DNA from: Phototrophicus methaneseepsis | GTDB taxonomy: Bacteria > Chloroflexota > Anaerolineae > Aggregatilineales > Phototrophicaceae | Direction: 5' to 3' | Length of the DNA: 64,000 nt | NCBI RefSeq assembly: GCF_015500095.1 | Contig: NZ_CP062983.1 | Location: 3,286,001-3,350,000 of the forward strand | Shown here: piece by piece, positions 1 through 64,000 of the stretch | Layout of the letters: the number at the start of each line of letters is the position of its first letter | How positions within the stretch are numbered: the first letter of the stretch is position 1 | Notes under the pieces: generated by a model | Databases searched by the model: none | Seen by the model: the letters and a program-made list of their open reading frames with translations, nothing else | Told to the model about the DNA's origin: nothing | Position numbers and translations under genes: made by a program

Positions 1-84
1 CTTGACATCCTGCTCGGTAACGACGCGACCCCCACCCAGGCGGTCGAACGTATTTTGAAGACGTTGACTCAGACTTTCAAACAT
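1..84 (-). CDS. ffh: Signal recognition particle GTPase Ffh, N-terminal fragment
   Basis: Only the first 28 codons are in the window; the gene continues off the left edge. The translation starts MFESLSQRLQNTFDRL and continues with a Gly-rich turn and VTEQDVK, which matches the start of the helical N domain of Ffh. Ffh binds signal sequences with the 4.5S/SRP RNA and delivers ribosomes to FtsY at the membrane. I chose the ATG at 82-84 because MFESL is the usual Ffh start; an in-frame ATG four codons upstream (94-96) is possible. A good promoter lies about 30 bases upstream. The NG and M domains cannot be checked here. Confidence 0.85.
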   Translation of the reverse strand, partial: MFESLSQRLQNTFDRLGGGRVVTEQDVK

Positions 85-114
85 TGTGTGTCCCATGTAC
101 GCAACGAATACGGA

Positions 115-143
115 ATTTTAGTGGAACGCAGGGAACGCGTCAA
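115..143 (-). promoter_or_regulatory. Sigma70-type promoter of ffh
   Basis: On the minus strand a TTGACG box (143-138) and a TAAAAT box (120-115) are separated by exactly 17 bases. The predicted transcription start, near 108, gives a short leader of about 25 bases before the ffh start codon. Confidence 0.7.
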
Positions 144-235
144 CTGTGGATGCATAAACCATAGGCAGCGCGCTATGCGTCTTGTAACAGCATACCCTGA
201 CTGTTCTTAGAATTGTATCAGCATGAAGTGGTGGG

Positions 236-1435
236 TTATTGGGTGATGTGGCTGTATTCTGGAATGAAGCGCCACATCATGATAAATGCGACCATACCAA
301 TGATGAGCGAGGCTAGCCCAATGGTGCCGAAGTTACCCGTACTGGCGAAGAACATGCCTCCGAGACTGGCCCCGGCCATGCGGCCCAGGGCATGTGCGCC
401 GCCGATAGTGCTCATCATGACGGTACGCGCCTCTGGGAGGACTTCTGTAAACAATGGGAAGGAGGCAACAATCGCCATTTCTACACAGGCGAACATCAGG
501 AAAAGGCTGGCTAGTGTAAGAAACAGGTTGCTGTTGAACTGGGGCAGTAACACATAAGCAATTGCTGCCCCGAAGGCACCAATCAACGTGAGCGGACGCT
601 TGCCAATGCGATCCGCTAGTATAATGACCATACCTTCTCCTAGTGCTTCCGCCAGTGCGACGACGATCGTCACTGTTCCCAGCGCCGTCAGCGGTAAATC
701 GAAGGCGGCTTCCATATAAAGCCCATAATTAATGAAGAACAGTTCGTTTGCACCCACCAGGGTGAGCGAAAATATCAATGCAGCAATAGCCGCAGGGGAA
801 CGTAGGAGCGATCCCCATCCGATGAACGGATTGAGTGAAACGCGCTTTTGCTTACGCTCCTCTGCATCAGAGGATAGCAAAAAGAACATGGCGAGCGTCA
901 TCACGCCCAATAAGATGGCGAAGACGAGCATCAGCAGTTGTAACGTGCTGCGCTCTAGGATGAAGCCCGCAAGAGGGGCCACGACGAACAAAGCGCCTGC
1001 CCAGCTCAACTCGACGATGCCGAGCGCACGTCCACGGCGGTTATAGGGGATGATGTCCCCGATGTAAGCTTGCATGGTGGGGTTGAAGATGACTTTGCCC
1101 ATGCCAAAGGTGAGCATCACCAGCACAAACACGCTGAACTGGGGTACGAAGGCCCCAATGAGCGCTGCCACGACCATAGCCAGCAGGCACAGCACCATAA
1201 CGCGTTTGCGTCCGTATCGCTCAGCCAGGGTGCCGAATAGGGGGCTTGTCAGGCCGATACCGGCCTGTGATGCCAACACGTTCTGGACCGCTGCGGGGCT
1301 GACGCCGAGCTGTGCTGCAATCGGCCCGACGAAGGGATATACAAAACGGCGCGTCATATCAATCGTGAGGCGAGAAAGGGTGAGCAGGACAATACTGCGT
1401 GTATTGTCAGTTTCTGTTTTGTGATGGGCAGGCAT
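236..1435 (-). CDS. Major facilitator superfamily transporter
   Basis: A 399-residue integral membrane protein with about 12 hydrophobic segments, the usual size and layout of an MFS permease. The loop after the second helix carries a recognisable MFS motif A (GTLAERYGRKRV, about residues 67-78). The N-terminus is short and cytoplasmic (MPAHHKTETDN). MFS proteins move small solutes or drugs using ion gradients; I cannot name the substrate. It is the last gene of a tight minus-strand run and starts 7 bases after the stop of the preceding phosphatase-like gene, so it is probably co-transcribed with it. Confidence 0.85.
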   Translation of the reverse strand: MPAHHKTETDNTRSIVLLTLSRLTIDMTRRFVYPFVGPIAAQLGVSPAAVQNVLASQAGIGLTSPLFGTLAERYGRKRVMVLCLLAMVVAALIGAFVPQFSVFVLVMLTFGMGKVIFNPTMQAYIGDIIPYNRRGRALGIVELSWAGALFVVAPLAGFILERSTLQLLMLVFAILLGVMTLAMFFLLSSDAEERKQKRVSLNPFIGWGSLLRSPAAIAALIFSLTLVGANELFFINYGLYMEAAFDLPLTALGTVTIVVALAEALGEGMVIILADRIGKRPLTLIGAFGAAIAYVLLPQFNSNLFLTLASLFLMFACVEMAIVASFPLFTEVLPEARTVMMSTIGGAHALGRMAGASLGGMFFASTGNFGTIGLASLIIGMVAFIMMWRFIPEYSHITQ

Positions 1436-1442
1436 AAGTTCT

Positions 1443-2354
1443 TTATTCTGTTAGTAGACGCAGTACACGTGGTGTAATATGCGTCAGATCGCTATAGCCT
1501 TCAGCAAAATCTTGATGTCGAGCACCGTAGATTAATGTGGGAACATCATTCTCTGTATGATGGCGATCGCCAATAAGCTCCATATTACCATGGTCGCTGG
1601 TGATGATGACAAGGCCTTCTTGGGGGTCCCAATGATCAACGATCCCATGCATCACACCATCAAAGCGCTCTAACAAGGCCACGCCATATTCAAACGGTCC
1701 ACGATGGCCGACATAGTCCGTTATCCAATGTGAATGCATGCTGAAGTCGTATTGGCGAGCGAGCGCCACAAGCTGGCGCCCCGCTTCATAAGGTGTGTAA
1801 CGGGGTACATCTGTGATGTGCAGATGATCGTGCCATTCATCGCCTGTGTATTCCGCTGTGAGTGCGTTTTCCTGGCGCACGTCTTCATCTGTAAAAAGGG
1901 ATTGACCACTCTCCCTGGCCGCTTGTTGAATGCTAGAAGGCAGCGTCTTGCCACGTTCAATGCTCTTGAGCAGGGAGGGCGGATAGCCATCGAGCAGGGA
2001 GGTTTTTTTACCAGCGGCTCTGAGCATCTTGAAGAGATTATTCTCAGCGAGGATCGCGCGGGTTTCTGCATTAGGCTTGGGGCCGTAATGCCTGCCGATC
2101 TGTGCCGGGATGTTCTCGCCTGTCAGAATGACAGCCTGCGAAGTCCCGCTCTGGGGTCTACCGGGTACGCCCAGCCTGGGATCAGTGGGGATGAACGAGG
2201 AAACACCATTCTGCTGCACGCCGATACCCTTGAGCCAGCGATGACCGTTCGTTAACTGGGTCAGAGTGGGCATGTCCGCAACTGCAAATGGATTGGTCGT
2301 TGAATTGTCCTCGCCCAGGCCGATGCCGTCGAGGAAAAGCAGGAGGATTCGCAT
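1443..2354 (-). CDS. Alkaline-phosphatase-superfamily metalloenzyme (phosphomutase/phosphatase-like)
   Basis: A 303-residue soluble protein. The N-terminus (MRILLLFLDGIGLGEDN) gives the first metal-binding Asp of the alkaline phosphatase/phosphoglycerate mutase fold. A GTSQAVILTG segment near residues 69-78 probably contains the nucleophilic Ser/Thr. The C-terminal IITSDHGNMEL motif supplies further Asp/His metal ligands and resembles cofactor-independent phosphoglycerate mutase and phosphopentomutase. The full iPGM insertion domain is absent, so this is a short family member of unknown substrate. It starts 3 bases after the stop of the upstream MBL-fold gene and appears to be part of the same operon. 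The fold is secure; the reaction is not. Confidence 0.75.
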   Translation of the reverse strand: MRILLLFLDGIGLGEDNSTTNPFAVADMPTLTQLTNGHRWLKGIGVQQNGVSSFIPTDPRLGVPGRPQSGTSQAVILTGENIPAQIGRHYGPKPNAETRAILAENNLFKMLRAAGKKTSLLDGYPPSLLKSIERGKTLPSSIQQAARESGQSLFTDEDVRQENALTAEYTGDEWHDHLHITDVPRYTPYEAGRQLVALARQYDFSMHSHWITDYVGHRGPFEYGVALLERFDGVMHGIVDHWDPQEGLVIITSDHGNMELIGDRHHTENDVPTLIYGARHQDFAEGYSDLTHITPRVLRLLTE

Positions 2355-2357
2355 AGG

Positions 2358-3014
2358 TTAGATTTTATCAGCGTAATCGAGTATGAAAGGGTTAGTGTGT
2401 CGTTCCCGGCCAATCGTGGTGCGCTGCATATGACCTGCCAGTACATGGGTTTCATCACCGAGTGGGAGCAACTTGCCGAATATAGAATGCATCAGGACCT
2501 CGTAATCGCCACCGGGTAAATCGGTACGCCCGATGCTCCCGGCGAAGAGTGTGTCGCCGCTGAAGACCAGGTTATGCTCTGGCATATAAAAGCTGAGATG
2601 CCCTGGAGCGTGCCCAGGTGTATACAATGTGTGGAACAGCATCTCGCTCACTTGGATGGTTTCTGTTTCTGTCGTCAGCAGGCGGTCAGGTGTAGCTGCT
2701 TCAGGCAGGCTGCTCATCCCAAAGAGACGCCCCTGCGTTGGTAAATTTTCCAGCCATTCAACGCAATCTTTGTGGATGTAAAAGGGTGCACCTGTGGCTT
2801 CTTTGAGCGGTTTACTCGCCAGAACATGGTCAAAATGAGCATGTGTGGCGAGAATGAGCTTAATTGTCCAACCTGCATCTTCTGCCATTTGCTGGATATA
2901 GTCAGCATCGTCAACCGGGTCGATGACGACGGCCTCTTTTGTCTCTGTATCGCCAACAATATATACATTGGTGCTGGCAAGGCCCAACGTTGCTTGCTTA
3001 ATTTCAATCGTCAT
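2358..3014 (-). CDS. MBL-fold metallo-hydrolase, glyoxalase II-like
   Basis: A 218-residue protein with the metallo-beta-lactamase signature THAHFDH at residues 57-63 and later ligands in TPGHAPGH and the Asp of FSGDTLF. The C-terminal ending (GHMQRTTIGRERHTNPF) is typical of the small glyoxalase II-like group, although the usual GHGP reads GHMQ here. Such enzymes bind two Zn/Fe ions and hydrolyse thioesters such as S-lactoylglutathione. The true glyoxalase II substrate-binding C-terminal domain is missing, so the substrate is unknown. It lies between a small unknown gene and a phosphatase-like gene in a closely spaced run. Confidence 0.85.
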   Translation of the reverse strand: MTIEIKQATLGLASTNVYIVGDTETKEAVVIDPVDDADYIQQMAEDAGWTIKLILATHAHFDHVLASKPLKEATGAPFYIHKDCVEWLENLPTQGRLFGMSSLPEAATPDRLLTTETETIQVSEMLFHTLYTPGHAPGHLSFYMPEHNLVFSGDTLFAGSIGRTDLPGGDYEVLMHSIFGKLLPLGDETHVLAGHMQRTTIGRERHTNPFILDYADKI

Positions 3015-3037
3015 GTTGTGTCCTTGGTCCCTGGTGC

Positions 3038-3457
3038 TTAGTCCAGGTACTCACCGCGCTTGGGCTTTTGCTTACGTTTGCGCTTGGGCAGCGTTTCATC
3101 TTGTTCATAGATATAGTCTAGCGCATCTTCAAGATCACTGGCGAGGCGGAACGGAAAGTTGAAGAGATTCATCACAAAGCTTATCAAAGACCGGAGCCAG
3201 ATCTGGTTCACGCCAATGATGACGACTTCGCCAATGCCGGGTTCCTGGTAGATGGATGGTGTGAATTCTTTGCCGGAGCTGGCGCTGCTGCGGATGCCCT
3301 CAACATCAACGATGAAGTGTACTGGCGTTGCGCTGCGATCTCTGAGAAGGGCGAAGGCTTCTTTTTCACCATGACGCATTTCATCGAGCGTGATTTCGTC
3401 GTAGCCATCGACGTAAATAATACGCCCCTCAGTGAGCCAGGATACATCAATAGGCAT
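3038..3457 (-). CDS. Small protein of unknown function, possibly STAS/SpoIIAA-like
   Basis: A 139-residue soluble protein that I do not recognise with confidence. It shows alternating short strands and helices: a start around GRIIYVDGYDEIT, a DVEGIRSSASSGKEF stretch, and an amphipathic segment near residues 90-105. This pattern is reminiscent of STAS-like folds. The C-terminus is a basic tail (KRKRKQKPKRG). The gene begins 3 bases after the murJ stop codon and runs into the MBL gene, so it is almost certainly real and co-transcribed. No catalytic motif is visible; a peripheral membrane or regulatory role would be a guess. Confidence 0.6.
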   Translation of the reverse strand: MPIDVSWLTEGRIIYVDGYDEITLDEMRHGEKEAFALLRDRSATPVHFIVDVEGIRSSASSGKEFTPSIYQEPGIGEVVIIGVNQIWLRSLISFVMNLFNFPFRLASDLEDALDYIYEQDETLPKRKRKQKPKRGEYLD

Positions 3458-3460
3458 CTG

Positions 3461-5176
3461 TCAGGCTCCTTTGACTTTTATTGGTTGGCGGCGCAAGACG
3501 AGATTGACGAGGTCCTGTAGCTCGGACATGCGCAGAGCATAAGCTGCGACGAAGAAGGCAATCGCCCCCGCGACGGCTTCGATACCGATCTGCGCAACGG
3601 TAAACGCCAACCCTCGATCTCCAATGAACTGATGCCAGCCCATTTCTATGATGATGACGACCAGTGCCATGATCAGACTGGCGATCAACGTTTTGATGAT
3701 GGCCGTTGCTAATTGATTTTCCTGGATACCATGCCAGCGGCGGCGCAATATCCACAAAAGCGAGAGCACTTCAAACATCACGCCAAAGGAGTTTGCCAGT
3801 GCAAGGCCGCTGACGTTGCCGACCTCTGGTTGGAAGCCTGTAATCGGCAGCAGGTTGATGGCGGCATTCATCGCTGTTTGGCGCTCAACCTCACCCACAT
3901 CACTCAGCACGAAAGAGAGCACGAGGTTTATGGTGGCGCCGCCCAAGGCAGCCCATAGCGGTGTGAGTGTGTCTTTATCCGCGTAAAAGCTGCGTGCGAC
4001 GACTTCCAGCGCGGAATGCACGATCAGACCCAACGTGAAGGCCCGTAGGGTGCTATAGACCAACGCAGATGCAGACGCATCGAACGCGCCGCGTTCCAGT
4101 AAGCTGATGAGGGGTTGCCCAATGACGATGAGCCCGATACCTGCCGGAATGCTCGTAATCAGGATGAAGCGCAATGCGCCCGACATGAGCGTCCGTTTAC
4201 CTTTTTCGTCACCAATTTCGCTCAGAGCAGCCAATGATGGAAAAACGACGGTGCCAATGGCAGTGCCAATCAAAGTCTGGGGGATCTGCATCAAGCGCCA
4301 GCCCCAGTCCAATGCGGAAACGGACCCTGTACCCAGGCGAGAAGCGATATTGTTCATCACCAGGAAGTTCAGGCTGAAGACGCCCAGGCCGGCGACACGT
4401 GGCAGCATGAGACGGATCACTCGCCACAGCACCGGATCGTGGAGGTCGAGGCTGGGCCACCAACGCGCGCGATAGTAAATTAATCCTGGTACCTGGATAC
4501 CGAAGTGCATCGCAGCACCCAGTACAGCGCCCACTGCGATCCCCGTGACGCCCATCACAGGCATGAAGAAAATCACACCAATGAGGATGCCCACGTCGAA
4601 CATGATTGGGGCCATAGCAGGTAGCAGAAAGTGATTATGACTTTGTAGGATGCCCATGCAGATGCCGCTCACTGAGAAAATGAGCGTACTCAGGAGCAGG
4701 ATACGCATTAAGTGCGCAGTCTGCTCAATCTGATCGGGTGTAAAGCCCGGTGCGACGACATGCTCGACCATCCATGGCGCGATGAAAAAGACCACTGCGC
4801 TGACGAGTAGCGTTACCGTGAAGATGAAGTTAATAACATGCGTGGCCGTGCGCCATGCACCTTCTTTATCACCCTTTGCCAGGTAACCACTGAAGATCGG
4901 GATAAAAGCATGAGCCAGGGCCCCGCCGGAAATCAGCGTGAAGATCAATTCAGGGATGCGGTTGGCTGTTACAAATGCATCCCATTCCGAACCTACGCCA
5001 AAGGCATTGGCGATAATGACCGTCTGCGCCAAACTAATGACCTTTGCAACAGCAAAGGCAATCATGACGATAACAGTCGAACGTGCAATCTGGCGGTTTC
5101 GGTTTTGTTGGGTTTCTTCAGTCTGGTTGTTGTCTGCTTCAACCATCAACGGTGGCTCGTTTGATAGGCTTGCCAA
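3461..5176 (-). CDS. murJ: Lipid II flippase MurJ (MviN family)
   Basis: A 571-residue polytopic membrane protein with about 14 hydrophobic helices, the length and layout of MurJ. Characteristic stretches include AFGVGSEWDAFVTANRIPE in the first helices, GGALAHAFIPIF, and the RLMLPRVAGLGVFSLN region. MurJ moves lipid-linked peptidoglycan precursor from the cytoplasmic to the outer face of the membrane. A hydrophilic N-terminal extension of about 30 residues (NQTEETQQNRNRQ) precedes the first helix; an internal Met at residue 11 is an alternative start. It follows the C39-peptidase-like gene by 12 bases. Confidence 0.93.
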   Translation of the reverse strand: MASLSNEPPLMVEADNNQTEETQQNRNRQIARSTVIVMIAFAVAKVISLAQTVIIANAFGVGSEWDAFVTANRIPELIFTLISGGALAHAFIPIFSGYLAKGDKEGAWRTATHVINFIFTVTLLVSAVVFFIAPWMVEHVVAPGFTPDQIEQTAHLMRILLLSTLIFSVSGICMGILQSHNHFLLPAMAPIMFDVGILIGVIFFMPVMGVTGIAVGAVLGAAMHFGIQVPGLIYYRARWWPSLDLHDPVLWRVIRLMLPRVAGLGVFSLNFLVMNNIASRLGTGSVSALDWGWRLMQIPQTLIGTAIGTVVFPSLAALSEIGDEKGKRTLMSGALRFILITSIPAGIGLIVIGQPLISLLERGAFDASASALVYSTLRAFTLGLIVHSALEVVARSFYADKDTLTPLWAALGGATINLVLSFVLSDVGEVERQTAMNAAINLLPITGFQPEVGNVSGLALANSFGVMFEVLSLLWILRRRWHGIQENQLATAIIKTLIASLIMALVVIIIEMGWHQFIGDRGLAFTVAQIGIEAVAGAIAFFVAAYALRMSELQDLVNLVLRRQPIKVKGA

Positions 5177-5188
5177 GGTATCCGCCCC

Positions 5189-6703
5189 TTATAATTGGTC
5201 GAGTGCAGCACGTGCGTCATCAAAAGTAGAATTGTACCGAAGGGCCTGCTGGTATTGGGATGTGGCCTGGGCAACCTGCCCCTGGGCTTCATAAGCACGC
5301 CCGCGCCAGTAGTACACTTCTTCCAATTCCGGGGCTGTATTTAGAATTGTGCTGGCTCGCGTCATAAGTTCTTCGTAGCGCCCGGTCTCATAGAGGGCCA
5401 CGAATGGGGCGAATTGATACCAGGGCATACGCCAGGGCAGGCTATAACGCCCAGCCTGCGCATAAGCATTAGCAGCTTCTTCGTAGCGCCCCAGAGCAAC
5501 CAGCGACGTCCCCATATTGAACCACGCAAAGCCATCTTGTGGGTTCGCGGAGGCTTCATCTCGTGCTGTCTGGAAGGCAATTTCTGCCGCTTGTGTTTCA
5601 TCAGCCAGTGGGCCAAGGATTTCCATGACACGGGCTTCTTCTTGTGGCGGATAGATAACGATAAACGTGCGATTGAAGGCGCGCCAATCTTCATCGACTT
5701 CGCTGTATGTTTCATAGACGCCTGCACCGCCTTCACCCGCGCCTAACCAGCTATCATACGCATAGAAGCCCCTGCTTGAGTCTTCATAAGCGACGAGTGC
5801 TTGATAATGCCCTAGCCAATCATTCGCCTCGAACATAATACCACGCTCGATAATGACGGGATATTCGTTGGCGAGTAAGGCCCGTAGTGTGTTGATGCTG
5901 CCCCCCATACGAACAACTGCCTTTAGGTCCGTATACTCATTGACGAAATCAGCCAGTTCATGGGGATTGGTGTTTTTATCTTCTCGGTTTGGACGGATGC
6001 GATCTTTTGCATAATCCTGGTCGTTTTGCCACCCGTAATAGGATAGTGCCATCGTCATTGTGGCGGGACCACAGTTATTCCAGCTTTGTTGTATCCAGCG
6101 GAACCCTGCCAGACGCGTCGAAGCGGGTAAGTTGCTGAGAGACATATTTTGCACAACAGAAGTGGATTCGTTGGTGCCACCACCGACTGCCGGTGGCGCT
6201 TCGACGGTCGCGGTGGGCTCGGACGTTGGGACAGCAGTGGGCGTCCAGGTCAGGGTGAATGTTGGCGACGGCACGACAGCCGCTTCTGTTGGCTCTAGCG
6301 TGGGTTGTGCTGCTTCTGTCGGTTCCCCAGAGGGTTGCGTTGTTGCTTCTGTGGACACGACTTCTGCTCCCGCGGGTGTTGCACTGGCATCAACCAGCGG
6401 CATATTGAGCAAATCCTGCGCTGCCTGGTTAGATTCTGCATCCGGCATCACAGTGGGTAAAACACCCCCTGGTGGCGTTGGCGGCAGAAAACTGCGCATA
6501 AAAGGGGCCATATTAATGACGCGCTGCTGCTGGCTGGGCTGGAGGACCTGCGTAAAGATGAAAATAGCGGCAATAATGCCGATAATCACCAACAAAAACA
6601 GGCCAATCACGCCATAAAATAATATGCGTGGAGGAGCTTGTAATTCACTCCGATAGCCGCTCACTCGCTGCATGCGCGGTTCAGTATCATTGCTGTAGGA
6701 CAT
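5189..6703 (-). CDS. Membrane-anchored C39-like peptidase with C-terminal TPRs
   Basis: A 504-residue protein. One transmembrane helix spans about residues 27-51. A Thr/Pro/Glu-rich linker (about 105-175) is followed by a Peptidase_C39_2-type papain-like domain, with C211 in NNCGPAT, H299 in GHYQALV and D317 in YDSWLG as a plausible triad. Two or three TPR units occupy the C-terminus (about 375-504). The domain probably lies outside the cytoplasm. I chose the ATG at 6701-6703 because a GGAG box lies about 10 bases upstream and the longer reading frame adds 55 residues of untypical sequence. It heads the run that includes murJ. Its substrate is unknown; processing of a peptide or lantipeptide-like leader has no support nearby. 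Confidence 0.82.
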   Translation of the reverse strand: MSYSNDTEPRMQRVSGYRSELQAPPRILFYGVIGLFLLVIIGIIAAIFIFTQVLQPSQQQRVINMAPFMRSFLPPTPPGGVLPTVMPDAESNQAAQDLLNMPLVDASATPAGAEVVSTEATTQPSGEPTEAAQPTLEPTEAAVVPSPTFTLTWTPTAVPTSEPTATVEAPPAVGGGTNESTSVVQNMSLSNLPASTRLAGFRWIQQSWNNCGPATMTMALSYYGWQNDQDYAKDRIRPNREDKNTNPHELADFVNEYTDLKAVVRMGGSINTLRALLANEYPVIIERGIMFEANDWLGHYQALVAYEDSSRGFYAYDSWLGAGEGGAGVYETYSEVDEDWRAFNRTFIVIYPPQEEARVMEILGPLADETQAAEIAFQTARDEASANPQDGFAWFNMGTSLVALGRYEEAANAYAQAGRYSLPWRMPWYQFAPFVALYETGRYEELMTRASTILNTAPELEEVYYWRGRAYEAQGQVAQATSQYQQALRYNSTFDDARAALDQL

Positions 6704-6868
6704 GAGCTTTATCCTGCTCCTATGCAAATCGGCGTCAGTATAACGTATTCGTTTATACGTTCGTACATCGAAGTTCTTAAGAAATGCTGTATTATACGCC
6801 AGTTTGCACGATGTGATAGGGCTCGCGCTTGGTGCTAAACCGACGAAAGCCCGGCGATTGATAATCAT

Positions 6869-8029
6869 ATGAGAGGCTCACGATTGAATACTGAGACGAA
6901 TTTTCATCGAGACACATCTATCGATACCAGAGCCAGCGATGTTTTACGACGTTACCGCAACCAGATTGTCTTAGGCTTATTTATCGCCTTCGCTATTTAT
7001 GTGGTGGTGCTGCTCGTTGCAGATAACCAGCTTCGCCTTGAGACAGACGGTATCCTCGAGACGCTGGCACGGTTCAATTGGGCGCTGCTGGTGCCGATCG
7101 TGGGCTTGCAAGGATTGGTCTTTTTCTTTCGCTGGGTTGAGTGGCATTACTATCTTGGCGTTATTGGTGCACGCGATAAGATGGCCCTACTTGATAGCGT
7201 CCTGATACAGGTAGCGGGTTTTGTCTTGGTTGTGAGTCCAGGCAAGGCTGGTGAATTGTTGAAGTCCGCGCTGGTGAAAGCCAAGACCAATGTGCCGATT
7301 GCTCGTAGCACGCCTGTTGTGCTTGCTGAGCGCGTTGTAGATGGTATCGCCGTGATTGTGATCCTGGTGCTCACGCTTTTACTGGCAAGTGAAACGCTCG
7401 ACCTGGGTACCTATAACGGTGTGGATTACGATCAGATTAGCCGTGCGATTATCTATGGCTCGGCGGCTGTGTTAGCTGCCGGGTTAATCGTTATCCAGAT
7501 TAAACCACTGGCTTATTTTTGCCTGAATATCCTCAATAAAATCCCGCTGTTAGGCCGCCTCTATGAGCCGCTTGTGACGTTTTACGAGAGCAGCCGCGAG
7601 ATTTTTGCTCTGCGGCACGTGCTGCCCATGACATTTGTGGGCGTGTGGGTTTATATCCCCAGTTTATTATGCTTATATCTGATCTTATTAGGCTTTGGTC
7701 TGGAACCAGGTTGGGGTTTGCTGCTGCGTTCAGGGTTTATTATGGGGGTTTCATCAGCGATTGGCGCACTAAGCTTTGTGCCTAATGGGGCAGGTGTAAC
7801 GGAAATATCGAATGTTGGGATGTTGTTAGCCTTTGTTGCACCCCAGCACCCGGAACTGACGCCTGTTGTGGCTGCGGCTGCTGCGCTGTTACAGAGCTTC
7901 TTCCACAAATGGTTTCGGGTGCTGGTTGGGCTTGCTGTGGCCTTTATCTTCCGTAATCGCTTACTTGCTGGCAATCTCAGCGGTGCGCTAGATGAATTGG
8001 ATGAATACGAGCATAAAGAAACGGCCTAG
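6869..8029 (+). CDS. UPF0104/LPG-synthase-TM-like integral membrane protein
   Basis: A 386-residue protein with about eight transmembrane helices and the pattern of the lysylphosphatidylglycerol synthetase transmembrane (flippase-like, UPF0104) family: a PGKAGELLKS-like motif near residues 125-134, an AERVVDG segment after it, and SFVPNGAGVTE near residues 304-314. Members lack the aminoacyl-transferase domain and are linked to lipid or glycolipid transfer. The first ATG has no clear ribosome site; an in-frame TTG at 6884 has AGAGG seven bases upstream, so the protein may be five residues shorter. Its stop codon overlaps that of the convergent PBP-like gene in the shared bases CTAG. Confidence 0.8.
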   Translation: MRGSRLNTETNFHRDTSIDTRASDVLRRYRNQIVLGLFIAFAIYVVVLLVADNQLRLETDGILETLARFNWALLVPIVGLQGLVFFFRWVEWHYYLGVIGARDKMALLDSVLIQVAGFVLVVSPGKAGELLKSALVKAKTNVPIARSTPVVLAERVVDGIAVIVILVLTLLLASETLDLGTYNGVDYDQISRAIIYGSAAVLAAGLIVIQIKPLAYFCLNILNKIPLLGRLYEPLVTFYESSREIFALRHVLPMTFVGVWVYIPSLLCLYLILLGFGLEPGWGLLLRSGFIMGVSSAIGALSFVPNGAGVTEISNVGMLLAFVAPQHPELTPVVAAAAALLQSFFHKWFRVLVGLAVAFIFRNRLLAGNLSGALDELDEYEHKETA

Positions 8030-9504
8030 CGGCTCGCTGTAGGCGCTATCGTAGGACTTGTTTGTGTAGAGCTTGCTTCTTGGGCGACCAGGGCTTCGTA
8101 GGTTGCTAATAACACTTCCTGGGCGATATTGTCGATGACTTCCGTACCGTCTGCTTGCTCCAAAACGATGACGACAGCCGCACCATGGCCGCTGCTCGTC
8201 CGCACAAACCCGATGAACCATGCTTGTGTTTCTTCGCCGGAATACGCCAGCGCGATTTGGCCGCCGACTTCTGTGCCCTGGGGTAAGGAAAGACTGGGAC
8301 GACCTGTTATTTGCAGTGTGTTTTGCATGATGCGCTTGAGCGCGGAAGCACTCGTATCTGTGAAGAAGGGTAGGTTTGTGCCCGGTGTCGCGACATCAAC
8401 CCATGTACCACCCGGTGCTCGTGATGATAGGATGGTATAGGGCTGTGGCGCGTTCCCCTCTAGGGCAATTGCTGAGACCATGCTGGCGAGTGTAATGGGC
8501 GTTACGCTGCGCATACCCTGGCCGGTTGCTTCCTCAACTAGGTCAAGGGCTGTTGTATCAATAGGTGTGCTGGTTGCTTCTGGGGTCGCAATTGGGTCAC
8601 TAAAACCGAGATAAGAGGGTAGCTGGCGATTACCGACGCGGTCCAGATAGTTATTGACTGTTTCCTCACCGAGTTGTTCCGCTAAATCAACAAACGGGGC
8701 AGGGCACCCATAAGCATAATTCTCAACCAGTGTCAGGCTGGTGGTAGGGGGTATCTGTACGCATGTCAGCGTAAGATCGTCAATTTGCACTGAGCGCGTC
8801 GCGTTGCTGATTTTCGTATTCATGTCGATGCCTGCGAGACTGGCCGCAGCAAGCAAGGGGGTGTTCAGGGTGTTCCCTGGTTGATATGAGCCTTGTAACA
8901 CGCGATTGAAGAAAGGATCGTTCGGTGCCTCGATTAGATCGGCCCAGGTTTCATCCAGGGTGTTGGGATCATAGGTTGGCAAGCTGACAAGTGCCAGCAC
9001 ATCCCCCTTAGAGATGCCTAGGACCACTGCGGCGCCGACCTGATCTTGCATGGCGTTAACAGCCGCTTGTTGGATATCTAAGTCAAAGGTCAGTCGTAAG
9101 TCGCTGCCAACAACGGGCCGATGTAAGAAATCCTGTTGCAAGAGGTGATCCCATCCGGCTGGTAGGGTGTCGCCTTTGAGGAGGGCATCATAAGCGGATT
9201 CAACGCCGTTGACGCCGTATCGTAAGCTGTAATAACCCAGTGCGCTGTGCATAGCATCATAGAGATAACGACGCTGAGCGATGCCATCTTCGTCAGAAGC
9301 TGATTCTGCGAGGAGCGCATCGTTTCGATCATATAGTCGTCCCCGCAAAATAGCCGATTCTGCTTCGACAACACGGGGATTATCCTCTCGGTTGAGGATC
9401 GTATCTGGCCCGACGATGCCCCAATAGGCTGCTGCCAGTGCAACGAGGAAGAACGCAACCAGCAAGACGATCATAGTGCGATGGATTTCTCTGGCGAATG
9501 GCAT
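8026..9504 (-). CDS. pbpA: PbpA-like penicillin-binding protein lacking transpeptidase motifs (pseudoenzyme)
   Basis: A 492-residue protein with an N-terminal transmembrane helix (about residues 10-32) and the layout of an actinobacterial PbpA-type class B PBP. The scaffold is clear (ILRGRLYDRNDALLAES, LTFDLDIQQAA, AWFIGF), but the catalytic motifs are gone. The SxxK position (normally GSTFK) reads PGNTLN, with N211 and N214 replacing Ser and Lys. The SxN position reads YGC (265-267). The KTG position reads QIA (416-418). I re-read the SxxK and KTG codons on the sequence, and the frame is open throughout. It begins 1 base after rodA, so the two are coupled. It probably serves as a structural or regulatory partner of RodA rather than a crosslinking enzyme. 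Confidence 0.85.
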   Translation of the reverse strand: MPFAREIHRTMIVLLVAFFLVALAAAYWGIVGPDTILNREDNPRVVEAESAILRGRLYDRNDALLAESASDEDGIAQRRYLYDAMHSALGYYSLRYGVNGVESAYDALLKGDTLPAGWDHLLQQDFLHRPVVGSDLRLTFDLDIQQAAVNAMQDQVGAAVVLGISKGDVLALVSLPTYDPNTLDETWADLIEAPNDPFFNRVLQGSYQPGNTLNTPLLAAASLAGIDMNTKISNATRSVQIDDLTLTCVQIPPTTSLTLVENYAYGCPAPFVDLAEQLGEETVNNYLDRVGNRQLPSYLGFSDPIATPEATSTPIDTTALDLVEEATGQGMRSVTPITLASMVSAIALEGNAPQPYTILSSRAPGGTWVDVATPGTNLPFFTDTSASALKRIMQNTLQITGRPSLSLPQGTEVGGQIALAYSGEETQAWFIGFVRTSSGHGAAVVIVLEQADGTEVIDNIAQEVLLATYEALVAQEASSTQTSPTIAPTASR

Positions 9505-9505
9505 C

Positions 9506-10798
9506 CTAGCGTACTCCTGAAGATAGTCTCAGCAGCAGCCCAACCATGATAAAGCTGACGAGCAAGGAACTGCCGCCATAGCTGAGGAAGGGTAGCGTCA
9601 CGCCTGTGAGAGGCAGTAGCTTAAGGATACCCATCATAATGAGCAGGCTCTGTACACCGATGAGCAAGCCGATCCCCACAGCGAAGAGCGTGTAAAAAGG
9701 ACGCGCCTGATTGAGTAACCCGATGCGTGTAGCCCGCATGACGATGACAGCAATACATATGATCACCACAATCACACCGAGCAGGCCCCATTCTTCTGCG
9801 AGGGCTGCCATGACAAAATCTGAATGCACAACCGGGATATAGGCGGGGGAGCCTTGAGCGACACCTTGCCCAAAGATACCCCCTGCGCCGAATGCCATGA
9901 GGCTCTGTACAATCTGGAAAGCCCGGTTATCCGCATCCGGCCATGGGTTCAGCCAGATATCAATACGCAACTGAACGAGGTCGATCCAAACATATGCCAG
10001 GATGCCAGCCAGCAGCAAGAGCAGCGCGCCGCCGATCATAATCAGTGTGCGACCACTGGCAATATACAGCATTGTCAGGAATACAATGAAGAACAGTGCC
10101 GCTGTACCGAGGTCGCGCTGCCAGATGAGCATGAGTACACACAGGCCCCACATCAGCAAGATAGGTCCGAGGATGCGAATAGGGAATGTCGGTCCACTGT
10201 TCTTAGGGTTGAGCCGCCGCATGATAGGGTATTGTTCGCCCAGGTAGCTTGCCAGGAATGCGATCAGTATCAGCTTGAGCGCTTCTGAGGGTTGGAAGTA
10301 AACACCCGCAAAACCAAGCCACAACTCGGGCCCTGAACCTGATGGATTCTGGCCCAGAATAATGGTTGCCACGAGCAACGCCAGGCCACCAAAGAAGAGC
10401 GTATACCGATAGTACCGCAGCCAGTGCAGCGGTTGTTTGAAGATCGCTGCTGCTAGCATCGCTGCTACAGATATAGCCAACCAGATCGTCTGCCGGTCCG
10501 CAAATGTAGGGGCGAGACGATCAATGATGATAAGGCCCCATCCGCTTAAGAACATAACCAGTGGGAAGAGCACACGGTCACGATGAGGTAGATAACGATT
10601 TAATACCAGGTGTCCGCCAAGAGCGCAGACCATCCAGACAAGAATGTGTAGCCACGGCGCGGCACTGGTCTGTCGTTGGAGGGCTAACGCCACAAAATTC
10701 ACCAGCAGGAACGCCGCGCTGATGATGAGCAAGCGCCGTTCTGCACGATGCGTACTTACCTGCTGCATCTCAGAAACAAGAGGTCTTGTCAGGGTCAT
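9506..10798 (-). CDS. rodA: FtsW/RodA/SpoVE family (SEDS) peptidoglycan glycosyltransferase
   Basis: A 430-residue polytopic protein of the SEDS family, which polymerises glycan strands from lipid II. Signature regions are present: QPSEALKL (about 169-176), WQRDLGTAALFF (about 226-237), the NPW loop (284-286), and HSDFVMAALAEEWG with D327 at the position of the essential Asp. These suggest an active enzyme. It begins 9 bases after mtnP and is followed after 1 base by the degenerate PBP gene, the usual order for a SEDS polymerase and its partner. RodA is preferred over FtsW because of the nearby fhaA/fhaB and pbpA-type neighbour, but the two cannot be separated firmly. Confidence 0.92.
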   Translation of the reverse strand: MTLTRPLVSEMQQVSTHRAERRLLIISAAFLLVNFVALALQRQTSAAPWLHILVWMVCALGGHLVLNRYLPHRDRVLFPLVMFLSGWGLIIIDRLAPTFADRQTIWLAISVAAMLAAAIFKQPLHWLRYYRYTLFFGGLALLVATIILGQNPSGSGPELWLGFAGVYFQPSEALKLILIAFLASYLGEQYPIMRRLNPKNSGPTFPIRILGPILLMWGLCVLMLIWQRDLGTAALFFIVFLTMLYIASGRTLIMIGGALLLLLAGILAYVWIDLVQLRIDIWLNPWPDADNRAFQIVQSLMAFGAGGIFGQGVAQGSPAYIPVVHSDFVMAALAEEWGLLGVIVVIICIAVIVMRATRIGLLNQARPFYTLFAVGIGLLIGVQSLLIMMGILKLLPLTGVTLPFLSYGGSSLLVSFIMVGLLLRLSSGVR

Positions 10799-10807
10799 AA
10801 TATGCGT

Positions 10808-11686
10808 CTATAGCTTCATTGTACGGGCGATAATCGGGTACAGCTTGTCGATTTCGCTTTGTGGGATGTGCTCACGCGCAGTCATGATAGCCCCATCAAG
10901 CGCCGTGTGGGAGGCTGTGGTGTGGTCTTCTTCCACGTGTTCGACGGTATACGCAAGCGCTTCCTGTGCCAGGCGAATATTCCTGCTGAAGGTATTGGTC
11001 ACCATCTCTACGCTCACAGGCTCTTCGTGCCAGACGTCGTAATCGGTGATGTGCGCCATAGATGCATAGGCCATCTCGGCTTCTCTTGCCAGGAACGCTT
11101 CTGGTACGGTTGTCATGCCGATGATGTCGCAGCCCCATTGACGGAAGATGTTGCTCTCTGCCCGTGTGGCGAAACGTGGTCCATCTTCAATGATGAACGT
11201 GCCACTACGGTGTACAGTCCCTCCGGCAATTTCAACAGCATGTGCGACGACTTCTCGCAGGTCATCATCAAACGGCTGTGCCACACCAATGTGTGCGACA
11301 ATCCCATCCTCAAAAAATGACCGATCGCGCCGACCAATTGTGTAATCGAAGAGTTGGTCCGGTACGACAATATGCCCTGGCGCGTAATCCTCCCGCAGGC
11401 TACCACACGCATTAACGGCGATACAATAGCGTACGCCCAGGGTTTTCAGGGCATAGATATTGGCACGTTGGGGGATGGTCGCCGGAGAATGGACATGGCC
11501 GCGACCATGGCGCGGAACGAAAGCGACGCGTTTACCTCTCAGCGTGCCAACAGTGATGTCGTCGCTTGGTTTGCCAAAAGGCGTATCGATTGTGTATTGT
11601 GTGATGTCCGTGATTTCCGGCATGTTGTACAGGCCGGAGCCACCAATGACGCCAATTTTGACGATTTCTCCTACCGGGTTGCTCAT
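10808..11686 (-). CDS. mtnP: S-methyl-5'-thioadenosine phosphorylase
   Basis: A 292-residue PNP/UDP phosphorylase family protein. IGVIGGSGLYNM opens the domain, FVPRHGRGHVHSP forms the phosphate-site region, and NACGSLRE, MTTVPEAFLAREAEMAYA and HITDYDVW are typical of MTAP enzymes. It cleaves methylthioadenosine to adenine and methylthioribose-1-phosphate in methionine salvage; an MTA-like purine phosphorylase with broader specificity is possible. I start at MSNPVGEIVK (ATG 11684-11686) because the residues upstream are not family-like. It lies directly ahead of rodA-pbpA, an unexpected partner for cell wall genes. Confidence 0.88.
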   Translation of the reverse strand: MSNPVGEIVKIGVIGGSGLYNMPEITDITQYTIDTPFGKPSDDITVGTLRGKRVAFVPRHGRGHVHSPATIPQRANIYALKTLGVRYCIAVNACGSLREDYAPGHIVVPDQLFDYTIGRRDRSFFEDGIVAHIGVAQPFDDDLREVVAHAVEIAGGTVHRSGTFIIEDGPRFATRAESNIFRQWGCDIIGMTTVPEAFLAREAEMAYASMAHITDYDVWHEEPVSVEMVTNTFSRNIRLAQEALAYTVEHVEEDHTTASHTALDGAIMTAREHIPQSEIDKLYPIIARTMKL

Positions 11687-11735
11687 GGTTGTTGCCTCAT
11701 CGTTTGCAGGATGGTCACTTAAGAATGTTATTGGC

Positions 11736-12527
11736 TTAAAAGCTGCTACGCGTTTCGCCACCATCAACAGGGAGTGCAATCCCTGTGATGAACCCCGCCG
11801 CGGGCGAACACAGGAAGACAGCGGCATTGGCGAATTCTTCCGGCGTGCCGATTCGGCCCAATGGGATGCTCTCACCTGCGCGTGCTTTTTCTTCTTCCGG
11901 TGTGGAATTGTTCTTTGCAGCGCGTGCTTCCATCAAACGCTGGATGCGTTGAGTATCTGTGGTGCCCGGCAAAATGCTGTTGAAGCGGATGCCTTCTGTG
12001 GCGTATTCCAACGAAAGTGTTTTCATGAGCCCGACGACAGCAGGTCGTATCGTATTCGAGAGCGTTAGATTATGAACGGGCTGCCGCGCAGCAATGGAAA
12101 CAATCGCCAGGACGGCGGCGCGCGGCGATTGTTTGAGATGGGGCAGGGCGTGCTTAATGAGATTCACATGGGCGTGCAGCGTTAAATCCGTAGCGTTATG
12201 CCAATCGGCCATATCAAAATCGTCGAATGTGCCAGCCGGTGGCCCTCCTGCATTCGTGACGAGGATGTCCAGGCCGCCCAACATCGTATGAGCATTGTCA
12301 ATGAGCCGCTTAATAGCTTGATCGTCTGTGACGTCCGCAGCATGTGTAAAGACAGGGTTGCCTGTTTCTTCAACAATTTTGCTGGCTGTATCCTGTAGAT
12401 CGGGTAAGCTGCGGCTGCTGATGACCACACGAGCGCCTTCTAAGCTGAAGCGACGCGCTGTGGCGGCCCCCAGGCCAGCGCTCGACGCTGTTACAAGCAC
12501 ACGGGCATTTTGTAAGCCTAAATCCAT
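11736..12527 (-). CDS. Short-chain dehydrogenase/reductase lacking the YxxxK motif
   Basis: A 263-residue Rossmann protein. The N-terminus (MDLGLQNARVLVTASSAGLG) gives a cofactor loop with TASSxGLG, NAGGPPAG is the central strand motif, and the C-terminus ends GFITGIALPVDGGE, as in FabG-like SDRs. The catalytic Ser is probably in VSIAARQP, but where YxxxK is expected the sequence reads NLTLSNTIR. A subgroup of SDRs with an LSNxxR pattern is known, so this is a divergent family and not decay. The substrate is unknown. I chose the ATG at 12525-12527; upstream codons overlap the gmd-like gene region and look non-coding. Confidence 0.8.
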   Translation of the reverse strand: MDLGLQNARVLVTASSAGLGAATARRFSLEGARVVISSRSLPDLQDTASKIVEETGNPVFTHAADVTDDQAIKRLIDNAHTMLGGLDILVTNAGGPPAGTFDDFDMADWHNATDLTLHAHVNLIKHALPHLKQSPRAAVLAIVSIAARQPVHNLTLSNTIRPAVVGLMKTLSLEYATEGIRFNSILPGTTDTQRIQRLMEARAAKNNSTPEEEKARAGESIPLGRIGTPEEFANAAVFLCSPAAGFITGIALPVDGGETRSSF

Positions 12528-12568
12528 CACAATGCTTCCGTCATCAGTGTGGCTAAATACAAGAATCG

Positions 12569-13579
12569 TTATTGATTGTTCTTTACGCGTTCTATATCTG
12601 CTTTGACCATTAAGTCGATCAATGCCTGGAAGCTGATTTCTGGCTCCCATCCTAATTCGGCTTTGGCTTTGGCATAGTTACCCCGCGAAGCAGCAATTTC
12701 GGTCGGACGCATGAAGGCGGCGTCACTTACGACATGATCTTCCCAGTTAAGGCCAACGGTGTCAAAGGCGACTTGGCATAGATCGCGCACAGTATAAGCT
12801 GTGTTGGTGCCAATGACGTAATCCTGCGGTGTATCTTGTTGGAGCATCAGCCACATCGCTTCGACAAATTCTTTGGCATAGCCCCAGTCGCGCACGGCGT
12901 CCAGGTTGCCAAGTTTAACTTTGCCTTCTTGCACCAGCGGCTGGCCGTTCTCATTAACGGGCGGATGCTTGATGTCACAATAGATACAGGCGACCGCCAT
13001 GGTTACTTTTCGTGTGACGAAGTGCAGGCCGCGTCGTGGGCTTTCATGGTTAAACAAAATGCCGCCACAGGCGAACATATCGTAAGATTCGCGGTAGTTG
13101 CGCGTAATGAGGTGAGAATAGAGTTTGGCAATGCCATAGGGGTTATTCGCCAGGAAGGGCGTGGATTCGTCAACTTCTTCTTGGTCAACACCGCCGTAAA
13201 TTTCGCGGCTGGTTGCCTGATAAAAACGCGCATCTGGCTTATGGCGGCGAACGGCTTCTAGCATGCGGATCGTCCCAACACCTGTAATTTCTGCTGTGAC
13301 GATAGGCTGATGCCAGCTATCCGCTGGCACGGACTGTGCTGCTAGATTGTAAACTTCATCCGGCTGATACTTTGCGACGAGGTTATTAAGCGTGTCGCTG
13401 TCCATTAGGTCACCGTGTTCCAGGGTAATCTTGCCGATGAGGTGACTTATATTCGGATGATGATAATGGGTGGAACGTCGGGCCATGCCGATCAAGTTGT
13501 ACTCTTTGGCAACCAGTAAATCGGCCAGATAAGAACCGTCCTGGCCAGTAATCCCCGTAATAAGTGCCGTTTTTGTCAT
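12569..13579 (-). CDS. gmd: GDP-mannose 4,6-dehydratase-like NAD-dependent epimerase/dehydratase (copy 1)
   Basis: A 336-residue extended [23 protein letters not shown] is the Gmd-type nucleotide loop, ATSREIYGG carries the TS/E catalytic motif, NPYGIAK the YxxxK motif, and [11 protein letters not shown] and NLDAVRDWG follow as in Gmd. Such enzymes convert GDP-mannose to GDP-4-dehydro-6-deoxymannose. It differs from the second copy at 24697-25692: the RRSTHYHH segment replaces RRTSTVYYE, and a short insert (about residues 205-220, PPVNENGQP) interrupts the region after the catalytic Lys. The substrate may therefore differ. It lies between fhaB and the SDR gene, away from the glycan cluster. 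Confidence 0.8.
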   Translation of the reverse strand: MTKTALITGITGQDGSYLADLLVAKEYNLIGMARRSTHYHHPNISHLIGKITLEHGDLMDSDTLNNLVAKYQPDEVYNLAAQSVPADSWHQPIVTAEITGVGTIRMLEAVRRHKPDARFYQATSREIYGGVDQEEVDESTPFLANNPYGIAKLYSHLITRNYRESYDMFACGGILFNHESPRRGLHFVTRKVTMAVACIYCDIKHPPVNENGQPLVQEGKVKLGNLDAVRDWGYAKEFVEAMWLMLQQDTPQDYVIGTNTAYTVRDLCQVAFDTVGLNWEDHVVSDAAFMRPTEIAASRGNYAKAKAELGWEPEISFQALIDLMVKADIERVKNNQ

Positions 13580-13631
13580 ATGGGCCTCTCGCTTTGTTCG
13601 AGTCGATACAGGTAGCGCGTTTGATCTGGGG

Positions 13632-14072
13632 CTATTCTAGCTCAATACGAAAGCTGAGATTGCCAATGCCAATAACGTCTCCTTGGGTAATGATGACGGG
13701 TGCTTCGGTTTTGTCGCCATTGAGCAAGGTGCCATTACGGCTATTACGGTCTTCCAACCACCATTGGTTGTTGCGTAAGGCAATCGTAGCATGCTCACTG
13801 CTGGCAAAGTCATCATTAATGACGATGGTATTTGTGGGGGAGCGTCCCAGGCTTGTCAGTGGCATCAGGGGGTAGGTCTGCCCCGTCTCTAGCAAGTTAC
13901 CCTCGATGTTCGTCAGCGCAACGAGGCGCCCAAAACGACGTCGGTAAGACTGTGTTTGGCCGGTGGCGCTACGATAGTCGCGCATGAGCACGAAGAAAAG
14001 GACGCCCAAAAATGCAATTAAGAGGGCTCCGGATACAATGCGGAGCAGGAAAAGAACGACATCAATTTCCAC
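13632..14072 (-). CDS. fhaB: FHA-domain membrane protein FhaB-like
   Basis: A 146-residue protein with one N-terminal transmembrane helix (about residues 5-30) and a C-terminal forkhead-associated domain. The domain shows LGRSPTNTIVI, a SSEHA element in place of the usual SRxHA, and DRNSRNGTLLNG. FHA domains bind phosphothreonine, usually on targets of Ser/Thr kinases of the PknB type. No such kinase or its phosphatase is in the window. It begins 9 bases after fhaA and, by analogy with actinobacteria, would link phosphorylation to the RodA/PbpA cell wall machinery. The loss of the conserved Arg in the SRxH element may weaken phosphopeptide binding. Confidence 0.85.
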   Translation of the reverse strand: MEIDVVLFLLRIVSGALLIAFLGVLFFVLMRDYRSATGQTQSYRRRFGRLVALTNIEGNLLETGQTYPLMPLTSLGRSPTNTIVINDDFASSEHATIALRNNQWWLEDRNSRNGTLLNGDKTEAPVIITQGDVIGIGNLSFRIELE

Positions 14073-14081
14073 AGAGTTGCT

Positions 14082-14864
14082 CTATCCGTCAACTGGATCT
14101 AATTGGGAAGTGGTGGAAGTCGTGCGAAAACCAGGGTTTTCATCGACCATATACAGTAACGTGCTTTGCCCGATCTTGATGACATCCCCTGGCTGTAAGC
14201 GGTGTTCCGTAATGCGCACCCGGTTGACAAATGTGCCACTGCGGCTGTGGACGTCAAACAGGGTATAAACGCCAAATCGCAAGCGTATCTGGACGTGATG
14301 GCGTGATACAAACTGGTCATCTAGGATGATGTCATTATCACTGCCCCGGCCAATATTAATGATGGACTGTGTCAGAGGGAAATTGCGATCCCCATTAATC
14401 AGGAGTTGAGGATTACGCTGCGGCGGGGGCGCTGTCGGTGGTTGGACAGGCTGCATCGCCATCGTGCTCTTGATCTGGCTTTGGGAATGGCTGGCTTTAA
14501 TATCAACCTGAGTTGGATCTTTGAGAATTGGGTCCGGTCGCAGCTCAACCGTGAGTTGGTTCAGGATGCGATAACCTGTATTGGCGGCTAGTTCAGTGAG
14601 ATGGGTCGTCAACACGTCTGAAAAATCAGGCCGTTTATTGTTGAGTGTCTGGTAGGTTTTGGGATCAATGCGTATTTCGTAAAAGTCTGGCGCGATGGGG
14701 CGTGCATCGCCGTCTGTAGACATACGGAGGTTGTCTTCCATATTGCGAACCAACTTGAGCGCAATATCGTGCGGGCTGACGGGCTTGCGCAGGAAAGATG
14801 TAAAGACACCTTCGACAAGCCGCTCTAGATGCGTTTCCAGGTAGACAATTCGATTATCGCTCAT
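14082..14864 (-). CDS. fhaA: DUF3662 and FHA domain protein FhaA-like
   Basis: A 260-residue cytoplasmic protein. The N-terminal part (about 1-120, with ETHLERLVEGVFTSFLRK at the start) matches the DUF3662 domain of FhaA. A Pro/Gln-rich linker follows, then an FHA domain (about 165-245) with IGRGSDNDIIL, SRHHVQ and SRSGTFVN, so the phosphothreonine-binding residues are intact. In mycobacteria FhaA regulates peptidoglycan synthesis via MurJ (MviN). I start at the ATG at 14862-14864, because a strong promoter places the transcription start at or next to this codon; a Met three codons upstream lies inside the promoter's initiation region. Confidence 0.87.
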   Translation of the reverse strand: MSDNRIVYLETHLERLVEGVFTSFLRKPVSPHDIALKLVRNMEDNLRMSTDGDARPIAPDFYEIRIDPKTYQTLNNKRPDFSDVLTTHLTELAANTGYRILNQLTVELRPDPILKDPTQVDIKASHSQSQIKSTMAMQPVQPPTAPPPQRNPQLLINGDRNFPLTQSIINIGRGSDNDIILDDQFVSRHHVQIRLRFGVYTLFDVHSRSGTFVNRVRITEHRLQPGDVIKIGQSTLLYMVDENPGFRTTSTTSQLDPVDG

Positions 14865-14871
14865 AGCACGC

Positions 14872-14901
14872 ATTATAATGGACAGATTGCAGCCCTGCCA
14901 A
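14872..14901 (-). promoter_or_regulatory. Strong sigma70-type promoter of fhaA, probably giving a leaderless mRNA
   Basis: On the minus strand TTGGCA (14901-14896) and a perfect TATAAT (14877-14872) are separated by 18 bases. Seven bases separate the -10 box from the ATG at 14864, so transcription should start at or within a base or two of the start codon. No Shine-Dalgarno sequence can fit. Confidence 0.7.
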
Positions 14902-14939
14902 TGAGGACTGAGTAGGCGTTGGGTTGCCGTCAGGATGGC

Positions 14940-14985
14940 ACCGGGATTCTACATCGTCTGATGACTGAGCAGAACCCCGGTTTTT
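14940..14985. other. Imperfect stem-loop between the parvulin gene and fhaA
   Basis: ACCGGGATTCT (14940-14950) and AGAACCCCGGT (14971-14981) can pair at 10 of 11 positions around a 20-base loop. A short T-run follows on the plus strand only. It lies just past the stop codon of the parvulin gene (minus strand) and could act as a 3' end, but the U-tract is on the wrong strand for a classical terminator. Confidence 0.4.
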
Positions 14986-15014
14986 AGAGCGTGGATCGTA
15001 TTGACTGATTGCGA

Positions 15015-16385
15015 TTAGCGCGGGACGTAATCCGGCCAGTTGCTGACGATGCTAATCTCTGCATCGTTTTCGGCACGGAGGTCTTCCAGCCAGGCTGCGA
15101 ACTGCTGAGCACTGATTTGCTCGCGCTCGGTTTCTTCCATTTCGCGGTCTTCGCGATCACGGACCTGGATGATATGCCAACCTGCTTCTGTCTGGACGGG
15201 CTCGCTGATTTCACCAATTGGCAGCGTCAGGACAGCATCCCGGAATTCAGGGAAGTAGTTTTCTGCGGCTGCCCAGCCGAGTTCACCGCCTCTGGCGGCA
15301 GAACCCGTATCCTGCGATGCGGCACGAGCTAATTCGCTGAAGGATTCGCCAGCTTGTAGAGCCGCGATGATTTCCTGAGCTTGCTCTTCTGTTTCTACCA
15401 GGATATGCCGTGAGTTGACGTAAGTCGTTGTTGTCTGATCACCAACCACATCTTCTTCCAGGGCATTCCGCAAAGCGAGGCGCTCGAAGAAGGCATCAAT
15501 CGCGTCTGCACCCAGGTTTGCCTGTTGGCGGATGTAGGATGTGAATGCTGTCTGGTTATCGTCAAACAGTGCTTCCTGTGTCGCACGTTGTTCTTCAGGG
15601 AGCGCTGTCGCGGTTGGCTCCAGGGTCGGGAAGGGCGTGCTGGTCAGCGTCATGGTAGCGATAGGCGTTTCGCCTTCTGCCAGTGTCGCTTCTACCGTCG
15701 GCGTAATCGTTGGTGTTTCCGTTGGGATAGACGTCGGCGTTGGCGAGACAAATGGCGTCGCTGTGATCGTTGGTGTTATGGTTGCTGTCGGGTCTGTGCC
15801 AATGAGGGCGACCTCTGTTGGATCATAACCGAAGAAATCATTCACACGCTGATCAACCTGCTCTTCGCTGACGGTGATATTCCGCTCAGCGGCGGCCTGT
15901 TCGATGAGCTTGTCTTCAATCATATCATCAATGACGCGCTGCCCAAGCTGATCCGGGAAGTTCACCTCGTTCAACCATGTGCTATATGGCTCCTGGCTGA
16001 ACTGCTGGTTAATCTGCTCGTCTGTGAAGCCGAAGGCCTGTAACTGAGAAACTGTCCCGTTGATTTGCTGGGTCATGCGGGCACGTTCAAACCTGACGCG
16101 GTCGCGGAACTCACGCACGGTGATGGCTTCGCCATTGACCGTTGCCACTGGCTGGCTGGGGATTACGACCTGGTTAATGAAGAGAGCAATGCCGATCATC
16201 AAAGCAACGACGATGACAATGCCGATAATGCCACGGATAACTAATGTATTGATGGCTTCATCGCGCTCGTGGCGTGTGCGAGGATGACCAAGGAGCCGAT
16301 CCAACCACGCTGGGCTGACGACGCTGGTGTCTTCGCTGCGCGTACGACGCCTGGGTCTTCCGGTGGTTTGTTCGCGTTTTGCCAT
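15015..16385 (-). CDS. Membrane-anchored parvulin-type peptidyl-prolyl isomerase (PrsA/SurA-like)
   Basis: A 456-residue protein that probably assists folding of exported proteins outside the membrane. A basic cytoplasmic tail precedes one transmembrane helix (about 48-71). A SurA-type N domain follows (about 75-195, VATVNGEAITVREFRDRVR). The parvulin rotamase domain spans about 323-410, with SRHILVET, GELGWA and AGWHIIQVRD. Unusually, a Thr/Pro-rich stretch of about 65 residues (198-264) is inserted between the two halves of the chaperone region rather than next to the membrane helix. The gene lies about 230 bases downstream of rpsR on the same strand. Confidence 0.88.
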   Translation of the reverse strand: MAKREQTTGRPRRRTRSEDTSVVSPAWLDRLLGHPRTRHERDEAINTLVIRGIIGIVIVVALMIGIALFINQVVIPSQPVATVNGEAITVREFRDRVRFERARMTQQINGTVSQLQAFGFTDEQINQQFSQEPYSTWLNEVNFPDQLGQRVIDDMIEDKLIEQAAAERNITVSEEQVDQRVNDFFGYDPTEVALIGTDPTATITPTITATPFVSPTPTSIPTETPTITPTVEATLAEGETPIATMTLTSTPFPTLEPTATALPEEQRATQEALFDDNQTAFTSYIRQQANLGADAIDAFFERLALRNALEEDVVGDQTTTTYVNSRHILVETEEQAQEIIAALQAGESFSELARAASQDTGSAARGGELGWAAAENYFPEFRDAVLTLPIGEISEPVQTEAGWHIIQVRDREDREMEETEREQISAQQFAAWLEDLRAENDAEISIVSNWPDYVPR

Positions 16386-16541
16386 ATTTCACTCCGCAAT
16401 TGTGCGTGTTTATGTAACCGTTAGTAATCATAGATTGCAGCCTTGTGCAGCGTGGCGATTCTACACCGGCTGGCGTTCAGTAAAAAGAATAAGCTCTTAG
16501 TTCTTTGAACTGGCGTATTAGGCTGCCTCTTATAATGCAAT

Positions 16542-16573
16542 GAGAGCATAGTTAAGTCGTTAACTATGCCCTC
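16542..16573. other. Inverted repeat downstream of rpsR
   Basis: GCATAGTTAA (16546-16555) and TTAACTATGC (16560-16569) form a perfect 10-base stem with a GTCG loop, extended by three further pairs across one mismatch. It lies about 40 bases past the rpsR stop on the minus strand. Only a weak T-rich stretch follows there, so a terminator function is uncertain. Confidence 0.45.
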
Positions 16574-16613
16574 TGTAGCACTTGCCTGAGATCATCGAGG
16601 ACGGTTCCTCGGA

Positions 16614-16856
16614 CTAATCGCCTGCGTCGATGTAAGACAGGAGCGCCAGATAACGTGCCCGCTTGATTTCTCTTGCGAGTTCACGTTGGCAGCGTGCGCA
16701 GTTACCCGTCTGGCGGCGCGGCTTGATTTTGCCGGTTTCAGACAGGAACTGGTTCAGCGTATCGATGTCTTTATAATCGAAGCACTTGCCCTCTGGGCAG
16801 TAGTATGAACGCTGGCGCCCGCGGCGGCGAGGACGTCTTGCTTTTGGACTTCTCAC
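16614..16856 (-). CDS. rpsR: 30S ribosomal protein S18, zinc-type
   Basis: An 80-residue basic protein with the S18 core ([19 protein letters not shown], then ARYLALLSY). It binds 16S rRNA as a partner of S6 on the small subunit platform. Four cysteines (C20, C25, C53, C56) form a CxxxxC...CxxC set, suggesting the zinc-binding form of S18 rather than the Cys-free form. The N-terminus is rich in Arg ([10 protein letters not shown]). It is the last gene of the classical rpsF-ssb-rpsR order. Confidence 0.96.
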
Positions 16857-16913
16857 TTTATATTCTCCATTTATCGTATTGAGCCCGATAAGACGCCATC
16901 ACCAGAGCGCGTC

Positions 16914-17312
16914 TTAAAAGGCGTAGTCATCAGATGTGTCGGCGTCGCTGTGGCTCTCGAAGAAACCATTATTGCGCTCGCCTAATAAAATCATCTCGTT
17001 GGCGACGAGTTCTGTTCTGAAATGCTTCTTCCCACTATCGTCTTGCCATCCGCGCGTCTGCAAACGTCCTTCGACGTAGACCTGCTGGCCTTTGTTGAGG
17101 TGACTATTGCAGATTTCCGCTAAGTTGCCCCAGGCGACGACATTGAACCATTCGGTTTCTTCATGTCGTTCGCCTTCGGCGGATGTCCATGTGCGATTGG
17201 TGGCGACACTAAAACTCGTAACAGGTCGCCCACTGGGTGTATAGCGCATTTCAGGATCGCGCCCAACATGGCCGATGATCATGACTTTGTTCAACCCACG
17301 AGACATACTCAT
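16914..17312 (-). CDS. ssb: Single-stranded DNA-binding protein
   Basis: A 132-residue protein with the bacterial SSB OB-fold (about 5-110): NKVMIIGHVGRDPEMRYTPSG, then the TEWFNVVAWG and GQQVYVEGRLQTR segments. The C-terminal tail is short and ends DDYAF, the acidic-aromatic tip that binds partner proteins (usually DDIPF). It protects single-stranded DNA in replication and repair. The linker between OB-fold and tail is shorter than in E. coli SSB. Located between rpsF and rpsR as in many bacteria. Confidence 0.95.
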   Translation of the reverse strand: MSMSRGLNKVMIIGHVGRDPEMRYTPSGRPVTSFSVATNRTWTSAEGERHEETEWFNVVAWGNLAEICNSHLNKGQQVYVEGRLQTRGWQDDSGKKHFRTELVANEMILLGERNNGFFESHSDADTSDDYAF

Positions 17313-17394
17313 TCCCCCTAAGCCTGAGCATTACAATGAAAACCATCACTGTAGTAAGCAAAGGGTATTATAGCGCATCCCGTGCAGTGCGGCC

Positions 17395-17871
17395 TTACTC
17401 TTCTTCGTCGCTGTCTTCTTCAGCTTCTTCTTCAGCAGCATCCGCTTCTTCTGCGGGTGCTTCTTCTGCATCGTCAGCGGGGGTTTCTTCTGCAGGTGTT
17501 TCTTCTGCAGGGGCGGAAGTTGTTTCTGGCGCGCTTTCATTGGCTTCTCCGCGCGCTTCGCGTTCAGCATCTTCATCACGGATGATGAGATAACGCAAAA
17601 GCGGGCTGAAAACCTTTAGATTGAGTTCCAGTTCTGGTAAGTGCTGTGGGTCAACATCGGCACTGATGATGATGTAAAAACCATCGCGCTGACCATCAAT
17701 TTCGTAAGCCAGCTTGCGGCGGCCAAAATGACTGCGGTCAATACGTGTGACGCTGCCGAACTCGTTGTCTTCGCCTTCGATCCAGCTAACAACCTGGTCA
17801 AGAGCGGCTTGCATTTCGTCGTCGTTAGACAAAATGCGGAATATGAAAGTTAACTCGTATGGACGTTTCAT
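17395..17871 (-). CDS. rpsF: 30S ribosomal protein S6 with long acidic tail
   Basis: A 158-residue protein. The first 95 residues are the S6 fold (MKRPYELTFIFRI, SHFGRRKLAYEIDGQRDGFY, LRYLIIRDEDA). After that comes an Ala/Glu-rich tail of about 60 residues ending in SDEEE, much longer than in most S6 proteins; E. coli S6 carries a short poly-Glu tail. I start at the ATG at 17869-17871, which matches the family; an AAAGGAG box lies 14 bases upstream, a rather long spacing, so a non-ATG start a few codons earlier is possible. It heads the rpsF-ssb-rpsR operon and is preceded by a candidate S6:S18-binding leader. Confidence 0.95.
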   Translation of the reverse strand: MKRPYELTFIFRILSNDDEMQAALDQVVSWIEGEDNEFGSVTRIDRSHFGRRKLAYEIDGQRDGFYIIISADVDPQHLPELELNLKVFSPLLRYLIIRDEDAEREARGEANESAPETTSAPAEETPAEETPADDAEEAPAEEADAAEEEAEEDSDEEE

Positions 17872-17903
17872 CGGGAGAATGATTGCTCCTTTCCCTGGAT
17901 AAA

Positions 17904-17936
17904 GCCCCACTTTGCACGAGCGTGCGGGTGTGGAGC
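17904..17936 (-). ncRNA. Candidate S6:S18-binding mRNA leader motif of rpsF
   Basis: In the rpsF leader (minus strand) GCTCCAC (17936-17930) pairs with GTGGGGC (17910-17904). Inside this, GCAC and GTGC form a second stem capped by GCTC. The two stems are separated by an asymmetric internal loop with ACCC on the 5' side, flanked by G so that it holds a CCG element, and AAA on the 3' side. A bulged CCG between two helices is the hallmark described for the S6:S18 autoregulatory motif. The position, about 35 bases before the rpsF start and overlapping its upstream leader, fits translational feedback. Confidence 0.55.
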
Positions 17937-18016
17937 GGAAAGATACTGATTGTTTTGTTGTCTTTTTGTTTTATAGACCGAGAAATACTACAGGAAGGAC
18001 CGCCATTTAGCAACGG

Positions 18017-19495
18017 TTAATCACGGATCGTTGTATCCAGAGTGGTGAATTTTTCTTTTTGTTGCAGCACAAGGCGCGAACTCGCGAGGCATAAGGCGAT
18101 AATCAACCAGAACCATGTAATGGATGCCTGGAAGTCCTGCCGGAAGAAATAGAGATCTGCCACAGCGTTGACCAGTGCAGTGAACAGGGCAATATGGTAC
18201 CCCAGATGGATAGATTCCAATTCGGGGTTATTGCGCGCATAGTGCCATGCTTTGTAGCCATAGCGGAAGACCGCGGCCATCGCCAGTAAGAAGAAAAAGA
18301 CGCCAATGAGGCCGATCTTGTTTGCCATAATCAGGTACATATTGGCGACATCTGTATAGACCGCTGCTGTGGGTGTTCCCGTAAAGCCAATGCCAACAGC
18401 CGGATACTGGCTGATGAGTTCGAGCGAATCCGTCCATTCACCGATGCGCATTTGTGTGGCGAGATCAGCTCCCTGGAATGCCTGGAAGATGCGATCCACA
18501 TAGTTTTGCGTCTGAGGTAATAACAGCAGCGATGCAGCCGCCAATGCCAGCAAAGGCAAAAAGCGACGATAACGAATGAATGCGATTACCGTCAGCCCAG
18601 CGCCAAATGCCAGGAAGGACGCACGCGAGGATGAAAGGACTAATGCCAACCCGACCAGCAGCAGAGCGCCCATTGTGACCCATCGGTTACGCAGGACAGG
18701 ACGGCGGGCGAAGACCTGGGGTGCAAACAGCGCTGCTGAAGTCGCCAGCAGGCCACCCAGGGTATTCGGGTCGACCCAGGTGCCGATGGCACGCTCACCA
18801 AGTGCAGGGTCAGATTCAATGTAACGTATGACATTCCCGCCTGGATAGCCAAATCGCTCCAGACGAATCAGGATGCTGTTCGCGGTGGCATCATTGAGCA
18901 AGTAGAGGCCAATCGCGATAAAAGCCTGTGCGCTGACCAATACCAGGATCACCAACACGAGCTGCCGTAAGGTGCGCGGCTCTCTCAGGTAATCAACCAG
19001 AATATAGACCATGCCGATGCTGAGCAGTGTTTCCGCGAATTGGCGGAGTGTGTTGCTATCTGGCATGCCGTAACGTAGCCCGACCATAAAAGCGAAGATC
19101 AGCCACATGATATACAGCGTTACGAAGAGATGGGGTGGCGTGAGCTGTATGTTACGTCGCCTGCCCGTCATCCACAGGATGAGATACACCATTACAAATG
19201 CACCCAGGCTGAGATCAAGTAGGGTCGGCGTGAATCCAATCTTGAAGGGCAGGGTGCCGAACGGTAATAAAAATAAGATCGTCATCGCGATATAAAGCGC
19301 TGCACGCACATCTGTGAGTAAATACAACCCCACCAGCAGTGCCACGGCGACAATCAGCGTATAGAGTGGCCCGATTGTGGCGATCCCTAGGCCCATGAGC
19401 CCGCCGCTGATGCCAATTGCAAGGCCAATCAGAATGGCATAAATACGCCGATCTAATTGTGCAATCCAGTTCTGTAGGGCTTTAGTGGCGTTCAT
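18017..19495 (-). CDS. O-antigen ligase/polymerase family membrane protein
   Basis: A 492-residue protein with about 12 transmembrane helices and a larger loop before the last group, the layout of the Wzy/WaaL (Wzy_C) family. The segment LSSSRASFLAFGAG (about 290-303) matches the conserved core of that domain, and VGIGFTGTPTAA (about 382-393) the following loop. Such proteins join or polymerise lipid-linked glycans on the outer face of the membrane. Its start overlaps the end of the YfhO-like gene by 14 bases, so it is translated with the glycan genes upstream. Ligase and polymerase cannot be told apart by sequence alone. Confidence 0.8.
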   Translation of the reverse strand: MNATKALQNWIAQLDRRIYAILIGLAIGISGGLMGLGIATIGPLYTLIVAVALLVGLYLLTDVRAALYIAMTILFLLPFGTLPFKIGFTPTLLDLSLGAFVMVYLILWMTGRRRNIQLTPPHLFVTLYIMWLIFAFMVGLRYGMPDSNTLRQFAETLLSIGMVYILVDYLREPRTLRQLVLVILVLVSAQAFIAIGLYLLNDATANSILIRLERFGYPGGNVIRYIESDPALGERAIGTWVDPNTLGGLLATSAALFAPQVFARRPVLRNRWVTMGALLLVGLALVLSSSRASFLAFGAGLTVIAFIRYRRFLPLLALAAASLLLLPQTQNYVDRIFQAFQGADLATQMRIGEWTDSLELISQYPAVGIGFTGTPTAAVYTDVANMYLIMANKIGLIGVFFFLLAMAAVFRYGYKAWHYARNNPELESIHLGYHIALFTALVNAVADLYFFRQDFQASITWFWLIIALCLASSRLVLQQKEKFTTLDTTIRD

Positions 19496-21722
19496 GGCGC
19501 CCTTTCACGATCACATGCATCAAGCTCAACCCCGCCAGTATAGCCAAAGCGAGCCAGGTTCCCAGGCTCAAGATAGCCCCGATATGATAAATCGACGGGT
19601 TATAGACGATCTCAATCGTATGCTGCCCGGCAGGAACTTCCAGGGCCATGAGTGTGCCGTAGGCCCTGCGAATAGAGATTGGCTGGCCGTCGAGGGTCGC
19701 TTGCCAGCCCGGATAATCGACCTGAGCCAGAGAAAGCAGCGCATTTTCAGGCGTAGAAGCTTCTAAACGGAGCCGTTCCGGTTCATAAGAAGTTACTGTG
19801 ACTGTACCCGTATCAGGTGCCTCCTGGGGTAGGGGCTGTGTGGGTTCCCCCAACAAAATAACGGACTCACGAGGTTCATAATCCGGATCATCGAGTAAGG
19901 CTAGTGCGAATGCATCGCTATCGACCACATCCGCGTGATAGAACAGCATGGCGAAGGGACGCGGGTCATTTAATTGGTGCAGATAGACCGTGCCCTCGCT
20001 ATCTTGTCCTTCTTGAATGATGGTCGTGGGCACGTGTAGCTGATCTCGTTCACTGTAGACGTACTTCACAGCGAAAAGCTCCCAGGCCAGCGGGTTGTTG
20101 ATGTAATTGGCGTAGATGAGATCGTAGGCACTGCCTAGGAAGAGCGGGCTAATGCCGCGAATATCCATAATGTTATACAGGCTGCCGTAATTGGCTTGTA
20201 ACCCTCTGAAGCCATCAACGCGGAATGGGCCTGATGTGTCTGCGATAACGGGAGCCAGTAAGTCATGTGTATTCATATCGAGTTGCTGCATGGCAGGGAT
20301 GGAATCGTAGTTGGCTTCGCTGTCAATATTGACGGTGAATAGCTCGAATATGATGATCCCAACGATAGCTGCTGGCAAAATATATCGTGGGAAGCGTGAT
20401 TGCGGCAGGTAACTGATTGCAGCAGCATTGACACAGGCAATTACGGTGCTAAGGACGCTGATGCTGATATATGATGCGTAGGCATCTCGATTGCCAAGCC
20501 AAGCCACGATGATAAACATACCCAATAGCCCGATGACTGCGGCAAATGCCCAGGCTGCTCGTCGTAACCATTTGCCATTGAGTTCATTGGGCCATACTGA
20601 TAGGCCGGTGCCTGCTAAGATCGCCAGGCTACTTGCGACCAGAAATGCAGCTCGTTCCTGCCCACGGAAAAAACGCAGCCCTGGCAGAATGTAATAAGCG
20701 GCATGATAGAGAACACTGTTGCCACCAAAGCTAAAAAGCAGTGCTAATAGGCCAATAATGGCCCAGAAGCGGCTATCTTGTAGGCGAGTACGGATGGCAT
20801 ATGCAGTCAGGATGAGCGCAGGTATCCCTACGTACAAAGGCGACCATAAGCTGACGGAACCTGGCAAAATGAACTGAATGACATCCTGAAGCGGGAAACC
20901 ATTGCGCTTGGCATTAAAACCGAACTCAGAGCGCGTCGCCAGAGCGAGATACTGCGCACCGGGTAGCAGGGTCACTGCTGTTGCCCCTACAGTGACAATT
21001 CCCAAAAAGATCGTCCCAAGCAAAAACGTTCGCCAGCTTAACCGCTGCTGGTAGATGCGGTAGCCATAATATGCGACGAAAACATAGGTCATGAACCAGC
21101 TTGTTTGGGGATGGCCTGCCAACCACGAGAGGCCCAGCGCTGCACCTGTGAGCGCTAACCAGCGCCATTGATGCCCTTGCTGGGTTGCTAGCAGAATGCC
21201 AGTTGCCCCAAGTGGCAGCCAGATGGCTGCTTCTAGCAAGGCCAATTGCAGCGGTGGGTACCCTGTGGTGAAGCCGCCATAGGCCATGATGACGGCCCCT
21301 GCAAAAGCCCCGTATCGACTGCTGATATTTCTTATAGTCAATAACCTGAGATAGAGGTACATCAACGCGGAAAGCAGCAGCACATGAAACGCAGCTTCTA
21401 GCTGGAGCGCATTGTATGACCATGCTCCTGCTAGCTTGCTGAAGAAAATCGTGATTAGGCGAGGCGGATAAAACACAGCGGCTTGTGTATCCGCGATGAA
21501 GGGCAAGCCCCCGTTGTTATACGGATTCCATAGGGGGATTTCACCCTCGCTCATGCGCTGATATTGGTAAGCTCCAAATGCAACGAACTGACCAGAAAAA
21601 TCCCCTTTTGTGAAGGAAGCTTGATCAGCGGCAATAGGCGTCAGTATGCGCCAGAAGAATAACACCCATAAGAGCACAAGACCCAGTAAGGCGAATAAAT
21701 CTCCACGATAGCGCCTAAACAT
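19482..21722 (-). CDS. YfhO-like multi-pass membrane protein (GT-C type)
   Basis: A 746-residue protein with an N-terminal block of about 12-14 transmembrane helices and a C-terminal extracytoplasmic beta-rich region (about 600-715, PEGNALLSL-like and VDYPGWQATLDG), ending in a last helix. The first loop motif KGDFSGQFVAFGAYQYQRM and the GEIPLWNPYNNGGLPF stretch are typical of YfhO proteins, which decorate wall polymers or lipids with sugars in Firmicutes. It lies between GT4 and ligase-like genes and overlaps both neighbours by 8 and 14 bases, so it belongs to the glycan operon. Donor and acceptor are unknown. Confidence 0.8.
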   Translation of the reverse strand: MFRRYRGDLFALLGLVLLWVLFFWRILTPIAADQASFTKGDFSGQFVAFGAYQYQRMSEGEIPLWNPYNNGGLPFIADTQAAVFYPPRLITIFFSKLAGAWSYNALQLEAAFHVLLLSALMYLYLRLLTIRNISSRYGAFAGAVIMAYGGFTTGYPPLQLALLEAAIWLPLGATGILLATQQGHQWRWLALTGAALGLSWLAGHPQTSWFMTYVFVAYYGYRIYQQRLSWRTFLLGTIFLGIVTVGATAVTLLPGAQYLALATRSEFGFNAKRNGFPLQDVIQFILPGSVSLWSPLYVGIPALILTAYAIRTRLQDSRFWAIIGLLALLFSFGGNSVLYHAAYYILPGLRFFRGQERAAFLVASSLAILAGTGLSVWPNELNGKWLRRAAWAFAAVIGLLGMFIIVAWLGNRDAYASYISISVLSTVIACVNAAAISYLPQSRFPRYILPAAIVGIIIFELFTVNIDSEANYDSIPAMQQLDMNTHDLLAPVIADTSGPFRVDGFRGLQANYGSLYNIMDIRGISPLFLGSAYDLIYANYINNPLAWELFAVKYVYSERDQLHVPTTIIQEGQDSEGTVYLHQLNDPRPFAMLFYHADVVDSDAFALALLDDPDYEPRESVILLGEPTQPLPQEAPDTGTVTVTSYEPERLRLEASTPENALLSLAQVDYPGWQATLDGQPISIRRAYGTLMALEVPAGQHTIEIVYNPSIYHIGAILSLGTWLALAILAGLSLMHVIVKGRHERH

Positions 21723-22848
21723 GGGCTGCTCTCACGATGCTCGTTAAAAAGTTACTGGTCTGTTGCGTAATGGTCGGCCATTCGAATGACTTGCTGATGG
21801 TTGCTACATTATTTTGCAGCCGCTCAATTTCTTCGGGATGATCACGCAGATAGGCAATCGCATGGGCTAATTCCCTTGCATCATCAGGCGGCACAAGGCA
21901 AAAAGCTTCATCTGTAATGGCTGGCACCGGGACGGCAGGCTGCGTCGTGACGATAGCACATTCTTGCTCAATGGCTGCTAACAAAGACCCTCGCCGGAAT
22001 GAGGCCCCATCACGGAAGGGGAGCGCGACAATATCGGCGGCTGTGAGATAAGCAGCGACTTCTTCATTGGGGAGGTAACCCGTCCAGGTGACGTTTTCTT
22101 CCAGGGATAGGGCATGGATTAAGGCATCAATGGTATCGGCATAGTCTGCGTTTGTTGGGTCGGAGGCCCCTGTGCGCCCCCCCAAAATAACGAGTTTGAT
22201 TGCCGGGGTTGTTTGTTTGATCTGGTTAATGGCTTCCAGGAGGGTATCCATCCCTTTTGTGTGGTTCATAAATCCGAAAAATGCAATTAAGAAGTCTTCG
22301 TGTACGGCTCCGGCTTTCTTACGACGGCGTACAGGTTTAATTATTGGGTTATCAACGATGTTCGTGCCGATGCGAATCATGGTTTTATGCGGGATATCAG
22401 CCAATTCTTGGAAATCTTCTTCGTTGGTGAGGATGCATCCTGCGGCAGTTCGCGCCAGATGGCGCACAATCCATGGACGCAGGGGACCCGCCTTTGGGAA
22501 TAGATAAGGGAAGCGCAGATCATGAAATGTAATCACAATTGGCCGACCCATCAGAGTGGGTAAGAAATGAATCCAGGGCGACATATCATAGGCTGCGGTC
22601 TGGTATTGCAGGTTAATCACATCAAGCTGGTTATCTCCGGCCCAGGCGTTCAGCTTGCGGACAGTTCCCAAGCCCCAATGATGGCAGGTTGTTATAGGTA
22701 GTGACTCCTGCTGTTGCATAGCTTTATCGCTGGTGAAGATGAAAACGTCGTGCCCAGACTGTGCAAGATATTTAGCCAGGATATGCGTGAAGGCCCCGAC
22801 CCCACCTTGCATAGGGGGATATTCGCCCGTAACCAGTCCAATTCGCAT
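21715..22848 (-). CDS. Glycosyltransferase family 4
   Basis: A 377-residue GT-B fold enzyme. The N-terminal domain begins MRIGLVTGEYPPMQGGVGAF, the typical acceptor-side loop of GT4 enzymes. The C-terminal donor domain has LVILGGRTG, TWTGYLPNEEVAAYL and PFRDGASFRRGSLLAAIE, the last providing the nucleotide-sugar Glu. It presumably adds a sugar to a lipid-linked glycan at the cytoplasmic face. The gene lies 6 bases after GT2 and overlaps the YfhO-like gene by 8 bases. GDP-D-rhamnose, made by the Gmd/Rmd pair of the same run, is a reasonable donor but this is inference. Confidence 0.88.
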   Translation of the reverse strand: MRIGLVTGEYPPMQGGVGAFTHILAKYLAQSGHDVFIFTSDKAMQQQESLPITTCHHWGLGTVRKLNAWAGDNQLDVINLQYQTAAYDMSPWIHFLPTLMGRPIVITFHDLRFPYLFPKAGPLRPWIVRHLARTAAGCILTNEEDFQELADIPHKTMIRIGTNIVDNPIIKPVRRRKKAGAVHEDFLIAFFGFMNHTKGMDTLLEAINQIKQTTPAIKLVILGGRTGASDPTNADYADTIDALIHALSLEENVTWTGYLPNEEVAAYLTAADIVALPFRDGASFRRGSLLAAIEQECAIVTTQPAVPVPAITDEAFCLVPPDDARELAHAIAYLRDHPEEIERLQNNVATISKSFEWPTITQQTSNFLTSIVRAAHV

Positions 22849-22854
22849 CGCAAT

Positions 22855-23784
22855 TTATAGCCCAGAACGCAAAACTTCACGATAAGCCGCAATGCGGTCG
22901 CGACGCATATCTGGCTTGTGGCCAAGTGCCTGTTTTAAGCGTTCGATGAAGATTTGCCAACGATAGTTCAATTTGAGGAAGAAGCGTAAGAAAGCTGCAA
23001 ATGCTTTGCCATGGTATTTTTCAAAGTAGCGGATTTTACTCTTCTGGAAGTAGATATGTTTCCAGGCGCCGGCTTGATCGCTGCTTTTACCCCCATGATG
23101 AATGATTTGTGCTGTTCCTAAGTAGACGACACGCCAGCCAGCATCTTTAGCTCGATGGCACCAATCCATTTCTTCGCTATACATCGTGTAGCCTTCATCC
23201 AAGCCACCTGTTTGTTCATAGACTTCGCGTCGGACCATCATGGCTGAGCCTTGCACCCAATCGACATCAAATGTCCCGGTGTCGTCTTGGTCCACAACGT
23301 AGTAATGGTTGAGCATGGATTTTGGCGTATAAGGTTGCAGCCAGGTACTTTCGAAGAAGGCCAGCATCCGTGTTGGGAATCGTCTGCGAGTTGATTGTGT
23401 CGTGCCATCACTATTGAGCGTGTGCGGCCCAACGATACCAACCTGTGGGTTAGTATCCATATAGGCGATTATTTCTTGCAGCGCGTGATCGATCACTTCT
23501 GTATCCGGGTTCAGGAGCAGGAGATAGTGCCCCTTAGCTGCTTGTAAGCCTATGTTATTGGCGCGTGTAAAGCCAATATTCTCTGACTGAGCCAGCAGCT
23601 GGACCTGTGGGTAAGATTGTTGGACCATCTCGACGGTGCCGTCTGTGCTGCCTGAATCAACGATGATGATTTCTGCGGATGGTTGCGCATCTTGAGCCAA
23701 GATGCCGCTTTGTTCGATGCTGTTCAGGCATTGGGCGAGCAGGTCTTTGACGTTCCAACTGACGATAATGATCGATAGTTCCAT
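22855..23784 (-). CDS. Glycosyltransferase family 2, rhamnosyltransferase-like
   Basis: A 309-residue GT-A enzyme. It starts MELSIIIVSWNVKDLLAQCL, a common start in rhamnosyltransferase-type GT2 proteins. The nucleotide-binding region is IIIVDSGSTDGT, the DxD region is LLNPDTEV, and GLDEGYTMYSEEMDWCHR follows as the acceptor-site ED motif. The C-terminus ends in a basic amphipathic region that may touch the membrane. It lies within the glycan run, 95 bases after tatD and 6 bases before the GT4 gene. Substrate assignment beyond the family is not possible. Confidence 0.88.
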   Translation of the reverse strand: MELSIIIVSWNVKDLLAQCLNSIEQSGILAQDAQPSAEIIIVDSGSTDGTVEMVQQSYPQVQLLAQSENIGFTRANNIGLQAAKGHYLLLLNPDTEVIDHALQEIIAYMDTNPQVGIVGPHTLNSDGTTQSTRRRFPTRMLAFFESTWLQPYTPKSMLNHYYVVDQDDTGTFDVDWVQGSAMMVRREVYEQTGGLDEGYTMYSEEMDWCHRAKDAGWRVVYLGTAQIIHHGGKSSDQAGAWKHIYFQKSKIRYFEKYHGKAFAAFLRFFLKLNYRWQIFIERLKQALGHKPDMRRDRIAAYREVLRSGL

Positions 23785-23879
23785 AAGGATGTACCTACCA
23801 GGCGGATAGAATGCCAGATAATGCAGAGATTACCTGACATTGACATCTGGGCATAGGGTGAAGCTCCCTGCGAAATGGC

Positions 23880-24668
23880 TTAAGTCGAGGGTAAGTTGAA
23901 CAGACGTTCCGCATTTTCTGTTGTGATGGAGGCCATCTCTTCTGTTGTGATGCGGTGCAATGACGCTAACCGTTCCACCATGTAGGGTATATAAGAAGGC
24001 TCGTTGCGTTTACCCCGGTAGGGATGCGGCGTCAGGAAGGGGCCGTCTGTCTCCACCAAAATACGATCTAGTGGCACTCTGGCAGCAATTGAACGGAGTT
24101 CGTCGGCTTTTTTGAATGTAATAGGCCCCGTAAAACCGAGATAAAAGCCTGCTTCCAGCGCCCTGTCTGCGATCTCCGGCGGTGCACTGAAAGAATGCAG
24201 TACACCGGGCCGTGCTTGGAGTGACGCTGGTAGCATCGGTATCCAAGCTTCCAACACGTCCATGATATCTTCGCTGGATTCCCGGTTGTGGATTATCACA
24301 GGGAGTTCTCGCTGAGCCGCGAGCGTGAGTTGTGCCTCTAACGCGGCGTGTTGACGATCCTTTGGACTATCATCCCAGTGATAATCAAGGCCAATTTCGC
24401 CAATCGCGACGACCTTCGCCTGGTGCGAAAAGTCGTCTACGGCTTGTAGAGTGGCCTCGTTAAAGTTGGCTGTGTCATTGGGGTGTACCCCCACAGCCGC
24501 ATAGATGCCCTCATGAGCATGTGCCAGATTCAACACATCCTGGCAAGTCGTTGTCTCAATTGATGGGATAATGATGCGATCTACGCCTGCTTCTTGGGCA
24601 CGAGCGAGAATCTCATCACGGTCTGTATCGTAGGATTCAAAGTTTAGGTGGCAGTGTGTATCAATCAT
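23880..24668 (-). CDS. tatD: TatD family metal-dependent hydrolase/DNase
   Basis: A 262-residue TIM-barrel amidohydrolase. Metal ligands sit in IDTHCHLNF at the start, AIGEIGLDYHW, IIHNRES, VLHSFS and VETDGPFLTPHPYRG, all as in active TatD enzymes. These act as metal-dependent 3'-5' exonucleases. I chose the ATG at 24666-24668, since the DTHCHL motif normally follows directly after the start and the longer frame overlaps the upstream gmd gene. Placement within a glycan operon is probably incidental. Confidence 0.9.
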   Translation of the reverse strand: MIDTHCHLNFESYDTDRDEILARAQEAGVDRIIIPSIETTTCQDVLNLAHAHEGIYAAVGVHPNDTANFNEATLQAVDDFSHQAKVVAIGEIGLDYHWDDSPKDRQHAALEAQLTLAAQRELPVIIHNRESSEDIMDVLEAWIPMLPASLQARPGVLHSFSAPPEIADRALEAGFYLGFTGPITFKKADELRSIAARVPLDRILVETDGPFLTPHPYRGKRNEPSYIPYMVERLASLHRITTEEMASITTENAERLFNLPST

Positions 24669-24696
24669 AAAACGTGCTGTATCCGCTAGGTTATGA

Positions 24697-25707
<1,011 letters not shown>

Positions 25708-26673
25708 TTATGACAGTGCGCGCACTCGCTGTCGGCAGTCGTCGAGTAAATCGCGCAGAGATTGTTCAAAGGTGATGTCTGGCTGCCAGCCCGTATCCTG
25801 CTGCAGGCGGCTATAATCGCCGCGTACTTCTGGGATATCTACCGGGCGCAGCTTATCCGGATCTGTCACCACCTCGATTGCTGTGTCACTAAAGCTCAAC
25901 AGTGTATCCAGCAAATGCTGAATCGAATAGGCATTATTTGAAGCAATATTATAGGCTGTACCGGCCTGGCCCTTTTTCATCAGGGCGACATACGCCTTGG
26001 CGACATCTCGCACATCCGTAAAATCGCGTGCAGCACTGAGGTTGCCCACTTTCATGATAGGTGCTTGCTGGTTGGCTTCGATACGCGCGATTTGTAGTGC
26101 AAAATCTGGCGCGACGAAGGTTTCTCCCTGGCCCGGCCCTAAATGATTGAAGGCCCGTGCCCGGATGATAGGCATCTGGTACATCAAGAAATATTGCAGC
26201 CCCATCATATCCTGTGTGATTTTGCTCAGGCTATACGTATTCGTTGGCCTGAAATCTGCTGCTTCGTCGAGCGGCTGTTCTTCGGGAGTTGTCGGCCCAT
26301 AGATGGTGGCTGAACTGCTGACGACAATGCGAGGTGATGCCGGGAGGGTGCGGCATGCTTCTAAGAGATTGAGTTGGATGTGAATATTAGCTTCTAACGT
26401 CGGCCATGGCTCTTTAAAAGATGCCGCTGAAGAGGCCATGGCAGCAAGGTGATAGATTTCATCGGGTTGAACTGTATTGATAAGTTCTTGAACCACGTCG
26501 GCTTGGCGTAAATCAACTTGATGATACTGAATACCGTCGGCGGGTGGGATATCTGATACGTTGTAACTGGTGCCATGGAGGACAACATCGGGATCAACTT
26601 GTTTTAGATAGGTGCTGAGGTGCTGGCCGACGAAGCCGGTCGCCCCGGTAATGAGGACTCGCACGTTGAACAA
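25708..26673 (-). CDS. rmd: GDP-4-dehydro-6-deoxy-D-mannose reductase-like NAD-dependent epimerase
   Basis: A 321-residue extended SDR with VLITGATGFVGQHL as nucleotide loop, SSSATIYGP for the catalytic Ser region and TYSLSKITQDMM for YxxxK. Overall it resembles the Rmd group that reduces the Gmd product to GDP-D-rhamnose, and it precedes gmd by 15 bases. No ATG exists near the start: the frame begins with TTG at 26671-26673, and a GTG three codons later (26662-26664, giving VRVLITG) is equally likely. A TATAAT box (26789-26784, minus strand) about 110 bases upstream could drive the glycan run, but its -35 is poor. Confidence 0.82.
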   Translation of the reverse strand: MFNVRVLITGATGFVGQHLSTYLKQVDPDVVLHGTSYNVSDIPPADGIQYHQVDLRQADVVQELINTVQPDEIYHLAAMASSAASFKEPWPTLEANIHIQLNLLEACRTLPASPRIVVSSSATIYGPTTPEEQPLDEAADFRPTNTYSLSKITQDMMGLQYFLMYQMPIIRARAFNHLGPGQGETFVAPDFALQIARIEANQQAPIMKVGNLSAARDFTDVRDVAKAYVALMKKGQAGTAYNIASNNAYSIQHLLDTLLSFSDTAIEVVTDPDKLRPVDIPEVRGDYSRLQQDTGWQPDITFEQSLRDLLDDCRQRVRALS

Positions 26674-26808
26674 ATCCAGTCTGTTTGGTGATCAATGATA
26701 GGCCGAACAAGAATAAATCTTGTTAACGAGCATGGTAGATAAGCGTTGTACGGATAGCAACAGCATATAATTTGCTTTGGCCCATTATAGCCAAATGCAG
26801 AGCATTGC

Positions 26809-28908
26809 CTATCGCTGATAGGGCACTAACAACATGGTCGTCTGGCTTGTGATGCTGTTATTTATCGCGACGACTTCATAGAGTCGATTGTTCTCTAATT
26901 GGATGTTGTTGAGTGAGACGACAATCTGCCCCTGATCTGGTTTGGTCACATGTAGGTGACTCTGATTATGTAATTGTGGCACCACATACCATATGGATGC
27001 ATTCCCAGGTGTGGTCTCAGGGTCAATCTTGGTTAACCCATATGGTACTGAGCGCCGATCTTCTGCGGTGCCCTGGGCTATCATCGTGGTGTTGGGTGTC
27101 TCCAGGCTGGTGATTGTCTGGGCAGATAACCCCATAATAAATTCTGTGTCACTCAGGTTGACGAGGCGTATGATGGGTGCGCCGACCGATGTATCTCTTG
27201 CTTCGTCGCGGATGACTACCAGATAAAGATCGCCTGACCCGCCGCGATAGCTGTAAGCACTGTATAGCCCGCCTTCTTCGAAGGTAAAGGTGTTACGCAC
27301 CATCGCCTGACCCGTTTCTGCATTATGGGCCGTTAGCATATGTTCACCGGGCTCAAGCGAGATGGGGTTTGATGCATTGGCATAATTAATTTCATCAATG
27401 ATCGGTTCGCCATCAATTTGAAATGTCATATTCGTGTTCTGGGCAGCATTGACGATGCGCAGCTTTGCTGCAACTACAGGTTCTTCCGTAGGTTGTCCAG
27501 GTTCTTCTCCTGCGGGTGCTTCCTGGGTCCCAACTTCTGTGATGTAAACAAGCGGCAAGGCCATCTGCGAGAAAATATACAGATAGGTATGCCCCTCTTC
27601 TAGTTCAAAATCATTGGCTGTCTCGAGGTCGCTGCCCTCTGTCAGGTTCCCATACTCGGACCAGTAGAAGTTATAGCTACTGGCAGGCAGGGTGATGGGT
27701 TCGGTTGCTTGCCCATAAAAGAGCGAATATGTTGTCTCAGGATCATTAACTTCTACGCGTGAGTAAGCCGGTACGCCGTGCATAAAGACGATACGTGAAT
27801 AGTCTGGCCTTGTTGGCGAGAGGTCCTCAACAATAGGATTGAGCCGCAGCGTTTCGTCATCGCCTGTTAAAACGAGCTTGATATGTTGATCTGGCCCAAT
27901 TGTGACATTCGCTGTGATGGTTGGCTGCGTGGTCGTCACGTCTGAGTCGGCTGGATAGACGGCTGCTGTATATTCGCCTGATTCGCGCATGACAGTTTCC
28001 GCGGCGATTGCTGCGCCCAGTTCCTTACCAATTAACTCACCATCGAGATAAATGTCGTAATAGGCCGGATCGGTGAGGCTGATAGCTTTCACGGAGCCTA
28101 CGCCTTGCAGCAGTTTGGTGATCGTCATGATCATGGGTACTTCGGGCGTGTCCGGGTTTGGCAGCAAGAAGATCGTATTTAACTCACGGGGCTGGAATTG
28201 CTCCTGGAAGTTAAAAGCTGTGTTGGCTCCTTCTGTAATGCCGATTGTTGTTGAGCCAGCAGGTAATGTAAATGCGGGTGAGAAAGCCGTAAAGGGTAGG
28301 GCAGGTGTAACGGCCTCATTATTTGTCTGGACGACAACTGGGAACTCCGTATTGAGACCGTTGAAAACGCTTAACCGGGTAGCATCACCTGCAATGGGGT
28401 CCGTATCTTCTTCCATCAGGGCGAAACGAGGTGCTTCTCGTGTGCCTGTCAGGACCATAATGGTTGATTGGTCTGCCAGAACGCTGACAGCTTGTGCTGC
28501 AACGGGCGTGCTTGCTTCATCATTGAGGACTGCTTCAATAGTATATTCGCCCGCTGGCAGGGTCGTTGGCTGTGTAAACCGACTGTAGGCAAGCCCAATT
28601 GTGAGCTCTTGCTGCGCTGTACGCAAAGAAACGTCGCCAAGCTCAGGTATCGCATGGACGAACTGCAAGCTCCCTGTTGGCTCTTCAGCTTCCGTTGTTG
28701 GTTGGGCGATAGCGGCACTCTGTGTTGGTAGTGAGCGGATGCTCGGCCCGATAGGCGTCGAAGTCGCAGGAATAAGTGTTGCCGTTGCCGTCGCTGGTGC
28801 AGGTGTCGACGTCGGAACGAGGGTTGGGAGTGCTTCTTCGGGGGCGCACGCCGCCAATATGGCTGTAATGAGTACGATCAACATTATTCTGATGGTCAAT
28901 CGTGGCAT
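26809..28908 (-). CDS. DUF4397 domain lipoprotein
   Basis: A 699-residue exported lipoprotein. The signal peptide ends in the lipobox ILAAC (C21), followed by a Thr/Pro-rich linker of about 50 residues (TSTPAPATATATLIPATSTP). The rest consists of repeated beta-sandwich units of the DUF4397 type, recognised by phrases such as QFVHAIPELGDVSL, IVFMHGVPAYSRVEV and LRIVNAAQNTNM. DUF4397 proteins are surface or periplasmic proteins of unknown role, possibly carbohydrate or protein binding. The next gene upstream is a second DUF4397 protein, and a terminator separates them, so they are transcribed apart. Confidence 0.82.
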   Translation of the reverse strand: MPRLTIRIMLIVLITAILAACAPEEALPTLVPTSTPAPATATATLIPATSTPIGPSIRSLPTQSAAIAQPTTEAEEPTGSLQFVHAIPELGDVSLRTAQQELTIGLAYSRFTQPTTLPAGEYTIEAVLNDEASTPVAAQAVSVLADQSTIMVLTGTREAPRFALMEEDTDPIAGDATRLSVFNGLNTEFPVVVQTNNEAVTPALPFTAFSPAFTLPAGSTTIGITEGANTAFNFQEQFQPRELNTIFLLPNPDTPEVPMIMTITKLLQGVGSVKAISLTDPAYYDIYLDGELIGKELGAAIAAETVMRESGEYTAAVYPADSDVTTTQPTITANVTIGPDQHIKLVLTGDDETLRLNPIVEDLSPTRPDYSRIVFMHGVPAYSRVEVNDPETTYSLFYGQATEPITLPASSYNFYWSEYGNLTEGSDLETANDFELEEGHTYLYIFSQMALPLVYITEVGTQEAPAGEEPGQPTEEPVVAAKLRIVNAAQNTNMTFQIDGEPIIDEINYANASNPISLEPGEHMLTAHNAETGQAMVRNTFTFEEGGLYSAYSYRGGSGDLYLVVIRDEARDTSVGAPIIRLVNLSDTEFIMGLSAQTITSLETPNTTMIAQGTAEDRRSVPYGLTKIDPETTPGNASIWYVVPQLHNQSHLHVTKPDQGQIVVSLNNIQLENNRLYEVVAINNSITSQTTMLLVPYQR

Positions 28909-29031
28909 AACGGTGGCCTCCGCCGTTGGATGAATCCTTCACTATTTTACACCGTCTTTGGATTGACTATATCCGATGCGGACTTCATTTTGTAAAGGGG
29001 GCGATACAAATGCGATTGGCTATTGGTACTA

Positions 29032-29063
29032 AAAACGGCCTATTCCCATGAATAGGCCGTTTT
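29032..29063. terminator. Perfect 14-bp hairpin terminator
   Basis: AAAACGGCCTATTC (29032-29045) pairs perfectly with GAATAGGCCGTTTT (29050-29063) around a CCAT loop. T-runs flank it on both strands, so it can stop transcription in either direction; it serves the DUF4397/SH3 gene on the minus strand. Confidence 0.85.
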
Positions 29064-29096
29064 ATACAGACTAAAACGTGTAGATGGTTGAAGCCG

Positions 29097-31694
29097 CTAG
29101 CCTGCGTTTTCTGGCGTCGCTTCGGCAGTGGCTTCAGGTGTCGTTTCCGGTGTGGCTTCTACGGCTACCGGGATTTCTTCAACTTCGACGAACTGCCCAT
29201 TGTAGGACAGGACGACAAAATCAGAAGCGACCCAACCTGTCTGGCCTTCGAATGTTGTCTCTAACCAGAGGCCATCAGCCGTACGAGAACTGATGATGAG
29301 CCGCGTCCCGGTCGGGATCAGGTTCAGAGATTCCGAGGAGGCATCTGGCGTCAGGCGGAACTGCAGGTTGGCATCGGCGTTCAGGTTCACTTCAGCGATG
29401 TAAGCATCGCGTGTGGGGTCTGGTGTCGGTGCAGCGGCCTGCTGCGCACCACCACGAATGGCACCGCGCGTACTCGGATCAACCAGTGTGATCAGGTTGC
29501 GCTGTTCCATTTCTTCAAGCTCAATCCGGCGACCATTGTATTCGTAACGCAGGTAAAGCGAACTGGCCCAACCGGTGACTGTACCGCCACCTGCAGGCGC
29601 ATAGCTGACGAATACCCATTCCGGCTCGGTCATTTCCGTGCCTTCTGCGGTCGGGACGGGTGTCATATCGTCCGTTACAACCGGGCCGATGAAACCAATG
29701 AATTCCATAGCTGTACCGTTGGGCAAGCGTTCCAGGACTTCACCTGTGGTTTCAGGCGTGCGGCGGATGTTGAGGCTGACCCCAGGATTCAGGTTGATGA
29801 TAATCGCTGAAACACGATCTTCTGGTACTGGTGGCGGCGTGATGGACGTGGAACGTGCTTCGCCGGGGATGTTTTCGCCCACAGTATCCAGGTCTGCCAG
29901 ACGCTGCAAGTTGCCATCTGGATCACGGACATCCAGGTACAGCGCATTGACCCATGCTTCGATTTCGCCACCATCAGGTGTGTCATAGATCACGCGTAAC
30001 CAGGTTTCTTCTGCGATCAGGTCATCATCTTCGGCCAATTCTTCCGCTGGGTCCACATATTCTTCGGCCTCTGGTGGTGGCTCATCGCCTTCTACCAATG
30101 CCACAGGTGCACCTTCACGTCCGATAACCGTCAAGACAGTGCCGGAAGGGGCCAGACCCAGGGAGAATGCATCCATGTTAGGATACTGACGCAGCTGTAG
30201 GTTTGAGCCAGGGTCGAGCACGATCCGACCCGTTACCACATCGGCAGACTGAGCCGGAACAGCGGTTGCGGGCGCAGGTGTGGATTCGACTGCTGGGGTG
30301 CTTTCAACAGCAACTTCTGTTTCAACGGCTTCTGTCGCTTCTGTGCTTTCGACAGCTTCTGGCATCGCACCGGTGGCAATGGTGGTTTCACCCATACCGG
30401 GCCCACTCGTTATGCCTTGTGACAGAACTGTCGGCACGACAAGTAGCTCTGGCGGGTTAAATGTGCCACCCGGCAGTAGGATGATGTTGTAGTACACGCC
30501 ACCATAATATGTCTGTGACGATGTCTGCAAAGTACCTGTATCATCGCCAAGTGTCAGTTCATAATTGGCGAAGTAATTGCCCGGTTCAAAGGTGGCAACG
30601 CTGCCAGCAGAACCAAATTCAACTGCGCCCAGGCTGGTGCCGTCACTGAGTGAGACGTCAGCGCTGGAATCTGGCAGGGCGTTGATGACGGAAGCAGCAG
30701 CAGTCGTTTCTGTAACGCCGCTAATGTCATCTGCGAAGACCTGTACTGTGAGGCCATCGCCTTCTGGCAGGGCAACGACTGTTTCGGCCTCATCAGCAGT
30801 TACGGTGAGATTACCACTGAGGACTTCGTCTTCTGTACCCGCTGCGCGAAGCATCAAACTATGCTCACCAGCTGGGAGGGCGATATGTGCAGTTGGGTCG
30901 CTCGGCTCCAAGGACGGTGCAACCAGGCTGTCGTTGACATATACGTCGACTGCCGGGGCATCTGGTGCCGCATGGACGAAGCGGACCAGACCGTTATCGC
31001 TGGGCAGCATGGTGGCGCTGTCTGCGAGTAACACAGCGGGAGCTTCGGGCGTGCCATAGACAATAGCAAGATGGCTTGTGCCCGCATCCAACGGCAGCGT
31101 CAGATTGCTCAGCAGGGTATCGATGGTGCCCGTGATGGAGATATTCACCACATAATTTTGCGCGGGCAGGTCGAAAGCGCCGAACGAAGTGGCATAAGCC
31201 ATATTCGTGGCGAGTGCGGTTCCTGCATCTTGCAGCGCACCATTTAAGGTGACGGGTTCTGCCAGCGTTATATCGACGGCAGGGCCACCTGCAATGGCGT
31301 GAATGAGCAGCAGACGTGTGCTGCCAAAGGATGTGCTGCTGAGATTATCATTGAAGGCGTCGAAGCGCAGGGTGTCAGGTGATGAGGCGATGAAGGTCGT
31401 AGCGCTATCGGCTGTTGCGGAGATTGTTTGTTCCCATAAAACTGTGCTGCTGATGCCGCTAGCTGTTACAGTGACGGTATGGTCGCCAGCAGGCACACTG
31501 AGATAACCGGTTGCTTCACCATAGCTGACATCGCTCAGTGCTAATGTGCCATCAAGATACACATCAATCGCGGATGCACCGGGGATGACATGTACAAAGC
31601 GCACATTCGCGGCGTCTTGGGCTGCAATAGGTGATGCCATCAGCATCAACATTGCAGTCAGGATCAACCACAACGCACGATGAACTCTATTCAT
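29097..31694 (-). CDS. Secreted protein with four DUF4397 units and three SH3-like domains
   Basis: An 865-residue exported protein with a signal peptide (about 1-25, cut near SPIAAQ). Four DUF4397 units follow at about 30-105, 127-225, 235-320 and 335-415, then a Glu/Thr/Pro-rich linker (445-485). Three bacterial SH3 type domains sit at about 488-590, 628-722 and 763-840 (phrases LQLRQYPNMDA, LNIRRTPETT and LQFRLTPDASS). SH3b domains often bind peptidoglycan peptides. The first SH3 unit carries an acidic insertion (537-560). An AGGGAGAGG ribosome site precedes the ATG. It may be a wall-bound adhesin-like protein; the function is unknown. Confidence 0.85.
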   Translation of the reverse strand: MNRVHRALWLILTAMLMLMASPIAAQDAANVRFVHVIPGASAIDVYLDGTLALSDVSYGEATGYLSVPAGDHTVTVTASGISSTVLWEQTISATADSATTFIASSPDTLRFDAFNDNLSSTSFGSTRLLLIHAIAGGPAVDITLAEPVTLNGALQDAGTALATNMAYATSFGAFDLPAQNYVVNISITGTIDTLLSNLTLPLDAGTSHLAIVYGTPEAPAVLLADSATMLPSDNGLVRFVHAAPDAPAVDVYVNDSLVAPSLEPSDPTAHIALPAGEHSLMLRAAGTEDEVLSGNLTVTADEAETVVALPEGDGLTVQVFADDISGVTETTAAASVINALPDSSADVSLSDGTSLGAVEFGSAGSVATFEPGNYFANYELTLGDDTGTLQTSSQTYYGGVYYNIILLPGGTFNPPELLVVPTVLSQGITSGPGMGETTIATGAMPEAVESTEATEAVETEVAVESTPAVESTPAPATAVPAQSADVVTGRIVLDPGSNLQLRQYPNMDAFSLGLAPSGTVLTVIGREGAPVALVEGDEPPPEAEEYVDPAEELAEDDDLIAEETWLRVIYDTPDGGEIEAWVNALYLDVRDPDGNLQRLADLDTVGENIPGEARSTSITPPPVPEDRVSAIIINLNPGVSLNIRRTPETTGEVLERLPNGTAMEFIGFIGPVVTDDMTPVPTAEGTEMTEPEWVFVSYAPAGGGTVTGWASSLYLRYEYNGRRIELEEMEQRNLITLVDPSTRGAIRGGAQQAAAPTPDPTRDAYIAEVNLNADANLQFRLTPDASSESLNLIPTGTRLIISSRTADGLWLETTFEGQTGWVASDFVVLSYNGQFVEVEEIPVAVEATPETTPEATAEATPENAG

Positions 31695-31783
31695 AGTCCC
31701 TCTCCCTTCCTGTTGTGAGGTCTTGGCACCATTGGGTTCTCATCCATACAGGTGCGCATTAGATATGACAGTGGTTATTGTAC

Positions 31784-31825
31784 AAAAAAAGCTGGTACTG
31801 TTGCTACCGAGATTACAGTACCAGC
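31784..31825 (-). terminator. Intrinsic terminator of ahcY
   Basis: On the minus strand GCTGGTACTG (31825-31816) and CAGTACCAGC (31800-31791) form a perfect 10-bp stem with a 15-base loop, followed at once by seven Ts (31790-31784). It lies 25 bases after the ahcY stop codon. Confidence 0.9.
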
Positions 31826-31849
31826 CTGTTTGCCGTTAAGAAAGGGCGT

Positions 31850-33130
<1,281 letters not shown>

Positions 33131-33258
33131 TCATGTCTCGTGTTTGGATCAAACACTTAAATTGAACACAATCTGCTAAACGCGCGGATTGTATCACAGC
33201 GCGTGGAATCTGTCGTCAGTGTAAAACGTTGATGTTATACCGCGTTAAAGCCTGTTTT

Positions 33259-34236
33259 TTAGGATGTGACCGTATGTTTGAGCAAGACGTCAAGCTGTCC
33301 CTGGTCATCCTGATGTTGGCGGAATCGCTCAACATACTCGTTGATATTGTAGCGATGTCCCTGTGGTCCGATGTGCTCCAGCGTGTATGTGGCACACAGC
33401 GCGCCCATTGCACCTGCCATTTCAAGCGGTCTGTCATAAGCTAAGCCCGTGAAGAACCCAGCCCGGAAGGCATCACCAGCGCCTGTGGGATCTTTGATTT
33501 CTGTCGGGGCAAACGCCGGGACGTGGATACGGTCACCGTTGGTGTAAATTTCCGAGCCTTCGCCACCGTGGGTGATAACGAGTAGATCGATTGTTTGACG
33601 CAGATCATCCATGGTCATGCCTGTTTTATCGCAGATGAGATGGGCTTCATACTCATTTACGATCATCAGGTAGGCTCCCTGCATATCATGGCGCAGGGTA
33701 TTTCCATCTAAACGGGCAACCTGTTGGCTGGGGTCATAGACGAAGCGATAATCGTTATCGCGGCATTCCTGTGTGAGGTTGGACATAGCCTGTGGATCAT
33801 TGGGGGAAACAACGACCAGATCAGGCTGTGCACCATTCAATGCTTCTGCAAGTGTGTATTGATTGGCAAGGGCCATTGCGCCACTATAGAAAGAAGCGAT
33901 CTGGTTGTTTTCCTCATCCGTATTGCAGAAGAAAGACGCTGTGAAGACGCTGTCTATTTGCTTGACGGTGCTCGTATCTACACCAGCTTCGCTCAGCCAG
34001 CGACGATAATCTGGGAAGTCGCGGCCTGCGGTGCCCATCAACTTGGGACTAATGCCGAATCGTGCCATCGTAAAAGCGATATTGGCGGCGACCCCGCCCC
34101 AGTGTTTTGTCATGTCTTCGACAAGAAAACTGAGGCTGACCTGATGCAGCGCTTCTGTTAGGATATGCTCTTTGAAGCTGCCAGGGAAGCGCATGAGGTA
34201 ATCGTAGGCAATAGAGCCTGTGACAACAATATTCAT
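33259..34236 (-). CDS. PfkB family kinase, adenosine kinase-like
   Basis: A 325-residue ribokinase-fold protein. The start MNIVVTGSIAYDYLMRF and the GGVAANIAFTMARFG stretch are typical of the adenosine kinase branch; DPTGAGDAFRAGF carries the catalytic Asp and the anion hole. I start at the ATG at 34234-34236, where the fold begins. Lying 149 bases ahead of ahcY on the same strand, it may convert the adenosine released by AhcY into AMP and so pull that reversible reaction forward. A sugar or other nucleoside substrate is not excluded. Its mRNA leader contains a 9-bp hairpin. Confidence 0.8.
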   Translation of the reverse strand: MNIVVTGSIAYDYLMRFPGSFKEHILTEALHQVSLSFLVEDMTKHWGGVAANIAFTMARFGISPKLMGTAGRDFPDYRRWLSEAGVDTSTVKQIDSVFTASFFCNTDEENNQIASFYSGAMALANQYTLAEALNGAQPDLVVVSPNDPQAMSNLTQECRDNDYRFVYDPSQQVARLDGNTLRHDMQGAYLMIVNEYEAHLICDKTGMTMDDLRQTIDLLVITHGGEGSEIYTNGDRIHVPAFAPTEIKDPTGAGDAFRAGFFTGLAYDRPLEMAGAMGALCATYTLEHIGPQGHRYNINEYVERFRQHQDDQGQLDVLLKHTVTS

Positions 34237-34286
34237 AAGCGTCTCGTTGAGGTATCTCACTACTTAGTTACTGTTTATTGCACACA

Positions 34287-34314
34287 AAATCGAGGCGAAA
34301 CACAACCTCGATTT
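34287..34314. promoter_or_regulatory. Inverted repeat in the divergent kinase/pncB intergenic region
   Basis: AAATCGAGG (34287-34295) and CCTCGATTT (34306-34314) form a perfect 9-bp stem with a 10-base loop. An extended -10 box on the minus strand (TGT then TATACT, 34336-34328) would start transcription near 34321, placing the hairpin at the very 5' end of the kinase mRNA. On the plus strand it lies about 45 bases upstream of a TATAAT box (34358-34363) that probably serves pncB. It could be an operator or an RNA-stabilising leader. Confidence 0.45.
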
Positions 34315-34378
34315 GAAGCGACAGATTAGTATAACACGCAAATGGACACTAGCGAGATATAATATCAGCGCAAGCGTT

Positions 34379-34384
34379 AAGGAG
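34379..34384 (+). promoter_or_regulatory. Ribosome binding site deciding the pncB start
   Basis: AAGGAG six bases ahead of the ATG at 34391 selects this codon over an in-frame ATG 78 bases upstream, which lacks such a site and would lie ahead of the TATAAT box at 34358-34363. Confidence 0.75.
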
Positions 34385-34390
34385 TTTGAT

Positions 34391-35731
34391 ATGACAGTTG
34401 CAAAGCGGCAGCGTATCCGCAAGGCGGATTTGGCGCTTGATTGGGTTGGCCTTCGCCGTGGCGATTATTCTGATAAGTACTTCGCCAATGTGGTGCAGGT
34501 TTTAAATGGATTAAAACAGGCGGGTTATCGTTATAAAGGCGATAATCCGAGGCAGATCCCAGATGCCTCTCACTTCAACGTTGGGGATGCATTGGTAGAA
34601 GCGCAGATTTTTAATCGCCGCTCGCCCATTGCTCTCATAACAGGTGTGGATGTTGCCCTGATTATGCTGCGTCATGCGACAGGCTATCATGATGACAGCG
34701 GTATTTTCCAGGAGACGTGGCAGCATCTGGAAGTTGATGCCGTTCATGATGGTGATATTACATACTACGATGGTGACCCGGAAAACGTGCTCACTGTGAT
34801 TGAAATCCGGGGGCGGTATCGAGACTTTGCTGTTCTAGAAACGCCGATGCTGGGCGTGCTTTCTCGCGCAAGCCGGATTGCAACGAATGTGTATGAAGTA
34901 CTGCAAGTGAGCAACGGCAAGCCGATTCTTTACTTCCCGGCGCGTTTTGATATTCCCCAAACGCAGGCTTTGGATGGCTATGCTTATTGGCTGGCCGTGA
35001 ACCGCTACAATACCGAAAATAACCTTAATATACCACCCATCGTCAGCACCGATGCACAGGGGCGCTGGTGGGGCGGGCAGGGTAGTGGCACGATTCCGCA
35101 TGCCTTAATTGCATGCTTCCTGGCTGATGATGTGGAGATGATCGAGCAGTTTGCGCGATATGTGCCATTAGATACGCTGCGAATTTTGCTGACGGATTTT
35201 AACAACGATACATTGCGTTCAGCGCGGATAGCGTTGACGCGTATGTGGCCTTACTACCGCGATGCGTATGAAGTTGGTGACGAGGCAGAAATGCGCCGTT
35301 GGACGCTGAATGGCGTTCGTCTGGATACGAGCAGCAAATTGCGTGATGTCTCGCTGGATGCAGATGATCCCCGTGGTGTGAATCCCATTCTGGTGCGCAA
35401 AATGCGCACAGCCCTGAACACAGCCTGGGAAAGTTGGGATGTGCCTGCACGCCTTGAAGATGTGGCACGTGCTTATTGTGAGCAGGTGCAGATTGTTGTG
35501 TCGGGTGGCTTCAATCGTGAGAAGATCGAGTATTTTGAACGTGCTCGTACACCTGTCGATTCTTACGGCGTCGGTTCCTCATTCCTGAGCAACAATAGCG
35601 AGACAAATACAGACTTCACAATGGATGTGGTCCGCATCGCGATTGATGGCGTCTGGCATCCAATTGCTAAAGTTGGGCGTCGTCCCAGTGATAATCCTGA
35701 TCTGCGCCGAGTTGACCTTAGCGAATATTAG
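34391..35731 (+). CDS. pncB: Nicotinate phosphoribosyltransferase
   Basis: A 446-residue protein that couples nicotinate to PRPP, forming nicotinate mononucleotide for NAD synthesis. Recognised parts include LDWVGLRRGDYSDKYFAN at the start, VGDALVEAQIFNRRSP, ILYFPARFD, GSGTIPHAL for the conserved active-site region, and TLRILLTDFNN. The protein is complete with a C-terminal extension ending LRRVDLSEY. A nicotinamidase-like gene lies 2.7 kb downstream on the other strand, and the two would form the salvage route from nicotinamide. The CpaF-like gene begins 10 bases after its stop and is probably in the same transcript. Confidence 0.88.
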   Translation: MTVAKRQRIRKADLALDWVGLRRGDYSDKYFANVVQVLNGLKQAGYRYKGDNPRQIPDASHFNVGDALVEAQIFNRRSPIALITGVDVALIMLRHATGYHDDSGIFQETWQHLEVDAVHDGDITYYDGDPENVLTVIEIRGRYRDFAVLETPMLGVLSRASRIATNVYEVLQVSNGKPILYFPARFDIPQTQALDGYAYWLAVNRYNTENNLNIPPIVSTDAQGRWWGGQGSGTIPHALIACFLADDVEMIEQFARYVPLDTLRILLTDFNNDTLRSARIALTRMWPYYRDAYEVGDEAEMRRWTLNGVRLDTSSKLRDVSLDADDPRGVNPILVRKMRTALNTAWESWDVPARLEDVARAYCEQVQIVVSGGFNREKIEYFERARTPVDSYGVGSSFLSNNSETNTDFTMDVVRIAIDGVWHPIAKVGRRPSDNPDLRRVDLSEY

Positions 35732-35741
35732 GGAAGGTGTT

Positions 35742-37073
35742 ATGACGGACGAGTTCCCCGGAGAGATGAACGGCAGCAACGCAGATGACAACCAGGGTAG
35801 GGATTATGTGCCGCCGCATGGTCGCCAGCCGAAGTTCGTTCCGTCCCGTACAGGACATGCCGTTTCCCTGGCTGGCCTTGTTGAGCGTGTTATTGAAGAA
35901 TTTCACATCGAGTTTGAAGATGATTCTCCTGCCTTGTTAGAAGCAGATACCGTCACCAAACGGCGTACGCTGCTGCGTGATGTGGCGGAATATATCTTTG
36001 GCATTGAGTCCGTGCAGCTTGAACTTACGGATAAGGCGTCCATTATCCAGCAGGCCTATAGCGAGTTATTTGGTTATGGCCCGTTGGATGCCTTCTTCGC
36101 GGACCCTGCTGTCACGACGATTTTGCTGGAAGGGGAGGAAAAAATTGCACTCCGGCGCGGTCCAGGTGCTGAGCTAAAGGCTGTTGAGCCTGTATTTGAT
36201 GATTGGCATCATATGCGCCGGGTTATGAAGCGGTTGCTGCGGCATGCTGCGGCAGAATTGCGCGATGATATCCCTATTCTTGAAGTGGGCCTCTCCATTA
36301 ATGGGCGACCTACCAGTGTAAAAGTGGTTGTCCCACCCTATACGCCGGAGTTTACAGCCGATATTCGCGTGCATCCTGCTCAGGTTGTGACGCTGGACGA
36401 TATGGTTCGTGATGGCATGCTGCCTGACGTTGTAGCGCGATTATTACGCGCTGTGGCGAAGTCACCTCATGGCTTTATGGTGGTGGGTGATACGGAATCT
36501 GGCAAGACGACATTGATGACGGCAATGCTGGCGGAAATAGGGCCATCAAGCCATATGCACAGCGTGGAGTGGACTGGTGAACTGCGCTTGCCAGAGGGCG
36601 CGACCCAACATAAGGTTCAATGGCCTGTTGGTGATGAAGAAGGTGTGGGATTTGCAGAATGTGTGCAGCAGGTCCTTGATGAAGAGCCGAACGCACTGAT
36701 CCTGGACGAAGTACGCGCCGATGGGGCAGAAGCCATCGCGCCGTTGCTCGCTAATGAAGTAGCTCCCCGGCAGATGTGGGTTGTGCGTGGTGCCTCTGAT
36801 CCTAAACGCATTCGCAGCGCAATGGGTATGCTGGCGCGGCAAGCTGGGCCACATCAGCCAGAAGCCATGGTTCAGGCGCTTTATGAGCGTTTACCATTTG
36901 TGGTCGTTGTTAAACGGCGGCCTGATCGCCTGGAGGTGATGGAGATCGCTGAATGGCAGCCGCGAGCCGATGCAGAATACCCGGATTATGTGCCATTAGT
37001 TGCCAGAGGATGGGATAGCCTGGAACGGACGAGCCACCCTATCCAGCATCCTCTGGAAGATTTGCAAGAATAG
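35742..37073 (+). CDS. Orphan CpaF/TadA-like secretion ATPase with altered motifs
   Basis: A 443-residue protein of the VirB11/CpaF ATPase group. The N-terminal domain has the hallmark SELFGYGPLDAFFADPAVT (about 107-125). The Walker A motif is GDTESGKTT (249-257), the Asp-box region is SVEWTGELRLP (about 274-284) where IEDTxEL is normal, and the Walker B-like strand is ALILDEVR (318-325). The usual His box (TTIHAN-like) is not found; the corresponding region reads APRQMWVVRGASDP (about 341-354). No pilin, TadB/C, prepilin peptidase or secretin gene is nearby, unlike true Tad systems. It starts 10 bases after pncB. The role is unknown; it may be a repurposed P-loop ATPase. Confidence 0.8.
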   Translation: MTDEFPGEMNGSNADDNQGRDYVPPHGRQPKFVPSRTGHAVSLAGLVERVIEEFHIEFEDDSPALLEADTVTKRRTLLRDVAEYIFGIESVQLELTDKASIIQQAYSELFGYGPLDAFFADPAVTTILLEGEEKIALRRGPGAELKAVEPVFDDWHHMRRVMKRLLRHAAAELRDDIPILEVGLSINGRPTSVKVVVPPYTPEFTADIRVHPAQVVTLDDMVRDGMLPDVVARLLRAVAKSPHGFMVVGDTESGKTTLMTAMLAEIGPSSHMHSVEWTGELRLPEGATQHKVQWPVGDEEGVGFAECVQQVLDEEPNALILDEVRADGAEAIAPLLANEVAPRQMWVVRGASDPKRIRSAMGMLARQAGPHQPEAMVQALYERLPFVVVVKRRPDRLEVMEIAEWQPRADAEYPDYVPLVARGWDSLERTSHPIQHPLEDLQE

Positions 37074-37074
37074 A

Positions 37075-37992
37075 TCAGGTTTCTTCTGTGCTCGTTAGAA
37101 CTAAGCCTTGATGAGCATATTCTTCGAAGGTTTCTGTTGCCAGGGCCTCAAAATCAATTTCTGGGTGTGCAACTGAGGACATTGCGTCTGTCAGGATACG
37201 AAATTTGCTGATGACCTCCGGTTGGTCATGGTAGTAACGCATGATTGACGTCACGGTTTCCAGCACACAGTGGCTTTTGGCTTCGCCCGCAATATAAATT
37301 TCATCATAGTCAGCCAAGAGATCCAGCCGATCAATATCGACACCTCCATTTGGGCGCGTATCGTCTTTCACTTCCGGCTCGAATATGGAGTAATTCTCAG
37401 TTTTGGCAATAGTCCCCTTATTGATGAAGATCGGTTGTGCACGACGCGCACCCGTATGATATGCAATAGCCTCGTAGAGAGCAGGTGTTAACGTCTGTCC
37501 TATCGTGCCGATCAGCGTATGATACGGCCAGATCATGAGCTGTTTTTTGGCTTGCTGCTCGAGTTGTTCAACATATTGTTTGGACCAATCAGTTTCATAG
37601 AGGGGCTGCCATTTGCCTGCTTGTACGGTCTCTCCGGGGATCACAGTATAAGGTTGCGGATGATTGCCTTCTTCGTCCACCCACCATGCAGGGGAGAAAA
37701 TTTGCAGAGGGATGTGGCTATCGAGCGATGCCATGACAGTGGTAACACGGTCCACATGACGATACAGCCATTCTGTTGTCCGGCGAGCATCGGCAACGGC
37801 CCCGGGTACGCTGAGTGCACCATCTTCATGGACGAAATCAACCTGCATATCGACAAGCAGGAGTGCTGTGCGGTGCGTATCTTCGGAAGCAGGCGACAGA
37901 TTGAGCGCATGACCGGCATCAATGGCGGTATTTGTTCGTGCTGTATAGATTGTGCCGACTGCGTTGGGATCGTAGAATTGAGGTAGATTCAT
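37075..37992 (-). CDS. Isochorismatase-family cysteine hydrolase, nicotinamidase-like
   Basis: A 305-residue protein with an N-terminal extension of about 40 residues, then the isochorismatase fold. D48 in LLLVDMQVDF, a Lys in the INKGTIAKTENYS region (192 or 198) and C242 in GEAKSHCV form the expected triad, and WPYHTLIGT is typical of nicotinamidases. It would release nicotinate from nicotinamide, feeding PncB. At 305 residues it is about 100 longer than common PncA, with extra sequence after the first strand (YETDWSKQY region). It converges on the CpaF-like gene, 1 base apart. The exact substrate is inferred from context. Confidence 0.78.
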   Translation of the reverse strand: MNLPQFYDPNAVGTIYTARTNTAIDAGHALNLSPASEDTHRTALLLVDMQVDFVHEDGALSVPGAVADARRTTEWLYRHVDRVTTVMASLDSHIPLQIFSPAWWVDEEGNHPQPYTVIPGETVQAGKWQPLYETDWSKQYVEQLEQQAKKQLMIWPYHTLIGTIGQTLTPALYEAIAYHTGARRAQPIFINKGTIAKTENYSIFEPEVKDDTRPNGGVDIDRLDLLADYDEIYIAGEAKSHCVLETVTSIMRYYHDQPEVISKFRILTDAMSSVAHPEIDFEALATETFEEYAHQGLVLTSTEET

Positions 37993-38041
37993 GTGTCCTC
38001 CTCTGGTTTGCTCCTGATGTGCTTTAGACCTGTTGAAATAT

Positions 38042-38070
38042 AAAAAGAGCCTGAACGCGTCAGGCTCTTT
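38042..38070 (-). terminator. Intrinsic terminator of the DsbA-like gene
   Basis: AAAGAGCCTGA (38044-38054) and TCAGGCTCTTT (38060-38070) pair over 11 bases with an ACGCG loop. On the minus strand the stem is followed by further Ts, 14 bases past the stop codon of the DsbA-like gene. Confidence 0.85.
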
Positions 38071-38084
38071 GTGTTTGATGTGAT

Positions 38085-38783
38085 TTACTGAGCTTGCTCT
38101 ACAACCATTCGATATTGTTCGACAGTTGGGCGGCCTGCAAGTAGTGCATCCTGTAGTACAGGACCATCATTTTTACGGACACCTACAGCTGGGGTTCCGC
38201 TAAACCAGTCAAACTGCTGTACGAATTGTCCATCTGTTACGTACTGGTCAGCATCCTTCTGGCAGGTCAGCAGGTCCCCATAAGGGAGGCCCATTTCCTC
38301 TGCGAATTTGCGTGGTGTTTCTTCGTTAAAGGATTGTGACGCAGCCAGTTGGAAGAGCGTGTCGTGGGCTTCCCAGAATGAACCCGGTTCGAGAATATCT
38401 GCGCATTCCGCCAGCCCGAATGGAATGTATGAAACCTGGTTGGTCTGTACCATGCGGAACTCAAAATTGGCTTCGCCTGTGACGATCAATTCTTTCATCA
38501 TATCCTTGAGGGTGCTCTGATAGGCCTGGCAGTGCGGGCAGAGGAAGTCTTCAAAGAGTACAAATGTGACTGTCGCATCCGGGTTGCCTAAGACGAATGC
38601 CCCGTCTTCCGTACGAGATTGGGGGATTTCATCGTAGTTAATTTCTGTAGTGGACAAGCCGGTGTTGGTAGAAGACAAGACAATGGCTGCAATCGCCACG
38701 ATGACTGCTGCAACAATGATACCAATCAGTAAGATCGTTTGATTGTTATTGGCATCATTTTTGGTTTTTCTGGTAACCGTCAT
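38085..38783 (-). CDS. Membrane-anchored DsbA/BdbD-like thiol oxidoreductase
   Basis: A 232-residue protein: an N-terminal transmembrane helix (about 16-38) followed by a thioredoxin/DsbA fold. The redox motif is CPHC (C82-C85) in LFEDFLCPHCQAYQ, and the cis-Pro loop is probably GTPAVGVRKND near residue 198. Such proteins oxidise or isomerise disulfides in exported proteins. No DsbB/VKOR partner lies in the window. A GAGG ribosome site precedes the ATG and a clear terminator follows, so it is monocistronic. Confidence 0.88.
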   Translation of the reverse strand: MTVTRKTKNDANNNQTILLIGIIVAAVIVAIAAIVLSSTNTGLSTTEINYDEIPQSRTEDGAFVLGNPDATVTFVLFEDFLCPHCQAYQSTLKDMMKELIVTGEANFEFRMVQTNQVSYIPFGLAECADILEPGSFWEAHDTLFQLAASQSFNEETPRKFAEEMGLPYGDLLTCQKDADQYVTDGQFVQQFDWFSGTPAVGVRKNDGPVLQDALLAGRPTVEQYRMVVEQAQ

Positions 38784-39179
38784 AAGAGTATCCTCGTTCT
38801 GATTTATTCCACAGAGGTAGTATGTCCATTGTTAAATAGAGTAACGAATGGCCTTGAAAAATTGCTTATCGAAGTCTTACAAGATGGCACACTTTGTAAT
38901 CTTTTTGTAAACCCACTTGTGAATTAAGGGCCATCAAACTTCGCATTGATTGGTAAAAACGTATGTATTTTGACGTCTTATATGGGGTGCCGCCAACGAT
39001 ACCCTACCATATCATAGAAGATGCTCATCTGGCATGTTAGGAACAGTAATCCCTCATCAGGTTGAACATTGTACAATAAAATGTATGAAATAAACTACTA
39101 CGTCCGCGACCGTAGCCTATGATTGATGAAGCGGACGACATCAGCGCTTTATATTTAACTTATCGCAGGAGATGAAGCT
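38784..39179. other. Intergenic region between divergent dsbA-like and pdp genes
   Basis: About 400 bases without a gene; both flanking genes point outward. A TTGAAC box (39062-39067) and TATGAA (39084-39089) with a 16-base spacer form a modest promoter candidate for pdp. CGTCCGC (39101-39107) and GCGGACG (39131-39137) can pair over seven bases in the pdp leader. An AGGAG site eight bases before 39180 sets the pdp start. Nothing coding, no tRNA and no known riboswitch is visible in the remainder, which is AT-rich. Confidence 0.5.
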
Positions 39180-40505
39180 ATGCGCGCCGTCGATATTATT
39201 GAGAAAAAACGTGATGGGCACGCTTTGAGTGCGGATGAAATCCGTTTTTTCATAGAGGGGTATACGCAGGATACGATTCCTGACTATCAGGCTGCAGCGC
39301 TGTTGATGGCAATCTATTGGCATGGGATGACGCGTGAAGAAACCGTTGCTTTAACGATGTCTATGGCGGAATCCGGTCATATGATGGACCTTTCCGATAT
39401 TACAAGTTATGCCGTTGATAAGCACTCATCTGGGGGCGTGGGCGATAAGACGACGCTGGTTGTCCTGCCGCTTGTTGCTTCTGTTGGCGTGCCTGTCGCA
39501 AAGATGAGTGGGCGCGGATTAGGCTTTTCCGGCGGGACGTTAGATAAGCTAGAGAGCATCGCCGGGTATGATGTGAATTTGTCTGATGAGCGCTTTAGGG
39601 AATTAGCGAAGAAAAACGGCATTGTTTTGAGCGGGCAGACAGGCGAACTCGCGCCTGCGGATGGCAAGTTATATGCGCTGCGTGATGTTACGGCGACAGT
39701 ATCTTGCACACCCTTAATTGCTAGCAGCATCATGAGTAAAAAACTGGCATCTGGCGCACATGGCATGGTCCTGGATGTGAAGTGGGGCAATGGGGCTTTT
39801 ATGCAGACATTGGATGATGCGCATGAATTGGCCGAAATTATGGTGCAGATTGGCAAAGATGCGGGGCGGGATGTGATTGCACTGCTCTCCAACATGAATC
39901 AACCTTTGGGCTATGCGGTTGGCAATGCGCTGGAGGTTGTTGAAGCTATTGAAACCCTACATGGTGGTGGTCCCCAGGATTTGCGGGAACATTGCCTTGA
40001 AGTGGCTCGCTATATGTTGCAGCTTGCTGGACGCGGCGAAAAATGGACAGATGAAGCTGAAGTCGATGCTTTGTTGAAAGCACAGCTTAGCAATGATCAG
40101 GCTTTTAAAGTGTTCCGGCAAATGGTTGCGGCACAAGGCGGAGATGTGCGTATGGTCGATGATCCATCGCTGCTGCCTCAATCAAAAATACAGGAAGACA
40201 TTCTGGCAGCCCGTGGTGGTACAGTCTCTGAAGTCGTCGCTCTGGAAATCGCACAGGCTGCTAATATCCTGGGTGCAGGCCGAGCGAAGAAGGGTGATCC
40301 TGTGGATCATGCAGTGGGCATTGTGGTGCATGTTAAAGTGGGGGATGACATCGAGGCCGGACAGCCATTGTTGACTTTATATGCGAATCATGCGTCTCAG
40401 CTAGAAGAAGCCAAGCAAACAGTAAGAGATGCTATCTCGATCAGCCAGGAAAAGTCGGAACCTCTGCCCTTATTCAACGGCCTTGTTGATAGCCGGACGC
40501 TTTAA
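39180..40505 (+). CDS. pdp: Pyrimidine-nucleoside (thymidine) phosphorylase
   Basis: A 441-residue enzyme of nucleoside phosphorylase family II. The phosphate-binding motif KHSSGGVGDKTTL (about 81-93) and KMSGRGLGFSGGTLDKLE (about 109-126) are intact, and the C-terminal domain contains a VGIVVHVKVGD segment. It cleaves thymidine and/or uridine with phosphate to the base and (deoxy)ribose-1-phosphate. The length fits Pdp of Gram-positive bacteria and DeoA; the exact base preference is not determined. Its stop codon overlaps that of the convergent lipoprotein gene by four bases. Confidence 0.92.
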   Translation: MRAVDIIEKKRDGHALSADEIRFFIEGYTQDTIPDYQAAALLMAIYWHGMTREETVALTMSMAESGHMMDLSDITSYAVDKHSSGGVGDKTTLVVLPLVASVGVPVAKMSGRGLGFSGGTLDKLESIAGYDVNLSDERFRELAKKNGIVLSGQTGELAPADGKLYALRDVTATVSCTPLIASSIMSKKLASGAHGMVLDVKWGNGAFMQTLDDAHELAEIMVQIGKDAGRDVIALLSNMNQPLGYAVGNALEVVEAIETLHGGGPQDLREHCLEVARYMLQLAGRGEKWTDEAEVDALLKAQLSNDQAFKVFRQMVAAQGGDVRMVDDPSLLPQSKIQEDILAARGGTVSEVVALEIAQAANILGAGRAKKGDPVDHAVGIVVHVKVGDDIEAGQPLLTLYANHASQLEEAKQTVRDAISISQEKSEPLPLFNGLVDSRTL

Positions 40506-41320
40506 TCGTCAGAGAGCACGAGTTCACCATCAAGGTAAGTATAGGTCAGGATAGGTGCATCGGCCCAATAGCCATTTTCAAAGCGAATCGGCCCATTCAA
40601 GCCCTCATACTGTAGCTCGTCGATAGGTTGCTTCCTCTCGATGGCCGTAATCGCCATCGCGGCAGCATCGTAGGTCAGTGAGGCCAATAGACCAGGTTCC
40701 GGGGCGAATTCAGCACTGCTGAGATAGCTTTCGCGGAAGTCGTTATCCGGTAGTGCCGCGCTGCTCACGATCGTCACATGTGAGAGGTCTTCCGTTAGTA
40801 GGGGCAGTTGTGCTAACGACAGTCGTTCATCACCGATGATGGCATCTTGAGGCGTGATAAGGTAAAAAAGTTCAGCATTCTGTTCTGTCGTGAGCTGTGC
40901 CGATAATTCTTCGCTGCTGAGGATATAAACGCCCTGGCGTGATGGGGTTGTATGCCAGCCGCCAATGATGAGCATGGGCAAATTGCCCAGCGCAACCTGA
41001 ACCGCTTCTGTTGTGGCGAAGGGCCCTGTCGCCAGGATGATGCGTGTCTGGTCACTATTTGCGATGGCCTTTGCACGGCTGACTGCGCTGGTGACACTGC
41101 CTCCATCGTCCAGTGCCGTGAGGTCGATATCCTGGGTGCTGTGGCTCAGTGCCAGACGTGCTGCATACAGCGCATCATATCCTAGTTCACTATAGCGTCC
41201 TTCAAATGGGGCCAGTAAGACGACTTCCGGCACTTTTGGCGTTGATGAGATCGTGCAGCCTGTCAGCGCTAAAAGGGCTATCAGGAAAGCGCTAGCAGCT
41301 ATTTTGAAGGTGCTGTTCAT
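40502..41320 (-). CDS. Substrate-binding-protein-like lipoprotein (type 1 periplasmic fold)
   Basis: A 272-residue exported lipoprotein with lipobox LTGC (C22). The body resembles a short type 1 periplasmic binding protein of the amino-acid/branched-chain type: EVVLLAPFEGRYSELGYDALYAARLAL at the start (shown in part), and a C-terminal LTYDAAAMAITAIERKQPI like the last helix of Leu/Ile/Val-binding proteins. It is about 100 residues shorter than full LIV proteins. I start at the ATG at 41318-41320, where a normal signal peptide begins; this overlaps the end of mltG by 29 bases. No permease is nearby, so the ligand and role are unknown; LpoA-like activators of wall enzymes also use this fold. 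Confidence 0.68.
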   Translation of the reverse strand: MNSTFKIAASAFLIALLALTGCTISSTPKVPEVVLLAPFEGRYSELGYDALYAARLALSHSTQDIDLTALDDGGSVTSAVSRAKAIANSDQTRIILATGPFATTEAVQVALGNLPMLIIGGWHTTPSRQGVYILSSEELSAQLTTEQNAELFYLITPQDAIIGDERLSLAQLPLLTEDLSHVTIVSSAALPDNDFRESYLSSAEFAPEPGLLASLTYDAAAMAITAIERKQPIDELQYEGLNGPIRFENGYWADAPILTYTYLDGELVLSDD

Positions 41321-42395
41321 ATGTTTGTGTGAAGTTATGGTAGCCTGAGCCATTGCATTGTGCCTGAAAGTAGTAGTAGTCGGTCTCTGTCGGATAGATC
41401 ACCCCTTCAATAGCTGATAGGCTGGGGCTTGCGATAGGCCCAGGAGGTAAGCCCCCATTGATGTACGTGTTATAGGGTGATTGAACGTTGCGATAGTCCG
41501 CCTGGGTGATGTTAGGCCACCAAGTACCACGTGAATTTTGTAAACCATACTGTACCGTCGGGTCTGCATCAAGCGTCTGCCCAATCTCGAGCCGATTACG
41601 ATAGACGCTGGCAATAATCGGATTTTCTTCATTCCAGACGGCTTCACGCTCCACAATGGAGGCTAATGTCACGATTTCATGCATCGTCCATCCCTGTGCG
41701 TTGGCATCAGCGAGTCGCTGTCCGTCGACTGCGGTGCTAAACGTGCTCAACAACGTATCGCGTAAGCCAGTGGCTGTAATGGCTGGCGGCAGAATATAGG
41801 TTTCTGGATAGAGATAGCCTTCCAATGTAGCACTGGTAGGGATGCCATAGCGCGCTGCAAATTCTGGTAAATCGACAAATCCACGCTGTGCAACGAGCAT
41901 GAATTCCTGGCCTGTAAAGCCAAACAGCCCATTAGCGTCAATTGATTCGGCGACTTCTTCAATACGAGCGCCTTCGAATATGCGGAATGTGATGCTGCTA
42001 TTGCGAGAGTCTATGAGCGTATAGGCTATATCTGGGATCGTTTGTGTTTGGTCGAGAAAATAGGTGCCTGCTTCCAGTTCCGTATCCAGGCCTTCGACAC
42101 GCAAGTAATCGACGAACAAACTAGCATCACGGATGAGGTTTTGTAGATAAAGCGCCTGGGCAACGGTTCCAGGGCTATCGCCAGAATTGATGGTAAAGCG
42201 TTGAGGGGTATTGTCTGTGCCGATTGGGCGATCAAGCTCATCTTGGCGTGAGGCTAGCGACAATCGAATAAGCTCTGTTTGTACAAAGCGCACCGGGTTG
42301 CCATCGGAAGCGACAAAAAGCGCCACGGCGGCGATGCCCAGGCCAATGATGAACAAAATAAAGAGTAGTACGAATATGCGCAGGGCTTTCGCCAC
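41292..42395 (-). CDS. mltG: Endolytic transglycosylase MltG (YceG family)
   Basis: A 367-residue protein with one N-terminal transmembrane helix (about 7-29), a LysM-like region around INSGDSPGTVAQAL, and the catalytic YceG domain. The latter has ASIVEREAVWNEE (with the catalytic Glu in VERE), ASVYRNRL, LDADPTVQYGL and YNTYINGGLPPGPIASPS, all family hallmarks. MltG cuts nascent peptidoglycan strands and sets their length. It follows ruvX by 57 bases, the common alaS-ruvX-mltG arrangement. Confidence 0.95.
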   Translation of the reverse strand: MAKALRIFVLLFILFIIGLGIAAVALFVASDGNPVRFVQTELIRLSLASRQDELDRPIGTDNTPQRFTINSGDSPGTVAQALYLQNLIRDASLFVDYLRVEGLDTELEAGTYFLDQTQTIPDIAYTLIDSRNSSITFRIFEGARIEEVAESIDANGLFGFTGQEFMLVAQRGFVDLPEFAARYGIPTSATLEGYLYPETYILPPAITATGLRDTLLSTFSTAVDGQRLADANAQGWTMHEIVTLASIVEREAVWNEENPIIASVYRNRLEIGQTLDADPTVQYGLQNSRGTWWPNITQADYRNVQSPYNTYINGGLPPGPIASPSLSAIEGVIYPTETDYYYFQAQCNGSGYHNFTQTYEQHLQNSC

Positions 42396-42452
42396 GTGCC
42401 CTCCTCAGGTAGCTGTCATGCCGCACAGTATACATGCTGTGGGCTGTAGTGG

Positions 42453-42893
42453 CTATGGGCGTGGGGGAGGCGGTGCCAAACCGTCTTTTAAAGCATCCAG
42501 ATAACTTTGCAAAATGAGGCGAGCGGCGAGATCGTCAATGGGGGCGCGGCGATCTCGTTTTTGGATTTTGGCAATTTCGCGGGCATCATCGCTTGTGAGT
42601 TGTTCGTCCCATTCGATTATGGGTAAGTCTGTTTGCTCTTGAAAACGCCCGATCCATGTGCGCACTTTATCCGCCTGGGTATATTGCTCTTCTGGTGCGT
42701 CACTATAGGGAATGCCGACTATGAAAGCGATAGCGTTGTGTTCGATTGCAATCTGGTTGATTTTTGCGAAGTCTTCTTGCTTACTTGCGCGGTCCAGTAC
42801 GAGGAGTTCCCGTGCGACGATGCCGCTGGCATCACTGACCGCAATGCCAATTCGTGCTAATCCATGGTCTAAGCCGATGAGTCGTCCAATCAT
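42453..42893 (-). CDS. ruvX: Putative pre-16S rRNA nuclease/Holliday junction resolvase YqgF
   Basis: A 146-residue RNase H-like protein. LIGLDHGLARIGIAVSD supplies the first acidic residue, IIEWDEQLTSDDA the Glu/Asp pair, and DDLAARLILQSYLD the last acidic site. YqgF processes the 5' end of 16S rRNA and has been linked to Holliday junctions. The start codon overlaps the stop of the upstream baseplate-J-like gene (ATGA), so the two are translationally coupled. It ends in a short Pro-rich tail. Confidence 0.92.
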   Translation of the reverse strand: MIGRLIGLDHGLARIGIAVSDASGIVARELLVLDRASKQEDFAKINQIAIEHNAIAFIVGIPYSDAPEEQYTQADKVRTWIGRFQEQTDLPIIEWDEQLTSDDAREIAKIQKRDRRAPIDDLAARLILQSYLDALKDGLAPPPPRP

Positions 42894-44566
42894 TGGGTTG
42901 TTGACGCTTCTTCTGTTGGCGTTTCTGTGGCAGGTATTTCTGTTGCGGGAATTTCCATTTCTGGAGTGACCGCTTCTATATTGGGTGTGTTCGCTGTGGT
43001 GGTGCTAATCGTGATGCGAATCGGCAGCATCGGTAGGCGATCCCCATACCACTCTGGCCCGATGATGAAGGTGGGTGCAGTATTGCTATCAATGCCGGGG
43101 GCCGCTTCAATGATTCGTGTGGCATCCTCAACGGATTGATGGGCGATTTGTTCCTGGAGTTGGCCCGGTTCAAATTGCCCAGCCGCGATAGCATGGCCCC
43201 CCATCGAAAATGCGATACGTCCGTTTTCATCGACAGTATAGCTACCCGGCTGCTCGTATGTGATGCTGTTGGTATCGAAGACGAGGCCACGTGGCTTTGC
43301 GCCGGAAAGCGCTGTAAAGACGATTTGCTGTGCGTGGACTGTGTCGACCGAGATCGCCTCGACAATGGCCTGCATTCGCAATGTTAAGGAGTCTGTGGCG
43401 TCGCCGACATTGTGGCTGAAGTTCGTCCAATCGCTGCGCTCACCATCTGCCGCAATCCGAATGGTACTGACGATAATCTGCTGGTTGGGGGCGAGGTTAC
43501 GCTTCATCTCCTGGTAAGCGATGTTTTGCAACTGAGCGCGCGCCTGCGCAAGCAGGTTATCCTGGTCAGATTGTGTCACCACCTGGAAGACCTGCGTATC
43601 GCCATTGGTCGTAGCGCTCGCGTTGCTGACGCTAACCTGTTGTGCAAACTCACCGATAATCGTGTTAATCTGGCCCGCTTCGACATTGCCGATTTCTCCG
43701 ACGAAGTCATCTGTTGCCGTGACGCCAGCATTGGTCGTCTGACCGTTGCCAGGGGAGAGATTCGCATCACCCGTTGTCTCAAATTCAACAGGGCTATCGC
43801 CACTCGTCTGGACAATTGTGCCTTCTGGGATGATGATGCGTTCGCTGGTGTTGTTCGTAAATGTGACAATGCCGATGGCCTGTGTGGTGCCAAGCTGTTG
43901 CGTGCCTGTTGTTGGGATGCTGACTGCGGTCTGGACTGTTGCTGGGAGGCGTGTCGCTGGGATGACGCGATTTTCAACGTCGATGTTTTGTGCAGTTGGG
44001 TCTGCGTAAATGGTCACATCAATATCAACTTGCTGCGTTGCCAGCGCGACAGTTACAGTGGCATAAGGCATGACGATATAAGCGACGCCACCTACAACAC
44101 CGAACAGAACAACCAGCACAATGATACGTTCCAGAAAGGACCGAATCCGCGACCGCTGATTTTGATTTGTGATACGACTGGCAAGGGGCTTTAGCTGTTC
44201 CGGCTCTGGCTCTTGAGCTGGCTTTTGATACCGCTTGGCCGCGACTTTGCCCCATCCACGCTTCCAACGGCCACGCTCGGCTTCTCGGATCGTTTCAAAG
44301 GTGCTGATGCCTAATTCGCGAGCATTTTTGATGACTTCTGCATCATGTGTGACGAAGGCGATCTGCACAGCTCGGCGGCGAGCTTCTCGCTGGACCATGA
44401 CGAGGTCCAATTTGCGTGTGAGGGCTGTCCCTCTTTCCGGCCAGATGATCAGGGCACGTTTGCCCCGTAGGAAAGACATACGATCACGGACCAGAGGGAC
44501 ATCGTCCCCCTGGTCCAGTTGGATGTACTGTATCTGCCGTTCCACAGGTGTTTTCGTACCCGTCAT
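42890..44566 (-). CDS. Membrane-anchored baseplate J-like protein of unknown function
   Basis: A 558-residue protein. A cytoplasmic N-terminal region (about 1-145) contains a Rossmann-like stretch (RALIIWPERGTAL, VQIAFVTHDAEVIKNARELG). One transmembrane helix follows (about 148-168), then a large extracytoplasmic region. The centre (about 230-330: GIVTFTNNTSERIIIPEGTIV, VEAGQINTI) resembles the baseplate J/gp47 domain of phage and contractile systems. The C-terminus is Thr/Glu/Pro-rich. No other phage gene is near, and it lies between alaS and ruvX with 4-5 base spacing, so it is a chromosomal housekeeping-type gene. The function is unknown. Confidence 0.72.
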   Translation of the reverse strand: MTGTKTPVERQIQYIQLDQGDDVPLVRDRMSFLRGKRALIIWPERGTALTRKLDLVMVQREARRRAVQIAFVTHDAEVIKNARELGISTFETIREAERGRWKRGWGKVAAKRYQKPAQEPEPEQLKPLASRITNQNQRSRIRSFLERIIVLVVLFGVVGGVAYIVMPYATVTVALATQQVDIDVTIYADPTAQNIDVENRVIPATRLPATVQTAVSIPTTGTQQLGTTQAIGIVTFTNNTSERIIIPEGTIVQTSGDSPVEFETTGDANLSPGNGQTTNAGVTATDDFVGEIGNVEAGQINTIIGEFAQQVSVSNASATTNGDTQVFQVVTQSDQDNLLAQARAQLQNIAYQEMKRNLAPNQQIIVSTIRIAADGERSDWTNFSHNVGDATDSLTLRMQAIVEAISVDTVHAQQIVFTALSGAKPRGLVFDTNSITYEQPGSYTVDENGRIAFSMGGHAIAAGQFEPGQLQEQIAHQSVEDATRIIEAAPGIDSNTAPTFIIGPEWYGDRLPMLPIRITISTTTANTPNIEAVTPEMEIPATEIPATETPTEEASTTQ

Positions 44567-44571
44567 CAGGA

Positions 44572-47262
44572 TTATGCGAGCAGGTCGCGTGCTTTTTGCA
44601 GGGCCTGGGGCAATTTGCTGCTATCTTTACCGCCTGCCTGTGCCATATTGGGGCGGCCACCACCACCACCACCAATTTCTGCCGCAATCGGTTTGATGAG
44701 ATCGCCAGCTCGGACGCCTTGCTTTACAAGATCATCCGTCACAGAGACCAGCACCATCGGGCGGCCATCAATATCACTACCAAGGACCAGAACGCCGTTA
44801 TCTTTGGTCTTGTTACGGAACCAATCCGCCATCTCGCGCATGGTATCGACAGGAACGCCGTCTAATTGTCCGATGAGAGCTGTCTTGCCGCCAATAGATT
44901 CCGTATGAGCGAGCATCTCATCGAAGTTGTACTTCGCCAGACGGCGCTGCAACTGGTCGACTTGCTTGCGCGATGCAGCCAGCTCTTCTTGCAGTGATTC
45001 AATACGTGAGAGCGTATTATCGGGCGTTGTGTTCAGTGTGTCAGCGATCAGATTAAGCTGATTGAGCTTATTCTGGATGAGTTTTGCCGCTGCGTGACCA
45101 GTAACTGCTTCGACACGGCGAATGCCTGAGCTGACGCTGCCTTCATTGGTGAAAACGAATGTGCCGATTTCCGACGTTTCATTGACGTGTGCGCCACCAC
45201 AGAGTTCGTAACTATAGCGTTCACTGCCATTATCGACGATGACAGTGCGCACAACATCGCCATATTTTTCGCCAAAGAGGGCCATAGCGCCTTCTGCCTG
45301 GGCTTCTTCGCGTGATTTTTGCTCAGCGTGGACGTTATAGTTCGCCAGAATGATGTCGTTAATTTCGCGTTCAACACTGGCGAGTTGTTCTGGTGTGACT
45401 TTCTCATTGTGGGAGAAGTCGAAGCGCAGACGATCTGGCGCGACAAGGGAACCTCGCTGCTCCACGTGCGTACCCAGTTGATGGCGTAGCGCAGCGTGTA
45501 GCAAATGGGTCCCGGTATGGTTGCGCGTAATATCGGCCCGGCGGTCTGCATTCACTTCCGCAATGGCATTATCGCCAATGTGGGGGGCACCTTCAACAAC
45601 TTCACCGACGTGAACAATCAACCCTTTGACTGGGCGCTTCATCGTTTCGACCTCGACAAGCCAGTTGTCACCACGAATAACGCCTATATCGCTTACCTGA
45701 CCGCCGGATTCCACATAGAAGGGGGTGGCCTGCAAGACGACTTCGACCTTATCGCCGACGATGAGGTTATCGACGGGCTGCCCATCTTGCAGCAGCGCGA
45801 GCACCTCTGTGACCAGCGGCGTTATATCGTATGGATTGTAATTCACACCCTCTTTGCCGAGCTTGCCGCTCTCTTGCAGGTTATTTAGCAAGTTCGCATA
45901 AGCTTCGCCGGATTCGATTACACCCATGGCCTGACCGCCACCACTGACCAGCGAATGCCGTTCTTCCGCCTCATTGAAGCCAGCCATATCGATGTTGTAG
46001 CCCATTTCCTGGGCGATGTCTTGCGTCACCTGGATCGGCAGGCCAAGCGTTGCTTTCAGGTAGAAGGCGCTGTCACCATCGAGTTTGCCACCTTCTGGCA
46101 GATCGTGCAGCATGGCTTCCAGTTCTTCCACACCGCGCTCCATCGTGCGATGGAAGCGTTCTTCTTCGAGCGTAATGGTCTCCAGGATAGTCTCTCTACG
46201 ATCGACCAGGCCGGTATAGTGCCCGCCCATGATGCCGATAACGGTATCTGCGACATCTGCCATGAAGGGCCCGTTGAAGCCGAGCTTCTGGCCGAAGCGG
46301 GCAGCACGGCGAATGACAAGGCGGCAAATCGAATCGCGGCCCTTCGCCCCAGGGAAGACGCCATCGCCAATCATGAAAGTTGCTGCACGCACATGATCTG
46401 CGATCACGCGATAGGGAATGAGATGGCTATCTCGTTGAGCATCCGTTTCGCCGGCGAGCCGTTGTGTCGTCTCAATGATGGGCATGAACAAATCGGTCTC
46501 GTAGTTATAGTCTGCACCCTGCAAAATACTCACCATGCGTTCCAGGCCAAGGCCAGTATCGACGCCTGGGGCAGGGAGCAGTTCATCGAATTCACCGGTA
46601 TCTTCTGGGTCTGGCTGGGTGCGGTTGAACTGCATGAACACCAGATTCCAGAATTCCAGGAAGCGGCCATCATCTGCTTCAAAAGAAGGAATGACGTTAT
46701 CAATGCCGCGTTCTGGGTAGCGGTCAAAGTGAATTTCCGTATTCGGGCCGCATGGGCCTGTTTCGGCCATCTGCCAGAAGTTATCTTTGGCGCCTAATCG
46801 TGCGATCTTACGCGGATCAACGCCTATTTCATCCGCCCAAATCTGGAAAGATTCGTCATCCTTTTCATAAATGGTGACGCCCAGACGATCTGGCGGTAGT
46901 TGATAAACTTCGGTGATGAGTTCCCACGCATATCTAATCGCATCCAGCTTAAAATAATCGCCAAAGCTGAAGTTACCTAGCATCTCGAAGAAGGTATGAT
47001 GGCGCTTGGAAGGGCCAACTTCTTCCAGGTCGTTGTGTTTACCGCTGACGCGCATCACCTTTTGAGCACTGGCAGCTCGGGTGTAATCGCGCTTTTCCTT
47101 GCCCAGGAAGACATCCTTGAACTGATTCATACCCGCATTGGTGAAGAGAAGCGTTGGGTCGTTATGGGGTACCAGGGAAGACGATGGCACGATCCGATGA
47201 CCTTTACTCTCGAAGAAATCGAGGTAGGCCTGGCGGACCTGGGCGCTGGTCATGTACTTCAT
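44572..47262 (-). CDS. alaS: Alanyl-tRNA synthetase
   Basis: An 896-residue full-length AlaRS. Class II motifs appear in the first third (FFESKGHRIVPSSSLVP, LLFTNAGMNQFKDVFLG, GPCGPNTEIHFD). The editing domain has NHTGTHLLHAALRHQLG and the CGGAHVNETSEIGTF zinc site. The C-Ala domain ends with a glycine-rich GGGGGGRPNMAQAGGKD stretch. It charges tRNA-Ala with alanine and clears mischarged Ser/Gly. No T-box or other leader element is seen upstream. The gene heads a run with the baseplate-J-like gene, ruvX, mltG and a lipoprotein gene. Confidence 0.97.
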   Translation of the reverse strand: MKYMTSAQVRQAYLDFFESKGHRIVPSSSLVPHNDPTLLFTNAGMNQFKDVFLGKEKRDYTRAASAQKVMRVSGKHNDLEEVGPSKRHHTFFEMLGNFSFGDYFKLDAIRYAWELITEVYQLPPDRLGVTIYEKDDESFQIWADEIGVDPRKIARLGAKDNFWQMAETGPCGPNTEIHFDRYPERGIDNVIPSFEADDGRFLEFWNLVFMQFNRTQPDPEDTGEFDELLPAPGVDTGLGLERMVSILQGADYNYETDLFMPIIETTQRLAGETDAQRDSHLIPYRVIADHVRAATFMIGDGVFPGAKGRDSICRLVIRRAARFGQKLGFNGPFMADVADTVIGIMGGHYTGLVDRRETILETITLEEERFHRTMERGVEELEAMLHDLPEGGKLDGDSAFYLKATLGLPIQVTQDIAQEMGYNIDMAGFNEAEERHSLVSGGGQAMGVIESGEAYANLLNNLQESGKLGKEGVNYNPYDITPLVTEVLALLQDGQPVDNLIVGDKVEVVLQATPFYVESGGQVSDIGVIRGDNWLVEVETMKRPVKGLIVHVGEVVEGAPHIGDNAIAEVNADRRADITRNHTGTHLLHAALRHQLGTHVEQRGSLVAPDRLRFDFSHNEKVTPEQLASVEREINDIILANYNVHAEQKSREEAQAEGAMALFGEKYGDVVRTVIVDNGSERYSYELCGGAHVNETSEIGTFVFTNEGSVSSGIRRVEAVTGHAAAKLIQNKLNQLNLIADTLNTTPDNTLSRIESLQEELAASRKQVDQLQRRLAKYNFDEMLAHTESIGGKTALIGQLDGVPVDTMREMADWFRNKTKDNGVLVLGSDIDGRPMVLVSVTDDLVKQGVRAGDLIKPIAAEIGGGGGGRPNMAQAGGKDSSKLPQALQKARDLLA

Positions 47263-47375
47263 TTAAGATGTCCTTAGCTGTATTTTGCCAGTGTAAAGGG
47301 CTTTAAAGGGTCAAGAGAGTGTAGTATGATTTATACAAACTACCACGTGTTCATTATAAAAGCCAGTGTGGCCCC

Positions 47376-47405
47376 TGAACAAGGGCCCATTGGCTGTGTT
47401 ATACT
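47376..47405 (+). promoter_or_regulatory. Possible promoter of tyrS
   Basis: TATACT (47400-47405) with a weak TGAACA-type -35 (47376-47381) at 18 bases. The predicted transcript would start near 47412, about 47 bases before the tyrS start codon. Confidence 0.4.
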
Positions 47406-47458
47406 GTGCCGCGTATTGTTCATGGCATGACAGAGATTATACCACTGGGAAGAGTTCG

Positions 47459-48691
47459 ATGACGACGATCGACGAACAATTGGATGTGTTGATGTCTGGG
47501 GCTGCTTATGGCGACCCACAGACCAAAGAAAATATGCGTGCAGAACTGCGCGAACGCTTGATTGAAGCGGAAAAAGAAGGTCGCCCGCTGCGTGTTTATG
47601 CTGGCTATGACCCGCGTAAGCCTGATTTACACCTGGGGCATACCATTACTATGCGTAAGCTGCGCCAGTTCCAGGATTTTGGTCACGAAGTGATTTTCCT
47701 GGTAGGGACGTTCACCAGCCTGATTGGTGATCCTTCTGATAAGGGCGAAGCACGTGACCAGTTAACGATGGATGAGGTCGAAGAAAACGCACAGACCTAT
47801 GCAGCACAGGCGTTCAAAATCCTGGACCCTGAAAAGACGACTATCCGTCGTAATCATGAGTGGCTTAGCGGCCTGACCTTTGCGGATGTTATCCATATGG
47901 CGAGTAACTTCACGGTTCAGCAATTCCTGACTCGTGAGAACTTCAGCAAGCGTTTCGATGTTGGCGCGCCAATCTATTTGCACGAATTCTTCTATGCCCT
48001 GATGCAAGCATACGATGCTGTTGCGTTGGAGACAGATGTGCAGGTCGGTGGGCAGGACCAACTATTTAATATCCTTGTCGCTGGCCGTAAGTTGCAATCT
48101 GCAATGGGGCAGAAGCCCCAGGTTGCCATTATTATGGGCGAGAGCCTGCCAGGGACGGATGGCAGCGAAAAGATGAGCAAGAGCGCTGGCAATCATATCC
48201 CATTGATGGGGGAACCCTGGGATATGTTTGGCAAGGTGATGAGCATCCCGGATGATGCCATGCCCATTTACCATAAGCTGATCCTGGGATGGCAGGCCGA
48301 GCAGTTGGCTGAACTTGAAAAAGGCCTCTCTGATGGCAGCTTGCACCCAAATGAAGCGAAGATGCGACTCGCACGGGAAATTACCATGATTTTCCATGGA
48401 GAAGATGGTGCTGAAGCCGCACAGCAGCGCTGGGATGAGGTCTTCCGCAGTAAGGGTGATGGTATCCCGGATGATATTCCAGAAAGCCAACTGACGGAAG
48501 AAAAGAAGGTGCTTGATATTCTGCGTGACCTGAATATGGTCAGCAGCGGTAAAGAGTTTAAGCAATTGGTGCAAAATGGCGGCATTCGTGTCAACAGCGA
48601 GAAAATCGACGATGCACAGATGACGTTAACACCAGGTGATCTACCTGCCGTGGTGCAGGTTGGTAAGCGAAAGTTTGTGCGTTTGGTGTAA
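47459..48691 (+). CDS. tyrS: Tyrosyl-tRNA synthetase
   Basis: A 410-residue class I synthetase of the longer TyrZ/TyrS2-like type. The HIGH motif appears as HLGH in PDLHLGHTITMRK, the tyrosine site in VGGQDQLFNILVGRK-like sequence, and KMSKS in GSEKMSKSAGNHI. An S4 RNA-binding domain forms the C-terminus (EFKQLVQNGGIRVNSEKI, VVQVGKRKFVRL). I chose the ATG at 47459, preceded by a GGGAAGAG site; an upstream in-frame ATG would lie before the likely promoter. Transcribed divergently from alaS. Confidence 0.95.
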   Translation: MTTIDEQLDVLMSGAAYGDPQTKENMRAELRERLIEAEKEGRPLRVYAGYDPRKPDLHLGHTITMRKLRQFQDFGHEVIFLVGTFTSLIGDPSDKGEARDQLTMDEVEENAQTYAAQAFKILDPEKTTIRRNHEWLSGLTFADVIHMASNFTVQQFLTRENFSKRFDVGAPIYLHEFFYALMQAYDAVALETDVQVGGQDQLFNILVAGRKLQSAMGQKPQVAIIMGESLPGTDGSEKMSKSAGNHIPLMGEPWDMFGKVMSIPDDAMPIYHKLILGWQAEQLAELEKGLSDGSLHPNEAKMRLAREITMIFHGEDGAEAAQQRWDEVFRSKGDGIPDDIPESQLTEEKKVLDILRDLNMVSSGKEFKQLVQNGGIRVNSEKIDDAQMTLTPGDLPAVVQVGKRKFVRLV

Positions 48692-48717
48692 GCTGGGTTT
48701 GTTGAGTTTACAGACTA

Positions 48718-48745
48718 ACGGGTGACATATCGTCACCCGTTTTTT
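48718..48745 (+). terminator. Intrinsic terminator of tyrS
   Basis: ACGGGTGAC (48718-48726) and GTCACCCGT (48732-48740) form a perfect 9-bp stem with an ATATC loop, followed by five Ts. It lies 27 bases after the tyrS stop. Confidence 0.88.
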
Positions 48746-48787
48746 GTTGATTATCGTACTTATGTTTTCTTTTGAATGACGCCTGAA

Positions 48788-48964
48788 TTACGCCGTTACG
48801 ATGATGGGCGCATCTTGTTGACGACGCAGACGACGATAAATTAAATAGCCGACGCCTGCATAAAAGAGGACCGAAAGCGGTGTGAAAATAACCTTAATCA
48901 GACGGCCTTTTTTCTTGTTTTGTTCTGTTACCGACGTTTCTTCTGTCTTATTTTTATCTGTCAT
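48788..48964 (-). CDS. Small single-pass membrane protein of unknown function
   Basis: A 58-residue protein: a charged N-terminal half (MTDKNKTEETSVTEQNKKKG), one transmembrane helix (about 24-43), then a basic segment (RRLRRQQ) and a short tail. I choose the ATG at 48962-48964; the longer frame adds 49 residues of unlikely sequence that run across a terminator-like region. It has no recognisable family; proteins of this size and layout are common in the group and usually unnamed. It sits alone between two terminators. Confidence 0.5.
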   Translation of the reverse strand: MTDKNKTEETSVTEQNKKKGRLIKVIFTPLSVLFYAGVGYLIYRRLRRQQDAPIIVTA

Positions 48965-49094
48965 TGCACGCCATCCTCCCAAACCAATTGAACCTAACGT
49001 TCTACATAACATTATACGACGATTTATGGCACCAGGTTGCATGCTCAGGACGTGATCTTTGGCGTATTTCCTGGGGTAGATGTACCGGGAACTT

Positions 49095-49120
49095 AAAATA
49101 AAAAGGGCCATAAGGCCCTT
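49095..49120 (-). terminator. Intrinsic terminator of the cyclic-nucleotide-binding gene
   Basis: AAGGGCC (49103-49109) pairs with GGCCCTT (49114-49120) with an ATAA loop. On the minus strand it is followed by TTTATTTT and lies 24 bases past the stop codon. Confidence 0.8.
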
Positions 49121-49144
49121 CGGTACTTTCTAGAGGTTAGAGGC

Positions 49145-49630
49145 TTACTTATCGCGTTGGGTCCATGTGAGCTGTTCACGGACCTGCATATCTGTGTGGC
49201 GGATCTTCATGGCGAGATCGGCGGCGAGGTTGCGCATTAGCTTGTAGCCAAGCTGTGGATACATGTCACAGAGCATCATTAATTTTTCTCGGGGGATGAT
49301 GATGAGGTGTGTATCTGGCTTTGCGCAGCGTGCACTTGCTGAGCGCAGTCCTTGGTCCACGAGGGCGACTTCGCCAAAGGACTGGCCTCGCCGTAATGTG
49401 GCGATGGTGTGCGGTCCGCTGCTATCGGAGCCAAGCATGGCAGGGTCGACTTGAATGTTTACTTCACCGCTCTCGATGATGTAAATTTCGCTGCCACTGG
49501 TGTTTTCTTCGAAGATCGTATCACCAGCCTGATAATATTTCTCTGTGCATATGGATGCAATGAGTTCGAGTTGGGTGGTGGTTAGCTCATCAAAGATGTC
49601 TGCCTGACTGAGATTGTTGGCAACAGACAT
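49145..49630 (-). CDS. Cyclic nucleotide-binding domain protein without DNA-binding domain
   Basis: A 161-residue protein consisting of one cNMP-binding beta-barrel and its C helix. Typical parts are YYQAGDTIFEENTSGSEIYII, SGEVNIQV and the phosphate-binding cassette FGEVALVDQGLRSASARC, where E and R contact the cyclic phosphate and ribose. No helix-turn-helix follows, so it is not a CRP-type regulator but may act as a partner or sensor subunit. A 12-residue insert near the middle (DPAMLGSDSSGP) lengthens a loop. It is transcribed divergently from rtcB with 154 bases between. Confidence 0.85.
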   Translation of the reverse strand: MSVANNLSQADIFDELTTTQLELIASICTEKYYQAGDTIFEENTSGSEIYIIESGEVNIQVDPAMLGSDSSGPHTIATLRRGQSFGEVALVDQGLRSASARCAKPDTHLIIIPREKLMMLCDMYPQLGYKLMRNLAADLAMKIRHTDMQVREQLTWTQRDK

Positions 49631-49725
49631 CGCACTCTCCTGGGACTATGTTGAGCAATACTTCAGAATTGTATCATACTTGTGAGTACCCGCAACGGTT
49701 GCCACATTGTCAACCTTTATAACCC

Positions 49726-49753
49726 TTGATTAATTTTTATGAACCTTTATGAT
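49726..49753 (+). promoter_or_regulatory. Probable promoter of rtcB
   Basis: TTGATT (49726-49731) and TATGAT (49748-49753) with a 16-base spacer. A direct repeat AACCTTTAT lies just before and across it (49712-49720 and 49742-49750), which may be a coincidence or a binding site. Confidence 0.5.
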
Positions 49754-49784
49754 ACGTTGTGAATGTAGATTGTGAGTAAATGCC

Positions 49785-50960
49785 ATGACACAAGAAACGC
49801 CTATGCTTTATCCTGTTTGGGGCCGAGAACAAATTGATGATGCCTCCATTGCGCAGATGGATGCCGCTGTTCAACTGCCAATAGCGGTGGCTGGCGCATT
49901 GATGCCAGATGCTCATGTTGGCTACGGCTTGCCCATCGGAGGCGTCCTGGCGACGGAAGGCGCGGTGATTCCTTATGCGGTTGGTGTTGATATTGCCTGC
50001 CGGATGCGATTATCTGTTTACGATGTCAAAGGTCGTATGATTGAAGCCCATGAGGAACGCCTGAAAAATGCGCTAAAAGAGCAGACGCTCTTCGGCGCGG
50101 GAAAAGCGTTTCGTGGGCGTGAACGGGCTGAACATGCGGTGCTCGATGAAGACACATGGCTTTATACACCCTTGCTTAAGGGCCTAAAAGATAAGGCCGT
50201 CGGGCAGCTAGGGACAAGTGGTTCTGGCAATCATTTTGTCGAGTTTGGTTTGTTTGAAGTGCTGCAACCGCAGAACGCGCTTGGCTTGCCGGAAGGTGAA
50301 TATGCGGCACTGGTTTCTCATTCGGGGTCTCGTGGGGTCGGCTACGCGATTGCGGATCACTATTCTAAGCTGGCAATAGAGCTACACCCAGAATTGGATA
50401 AATCGGTGCGGCATCTGGCATGGCTGGATATGGACAGCGGCTACGGTCAAGAATATTGGCGGGCGATGGACCTTGCAGGGCGCTTTGCCGCGGCCAACCA
50501 CGAAGTGATTCATCAGCGGGTGGCAAAGGCTATCGGCTGGGATGTGCTGGCAACCGTCGAAAATCATCACAACTTCGCCTGGGAAGAAGAACACGGCGGT
50601 CAATCTGTGATTGTGCATCGCAAAGGCGCGACGCCTGCCGGGAAAGGTGTACTTGGCATTATTCCCGGTTCTATGGGGGACGCTGGCTATATAGTAGAAG
50701 GGCTGGGTAATGAGGCGTCTTTGCATTCTGCTTCGCATGGGGCAGGGCGGCTGATGAGCCGCAGCCAGGCGCGTAAAACCATTACACGGAGTATGATTAA
50801 ATCTTACCTGGGTGAACGTCGTATTACGCTGATGGGCGGTGATACGGATGAAGCGCCCCATGTTTACAAGCCGATTGATCAGGTCATGGCAGCGCAGACG
50901 GAACTTGTTAAGGTCATTGGTAAATATTCGCCTCGTATTGTGCGGATGGATGGGAAGTAG
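49785..50960 (+). CDS. rtcB: RtcB family RNA ligase
   Basis: A 391-residue protein, about 90 residues shorter than E. coli RtcB. Metal and active-site residues are kept: MPDAHVGYGLPIGGV at the start, D69 and C72 in GVDIACRM, the His of GTSGSGNHFVEFG, HSGSRGVGYAIADHY, and the guanylylated His of SHGAGRLMSR. RtcB joins RNA 3'-phosphate or 2',3'-cyclic phosphate ends to 5'-OH ends in RNA repair. No RtcA, archease or RtcR regulator is nearby. The CoA-transferase-like gene starts 8 bases after its stop. Confidence 0.92.
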   Translation: MTQETPMLYPVWGREQIDDASIAQMDAAVQLPIAVAGALMPDAHVGYGLPIGGVLATEGAVIPYAVGVDIACRMRLSVYDVKGRMIEAHEERLKNALKEQTLFGAGKAFRGRERAEHAVLDEDTWLYTPLLKGLKDKAVGQLGTSGSGNHFVEFGLFEVLQPQNALGLPEGEYAALVSHSGSRGVGYAIADHYSKLAIELHPELDKSVRHLAWLDMDSGYGQEYWRAMDLAGRFAAANHEVIHQRVAKAIGWDVLATVENHHNFAWEEEHGGQSVIVHRKGATPAGKGVLGIIPGSMGDAGYIVEGLGNEASLHSASHGAGRLMSRSQARKTITRSMIKSYLGERRITLMGGDTDEAPHVYKPIDQVMAAQTELVKVIGKYSPRIVRMDGK

Positions 50961-50968
50961 GTTCTTGG

Positions 50969-51790
50969 ATGAATGCGCGACAGGGAACGCCTGATGAATT
51001 TATGGCGGTATGCATTGCGCGCCAGGTGCAGGACGGCGATCTGTGGACACAGGGCCTCAATACGCCGCTGGTTATGGCCGGGTTAATCCTCGCAAAGCTA
51101 ACCCATGCGCCGAATATGCGTTTTGCGAGTGCGATTGGTCAGGGTTTGACGCAGGACTGGGCCCCTTTAAGCCTGACGAAATCAGAGGCTATGTGGCTCG
51201 ATAAAAGTGTATTGCACGTTGGCTTTGCCCAGGCTGTTAGCGATGTTTTACCCAGCTTACAGCCTAAGGAATTTTTCAGGCCGGCACAGGTAGATGCCGC
51301 AGGTAATTTCAATAATGTCTTTATCGGGCGAGATTATGCTCACCCGCGACTACGCCTACCGGGAGCCGGGGGCATTCCCGATGTGACGCCGCACTATGAT
51401 CGTAGTTGGCTTTATGTACCCCGTCACGCGAGGGCTGTCTTCAGGGAGAATGTCGATTTCATCAGTGGGTTGGGGCATCGGCGGGGTAGAGTCGGTGGCC
51501 CTTGCTACTTGATTAGCGACCTGGGGCAGTTTGACTGGCATGAAGGCCGAATGCGGCTTGTTTCAGTGCATCCCCATGCAGACCAGGAAACAATTGAGCG
51601 CAAAACGGGCTTTGAGCTGATTACAGCCCCGGATTTGAGCGAGACAACGCCGCCAACAACGGAAGACCTGCATTTACTTCGCGATGTCATTGATCCACTG
51701 AATATTCGCAAGTTAGAGACGCTGGCAGGTGGGGCACGCAAAGATTTGCTCCGCCAGATTATCCAAACAGAACAGCCGCTTTCTGATTGA
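50969..51790 (+). CDS. Class I CoA-transferase beta-subunit-like protein (IpdB/GctB-like)
   Basis: A 273-residue protein resembling the beta subunit of glutaconate/3-oxoadipate-type CoA-transferases: MAVCIARQVQDGDLWTQGLN at the start, VLHVGFAQAVSD, the PAQVDAAGNFNNVFIG stretch and LRLPGAGGIPD. The Glu that carries CoA in true transferases normally lies in an EGG/ENG-like motif; here the same region reads RFASAIGQGL with no Glu. IpdB-type proteins, which hydrolyse rather than transfer, also depart there. A probable alpha partner is encoded at 56200-56997, 4.4 kb away. It is co-directional with rtcB, 8 bases downstream. Confidence 0.78.
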   Translation: MNARQGTPDEFMAVCIARQVQDGDLWTQGLNTPLVMAGLILAKLTHAPNMRFASAIGQGLTQDWAPLSLTKSEAMWLDKSVLHVGFAQAVSDVLPSLQPKEFFRPAQVDAAGNFNNVFIGRDYAHPRLRLPGAGGIPDVTPHYDRSWLYVPRHARAVFRENVDFISGLGHRRGRVGGPCYLISDLGQFDWHEGRMRLVSVHPHADQETIERKTGFELITAPDLSETTPPTTEDLHLLRDVIDPLNIRKLETLAGGARKDLLRQIIQTEQPLSD

Positions 51791-53629
51791 TTAGCGCAGT
51801 TGCCAATCTGCAATCGTGCGGAAGCGATCCGTTGATGTGCCGATGAAACCTAACTGCACATTTGCAACATCCAGGCTGACGGCATACGTAAACAGCGGAT
51901 GATACAGTGGGATGGCAATTGCACGCTCGACAAAAAGGCTCTGGAAATCATGATAGAGTTGGATGCGGTTGAGGCCATTGGCATCACGTCGAGCACGTTC
52001 AAGCAGTTCACTGATGCGATCATCCGCAGCCGCCCCATAATTCAGCCCATCAGGTGCCTGTCCAACATGCCAATAGGCATAAACATCGGGATCAGCATTT
52101 AGAGGTAGCTCGACAATGGCAGCGTCAAAATCACCATCATCCAACCGCTGTTGATAGGTTGCTGCCGGGGCGGATTCAACGTTGACTTGCAAATTGATTG
52201 CGCCCCATTGCTGCGCATAATTCGTTGCGATGGCAACAAGCGCCTCGTTTTCCGGCACTAAAATCGTGAACTCATAAATTGGCCCGCTTGGCTCGCCTTC
52301 GCTTTCAGGCGTTTCTGCTGTTGCTTCAGGTGCTGCTTCACCTTCTTCTGTCGCAGGGGCTTCAGGCTGTTGGCGTAGCATACTGATATTCTCAATCAGG
52401 CTCTGCGCCTGGGCCATATCGACCCCAGGCCAGACCAGGTCGGGTAGATATGCCCACGAAGTTGGTGAAAGTGGCCCTTCCGCTACTATGGCGAGATTTG
52501 GCAATTGCGAATAAATAGCCGGGGCACGATCCAGGCTGCGTTGTAATGCCCAACGCACACGCTGCTCCTGGAAGAAGCGCACATCATCTGGTTCATCCCA
52601 ATTAAAAATGAGCACGCCCAGCTCAGGTGCAATCGCCGTATACGCTTCTGTGCCTGGCACATTCAGGAGTTGGGCGCGTTGGGCCATGTCGTCAGTTGCG
52701 AGCCCATCTACCTGCTGATTGGTCAGGGCTGCATAGGCTTCGTCAAATGTGTTGAATAGCTGGAAGCGCATACGCTGGATATTCAGGCCCGCTACATCCT
52801 GGCGCGCGAGATAATTGGGCGAGGCCTGTAGATCGACCATGTTGATATGTTCGCCATCTTGCGAGCGTAGGGCTTCTAATTGATAGGGGCCCGTGCCGAT
52901 GGGCGACAGATTGAAGGGATGCGTGAGCAGGTCCTGGGCAGATGTACCACGCAAAGCATGTTCCGGCAGGATGCCAATGGTTAGTGCGCTGGCAAAACTG
53001 GCTAAGGGCTGAGTCAGGCGGAAGCGAACCAAATGAGGGCCAAGCTGCTCTGTTTCTATCGTCTTCCAGAATGTTTTTAGAGCGTTATCACCGGGGAAGT
53101 TTTCATCACGGAGGGTATCCATCGTATAGATGACGTCATCAGATGTAAAAGGAATACCATCCTGCCACAGAATATCTTCTCGCAGCGTGAAAACGTACTC
53201 CAATCCATCCCCAGAGATATACCAGTTACGAGCCAGGGACGGGACAGGTTCGCCAAAGTCGTTAATTTTTACAAGACCTTCGAATATCAGTGAGGTGATC
53301 GTTTTTTCTGCTTCGTTGTCACTGACAAAGAGTGGGTTTAAACGCTGGATTGTGCCAACCTGGGCCTCTGTGAATGTAGAGACATTATCCGTACCGATCG
53401 CTGATTGATTGACCTGTGGCGGAAGCGTCGGCTCACTGGGGGGAAGTGTCGCAGTTGCGACGGTTTGCGGTGTGATCGTGGTTGCATCAATTGCTTCTTC
53501 AAGAACAGATGGGGTTATTGTAGCACCCGGAACAACATCCGGTTGCCCCGTAAAACGGGTGCTGAGTGCCAATATGAATAATATCCCTGAAAAAACAAGT
53601 GCGATGATCTGCCAGCGATATTGCCGCAT
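51791..53629 (-). CDS. ABC transporter substrate-binding protein, peptide/nickel family (SBP_bac_5)
   Basis: A 612-residue exported protein. It starts with a hydrophobic segment (about 5-25, no lipobox Cys), so it is probably anchored by an uncleaved signal. The SBP_bac_5 domain begins near EAQVGTIQRLNPLFV and includes SLARNWYISGDGLEYVFTLREDILWQDG and YGAAADDRISELLERAR. A Glu/Pro-rich insertion of about 30 residues (near 435-465) interrupts the domain. It would bind oligopeptides or other small ligands for an ABC importer, but no permease or ATPase gene is adjacent. The start is set by AGGAG six bases ahead of the ATG at 53627-53629. Confidence 0.87.
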   Translation of the reverse strand: MRQYRWQIIALVFSGILFILALSTRFTGQPDVVPGATITPSVLEEAIDATTITPQTVATATLPPSEPTLPPQVNQSAIGTDNVSTFTEAQVGTIQRLNPLFVSDNEAEKTITSLIFEGLVKINDFGEPVPSLARNWYISGDGLEYVFTLREDILWQDGIPFTSDDVIYTMDTLRDENFPGDNALKTFWKTIETEQLGPHLVRFRLTQPLASFASALTIGILPEHALRGTSAQDLLTHPFNLSPIGTGPYQLEALRSQDGEHINMVDLQASPNYLARQDVAGLNIQRMRFQLFNTFDEAYAALTNQQVDGLATDDMAQRAQLLNVPGTEAYTAIAPELGVLIFNWDEPDDVRFFQEQRVRWALQRSLDRAPAIYSQLPNLAIVAEGPLSPTSWAYLPDLVWPGVDMAQAQSLIENISMLRQQPEAPATEEGEAAPEATAETPESEGEPSGPIYEFTILVPENEALVAIATNYAQQWGAINLQVNVESAPAATYQQRLDDGDFDAAIVELPLNADPDVYAYWHVGQAPDGLNYGAAADDRISELLERARRDANGLNRIQLYHDFQSLFVERAIAIPLYHPLFTYAVSLDVANVQLGFIGTSTDRFRTIADWQLR

Positions 53630-53777
53630 ATGCTTCTCCTGATGGCGTGCCACTAGTCTGGCTACAGTAACAGGCAACAAAAAACCATCTGTAACACGCT
53701 ATGAAGAAGGCGTGTACATCCGGTTTAATATGCCAAAAAGGAACTGTGCCGTAAAGTGATGAACGATCTCGGTCTGC

Positions 53778-53815
53778 GTACGAAAGTTTTACTGTACGAA
53801 AATTTTACTGTACGG
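53778..53815. repeat. 16-bp tandem duplication at the secG stop codon
   Basis: GTACGAAAGTTTTACT (53778-53793) and GTACGAAAATTTTACT (53794-53809) are adjacent copies differing at one base, followed by GTACGG. The second copy contains the secG stop codon, so the first is a duplicate of the end of secG in the untranslated region. Confidence 0.8.
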
Positions 53816-54032
53816 CAACCACGGAAAACAGTGAAACGCCCATAAAGGCGATGCAAAGAAAAACAGTAATCCGGAAGATGGTCTTTTCAAGGCCACGGCG
53901 CGTCCGGGCGATACCGCCACCTGCGTCGCCACCCAACAGGCTACCAAGGGCGTTACCTTTCACCTGAAGCATGATCAAAATGATCAATATAACGGAAATA
54001 ATTATCATTGCAAGCTGGGTTACTGCTGCCAT
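53805..54032 (-). CDS. secG: Protein translocase subunit SecG
   Basis: A 75-residue membrane protein with two transmembrane helices. MAAVTQLAMIIISVILIIL is the first helix, QVKGNALGSLLGGDAGGGIARTRRGLEK (in parts) the conserved cytoplasmic loop, and ITVFLCIAFMGVSLFSVV the second helix. SecG assists SecYEA in export. I use the ATG at 54030-54032, the family start, with AGGAG about 10 bases upstream; the longer frame would add non-family sequence. It lies between ctpA and the binding-protein gene, separated from ctpA by a terminator. Confidence 0.88.
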   Translation of the reverse strand: MAAVTQLAMIIISVILIILIMLQVKGNALGSLLGGDAGGGIARTRRGLEKTIFRITVFLCIAFMGVSLFSVVAVQ

Positions 54033-54126
54033 TGCAGGGTGTCTCCTAAGGCCACTAACAGAATCATCATGCGCGCAGTATAACATGCCCCTTAAGGCTT
54101 GCCTAGACGTGGGTAGAGAGCGTGGA

Positions 54127-54161
54127 TAAAACGAAGGGGAAGCGCATGGCCTCCCCTTCGT
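54127..54161 (-). terminator. Intrinsic terminator of ctpA
   Basis: ACGAAGGGGA (54131-54140) and TCCCCTTCGT (54152-54161) form a 10-bp stem with an 11-base loop. On the minus strand TTTTAT follows. It lies about 40 bases after the ctpA stop codon and ahead of secG. Confidence 0.82.
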
Positions 54162-54199
54162 CAGTTTCATGTGTGTTACGCGCGTCTTAGAGCGCGCCG

Positions 54200-55411
54200 T
54201 TATTGTTCAGCGGCTTCTGTTGCGCCTGTTGTCAAAAATTCAACAGCGGCCTGTAACTGTGGGTCTTCGCCTTCAAGCTCTTCGACAGTTTCAGGGTTCC
54301 AATCGACGATAATATCTGGCTGCACGCCGACATCATGGATCCAGTTGCGGCTAGGTAGCAGGTAGCGCGCGACAGTCAGACGCAGTCCGCCACCGTTATC
54401 AAGCGGCTGAATGGTCTGGACAGTTCCTTTACCAAAGGTGACCTCGCCAATTAAGGTCGCGACCTCACGGTCCTGCATCGCACCACTAACAAGTTCAGAG
54501 GCGCTGGCGCTGCCTTCATCAACGAGCACGACAATAGGAACCTCAATGTTGCCGTAGTTGCCCGTTGCTTCAAAAATGTCTTCACGGCCATCACCAAAGG
54601 ATTCGTACAGGATGACGCCATCCTCAATGAACAGGCTCGCCACATCAACGGCAGATCTTAACAGCCCGCCTGGATTACCACGGAGGTCGAAGATCAGCCC
54701 ATCGCGCGAGTTCACATCAAGTTCAGCAAGGGCCGCGTCTAATTCCTGGCGTGCATTTGCGTTGAATTCTGCTAGCTTGAGATAGGCGATATTATTGTCT
54801 AGCACTTCATTCGTTACGATCGGTACACTGAATTGAACGCGCGTGATGGTGAATTCAACAAATTCTTCATCGCGCTTAAAGAGAATCGTCACATCTGTGC
54901 CGGCGGGACCACGCACTAGGCTGGCTAACTCTGTCTGGTTGAGGCCCGTTACGCTCTGACCGTCCACTTCCCAGAAGATATCCCCCGGTAGGACACCTGC
55001 CGCACGAGCTGCCGCACCTTCCAATACATTGACGACTTCAATCTCACCCGTCTCTTCATCCGTGCGGATGACAACGCCAATCCCTTCGACATCGCCGGAA
55101 AGGTCCGAATTGAACATGACATAGTTGTCCGGGTCGAGATAGCCGCTGTATTGATCTCCCAGGGATTCCACCATACCCTGGATAGCGCCATCAACGAGAT
55201 CGGGCACATCAACGTCAACAGCATCGACATATTCTGACTGAATCAGCGAAAACGTCTGATATAAAGGTGCAAAGGCTTCTTCTGTGTCGCCGAAGACAGC
55301 CTGGGCTTGGCTAGTCGGGTTAAGGTTGCCAAAAGCAAAACCAGCCGCGAAGATTGCCAGGAACAGCAATACCGACTGGATTTTCTTGGCATATTTACGA
55401 ATAAAAACCAT
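54200..55411 (-). CDS. ctpA: C-terminal processing peptidase, S41 family
   Basis: A 403-residue exported protease. An N-terminal hydrophobic segment (about 10-28) anchors or exports it. A PDZ domain (about 105-190, GVLPGDIFWEVDGQSVTGL) precedes the S41 catalytic core with LIFDLRGNPGGLL, the catalytic Ser in EGSASASELVSGA, and the Lys in TFGKGTVQT. CtpA enzymes trim C-terminal tails of exported or membrane proteins. A predicted promoter with TTGTTC and TATACT boxes lies upstream. Confidence 0.94.
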   Translation of the reverse strand: MVFIRKYAKKIQSVLLFLAIFAAGFAFGNLNPTSQAQAVFGDTEEAFAPLYQTFSLIQSEYVDAVDVDVPDLVDGAIQGMVESLGDQYSGYLDPDNYVMFNSDLSGDVEGIGVVIRTDEETGEIEVVNVLEGAAARAAGVLPGDIFWEVDGQSVTGLNQTELASLVRGPAGTDVTILFKRDEEFVEFTITRVQFSVPIVTNEVLDNNIAYLKLAEFNANARQELDAALAELDVNSRDGLIFDLRGNPGGLLRSAVDVASLFIEDGVILYESFGDGREDIFEATGNYGNIEVPIVVLVDEGSASASELVSGAMQDREVATLIGEVTFGKGTVQTIQPLDNGGGLRLTVARYLLPSRNWIHDVGVQPDIIVDWNPETVEELEGEDPQLQAAVEFLTTGATEAAEQ

Positions 55412-55458
55412 GAACGAGAACTCCGAACTGTTTCGGTTGAGTGGGTTGATTATAAGAT

Positions 55459-55488
55459 AGTATAGGACCCTTGCGAAGGTATGAACAA
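55459..55488 (-). promoter_or_regulatory. Probable promoter of ctpA
   Basis: On the minus strand TTGTTC (55488-55483) and TATACT (55464-55459) are separated by 18 bases; transcription should start near 55452, about 40 bases upstream of the ctpA start. Confidence 0.55.
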
Positions 55489-55549
55489 TAGATGAGGATT
55501 GCTTGATTCGTCAGCGGGGGACCTAACTTGAAGCGAGTGAGATGAGATC

Positions 55550-56203
55550 ATGTATGACGTTGGTGACTGTATACATCCGTTACTGGCAGGTTTTGCTCTC
55601 GGCGATGCGCTTGGATATGCGACACAGGGGCGTTCGCTAGAGGCTATCCGCCAGCAATATGGTGATGCCGGTATAACGACGATGCCAGATTATAGCGAAG
55701 CGACGCCACGATTCGCACGGTTGATGGCTGAACCTGAAAAGGGCGAACTTATCTTGTTTAGCGAAGTGCCGGGTACAGATGTATTGGTGAAGATGGCCTG
55801 TGAAAAATTGCCCCCTGAGCATTATCTCAAACAGTTGGTCGCCTATTTTGTAGATGATCCAATTTACGAGACGGCTTTACTACGAGTTGGTCATGTTCTA
55901 GGGTGGGGCAGCGAAGAACGAGCTTTGCGCCATTTAGGGCAGGGTGAGCACGCTGCGGAGATTTTATCGATGGCACTCTATTGTATCCTGCGTTACGAAG
56001 ATTCATTGCCTAGGGCGGTATTGCGGGCTGCAAACACAGACGGAGCAAGCGACAAACTCGCGGCTATCGTCGGCATGGTGATGACCATCTATCATGGTAT
56101 GGATTCCATTCCGTCCGGTTGGTGCAGAACTGTGCCGGATTTTAGTCAACTGCCGACGCTCGTTGAACGACTTGCCGGGACTATACAAGAGCGGTTGCGA
56201 TGA
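55550..56203 (+). CDS. ADP-ribosylglycohydrolase-like protein with degenerate metal sites
   Basis: A 217-residue protein. The start LLAGFALGDALGYATQGRS (residues 11-29) and the C-terminal AAIVGMVMTIYHGMDSIPSGW (about 171-191) match the two ends of the ADP-ribosylglycohydrolase fold. The TDDT-type first metal motif is absent, and the second, normally GDxDT, reads GASDK (165-169), so the paired Mg ions probably cannot bind. It is also about 80 residues shorter than usual. Its stop overlaps the ATG of the CoA-transferase alpha-like gene (ATGA), so the two are co-translated. It could bind an ADP-ribose-like or CoA-like ligand without cleaving it; this is inference. Confidence 0.68.
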   Translation: MYDVGDCIHPLLAGFALGDALGYATQGRSLEAIRQQYGDAGITTMPDYSEATPRFARLMAEPEKGELILFSEVPGTDVLVKMACEKLPPEHYLKQLVAYFVDDPIYETALLRVGHVLGWGSEERALRHLGQGEHAAEILSMALYCILRYEDSLPRAVLRAANTDGASDKLAAIVGMVMTIYHGMDSIPSGWCRTVPDFSQLPTLVERLAGTIQERLR

Positions 56204-56997
56204 GTGCTCAATGGGTTTCATTAGAAGAGGCTGCGGCACTTATCCAGGATGGTATGACGCTAGCATTGGGGGGATTGATGCTGTATCGGCGTCCTGTTGC
56301 TTTTGTACGGGCTTTGCTTGAACGGGATGTTAGGCCATCATCGCTGAACTTATTGTGCTTCACAGCCGGTTATGAATCAGATCTGCTGGTAGGGGCTGGC
56401 TGTGTTGCAACAATGCATAGCTGCTATATAGGACTTGAAGCATTTGGCTTTGCGCCTATGTTTACCCAATCAGCCCAGGATGGGTCGTTGGCTGTCGTTG
56501 AAGAGACAGAAGCGAGCATAGTCCTCGGGATTCAGGCTGCGCTGGCAGGTGTGCCATCTTTGCCGTCGCGGGCGTGGCTGGGCACGGATATGCTGATGAT
56601 TCGTCAGGATGTCAAAACAAGCTTTGATCCGTATACGAGCGAAGAAGTTGTGGCATTCCCCGCGATTCACTGTGATGTCGCAGTGATTCATGCATTGGCT
56701 GCGGATCGGGCTGGTAATATCCTGCTAAACAATAATTTGGGCATAGATAAAGAACTTGTACTCCTGGCTGATACCGTCATTGTCACCGTGGAAGAGCAGG
56801 TGGATTCTCTGACGCAGCATGATGGGTTTATCCTGCCGGAGATTTTGATTGATTATCTTGTGGTATCGCCCAGGGGCGCATGGCCGACAAGTTGCTATCC
56901 ATCTTACTCTGTAGACGGTCATGAACTGCTGCGCTATGTGGATATGTGCACGCAGGGGCTGTTCGATACATACTTGCAAACAGTCTCTAAACTGTAA
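56200..56997 (+). CDS. Class I CoA-transferase alpha-subunit-like protein (IpdA/GctA-like)
   Basis: A 265-residue protein resembling the alpha subunit of glutaconate-type CoA-transferases and IpdA: SLEEAAALIQDGMTLALGGLMLYRRPVAF at the start (shown in part), FGFAPMFTQSAQDG, AWLGTDML and AVIHALAADRAGNILLNNNLG. The alpha subunit provides the CoA-binding half; the beta subunit normally supplies the catalytic Glu. The likely beta partner is at 50969-51790, separated by four genes including two on the opposite strand. The gene overlaps the ARH-like gene by four bases and is followed by the TPP riboswitch region. Confidence 0.8.
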   Translation: MSAQWVSLEEAAALIQDGMTLALGGLMLYRRPVAFVRALLERDVRPSSLNLLCFTAGYESDLLVGAGCVATMHSCYIGLEAFGFAPMFTQSAQDGSLAVVEETEASIVLGIQAALAGVPSLPSRAWLGTDMLMIRQDVKTSFDPYTSEEVVAFPAIHCDVAVIHALAADRAGNILLNNNLGIDKELVLLADTVIVTVEEQVDSLTQHDGFILPEILIDYLVVSPRGAWPTSCYPSYSVDGHELLRYVDMCTQGLFDTYLQTVSKL

Positions 56998-57008
56998 CAG
57001 TCTGCACG

Positions 57009-57037
57009 TTGTTTTTTGCGTCCTGGCACGCTATACT
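57009..57037 (+). promoter_or_regulatory. Promoter of the thiBPQ operon
   Basis: TTGTTT (57009-57014) and TATACT (57032-57037) are 17 bases apart; transcription would start near 57044, just before the riboswitch. Confidence 0.65.
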
Positions 57038-57049
57038 AAAAGATAAATA

Positions 57050-57146
57050 TTGACCAGGGGAGCCTGCTGTACAGGCTGAGAGGGTGTGAGAAGGCACACC
57101 GACCCTAGTACCTGATCCGGATTATACCGGCGTAGGGAGTGTCGAG
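57050..57146 (+). ncRNA. TPP riboswitch (THI element)
   Basis: The conserved pieces of the thiamine pyrophosphate aptamer occur in order. GGGGAGCC opens the P2 side, GCTGAGAGG (57075-57083) contains the CUGAGA pyrimidine-binding bulge, and a variable P3a hairpin follows. GACCCT (57101-57106), ACCTGATC (57110-57117), the CCGG-ATTATA-CCGG hairpin (57117-57130) and GCGTAGGGA close the element. It lies about 110 bases before thiB and is followed by a stem that could act as the terminator. Confidence 0.96.
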
Positions 57147-57163
57147 GGCAATCAATCTTCGCT

Positions 57164-57198
57164 ACCACCCCTGTAACACCCTGCCAGGGGTGGTTTCT
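57164..57198 (+). terminator. Probable riboswitch expression-platform terminator
   Basis: ACCACCCCTG (57164-57173) and CAGGGGTGGT (57185-57194) form a perfect 10-bp stem with an 11-base loop, followed by a weak U-rich run (TTTCT). It sits between the TPP aptamer and thiB and is the likely off-state structure, although the U-run is poor. Confidence 0.65.
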
Positions 57199-57256
57199 AT
57201 GTCCCCCCTCAAACACTCCTCCAATTATCTGTACTTGCTTCTGGAGGAGCAAACTT

Positions 57257-58303
57257 ATGAAGTCCCCAATCCGTTTTATCATCGTTGTGATGGTTGTGTT
57301 GTCGACGGCCATCTTCGCCCGGGCGCAGGACACTGAAACGCTGCGTGTTCTCACCCATGATAGTTTCAACGTTAGTGAAGACGTCCTCACGGCTTTTGAA
57401 GAAGAAACGGGCATCACCGTTGAGATTTTGCGTGCCGGTGATGCTGGTCAGGTTGTTAATCAATCGATCCTGGCTGCTGGTAACCCCCTGGGTGATGTGC
57501 TTTACGGTGTGGATAACACCTTCTTGAGCCGTGCCCTTGAGAATGATCTGTTCATTCCTTATCAATCACCTCTCTTAGAAAATGTGGATGAGTCCTTCAT
57601 TTTCGATGATGCCTATAGCGTCACGCCAATTGACTATGGCGATGTTTGCTTGAACTACGATATTGGCTACTTTGAAGAGAATGAATTAGCCCTACCAGAT
57701 TCATTGGAAGCGCTGACTGATGAGGCCTATCAGGGGTTGCTCGTTGTTGAAAATCCAGCGACATCTTCGCCGGGTTTGGCTTTCTTGCTGGCGACGATTA
57801 ACCAATTCGGTACAGAAGGTGACTATACCTATCTCGATTATTGGACTGATCTTGTCGAGAATGATGTGCTCATCACGGATGGCTGGAGCGATGCCTATTA
57901 CACTTACTTCACAGCAGCCAGTGAAGATGGTACTTATCCGCTGGTCGTAAGCTATGCAAGCAGCCCGCCAGTTACCTATGATGAAGACCTGGAGGCTGCA
58001 ACAACAGCCAGCATCGTGGCTGATGGCACTTGCTTCCGCCAGATTGAATATGCGGGTATCTTGAACGGCACTGAAAAAGAAGAGGTTGCGCAGCAGTTCA
58101 TCGATTTCTTGCTGAGTGTGGATTTCCAGGAAGATTTGACTTTGCAAATGTACGTCTTCCCTGTGAATGAAGAAGCGGAACTGCCGGAATTGTTTGCTGA
58201 TTACGCGCAGATACCGGAAAATCCTGTGTTGCTGGATGTCGTTGATATTGAAGAAAATCGTGAAGCCTGGATCGAAGCGTGGACAGAAACCGTTCTTCGT
58301 TAG
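57257..58303 (+). CDS. thiB: Thiamine ABC transporter substrate-binding protein
   Basis: A 348-residue exported binding protein. A signal peptide (about 1-23, cut after IFARA) precedes the mature protein ETLRVLTHDSFNVSEDVLTAFEEETG. The ThiB family is recognised by LAAGNPLGDVLYGVDNTFL and the PIDYGDVCLNYD and FRQIEYAGILNGTE stretches. It captures thiamine or its phosphates for the ThiPQ importer. GGAGGAG eight bases upstream sets the start. Expression is under the TPP riboswitch, so uptake falls when TPP is abundant. No thi biosynthesis genes are in the window. Confidence 0.95.
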   Translation: MKSPIRFIIVVMVVLSTAIFARAQDTETLRVLTHDSFNVSEDVLTAFEEETGITVEILRAGDAGQVVNQSILAAGNPLGDVLYGVDNTFLSRALENDLFIPYQSPLLENVDESFIFDDAYSVTPIDYGDVCLNYDIGYFEENELALPDSLEALTDEAYQGLLVVENPATSSPGLAFLLATINQFGTEGDYTYLDYWTDLVENDVLITDGWSDAYYTYFTAASEDGTYPLVVSYASSPPVTYDEDLEAATTASIVADGTCFRQIEYAGILNGTEKEEVAQQFIDFLLSVDFQEDLTLQMYVFPVNEEAELPELFADYAQIPENPVLLDVVDIEENREAWIEAWTETVLR

Positions 58304-59973
58304 ATCGCCTATGGCATTATCTCCGGTACGGGCTGCTGCTCGTACCGGTGCTTTTTCTAGGCATTTTCTTTGTATATCCCCTGGTCTCGATTTTTGACCT
58401 GAGCTTGCGCCCAGATGGTGTGCTTGATTTAAGTGGATTTTTACGGCTGGCGACATCCGATTATTATCGCGATACGCTCTGGTTCACGCTGCTGCAAGCA
58501 TCATTGTCAACGCTCCTCACGATTATTCTGGCGATCCCTGGGGCTTATGTATTCGTGCATTATCGTTTCCCAGGGCGATCGCTGTTGATGTCCTTGATGA
58601 CATTACCCTTTGTGCTGCCGACTGTCGTGGTGGCCGCGGCCTTTCTCGCGCTTATTGGGCCGCGTGGCTTGCTCAACACAACCCTGATGACATGGTTTGG
58701 CCTTGAAACTGCGCCTATTCAACTGACGCAAACGCTCACGCTGATATTGATTGTGCACGTTTTCTATAACTATGCGGTGGCGTTGCGTATGATTGCTGGC
58801 TATTGGGCGGGCTTATCGGCACGGATCGAAGATGCAGCCCGTACATTAGGCGCGCATGGTTGGCGCTTATGGTGGTATGTGCGTTTGCCGATGCTGCGCC
58901 CTGCGATTACGTCAGCAGCCTTGCTGGTTTTTATTTTCACGTTCACCAGCTTTGGCGTGGTGCTGATTTTGGGCGGCATTCGCTTTGCGACGCTGGAAGT
59001 GCAAATCTATTATCAGGCACGCAATTTGCTCAACCTGCCGATGGCAGCAGCACTCTCCCTAGTGCAGATCGGCATCATGCTGGTGATGATGATTGTCTAT
59101 ACACGTTTGCAACAGCGCATGACGAGCGCCAGTACGCGTGCGCCTATCCAACCTAATCGCCCTAGCACAACCAAAGATTGGCTGTTGTTGGGCGGTAATT
59201 TGCTTTTTATGGCGCTTATGTTGGTGATGCCACTCCTGGCCCTGGTCTTGCGAGCTATCACGGTCGATGGGCAATTCTCGCTGGCTTATTTCACCGGGCT
59301 TTCGATGAATCCGCGCGATTCGATCTTGTTTGTGCCACCAGCGGTTGCTGTCCGCAATAGCCTCTTCTTCGCGGGTATCACAACGGTATTTGCACTGCTA
59401 TTAGGTACGATTACGGCTTATCTGATTGGCAGTCGTACGTTGCCAAGGTGGATCGGGGCTGTGTTCGATCCATTGTTTATGCTGCCCCTGGCGACCAGCG
59501 CAGTCACATTAGGGTTTGGCTTTATCATTGCCCTTGATGAACCGCCGCTGGATTTGCGCTCATCGTGGGTACTCATACCCATTGCACATACGCTGGTAGC
59601 CATGCCCTTTGTGGTGCGTAGTGTGTTACCGGCTCTCCGTAATATTCCGGCCAGCGTGCAGGAAGCCGCACAGGTTTTAGGGGCATCGCCCTGGCAGGTC
59701 TGGCGTTGGATTGATCTGCCGCTTTTAAGCCGGGGTTTGGTTGTAGGCGCGACCTTTGCTTTTGCTGTGAGCATGGGCGAATTTGGTGCGTCTGTCTTTG
59801 TGGCGCGGCCTGATACGCCGACCATGCCCGTGGTGATCTTCCGGTTATTGGGCCAGCCGGGTGCTGAAAATTATGGTCAGGCTTTGGCGCTGAGTACGTT
59901 ACTATTGCTGGTTTGCCTGTCGAGTTTTGTGGCGATTGAGCGCTTCCGTGATATTGGGGTAGGGGAATTTTGA
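58279..59973 (+). CDS. thiP: Thiamine ABC transporter permease
   Basis: A 564-residue permease with about 12 transmembrane helices, a double-length ABC permease fused from two halves, as in ThiP. Each half carries an EAA-type loop: RIEDAARTLGAHGWRLWWYVRLP (near 185, shown in part) and QEAAQVLGASPWQVWRW (near 460). The start is a GTG at 58279 that overlaps the end of thiB by 25 bases, and its TGA stop overlaps the thiQ ATG. It forms the channel for thiamine import with ThiQ. Confidence 0.93.
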   Translation: MDRNRSSLDRLWHYLRYGLLLVPVLFLGIFFVYPLVSIFDLSLRPDGVLDLSGFLRLATSDYYRDTLWFTLLQASLSTLLTIILAIPGAYVFVHYRFPGRSLLMSLMTLPFVLPTVVVAAAFLALIGPRGLLNTTLMTWFGLETAPIQLTQTLTLILIVHVFYNYAVALRMIAGYWAGLSARIEDAARTLGAHGWRLWWYVRLPMLRPAITSAALLVFIFTFTSFGVVLILGGIRFATLEVQIYYQARNLLNLPMAAALSLVQIGIMLVMMIVYTRLQQRMTSASTRAPIQPNRPSTTKDWLLLGGNLLFMALMLVMPLLALVLRAITVDGQFSLAYFTGLSMNPRDSILFVPPAVAVRNSLFFAGITTVFALLLGTITAYLIGSRTLPRWIGAVFDPLFMLPLATSAVTLGFGFIIALDEPPLDLRSSWVLIPIAHTLVAMPFVVRSVLPALRNIPASVQEAAQVLGASPWQVWRWIDLPLLSRGLVVGATFAFAVSMGEFGASVFVARPDTPTMPVVIFRLLGQPGAENYGQALALSTLLLLVCLSSFVAIERFRDIGVGEF

Positions 59974-60995
59974 TGTTAGTCATTGAGGACATCCACTTAC
60001 GCTACGGTGAGACATCTGTGTTGAATGGCGTCTCGTTAGATGTGGAACAGGGCGAGATTGTCTGCTTATTAGGCGCCAGCGGCAGCGGTAAAACGAGCCT
60101 GCTGCGCATCGTCGCAGGGCTAGAAACACCCCAACAGGGGCGTATCATACTCGCAGGTCAGTCATTAGCAGGTGTACCAACCCATAAGCGCCAGTTGGGC
60201 TTTATGTTCCAGGATTATGCGCTTTTTCCTCATATGAATGTGGCTGATAATGTGGCTTTTGGCCTGCAGATGGCAGGTGAACCCCGTGCCGCGCGGGAGA
60301 AACGTGTCCATGAGCAGTTGGCGCTGGTTGGGCTTGCCGGGTATGAGCAGCGCAATGTTTCGCAGCTTTCCGGCGGGGAGCAGCAGCGCGTCGCCCTCGC
60401 TCGTAGCCTGGCCCCTTCACCACGGCTCTTGATGCTCGATGAACCCCTGGGCTCACTGGATGCAGGGCTGCGTGAGCGTCTCGTCAGGGAATTGCATGGC
60501 ATTATTAAGCAGATGGGCTTAACGGCACTCTATGTGACTCATGACCAGGCCGAAGCCTTTGCAATTGCGGATCGCATCGCAATTCTACAACAGGGCCGTT
60601 TGGCGCAGATTGCAACGCCACAGGGCCTTTATTATCAGCCTGCTTCTCGCTATGTGGCGACTTTCCTGGGATTAACGAATTTCATTGATGTTCGCAGCAT
60701 TGAAGGCGAACAGGCGCAGACGGACTATGGCTATTTTGCAGTGGATGGTACGCCACGCGATGGTATGCCACGCTTTTTGCTGTTGCATCCTGATGGGTTG
60801 TCCCTGGCCGACGAAGGCATTCCCGCTATTGTGATTGAGGCGATTTTCCAGGGGGATCAGTACGACCTCACGCTGGAAGTTAGTGAAGGTGTTTTTTGGC
60901 AGCTTACCATGCGTGGGCGCGAAACTGTGCCATCTGCTGGTGATGCTGTTCATATCGCAATTGACCCCGCTTATGTGGTTCCCCTTGCTGAATAA
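59973..60995 (+). CDS. thiQ: Thiamine ABC transporter ATP-binding protein with TOBE-like domain
   Basis: A 340-residue ABC ATPase. Walker A is GASGSGKTS, the signature is LSGGEQQRVALARS, Walker B is LLMLDEPLGSLD, and the switch His is in VTHDQAEA. After the nucleotide domain (about 1-235), a TOBE-like beta domain (about 240-335) resembles the regulatory ends of MalK/PotA-type proteins; the common ThiQ is shorter (about 230). I start at the ATG at 59973, which overlaps the thiP stop (TGATG), preceded by AGGGGAA. The family call rests on operon context with the riboswitch. Confidence 0.9.
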   Translation: MLVIEDIHLRYGETSVLNGVSLDVEQGEIVCLLGASGSGKTSLLRIVAGLETPQQGRIILAGQSLAGVPTHKRQLGFMFQDYALFPHMNVADNVAFGLQMAGEPRAAREKRVHEQLALVGLAGYEQRNVSQLSGGEQQRVALARSLAPSPRLLMLDEPLGSLDAGLRERLVRELHGIIKQMGLTALYVTHDQAEAFAIADRIAILQQGRLAQIATPQGLYYQPASRYVATFLGLTNFIDVRSIEGEQAQTDYGYFAVDGTPRDGMPRFLLLHPDGLSLADEGIPAIVIEAIFQGDQYDLTLEVSEGVFWQLTMRGRETVPSAGDAVHIAIDPAYVVPLAE

Positions 60996-61153
60996 GCTAT
61001 TCACTGAGTAAGCTGCTGAAAAAGATATATACTTTGGCCTTATGGTCACTGGAGTTATTCCGCGCTGAATGTCATATTCAGTTTTGTATGCAAGTCCGTG
61101 CATAATGAATGTGATATGGTCGTACCAAAGAAAATTTTACTCAGGCTTACTCT

Positions 61154-61158
61154 AGGAG
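61154..61158 (+). promoter_or_regulatory. Ribosome binding site deciding the GH1 start
   Basis: AGGAG lies one base before the ATG at 61160 but seven bases before the in-frame ATG at 61166, so translation should start at the second ATG, giving MAFPDNFVWG. Confidence 0.75.
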
Positions 61159-61165
61159 TATGAAT

Positions 61166-62542
61166 ATGGCTTTTCCAGATAATTTTGTTTGGGGCGCTGC
61201 GGCAGCGAGCTACCAAATTGAAGGTGCTGCCTTTGCAGATGAAAAAGGACTCTCTGTCTGGGACGTTTTTAGCCACACACCCGGCAAAACCTGGAATGGT
61301 GATACCGGTGATGTCGCTTGCGATCACTACAATCGCTATCAAGAAGATGTCCAGGTTATGAAGCAAATCGGCTTGCAGGCTTACCGTCTGTCGATTTCAT
61401 GGCCGCGCATCCTGCCGGAAGGCGTGGGCAAGGTCAATGAGGCTGGCCTTGGATTTTATGATAAGTTGGTTGATGAGTTGCTCGAAGCAGACATCACCCC
61501 TTATGTGACTCTGTTCCACTGGGATTATCCCTGGGAGCTATACTGCCGGGGTGGTTGGCTCAATCGTGATAGTGCGGATTGGTTCGCTGACTATACAGAT
61601 ATTGTGGTGAGGGCATTGGGTGACCGCGTTAAGCATTGGATGACGCTCAATGAGCCGCCTGTATTTGTGCTTGTTGGTCATCAGGCTGGGCGCCACGCCC
61701 CTGGCGACCAATTCAGTGATCGCCATATCGCCCGCATTATTCATCATGTGTTGCTCACACATGGCAAGAGCGTACAGGCGATTCGTGCCGCATCCCCCCA
61801 GCCAGCGCAGATCAGTTGGGCACTCAATACAGATCCTTCCATCCCTGTTGTTGAAGATGAAACACATATCAATGCCGCGCGGGAAACATATTGGGGCTTA
61901 TCGAACGGTTTCTGGAATGCTGGCCTATGGTTGGACCCTGTCTTACGTGGTGAGTATCCGCAGGCTGCATTGGATCGTTGGGGCGAGTATTTGCCTATCC
62001 GCGAAGGCGACCTGGAAGAAATGAACCAGCCGCTCGATTTTGTGGGCTTGAACATCTATCGTGGGCATTATGTCGCTGTTGAGGAAGATGGCGGCTCTAA
62101 TATTCGTAGCGATGGCCGCCCAGAGCTGGAAGGCTTTGAAGAAGGGTACCCGCTGACAATGATGGATTGGCCTGTGACGCCGGAAGCACTCTACTGGGGT
62201 GCTAAATGGGTGAACGAGCGCTATGGTCTGCCGATTGCAATCACTGAAAATGGTCTTGCTTCCATGGATTGGGTCGCGGTTGATGGCGCAGTCCATGACC
62301 CGAATCGTATCGACTTCTTGAAGCGGTATCTGCGTGGGTTTGGCAAAGCGGGCGCTGATGGCATCCCGCTTCACGCTTACTTCCAATGGTCGATCTTTGA
62401 TAACTATGAATGGGCGGAAGGCTATCGTAAGCGCTTTGGCCTTGTCCACGTGAATTATCAGACACAGGAACGCATCCTGAAAGATTCTGCACATTGGTAC
62501 AGACAGGTGATTGAAAGTAACGGTGCCATCCTGGACGAGTAA
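61166..62542 (+). CDS. Beta-glucosidase, glycoside hydrolase family 1
   Basis: A 458-residue soluble enzyme without signal peptide. The family start DNFVWGAAAASYQIEGA (near residue 5) is present, the acid/base Glu lies in TLNEPP (near 165), the nucleophile Glu in AITENG (near 355), and the C-terminus contains FDNYEWAEGYRKRFGLVHV. Such enzymes hydrolyse beta-glucosides or beta-galactosides from oligosaccharides inside the cell. The complete protein is about the usual GH1 length. A 12-bp terminator follows. Confidence 0.95.
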   Translation: MAFPDNFVWGAAAASYQIEGAAFADEKGLSVWDVFSHTPGKTWNGDTGDVACDHYNRYQEDVQVMKQIGLQAYRLSISWPRILPEGVGKVNEAGLGFYDKLVDELLEADITPYVTLFHWDYPWELYCRGGWLNRDSADWFADYTDIVVRALGDRVKHWMTLNEPPVFVLVGHQAGRHAPGDQFSDRHIARIIHHVLLTHGKSVQAIRAASPQPAQISWALNTDPSIPVVEDETHINAARETYWGLSNGFWNAGLWLDPVLRGEYPQAALDRWGEYLPIREGDLEEMNQPLDFVGLNIYRGHYVAVEEDGGSNIRSDGRPELEGFEEGYPLTMMDWPVTPEALYWGAKWVNERYGLPIAITENGLASMDWVAVDGAVHDPNRIDFLKRYLRGFGKAGADGIPLHAYFQWSIFDNYEWAEGYRKRFGLVHVNYQTQERILKDSAHWYRQVIESNGAILDE

Positions 62543-62578
62543 TCCAGTCACGTTGTAATCAGCCATGCTATAGAAACT

Positions 62579-62605
62579 AAAAAGCGCCCATTATGGGCGC
62601 TTTTT
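62579..62605. terminator. Bidirectional terminator between the GH1 gene and gyrB
   Basis: AAAAAGCGCCCA (62579-62590) and TGGGCGCTTTTT (62594-62605) pair perfectly over 12 bases with a TTA loop and have A/T runs on both sides, so it can end both convergent transcripts. Confidence 0.9.
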
Positions 62606-62628
62606 GTTGAAAGCTAACTTACCGCGGC

Positions 62629-64000
62629 TTAGATATCCAGGTTTTTAACCTGCTTGGCGTTTGTCTGGATAAAACGGCGGCGGGGTGGAACACTGCTGCC
62701 CATCAGCATATCAAAGACGCGATCCGCTTCTGCGGCATCTTCGATTGTGACCTGGAGCAGCGTGCGATTTTCTGGATCCATCGTTGTCTCCCAGAGCTGG
62801 TCCGGGTTCATCTCACCCAAACCTTTATAACGCTGGAAGCTAATGCGTTCCGGATTTTTGTAATTCTTCAGGGCAGCTTCTAGCAATTCTGCATCGTTAA
62901 AGCCAGCCCGCGGATAGATATAGTCTTTCTGTTTGCCATTCTTGAACAGGTAGATTGGCGGCTGTGCAATGTATAGGTGGCCTTCCTGGATCAGCGAGAG
63001 CATATGCCGGAAGAAGAAGGTCAGCAGCAATGTGCGGATGTGGCTGCCATCGACGTCAGCATCTGTCATGATGATCACACGACCATAGCGCAGCTTACTC
63101 ACATCGAAGTCTTCATGAATGCCCGTCCCCAATGCGGAGATCATGGCCTTGATTTCATTGTTATCCAGGATTTTATCCAGGCGGGCACGCTCCGTGTTCA
63201 GGATCTTACCACGCAGCGGCAGGATGGCCTGGAAGTGGCGGTCACGACCCTGCTTGGCGGAGCCACCAGCGGAATCACCCTCAACGATGTAGATTTCTGC
63301 ATCGTCACCATGATCAGAGCAATCGGCAAGTTTGCCAGGGAGCGTGCTGCTCTCTAGCAGGCTTGGCCCGCTACGGACCAAATCACGGGCTTTACGCGCT
63401 GCTTCGCGAGCGCGCTTACTCGTCATACACTTGTCGATGATACGGCGCGCATCGCGAGGATTGAGCTCTAAGAACTCATTGAAGGCATCCGTCACAACTT
63501 GCGATACAGCACCCTGTACTTCCTGGTTCAGCAGCTTGACCTTGGTCTGGCTTTCAAACTGAGGATCAGGATGCTTAACGCTGACAATCGCTGTCAGGCC
63601 TTCCAGGGTATCATTACCGCTGAAGTTGGAGTCTTTCTCTTTAAGCAAACCAAGCTTACGTGCATGCCGGTTGATGACGCCTGTAATGGCTGAGCGTAAA
63701 CCCGTGATATGTGTACCACCATCGGGCGTGTTGATGGTGTTGGTAAAGGCGAGTTCTGTGGTTGTGGAGCCGTCTGTGTATTGGAAGGCAACTTCAACCC
63801 CAATGGTATAGGTATTGCCCTGTTTGCCTTCGAAATCCATATCACGCTCAGCATGAATGATATCATGCAGTGGACGGCGATTGCGGTTCAGGTACCTCAC
63901 GAATGAGCCCAGGCCGCCATCGAAGTAGTAGGTAATTTCACGTGCGATGGGCTTAACACGTTCGTCACGCAGCGTCAGCGTCACTTTAGGTGTGACGAAA
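62629..64000 (-). CDS. gyrB: DNA gyrase subunit B, C-terminal part
   Basis: The last 457 codons of GyrB; the N-terminal ATPase part lies beyond the right edge. The frame stays open to 64000 and reads [13 protein letters not shown] there. The transducer domain is followed by the TOPRIM motifs [12 protein letters not shown] and [15 protein letters not shown], and by the [22 protein letters not shown] segment (in part) that binds GyrA. The ending KQVKNLDI is typical of GyrB rather than ParE. Gyrase introduces negative supercoils using ATP. No sign of dnaA or an origin is seen on this side. Confidence 0.94.

Follow-up and report, generated by a model that had tools for sequence, protein, structure and literature searches.

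Results

A rodA-pbpA-like gene pair without transpeptidase motifs

We analyzed a 64,000-nucleotide stretch of Phototrophicus methaneseepsis contig NZ_CP062983.1 (hereafter, the window; positions 3,286,001 to 3,350,000 of the forward strand). The features discussed here lie on its minus strand and are given in window coordinates. Where shown, fractions refer to the 80 named loci of the host's class (Anaerolineae).

3461..5176 (-), MurJ/MviN lipid II flippase, downstream neighbor (neighbor domain scan)
5189..6868 (-), C39-like cysteine peptidase domain with TPRs, downstream neighbor (neighbor domain scan)
8026..9504 (-), pseudo-PBP, a PbpA-type class B PBP (bPBP) without catalytic motifs, 492 aa, intact open reading frame
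8251..8259 (-), KTG site of the pseudo-PBP, Q416-I-A418 (phmmer and family alignments)
8701..8709 (-), SxN site, G266-C267-P268 (family alignment)
8761..8763 (-), C248, which co-occurs with C267
8863..8874 (-), SxxK site, N211-T-L-N214 (phmmer and family alignments)
9506..10798 (-), predicted SEDS polymerase (FTSW_RODA_SPOVE, Pfam E 2e-71), 430 aa, intact
9818..9820 (-), SEDS catalytic aspartate D327, in HSDF (orthologue alignment)
10808..11875 (-), nucleoside phosphorylase superfamily protein (PNP_UDP_1), between the fhaB-like and SEDS genes (66/80)
13632..14072 (-), FHA-domain protein, FhaB-like by position (59/80)
14082..14873 (-), FhaA-like protein, FhaA_N plus FHA (58/80)

The 430-aa SEDS protein contains both the FTSW_RODA_SPOVE domain and the catalytic aspartate. 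In agreement with the original prediction that the RodA partner keeps its HSDF aspartate, D327 is present, and the equivalent residue is aspartate in 109 of 110 aligned SEDS orthologues, the remaining row being masked (X). Both frames are intact and, as also predicted, the pseudo-PBP begins 1 base past the end of the SEDS gene. This spacing, together with the FhaA-like and FHA genes upstream, gives the pseudo-PBP a pbpA-like position beside rodA in an fha cluster. The host genome has two SEDS genes besides this one, and its own second SEDS protein (L060) carries HTDF. The best reading of the genes at 8026-10798 is that they form the third, accessory SEDS-bPBP pair of this genome, in an fhaA-fhaB-rodA-pbpA locus.

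The pseudo-PBP retains a PbpA-type dimerization domain (PBP_dimer_2, PF21922, residues 54-122) and a transpeptidase fold (PF00905, residues 157-464, E 3e-22), both over the Pfam cutoff. Its predicted fold is intact (model pLDDT 92.3) and matches M. tuberculosis PbpA with a Z score of 39.9 and an rmsd of 2.4 over 387 residues. However, all three serine-transpeptidase motifs of a class B PBP are absent, and SxxK, SxN, and KTG are replaced by NTLN, GCP, and QIA. NTLN and QIA, which stand as first reported, were placed by phmmer alignment to M. tuberculosis PbpA and 4mnr and by the family alignment. Loss of SxN was likewise borne out, but the residues first named, YGC, begin one position too early. 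Scanning the whole 492-aa protein revealed no second SxN and no KTG or KSG, and the one further S..K, SALK at 387, falls within a predicted helix. With no motif set outside the aligned sites, relocation of the motifs within the protein is excluded.

Motif loss extends through most of the sampled class

Motif state in the host's class is bimodal, with all three motifs or none. Among 117 sampled places, 101 had none (hereafter, dead), 14 had all three, and 2 were odd or cut. L096 retains KTG alone of the three; low-complexity sequence fills the stretch from SxxK to SxN and its near-identical sister, L049, is active, and the odd state is probably an assembly fault. L131 is truncated by a contig end. 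All 80 named loci of the class were dead, in a set that derives from a scan favoring dead forms. Elsewhere in the host's phylum (Chloroflexota), 51 of 52 places were intact, including 36 of the 37 with a SEDS gene alongside; the 15 without an adjoining SEDS gene (12 with none, 3 with one apart) are less certain as orthologues. One protein from outside the class, L305, is dead and fused; here the motifs were lost a second time, or the contig is a stray one (contamination is listed at 8%).

The motif loss first noticed in a single protein is therefore the state of most sampled carriers in the class. The counterpart in the congeneric genome (L039; 49% identity) is dead too, with STMQ, GCP, and QYA at the three sites. 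Because the same state recurs there and in most of the class sample, a sequencing error or strain-specific change is ruled out; moreover, the intact relatives are older branches rather than sister strains. Across 182 aligned dead sequences, serine occupies position 211 in 27, never together with the lysine, the serine of SxN survives in 5, and the lysine of KTG in 2. In 46 of the 182 the SxN site is missing from the alignment row; one of these (L153) is a contig-end fragment.

On the SEDS tree there are two changes between active and dead states, and motif loss maps to one ancient event, early in the class, plus one outlier. Support for the dead clade on this tree is 95/85. The trees omit rows in which the SEDS protein is absent, distant, or short, leave L096 unscored, and score L131 as active; placement of family f9 differs between the two trees.

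Conserved residues at the former active site

C248 and C267 are the only two cysteines of the pseudo-PBP. C267 lies within the former active site, and all 136 dead sequences with residues at the SxN site have it. This would fit acyl-transfer chemistry persisting through another nucleophile, C267, together with a His or Gln in place of the old Lys. We regard such chemistry as very improbable. C248 accompanies C267 in 135 of the 136, as expected of a disulfide, and many active relatives (30/65) have C267 too, as the x of SxN. Furthermore, the Lys site of the window protein holds Gln rather than His, and the 46 dead sequences noted above lack the SxN site altogether. From this pattern of co-occurrence we propose a C248-C267 disulfide. 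Proline replaces the SxN asparagine in 133 of the same 136 sequences.

Dead PBPs are under purifying selection

Once selection for transpeptidation had gone, the gene might simply be decaying and the protein on its way to being lost. Several observations fit this idea. The third SEDS gene is missing from many genomes of the class: among 181 class genomes whose best match was not retrieved, 164 have fewer than three SEDS genes (17 have at least three). In one set of lineages the PBP part is shorter, with a median of 395 aa versus 495 aa in active proteins, and conservation of the transpeptidase domain is lower than among active proteins. However, each of the 76 dead pairs gave a dN/dS well under 1 (0.068-0.368; 66 pairs without repeated genomes), compared to 0.057-0.258 over 10 active pairs, and the transpeptidase half of the dead pairs gave 0.06-0.42. 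These values describe dead relatives, as the nearest relative of the window protein, at 49% identity, is too distant to form a pair. In addition, a single ancient loss was followed by class-wide radiation with long open frames. Decay is thus refuted in the main by dN/dS, and we find it scarcely credible. Loss of catalytic residues, retention of the fold, and purifying selection in dead relatives together characterize a pseudoenzyme.

Mean conservation in dead proteins was 0.554 for the pedestal and 0.477 for the transpeptidase domain, versus 0.507 and 0.556, respectively, in active proteins. Higher conservation of the dead pedestal is expected if the partner role stays while catalysis is released. 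Since purifying selection acts on the transpeptidase domain as well, a pedestal-only function leaves some role unexplained, and the dead domain probably does more. One possibility is that it became a ligand sensor, in which stem peptides or nascent glycan would still bind, unreacted, in the old cleft and the domain would gate the SEDS protein in response. Besides the selection on the domain, newly conserved residues near the old active site (Q208, C248, C267, and P268) fit such a role, as does histidine, which occupies the position of the old KTG lysine more often than any other residue (75/182 dead sequences). However, most of the dead proteins without SxN-site residues are still accompanied by a SEDS protein, indicating that the cleft is not required everywhere, and we consider a sensor unlikely.

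Coevolution between SEDS proteins and dead PBPs (155 pairs, Neff 109, with phylogeny left in) placed 8 of the 20 top pairs in the pedestal, which makes up 77 of 435 usable columns; these pairs were scattered.

Natural SEDS-PBP fusions

Among 100 retrieved dead places, the SEDS and PBP parts follow one another in one reading frame in 62 and are adjacent in 30; in 4 the SEDS open reading frame lies apart, and in 4 the stretch contains none. In L298 a SEDS protein is fused to an active PBP, so fusion does not depend on loss of catalysis. One modeled SEDS-PBP fusion (L210) gave a pTM of 0.76, and a fold search with this model returned PBP chains among the best 50 matches listed. As near relatives of L210 have separate genes, what looks like a fusion there may be read-through of two overlapping genes. 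In the titles and opening lines of abstracts from the part of the open-license literature that was searched, we found neither a natural motif-free SEDS partner nor a natural SEDS-PBP fusion.

Discussion

The explanation we favor, with a probability of roughly 0.7, is that the window protein is a PbpA-type bPBP pseudoenzyme whose chemistry was lost once, early in the class, and which was kept as the dedicated partner of the third SEDS protein, in a structural or allosteric role, with cross-linking performed in trans. The original prediction, a PBP retained as an activator or scaffold with cross-linking done elsewhere, gains support from the conserved SEDS aspartate, purifying selection, the more conserved pedestal, and the presence of other transpeptidases: as well as PBPs with intact motifs, the host genome encodes seven YkuD proteins. 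To that partner reading we add that the pair is a third, accessory one, that the loss is class-wide, and that natural fusions exist. The lack of a third SEDS gene in many class genomes speaks against this reading.

We infer physical contact between the two proteins, SEDS activation, cross-linking in trans, and FHA regulation. The transmembrane helix and pedestal of the pseudo-PBP would hold the SEDS protein, in many cases within a single fused chain, and would probably turn on its polymerization. Strands made by the third SEDS protein would be cross-linked by other PBPs or L,D-transpeptidases, and the neighboring FHA proteins may regulate the pair. A broader proposal is that, in most of the class, the link between polymerization by this SEDS protein and serine transpeptidation has been permanently severed, with its glycan cross-linked by L,D-transpeptidases or by the adjoining C39-like cysteine enzyme, whose triad-like Cys, His, and Asp are retained in those relatives covering these positions. 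We think this quite unlikely.

Contributions of bPBPs beyond cross-linking have hitherto been argued from engineered mutants. The pseudo-PBPs offer a natural, class-wide experiment in which catalysis disappeared once and the partner has been retained since, often fused to the polymerase. Our findings suggest that motif-less PBPs can act purely as polymerase partners, and they supply a panel of single-chain SEDS-pseudo-PBP proteins for activation assays and structures without transpeptidation. Such a SEDS complex is predicted to be indifferent to beta-lactams.

The pseudo-PBP resembles M. tuberculosis PbpA in its fold, its PBP_dimer_2 and transpeptidase domains, its place after rodA, and the FhaA/FHA genes upstream. 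However, M. tuberculosis PbpA has SxxK, SxN, and KTG and is acylated by beta-lactams, according to the titles of 3upn, 3upo, and 3upp. The actinobacterial operon is fhaA-fhaB-rodA-pbpA-pknA-pknB (excerpt of PMC11898655), whereas no kinase or phosphatase was found among the nine neighbors scanned here. Catalytic-serine mutants provide a functional parallel: asymmetric division of C. difficile is partly sustained by SpoVD S311A, which depends on its SEDS partner to do this, and for B. subtilis PBP2b another PBP can provide the transpeptidase activity (both from an excerpt of PMC12713402). In both cases a catalysis-free bPBP still serves with a SEDS protein, as we propose for the pseudo-PBP, although those are engineered point mutants and the change described here is natural and class-wide. 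RodA-PBP2 likewise pairs a SEDS polymerase with a bPBP; PBP2 activates RodA (PMC6207328 and PMC10257715), and an artificial RodA-PBP2 fusion has been used in vitro (excerpt of PMC6207328). In that system PBP2 is active and polymerization is coupled to cross-linking, whereas the pair described here lacks one of these two activities and its fused forms occur naturally.

A SEDS gene adjoins a PBP gene whose product lacks the transpeptidase motifs

The original prediction coupled RodA, a SEDS polymerase retaining its catalytic Asp, to a PbpA-like penicillin-binding protein (PBP) encoded 1 base away. This arrangement was borne out by the ORFs and by an alignment of SEDS orthologues:

9506-10798, minus strand, SEDS gene (FTSW_RODA_SPOVE family; ORF, 430 aa)
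8026-9504, minus strand, PBP-like gene (ORF, 492 aa), 1 base after the SEDS gene

The SEDS protein retains HSDF, and its Asp (D327) is conserved in 109 of the 110 orthologues aligned, the remaining one being masked at this position. Pfam assigns the PBP-like protein, a class B PBP (bPBP), both a PbpA dimerisation and a transpeptidase domain. When aligned with M. tuberculosis PbpA, 4mnr, and relatives, it has NTLN (211-214) at the SxxK position, GCP (266-268) at SxN, and QIA (416-418) at KTG. The predicted NTLN and QIA were thus correct, while the predicted YGC at SxN was not, GCP being the aligned residues. No SxxK/SxN/KTG set was found elsewhere in the whole protein, which we call the pseudo-PBP; proteins lacking all three motifs are termed dead and those with all three active or intact. 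A convergent LPG_synthase_TM gene (6869-8029, plus strand) shares 4 bases (8026-8029) with the pseudo-PBP gene at the latter's 3′ end.

An AlphaFold2 model of the pseudo-PBP, built with 76 relatives, had a pLDDT of 92.3 and a pTM of 0.90. As its top Foldseek match was M. tuberculosis PbpA (E 2.4e-29), and VIA-align matched it to 3lo7_A (Z 39.9, rmsd 2.4, 387 residues), the modeled protein is a transpeptidase fold minus its chemistry.

Motif loss is widespread in Anaerolineae

We searched 298 Anaerolineae genomes for the pseudo-PBP and read the best-match place in 116, picked by score, giving 117 with the window. Of the 117, 101, including the window, lacked every motif; 14 had all three. The remaining two were L096, with KTG only, and L131, cut at a contig end. 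Apart from these two, no row read contained one or two complete motifs; single catalytic residues persist in some dead rows. In the PbpA-like L096 (genome G006), a low-complexity Glu/Leu/Gly run, probably an assembly fault, replaces the SxxK-to-SxN stretch; its near-identical sister, L049, is active.

A scan of named genomes confirmed 135 loci, of which the 80 best were retained, and all 80 were dead. The search pattern included YQ, a feature of dead forms, so the scan favoured them; nine of the 80 are genomes already in the 117-place set. Outside the class, we hand-picked 52 places (51 genomes) among the best matches of a 400-genome phylum search. Of these, 51 were intact and one (L305) was dead, and a SEDS gene adjoined or was fused to the PBP in 37. 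L305 (genome G307), a dead fused SEDS-PBP, either lost the motifs separately, in a second event, or lies on a stray contig (genome contamination 8%).

A SEDS tree of 151 rows contained two active/dead changes, one where the dead clade begins and one at L305. A second tree, built carefully from 66 selected rows, likewise contained two, with dead-clade support of 95/85 and active class members branching below that clade. The SEDS-PBP fusion state changed nine times in the larger tree and six times in the smaller. Among 100 fetched dead places, SEDS and PBP formed one frame, SEDS first, in 62, were adjacent in 30 and apart in four; four had no SEDS in the stretch. For the 80 named loci, the corresponding numbers were 4 fused, 69 adjacent, 3 apart, and 4 with no SEDS. 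One natural fusion frame of 967 aa (L298, genome G422) has all three motifs intact.

Selection maintains the dead proteins

Across 76 pairs of dead relatives (66 without repeated genomes; pairs not independent), dN/dS was 0.068-0.368, and 0.06-0.42 in the transpeptidase half; the window protein, whose relatives are too distant, is in none of these pairs. Ten active pairs gave 0.057-0.258 overall. In dead rows, conservation was higher in the pedestal, the part that would hold SEDS, than in the transpeptidase domain (0.554 and 0.477); active rows showed the reverse (0.507 and 0.556).

Dead proteins also carry a signature. The SxN site has no residues in 46 of 182 dead rows (173 after removing nine genomes counted twice). 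In the other 136, C248 and C267 occur together in 135 and Pro replaces the SxN Asn in 133; the Cys pair is present in 14 of 65 active rows. Aligning 123 dead, 65 active, and 45 shortened dead rows together singled out R39, D41, Q208, C248, C267, and P268 as the only residues present in at least 90% of dead and under 50% of active rows.

The locus resembles a mycobacterial operon

Many named loci share a gene order: PPIC peptidyl-prolyl isomerase, FhaA, FhaB, nucleoside phosphorylase, SEDS, pseudo-PBP. Homologues were counted in 49, 58, 59, and 66 of the 80 loci for the first four, with a C39-like protein nearby in 29 and MurJ in 28, although contig and flank ends cut many of these loci. The window contains:

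5189-6868, minus strand, gene for a TPR protein with a C39-like cysteine peptidase domain, located between those for MurJ and the pseudo-PBP
10808-11875, minus strand, nucleoside phosphorylase superfamily gene, between the fhaB-like and SEDS genes

Two GDP-mannose dehydratase-type genes that look alike (12569-13579 and 24697-25692, minus strand; Pfam basis for the first only) lie ~11 kb apart.

In the C39-like protein, the Cys (NNCGPA) is present in 29/29 relatives, and the His and Asp in all 28 covering them, suggesting that an apparently active Cys enzyme sits beside a dead Ser enzyme. Both FHA proteins have homologues close to active PBPs in the rest of the phylum as well (29/51 and 32/51), so the locus seems to predate the loss of chemistry. 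The mycobacterial operon described in PMC11898655 unites fhaA, fhaB, rodA, and pbpA with pknA, pknB, and the phosphatase gene; the same paper reports that FhaA binds the flippase MviN.

Other enzymes could supply cross-links

The P. methaneseepsis genome has three SEDS genes, all encoding the Asp. One of the other two lies ~3 kb from L001, a PBP with all three motifs, and the last ~4 kb from L004, a PBP with SxxK, KTG, and SVN; by position, we take these pairs to be FtsW-FtsI and RodA-PBP2. The genome does hold the other PBPs and L,D-transpeptidase candidates that the original prediction proposed looking for: two further PBPs (L002 and L003, each with SxxK, SCN, and KTG), four class A frames, and seven YkuD proteins. 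SxxK and KTG occur in three class A frames (L005, L007, and L008); the fourth, L277, had no motif within the stretch read. As at least three SEDS genes occur in 108 of the 117 genomes in which the third-pair PBP was read versus 17 of 181 others, the window's SEDS and pseudo-PBP are an accessory pair.

Because the chemistry is lost, selection keeps the protein, an intact polymerase is paired with or fused to it, and the pedestal is conserved above the former catalytic part, the best explanation of the pseudo-PBP is that it serves as a dedicated partner and probable activator of SEDS, with cross-linking in trans. It would contact the SEDS polymerase and switch it on, and other enzymes would cross-link the glycans.

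Such a role has precedents. RodA is reported to be activated by the conformation of PBP2 (PMC6207328; PMC10257715). Catalytically dead SpoVD partly supports asymmetric division, for which its SEDS partner is needed, and B. subtilis can do without catalysis by PBP2b, since PBP3 is able to provide it (PMC12713402). Among the matches listed in the open-licence literature, none described a SEDS partner that lacks the motifs by nature or a naturally fused SEDS-PBP. The window's genes encode a SEDS-bPBP pair in which the bPBP is a pseudoenzyme: in SpoVD and PBP2b catalysis was removed by engineering, whereas in the pseudo-PBP the loss is natural.
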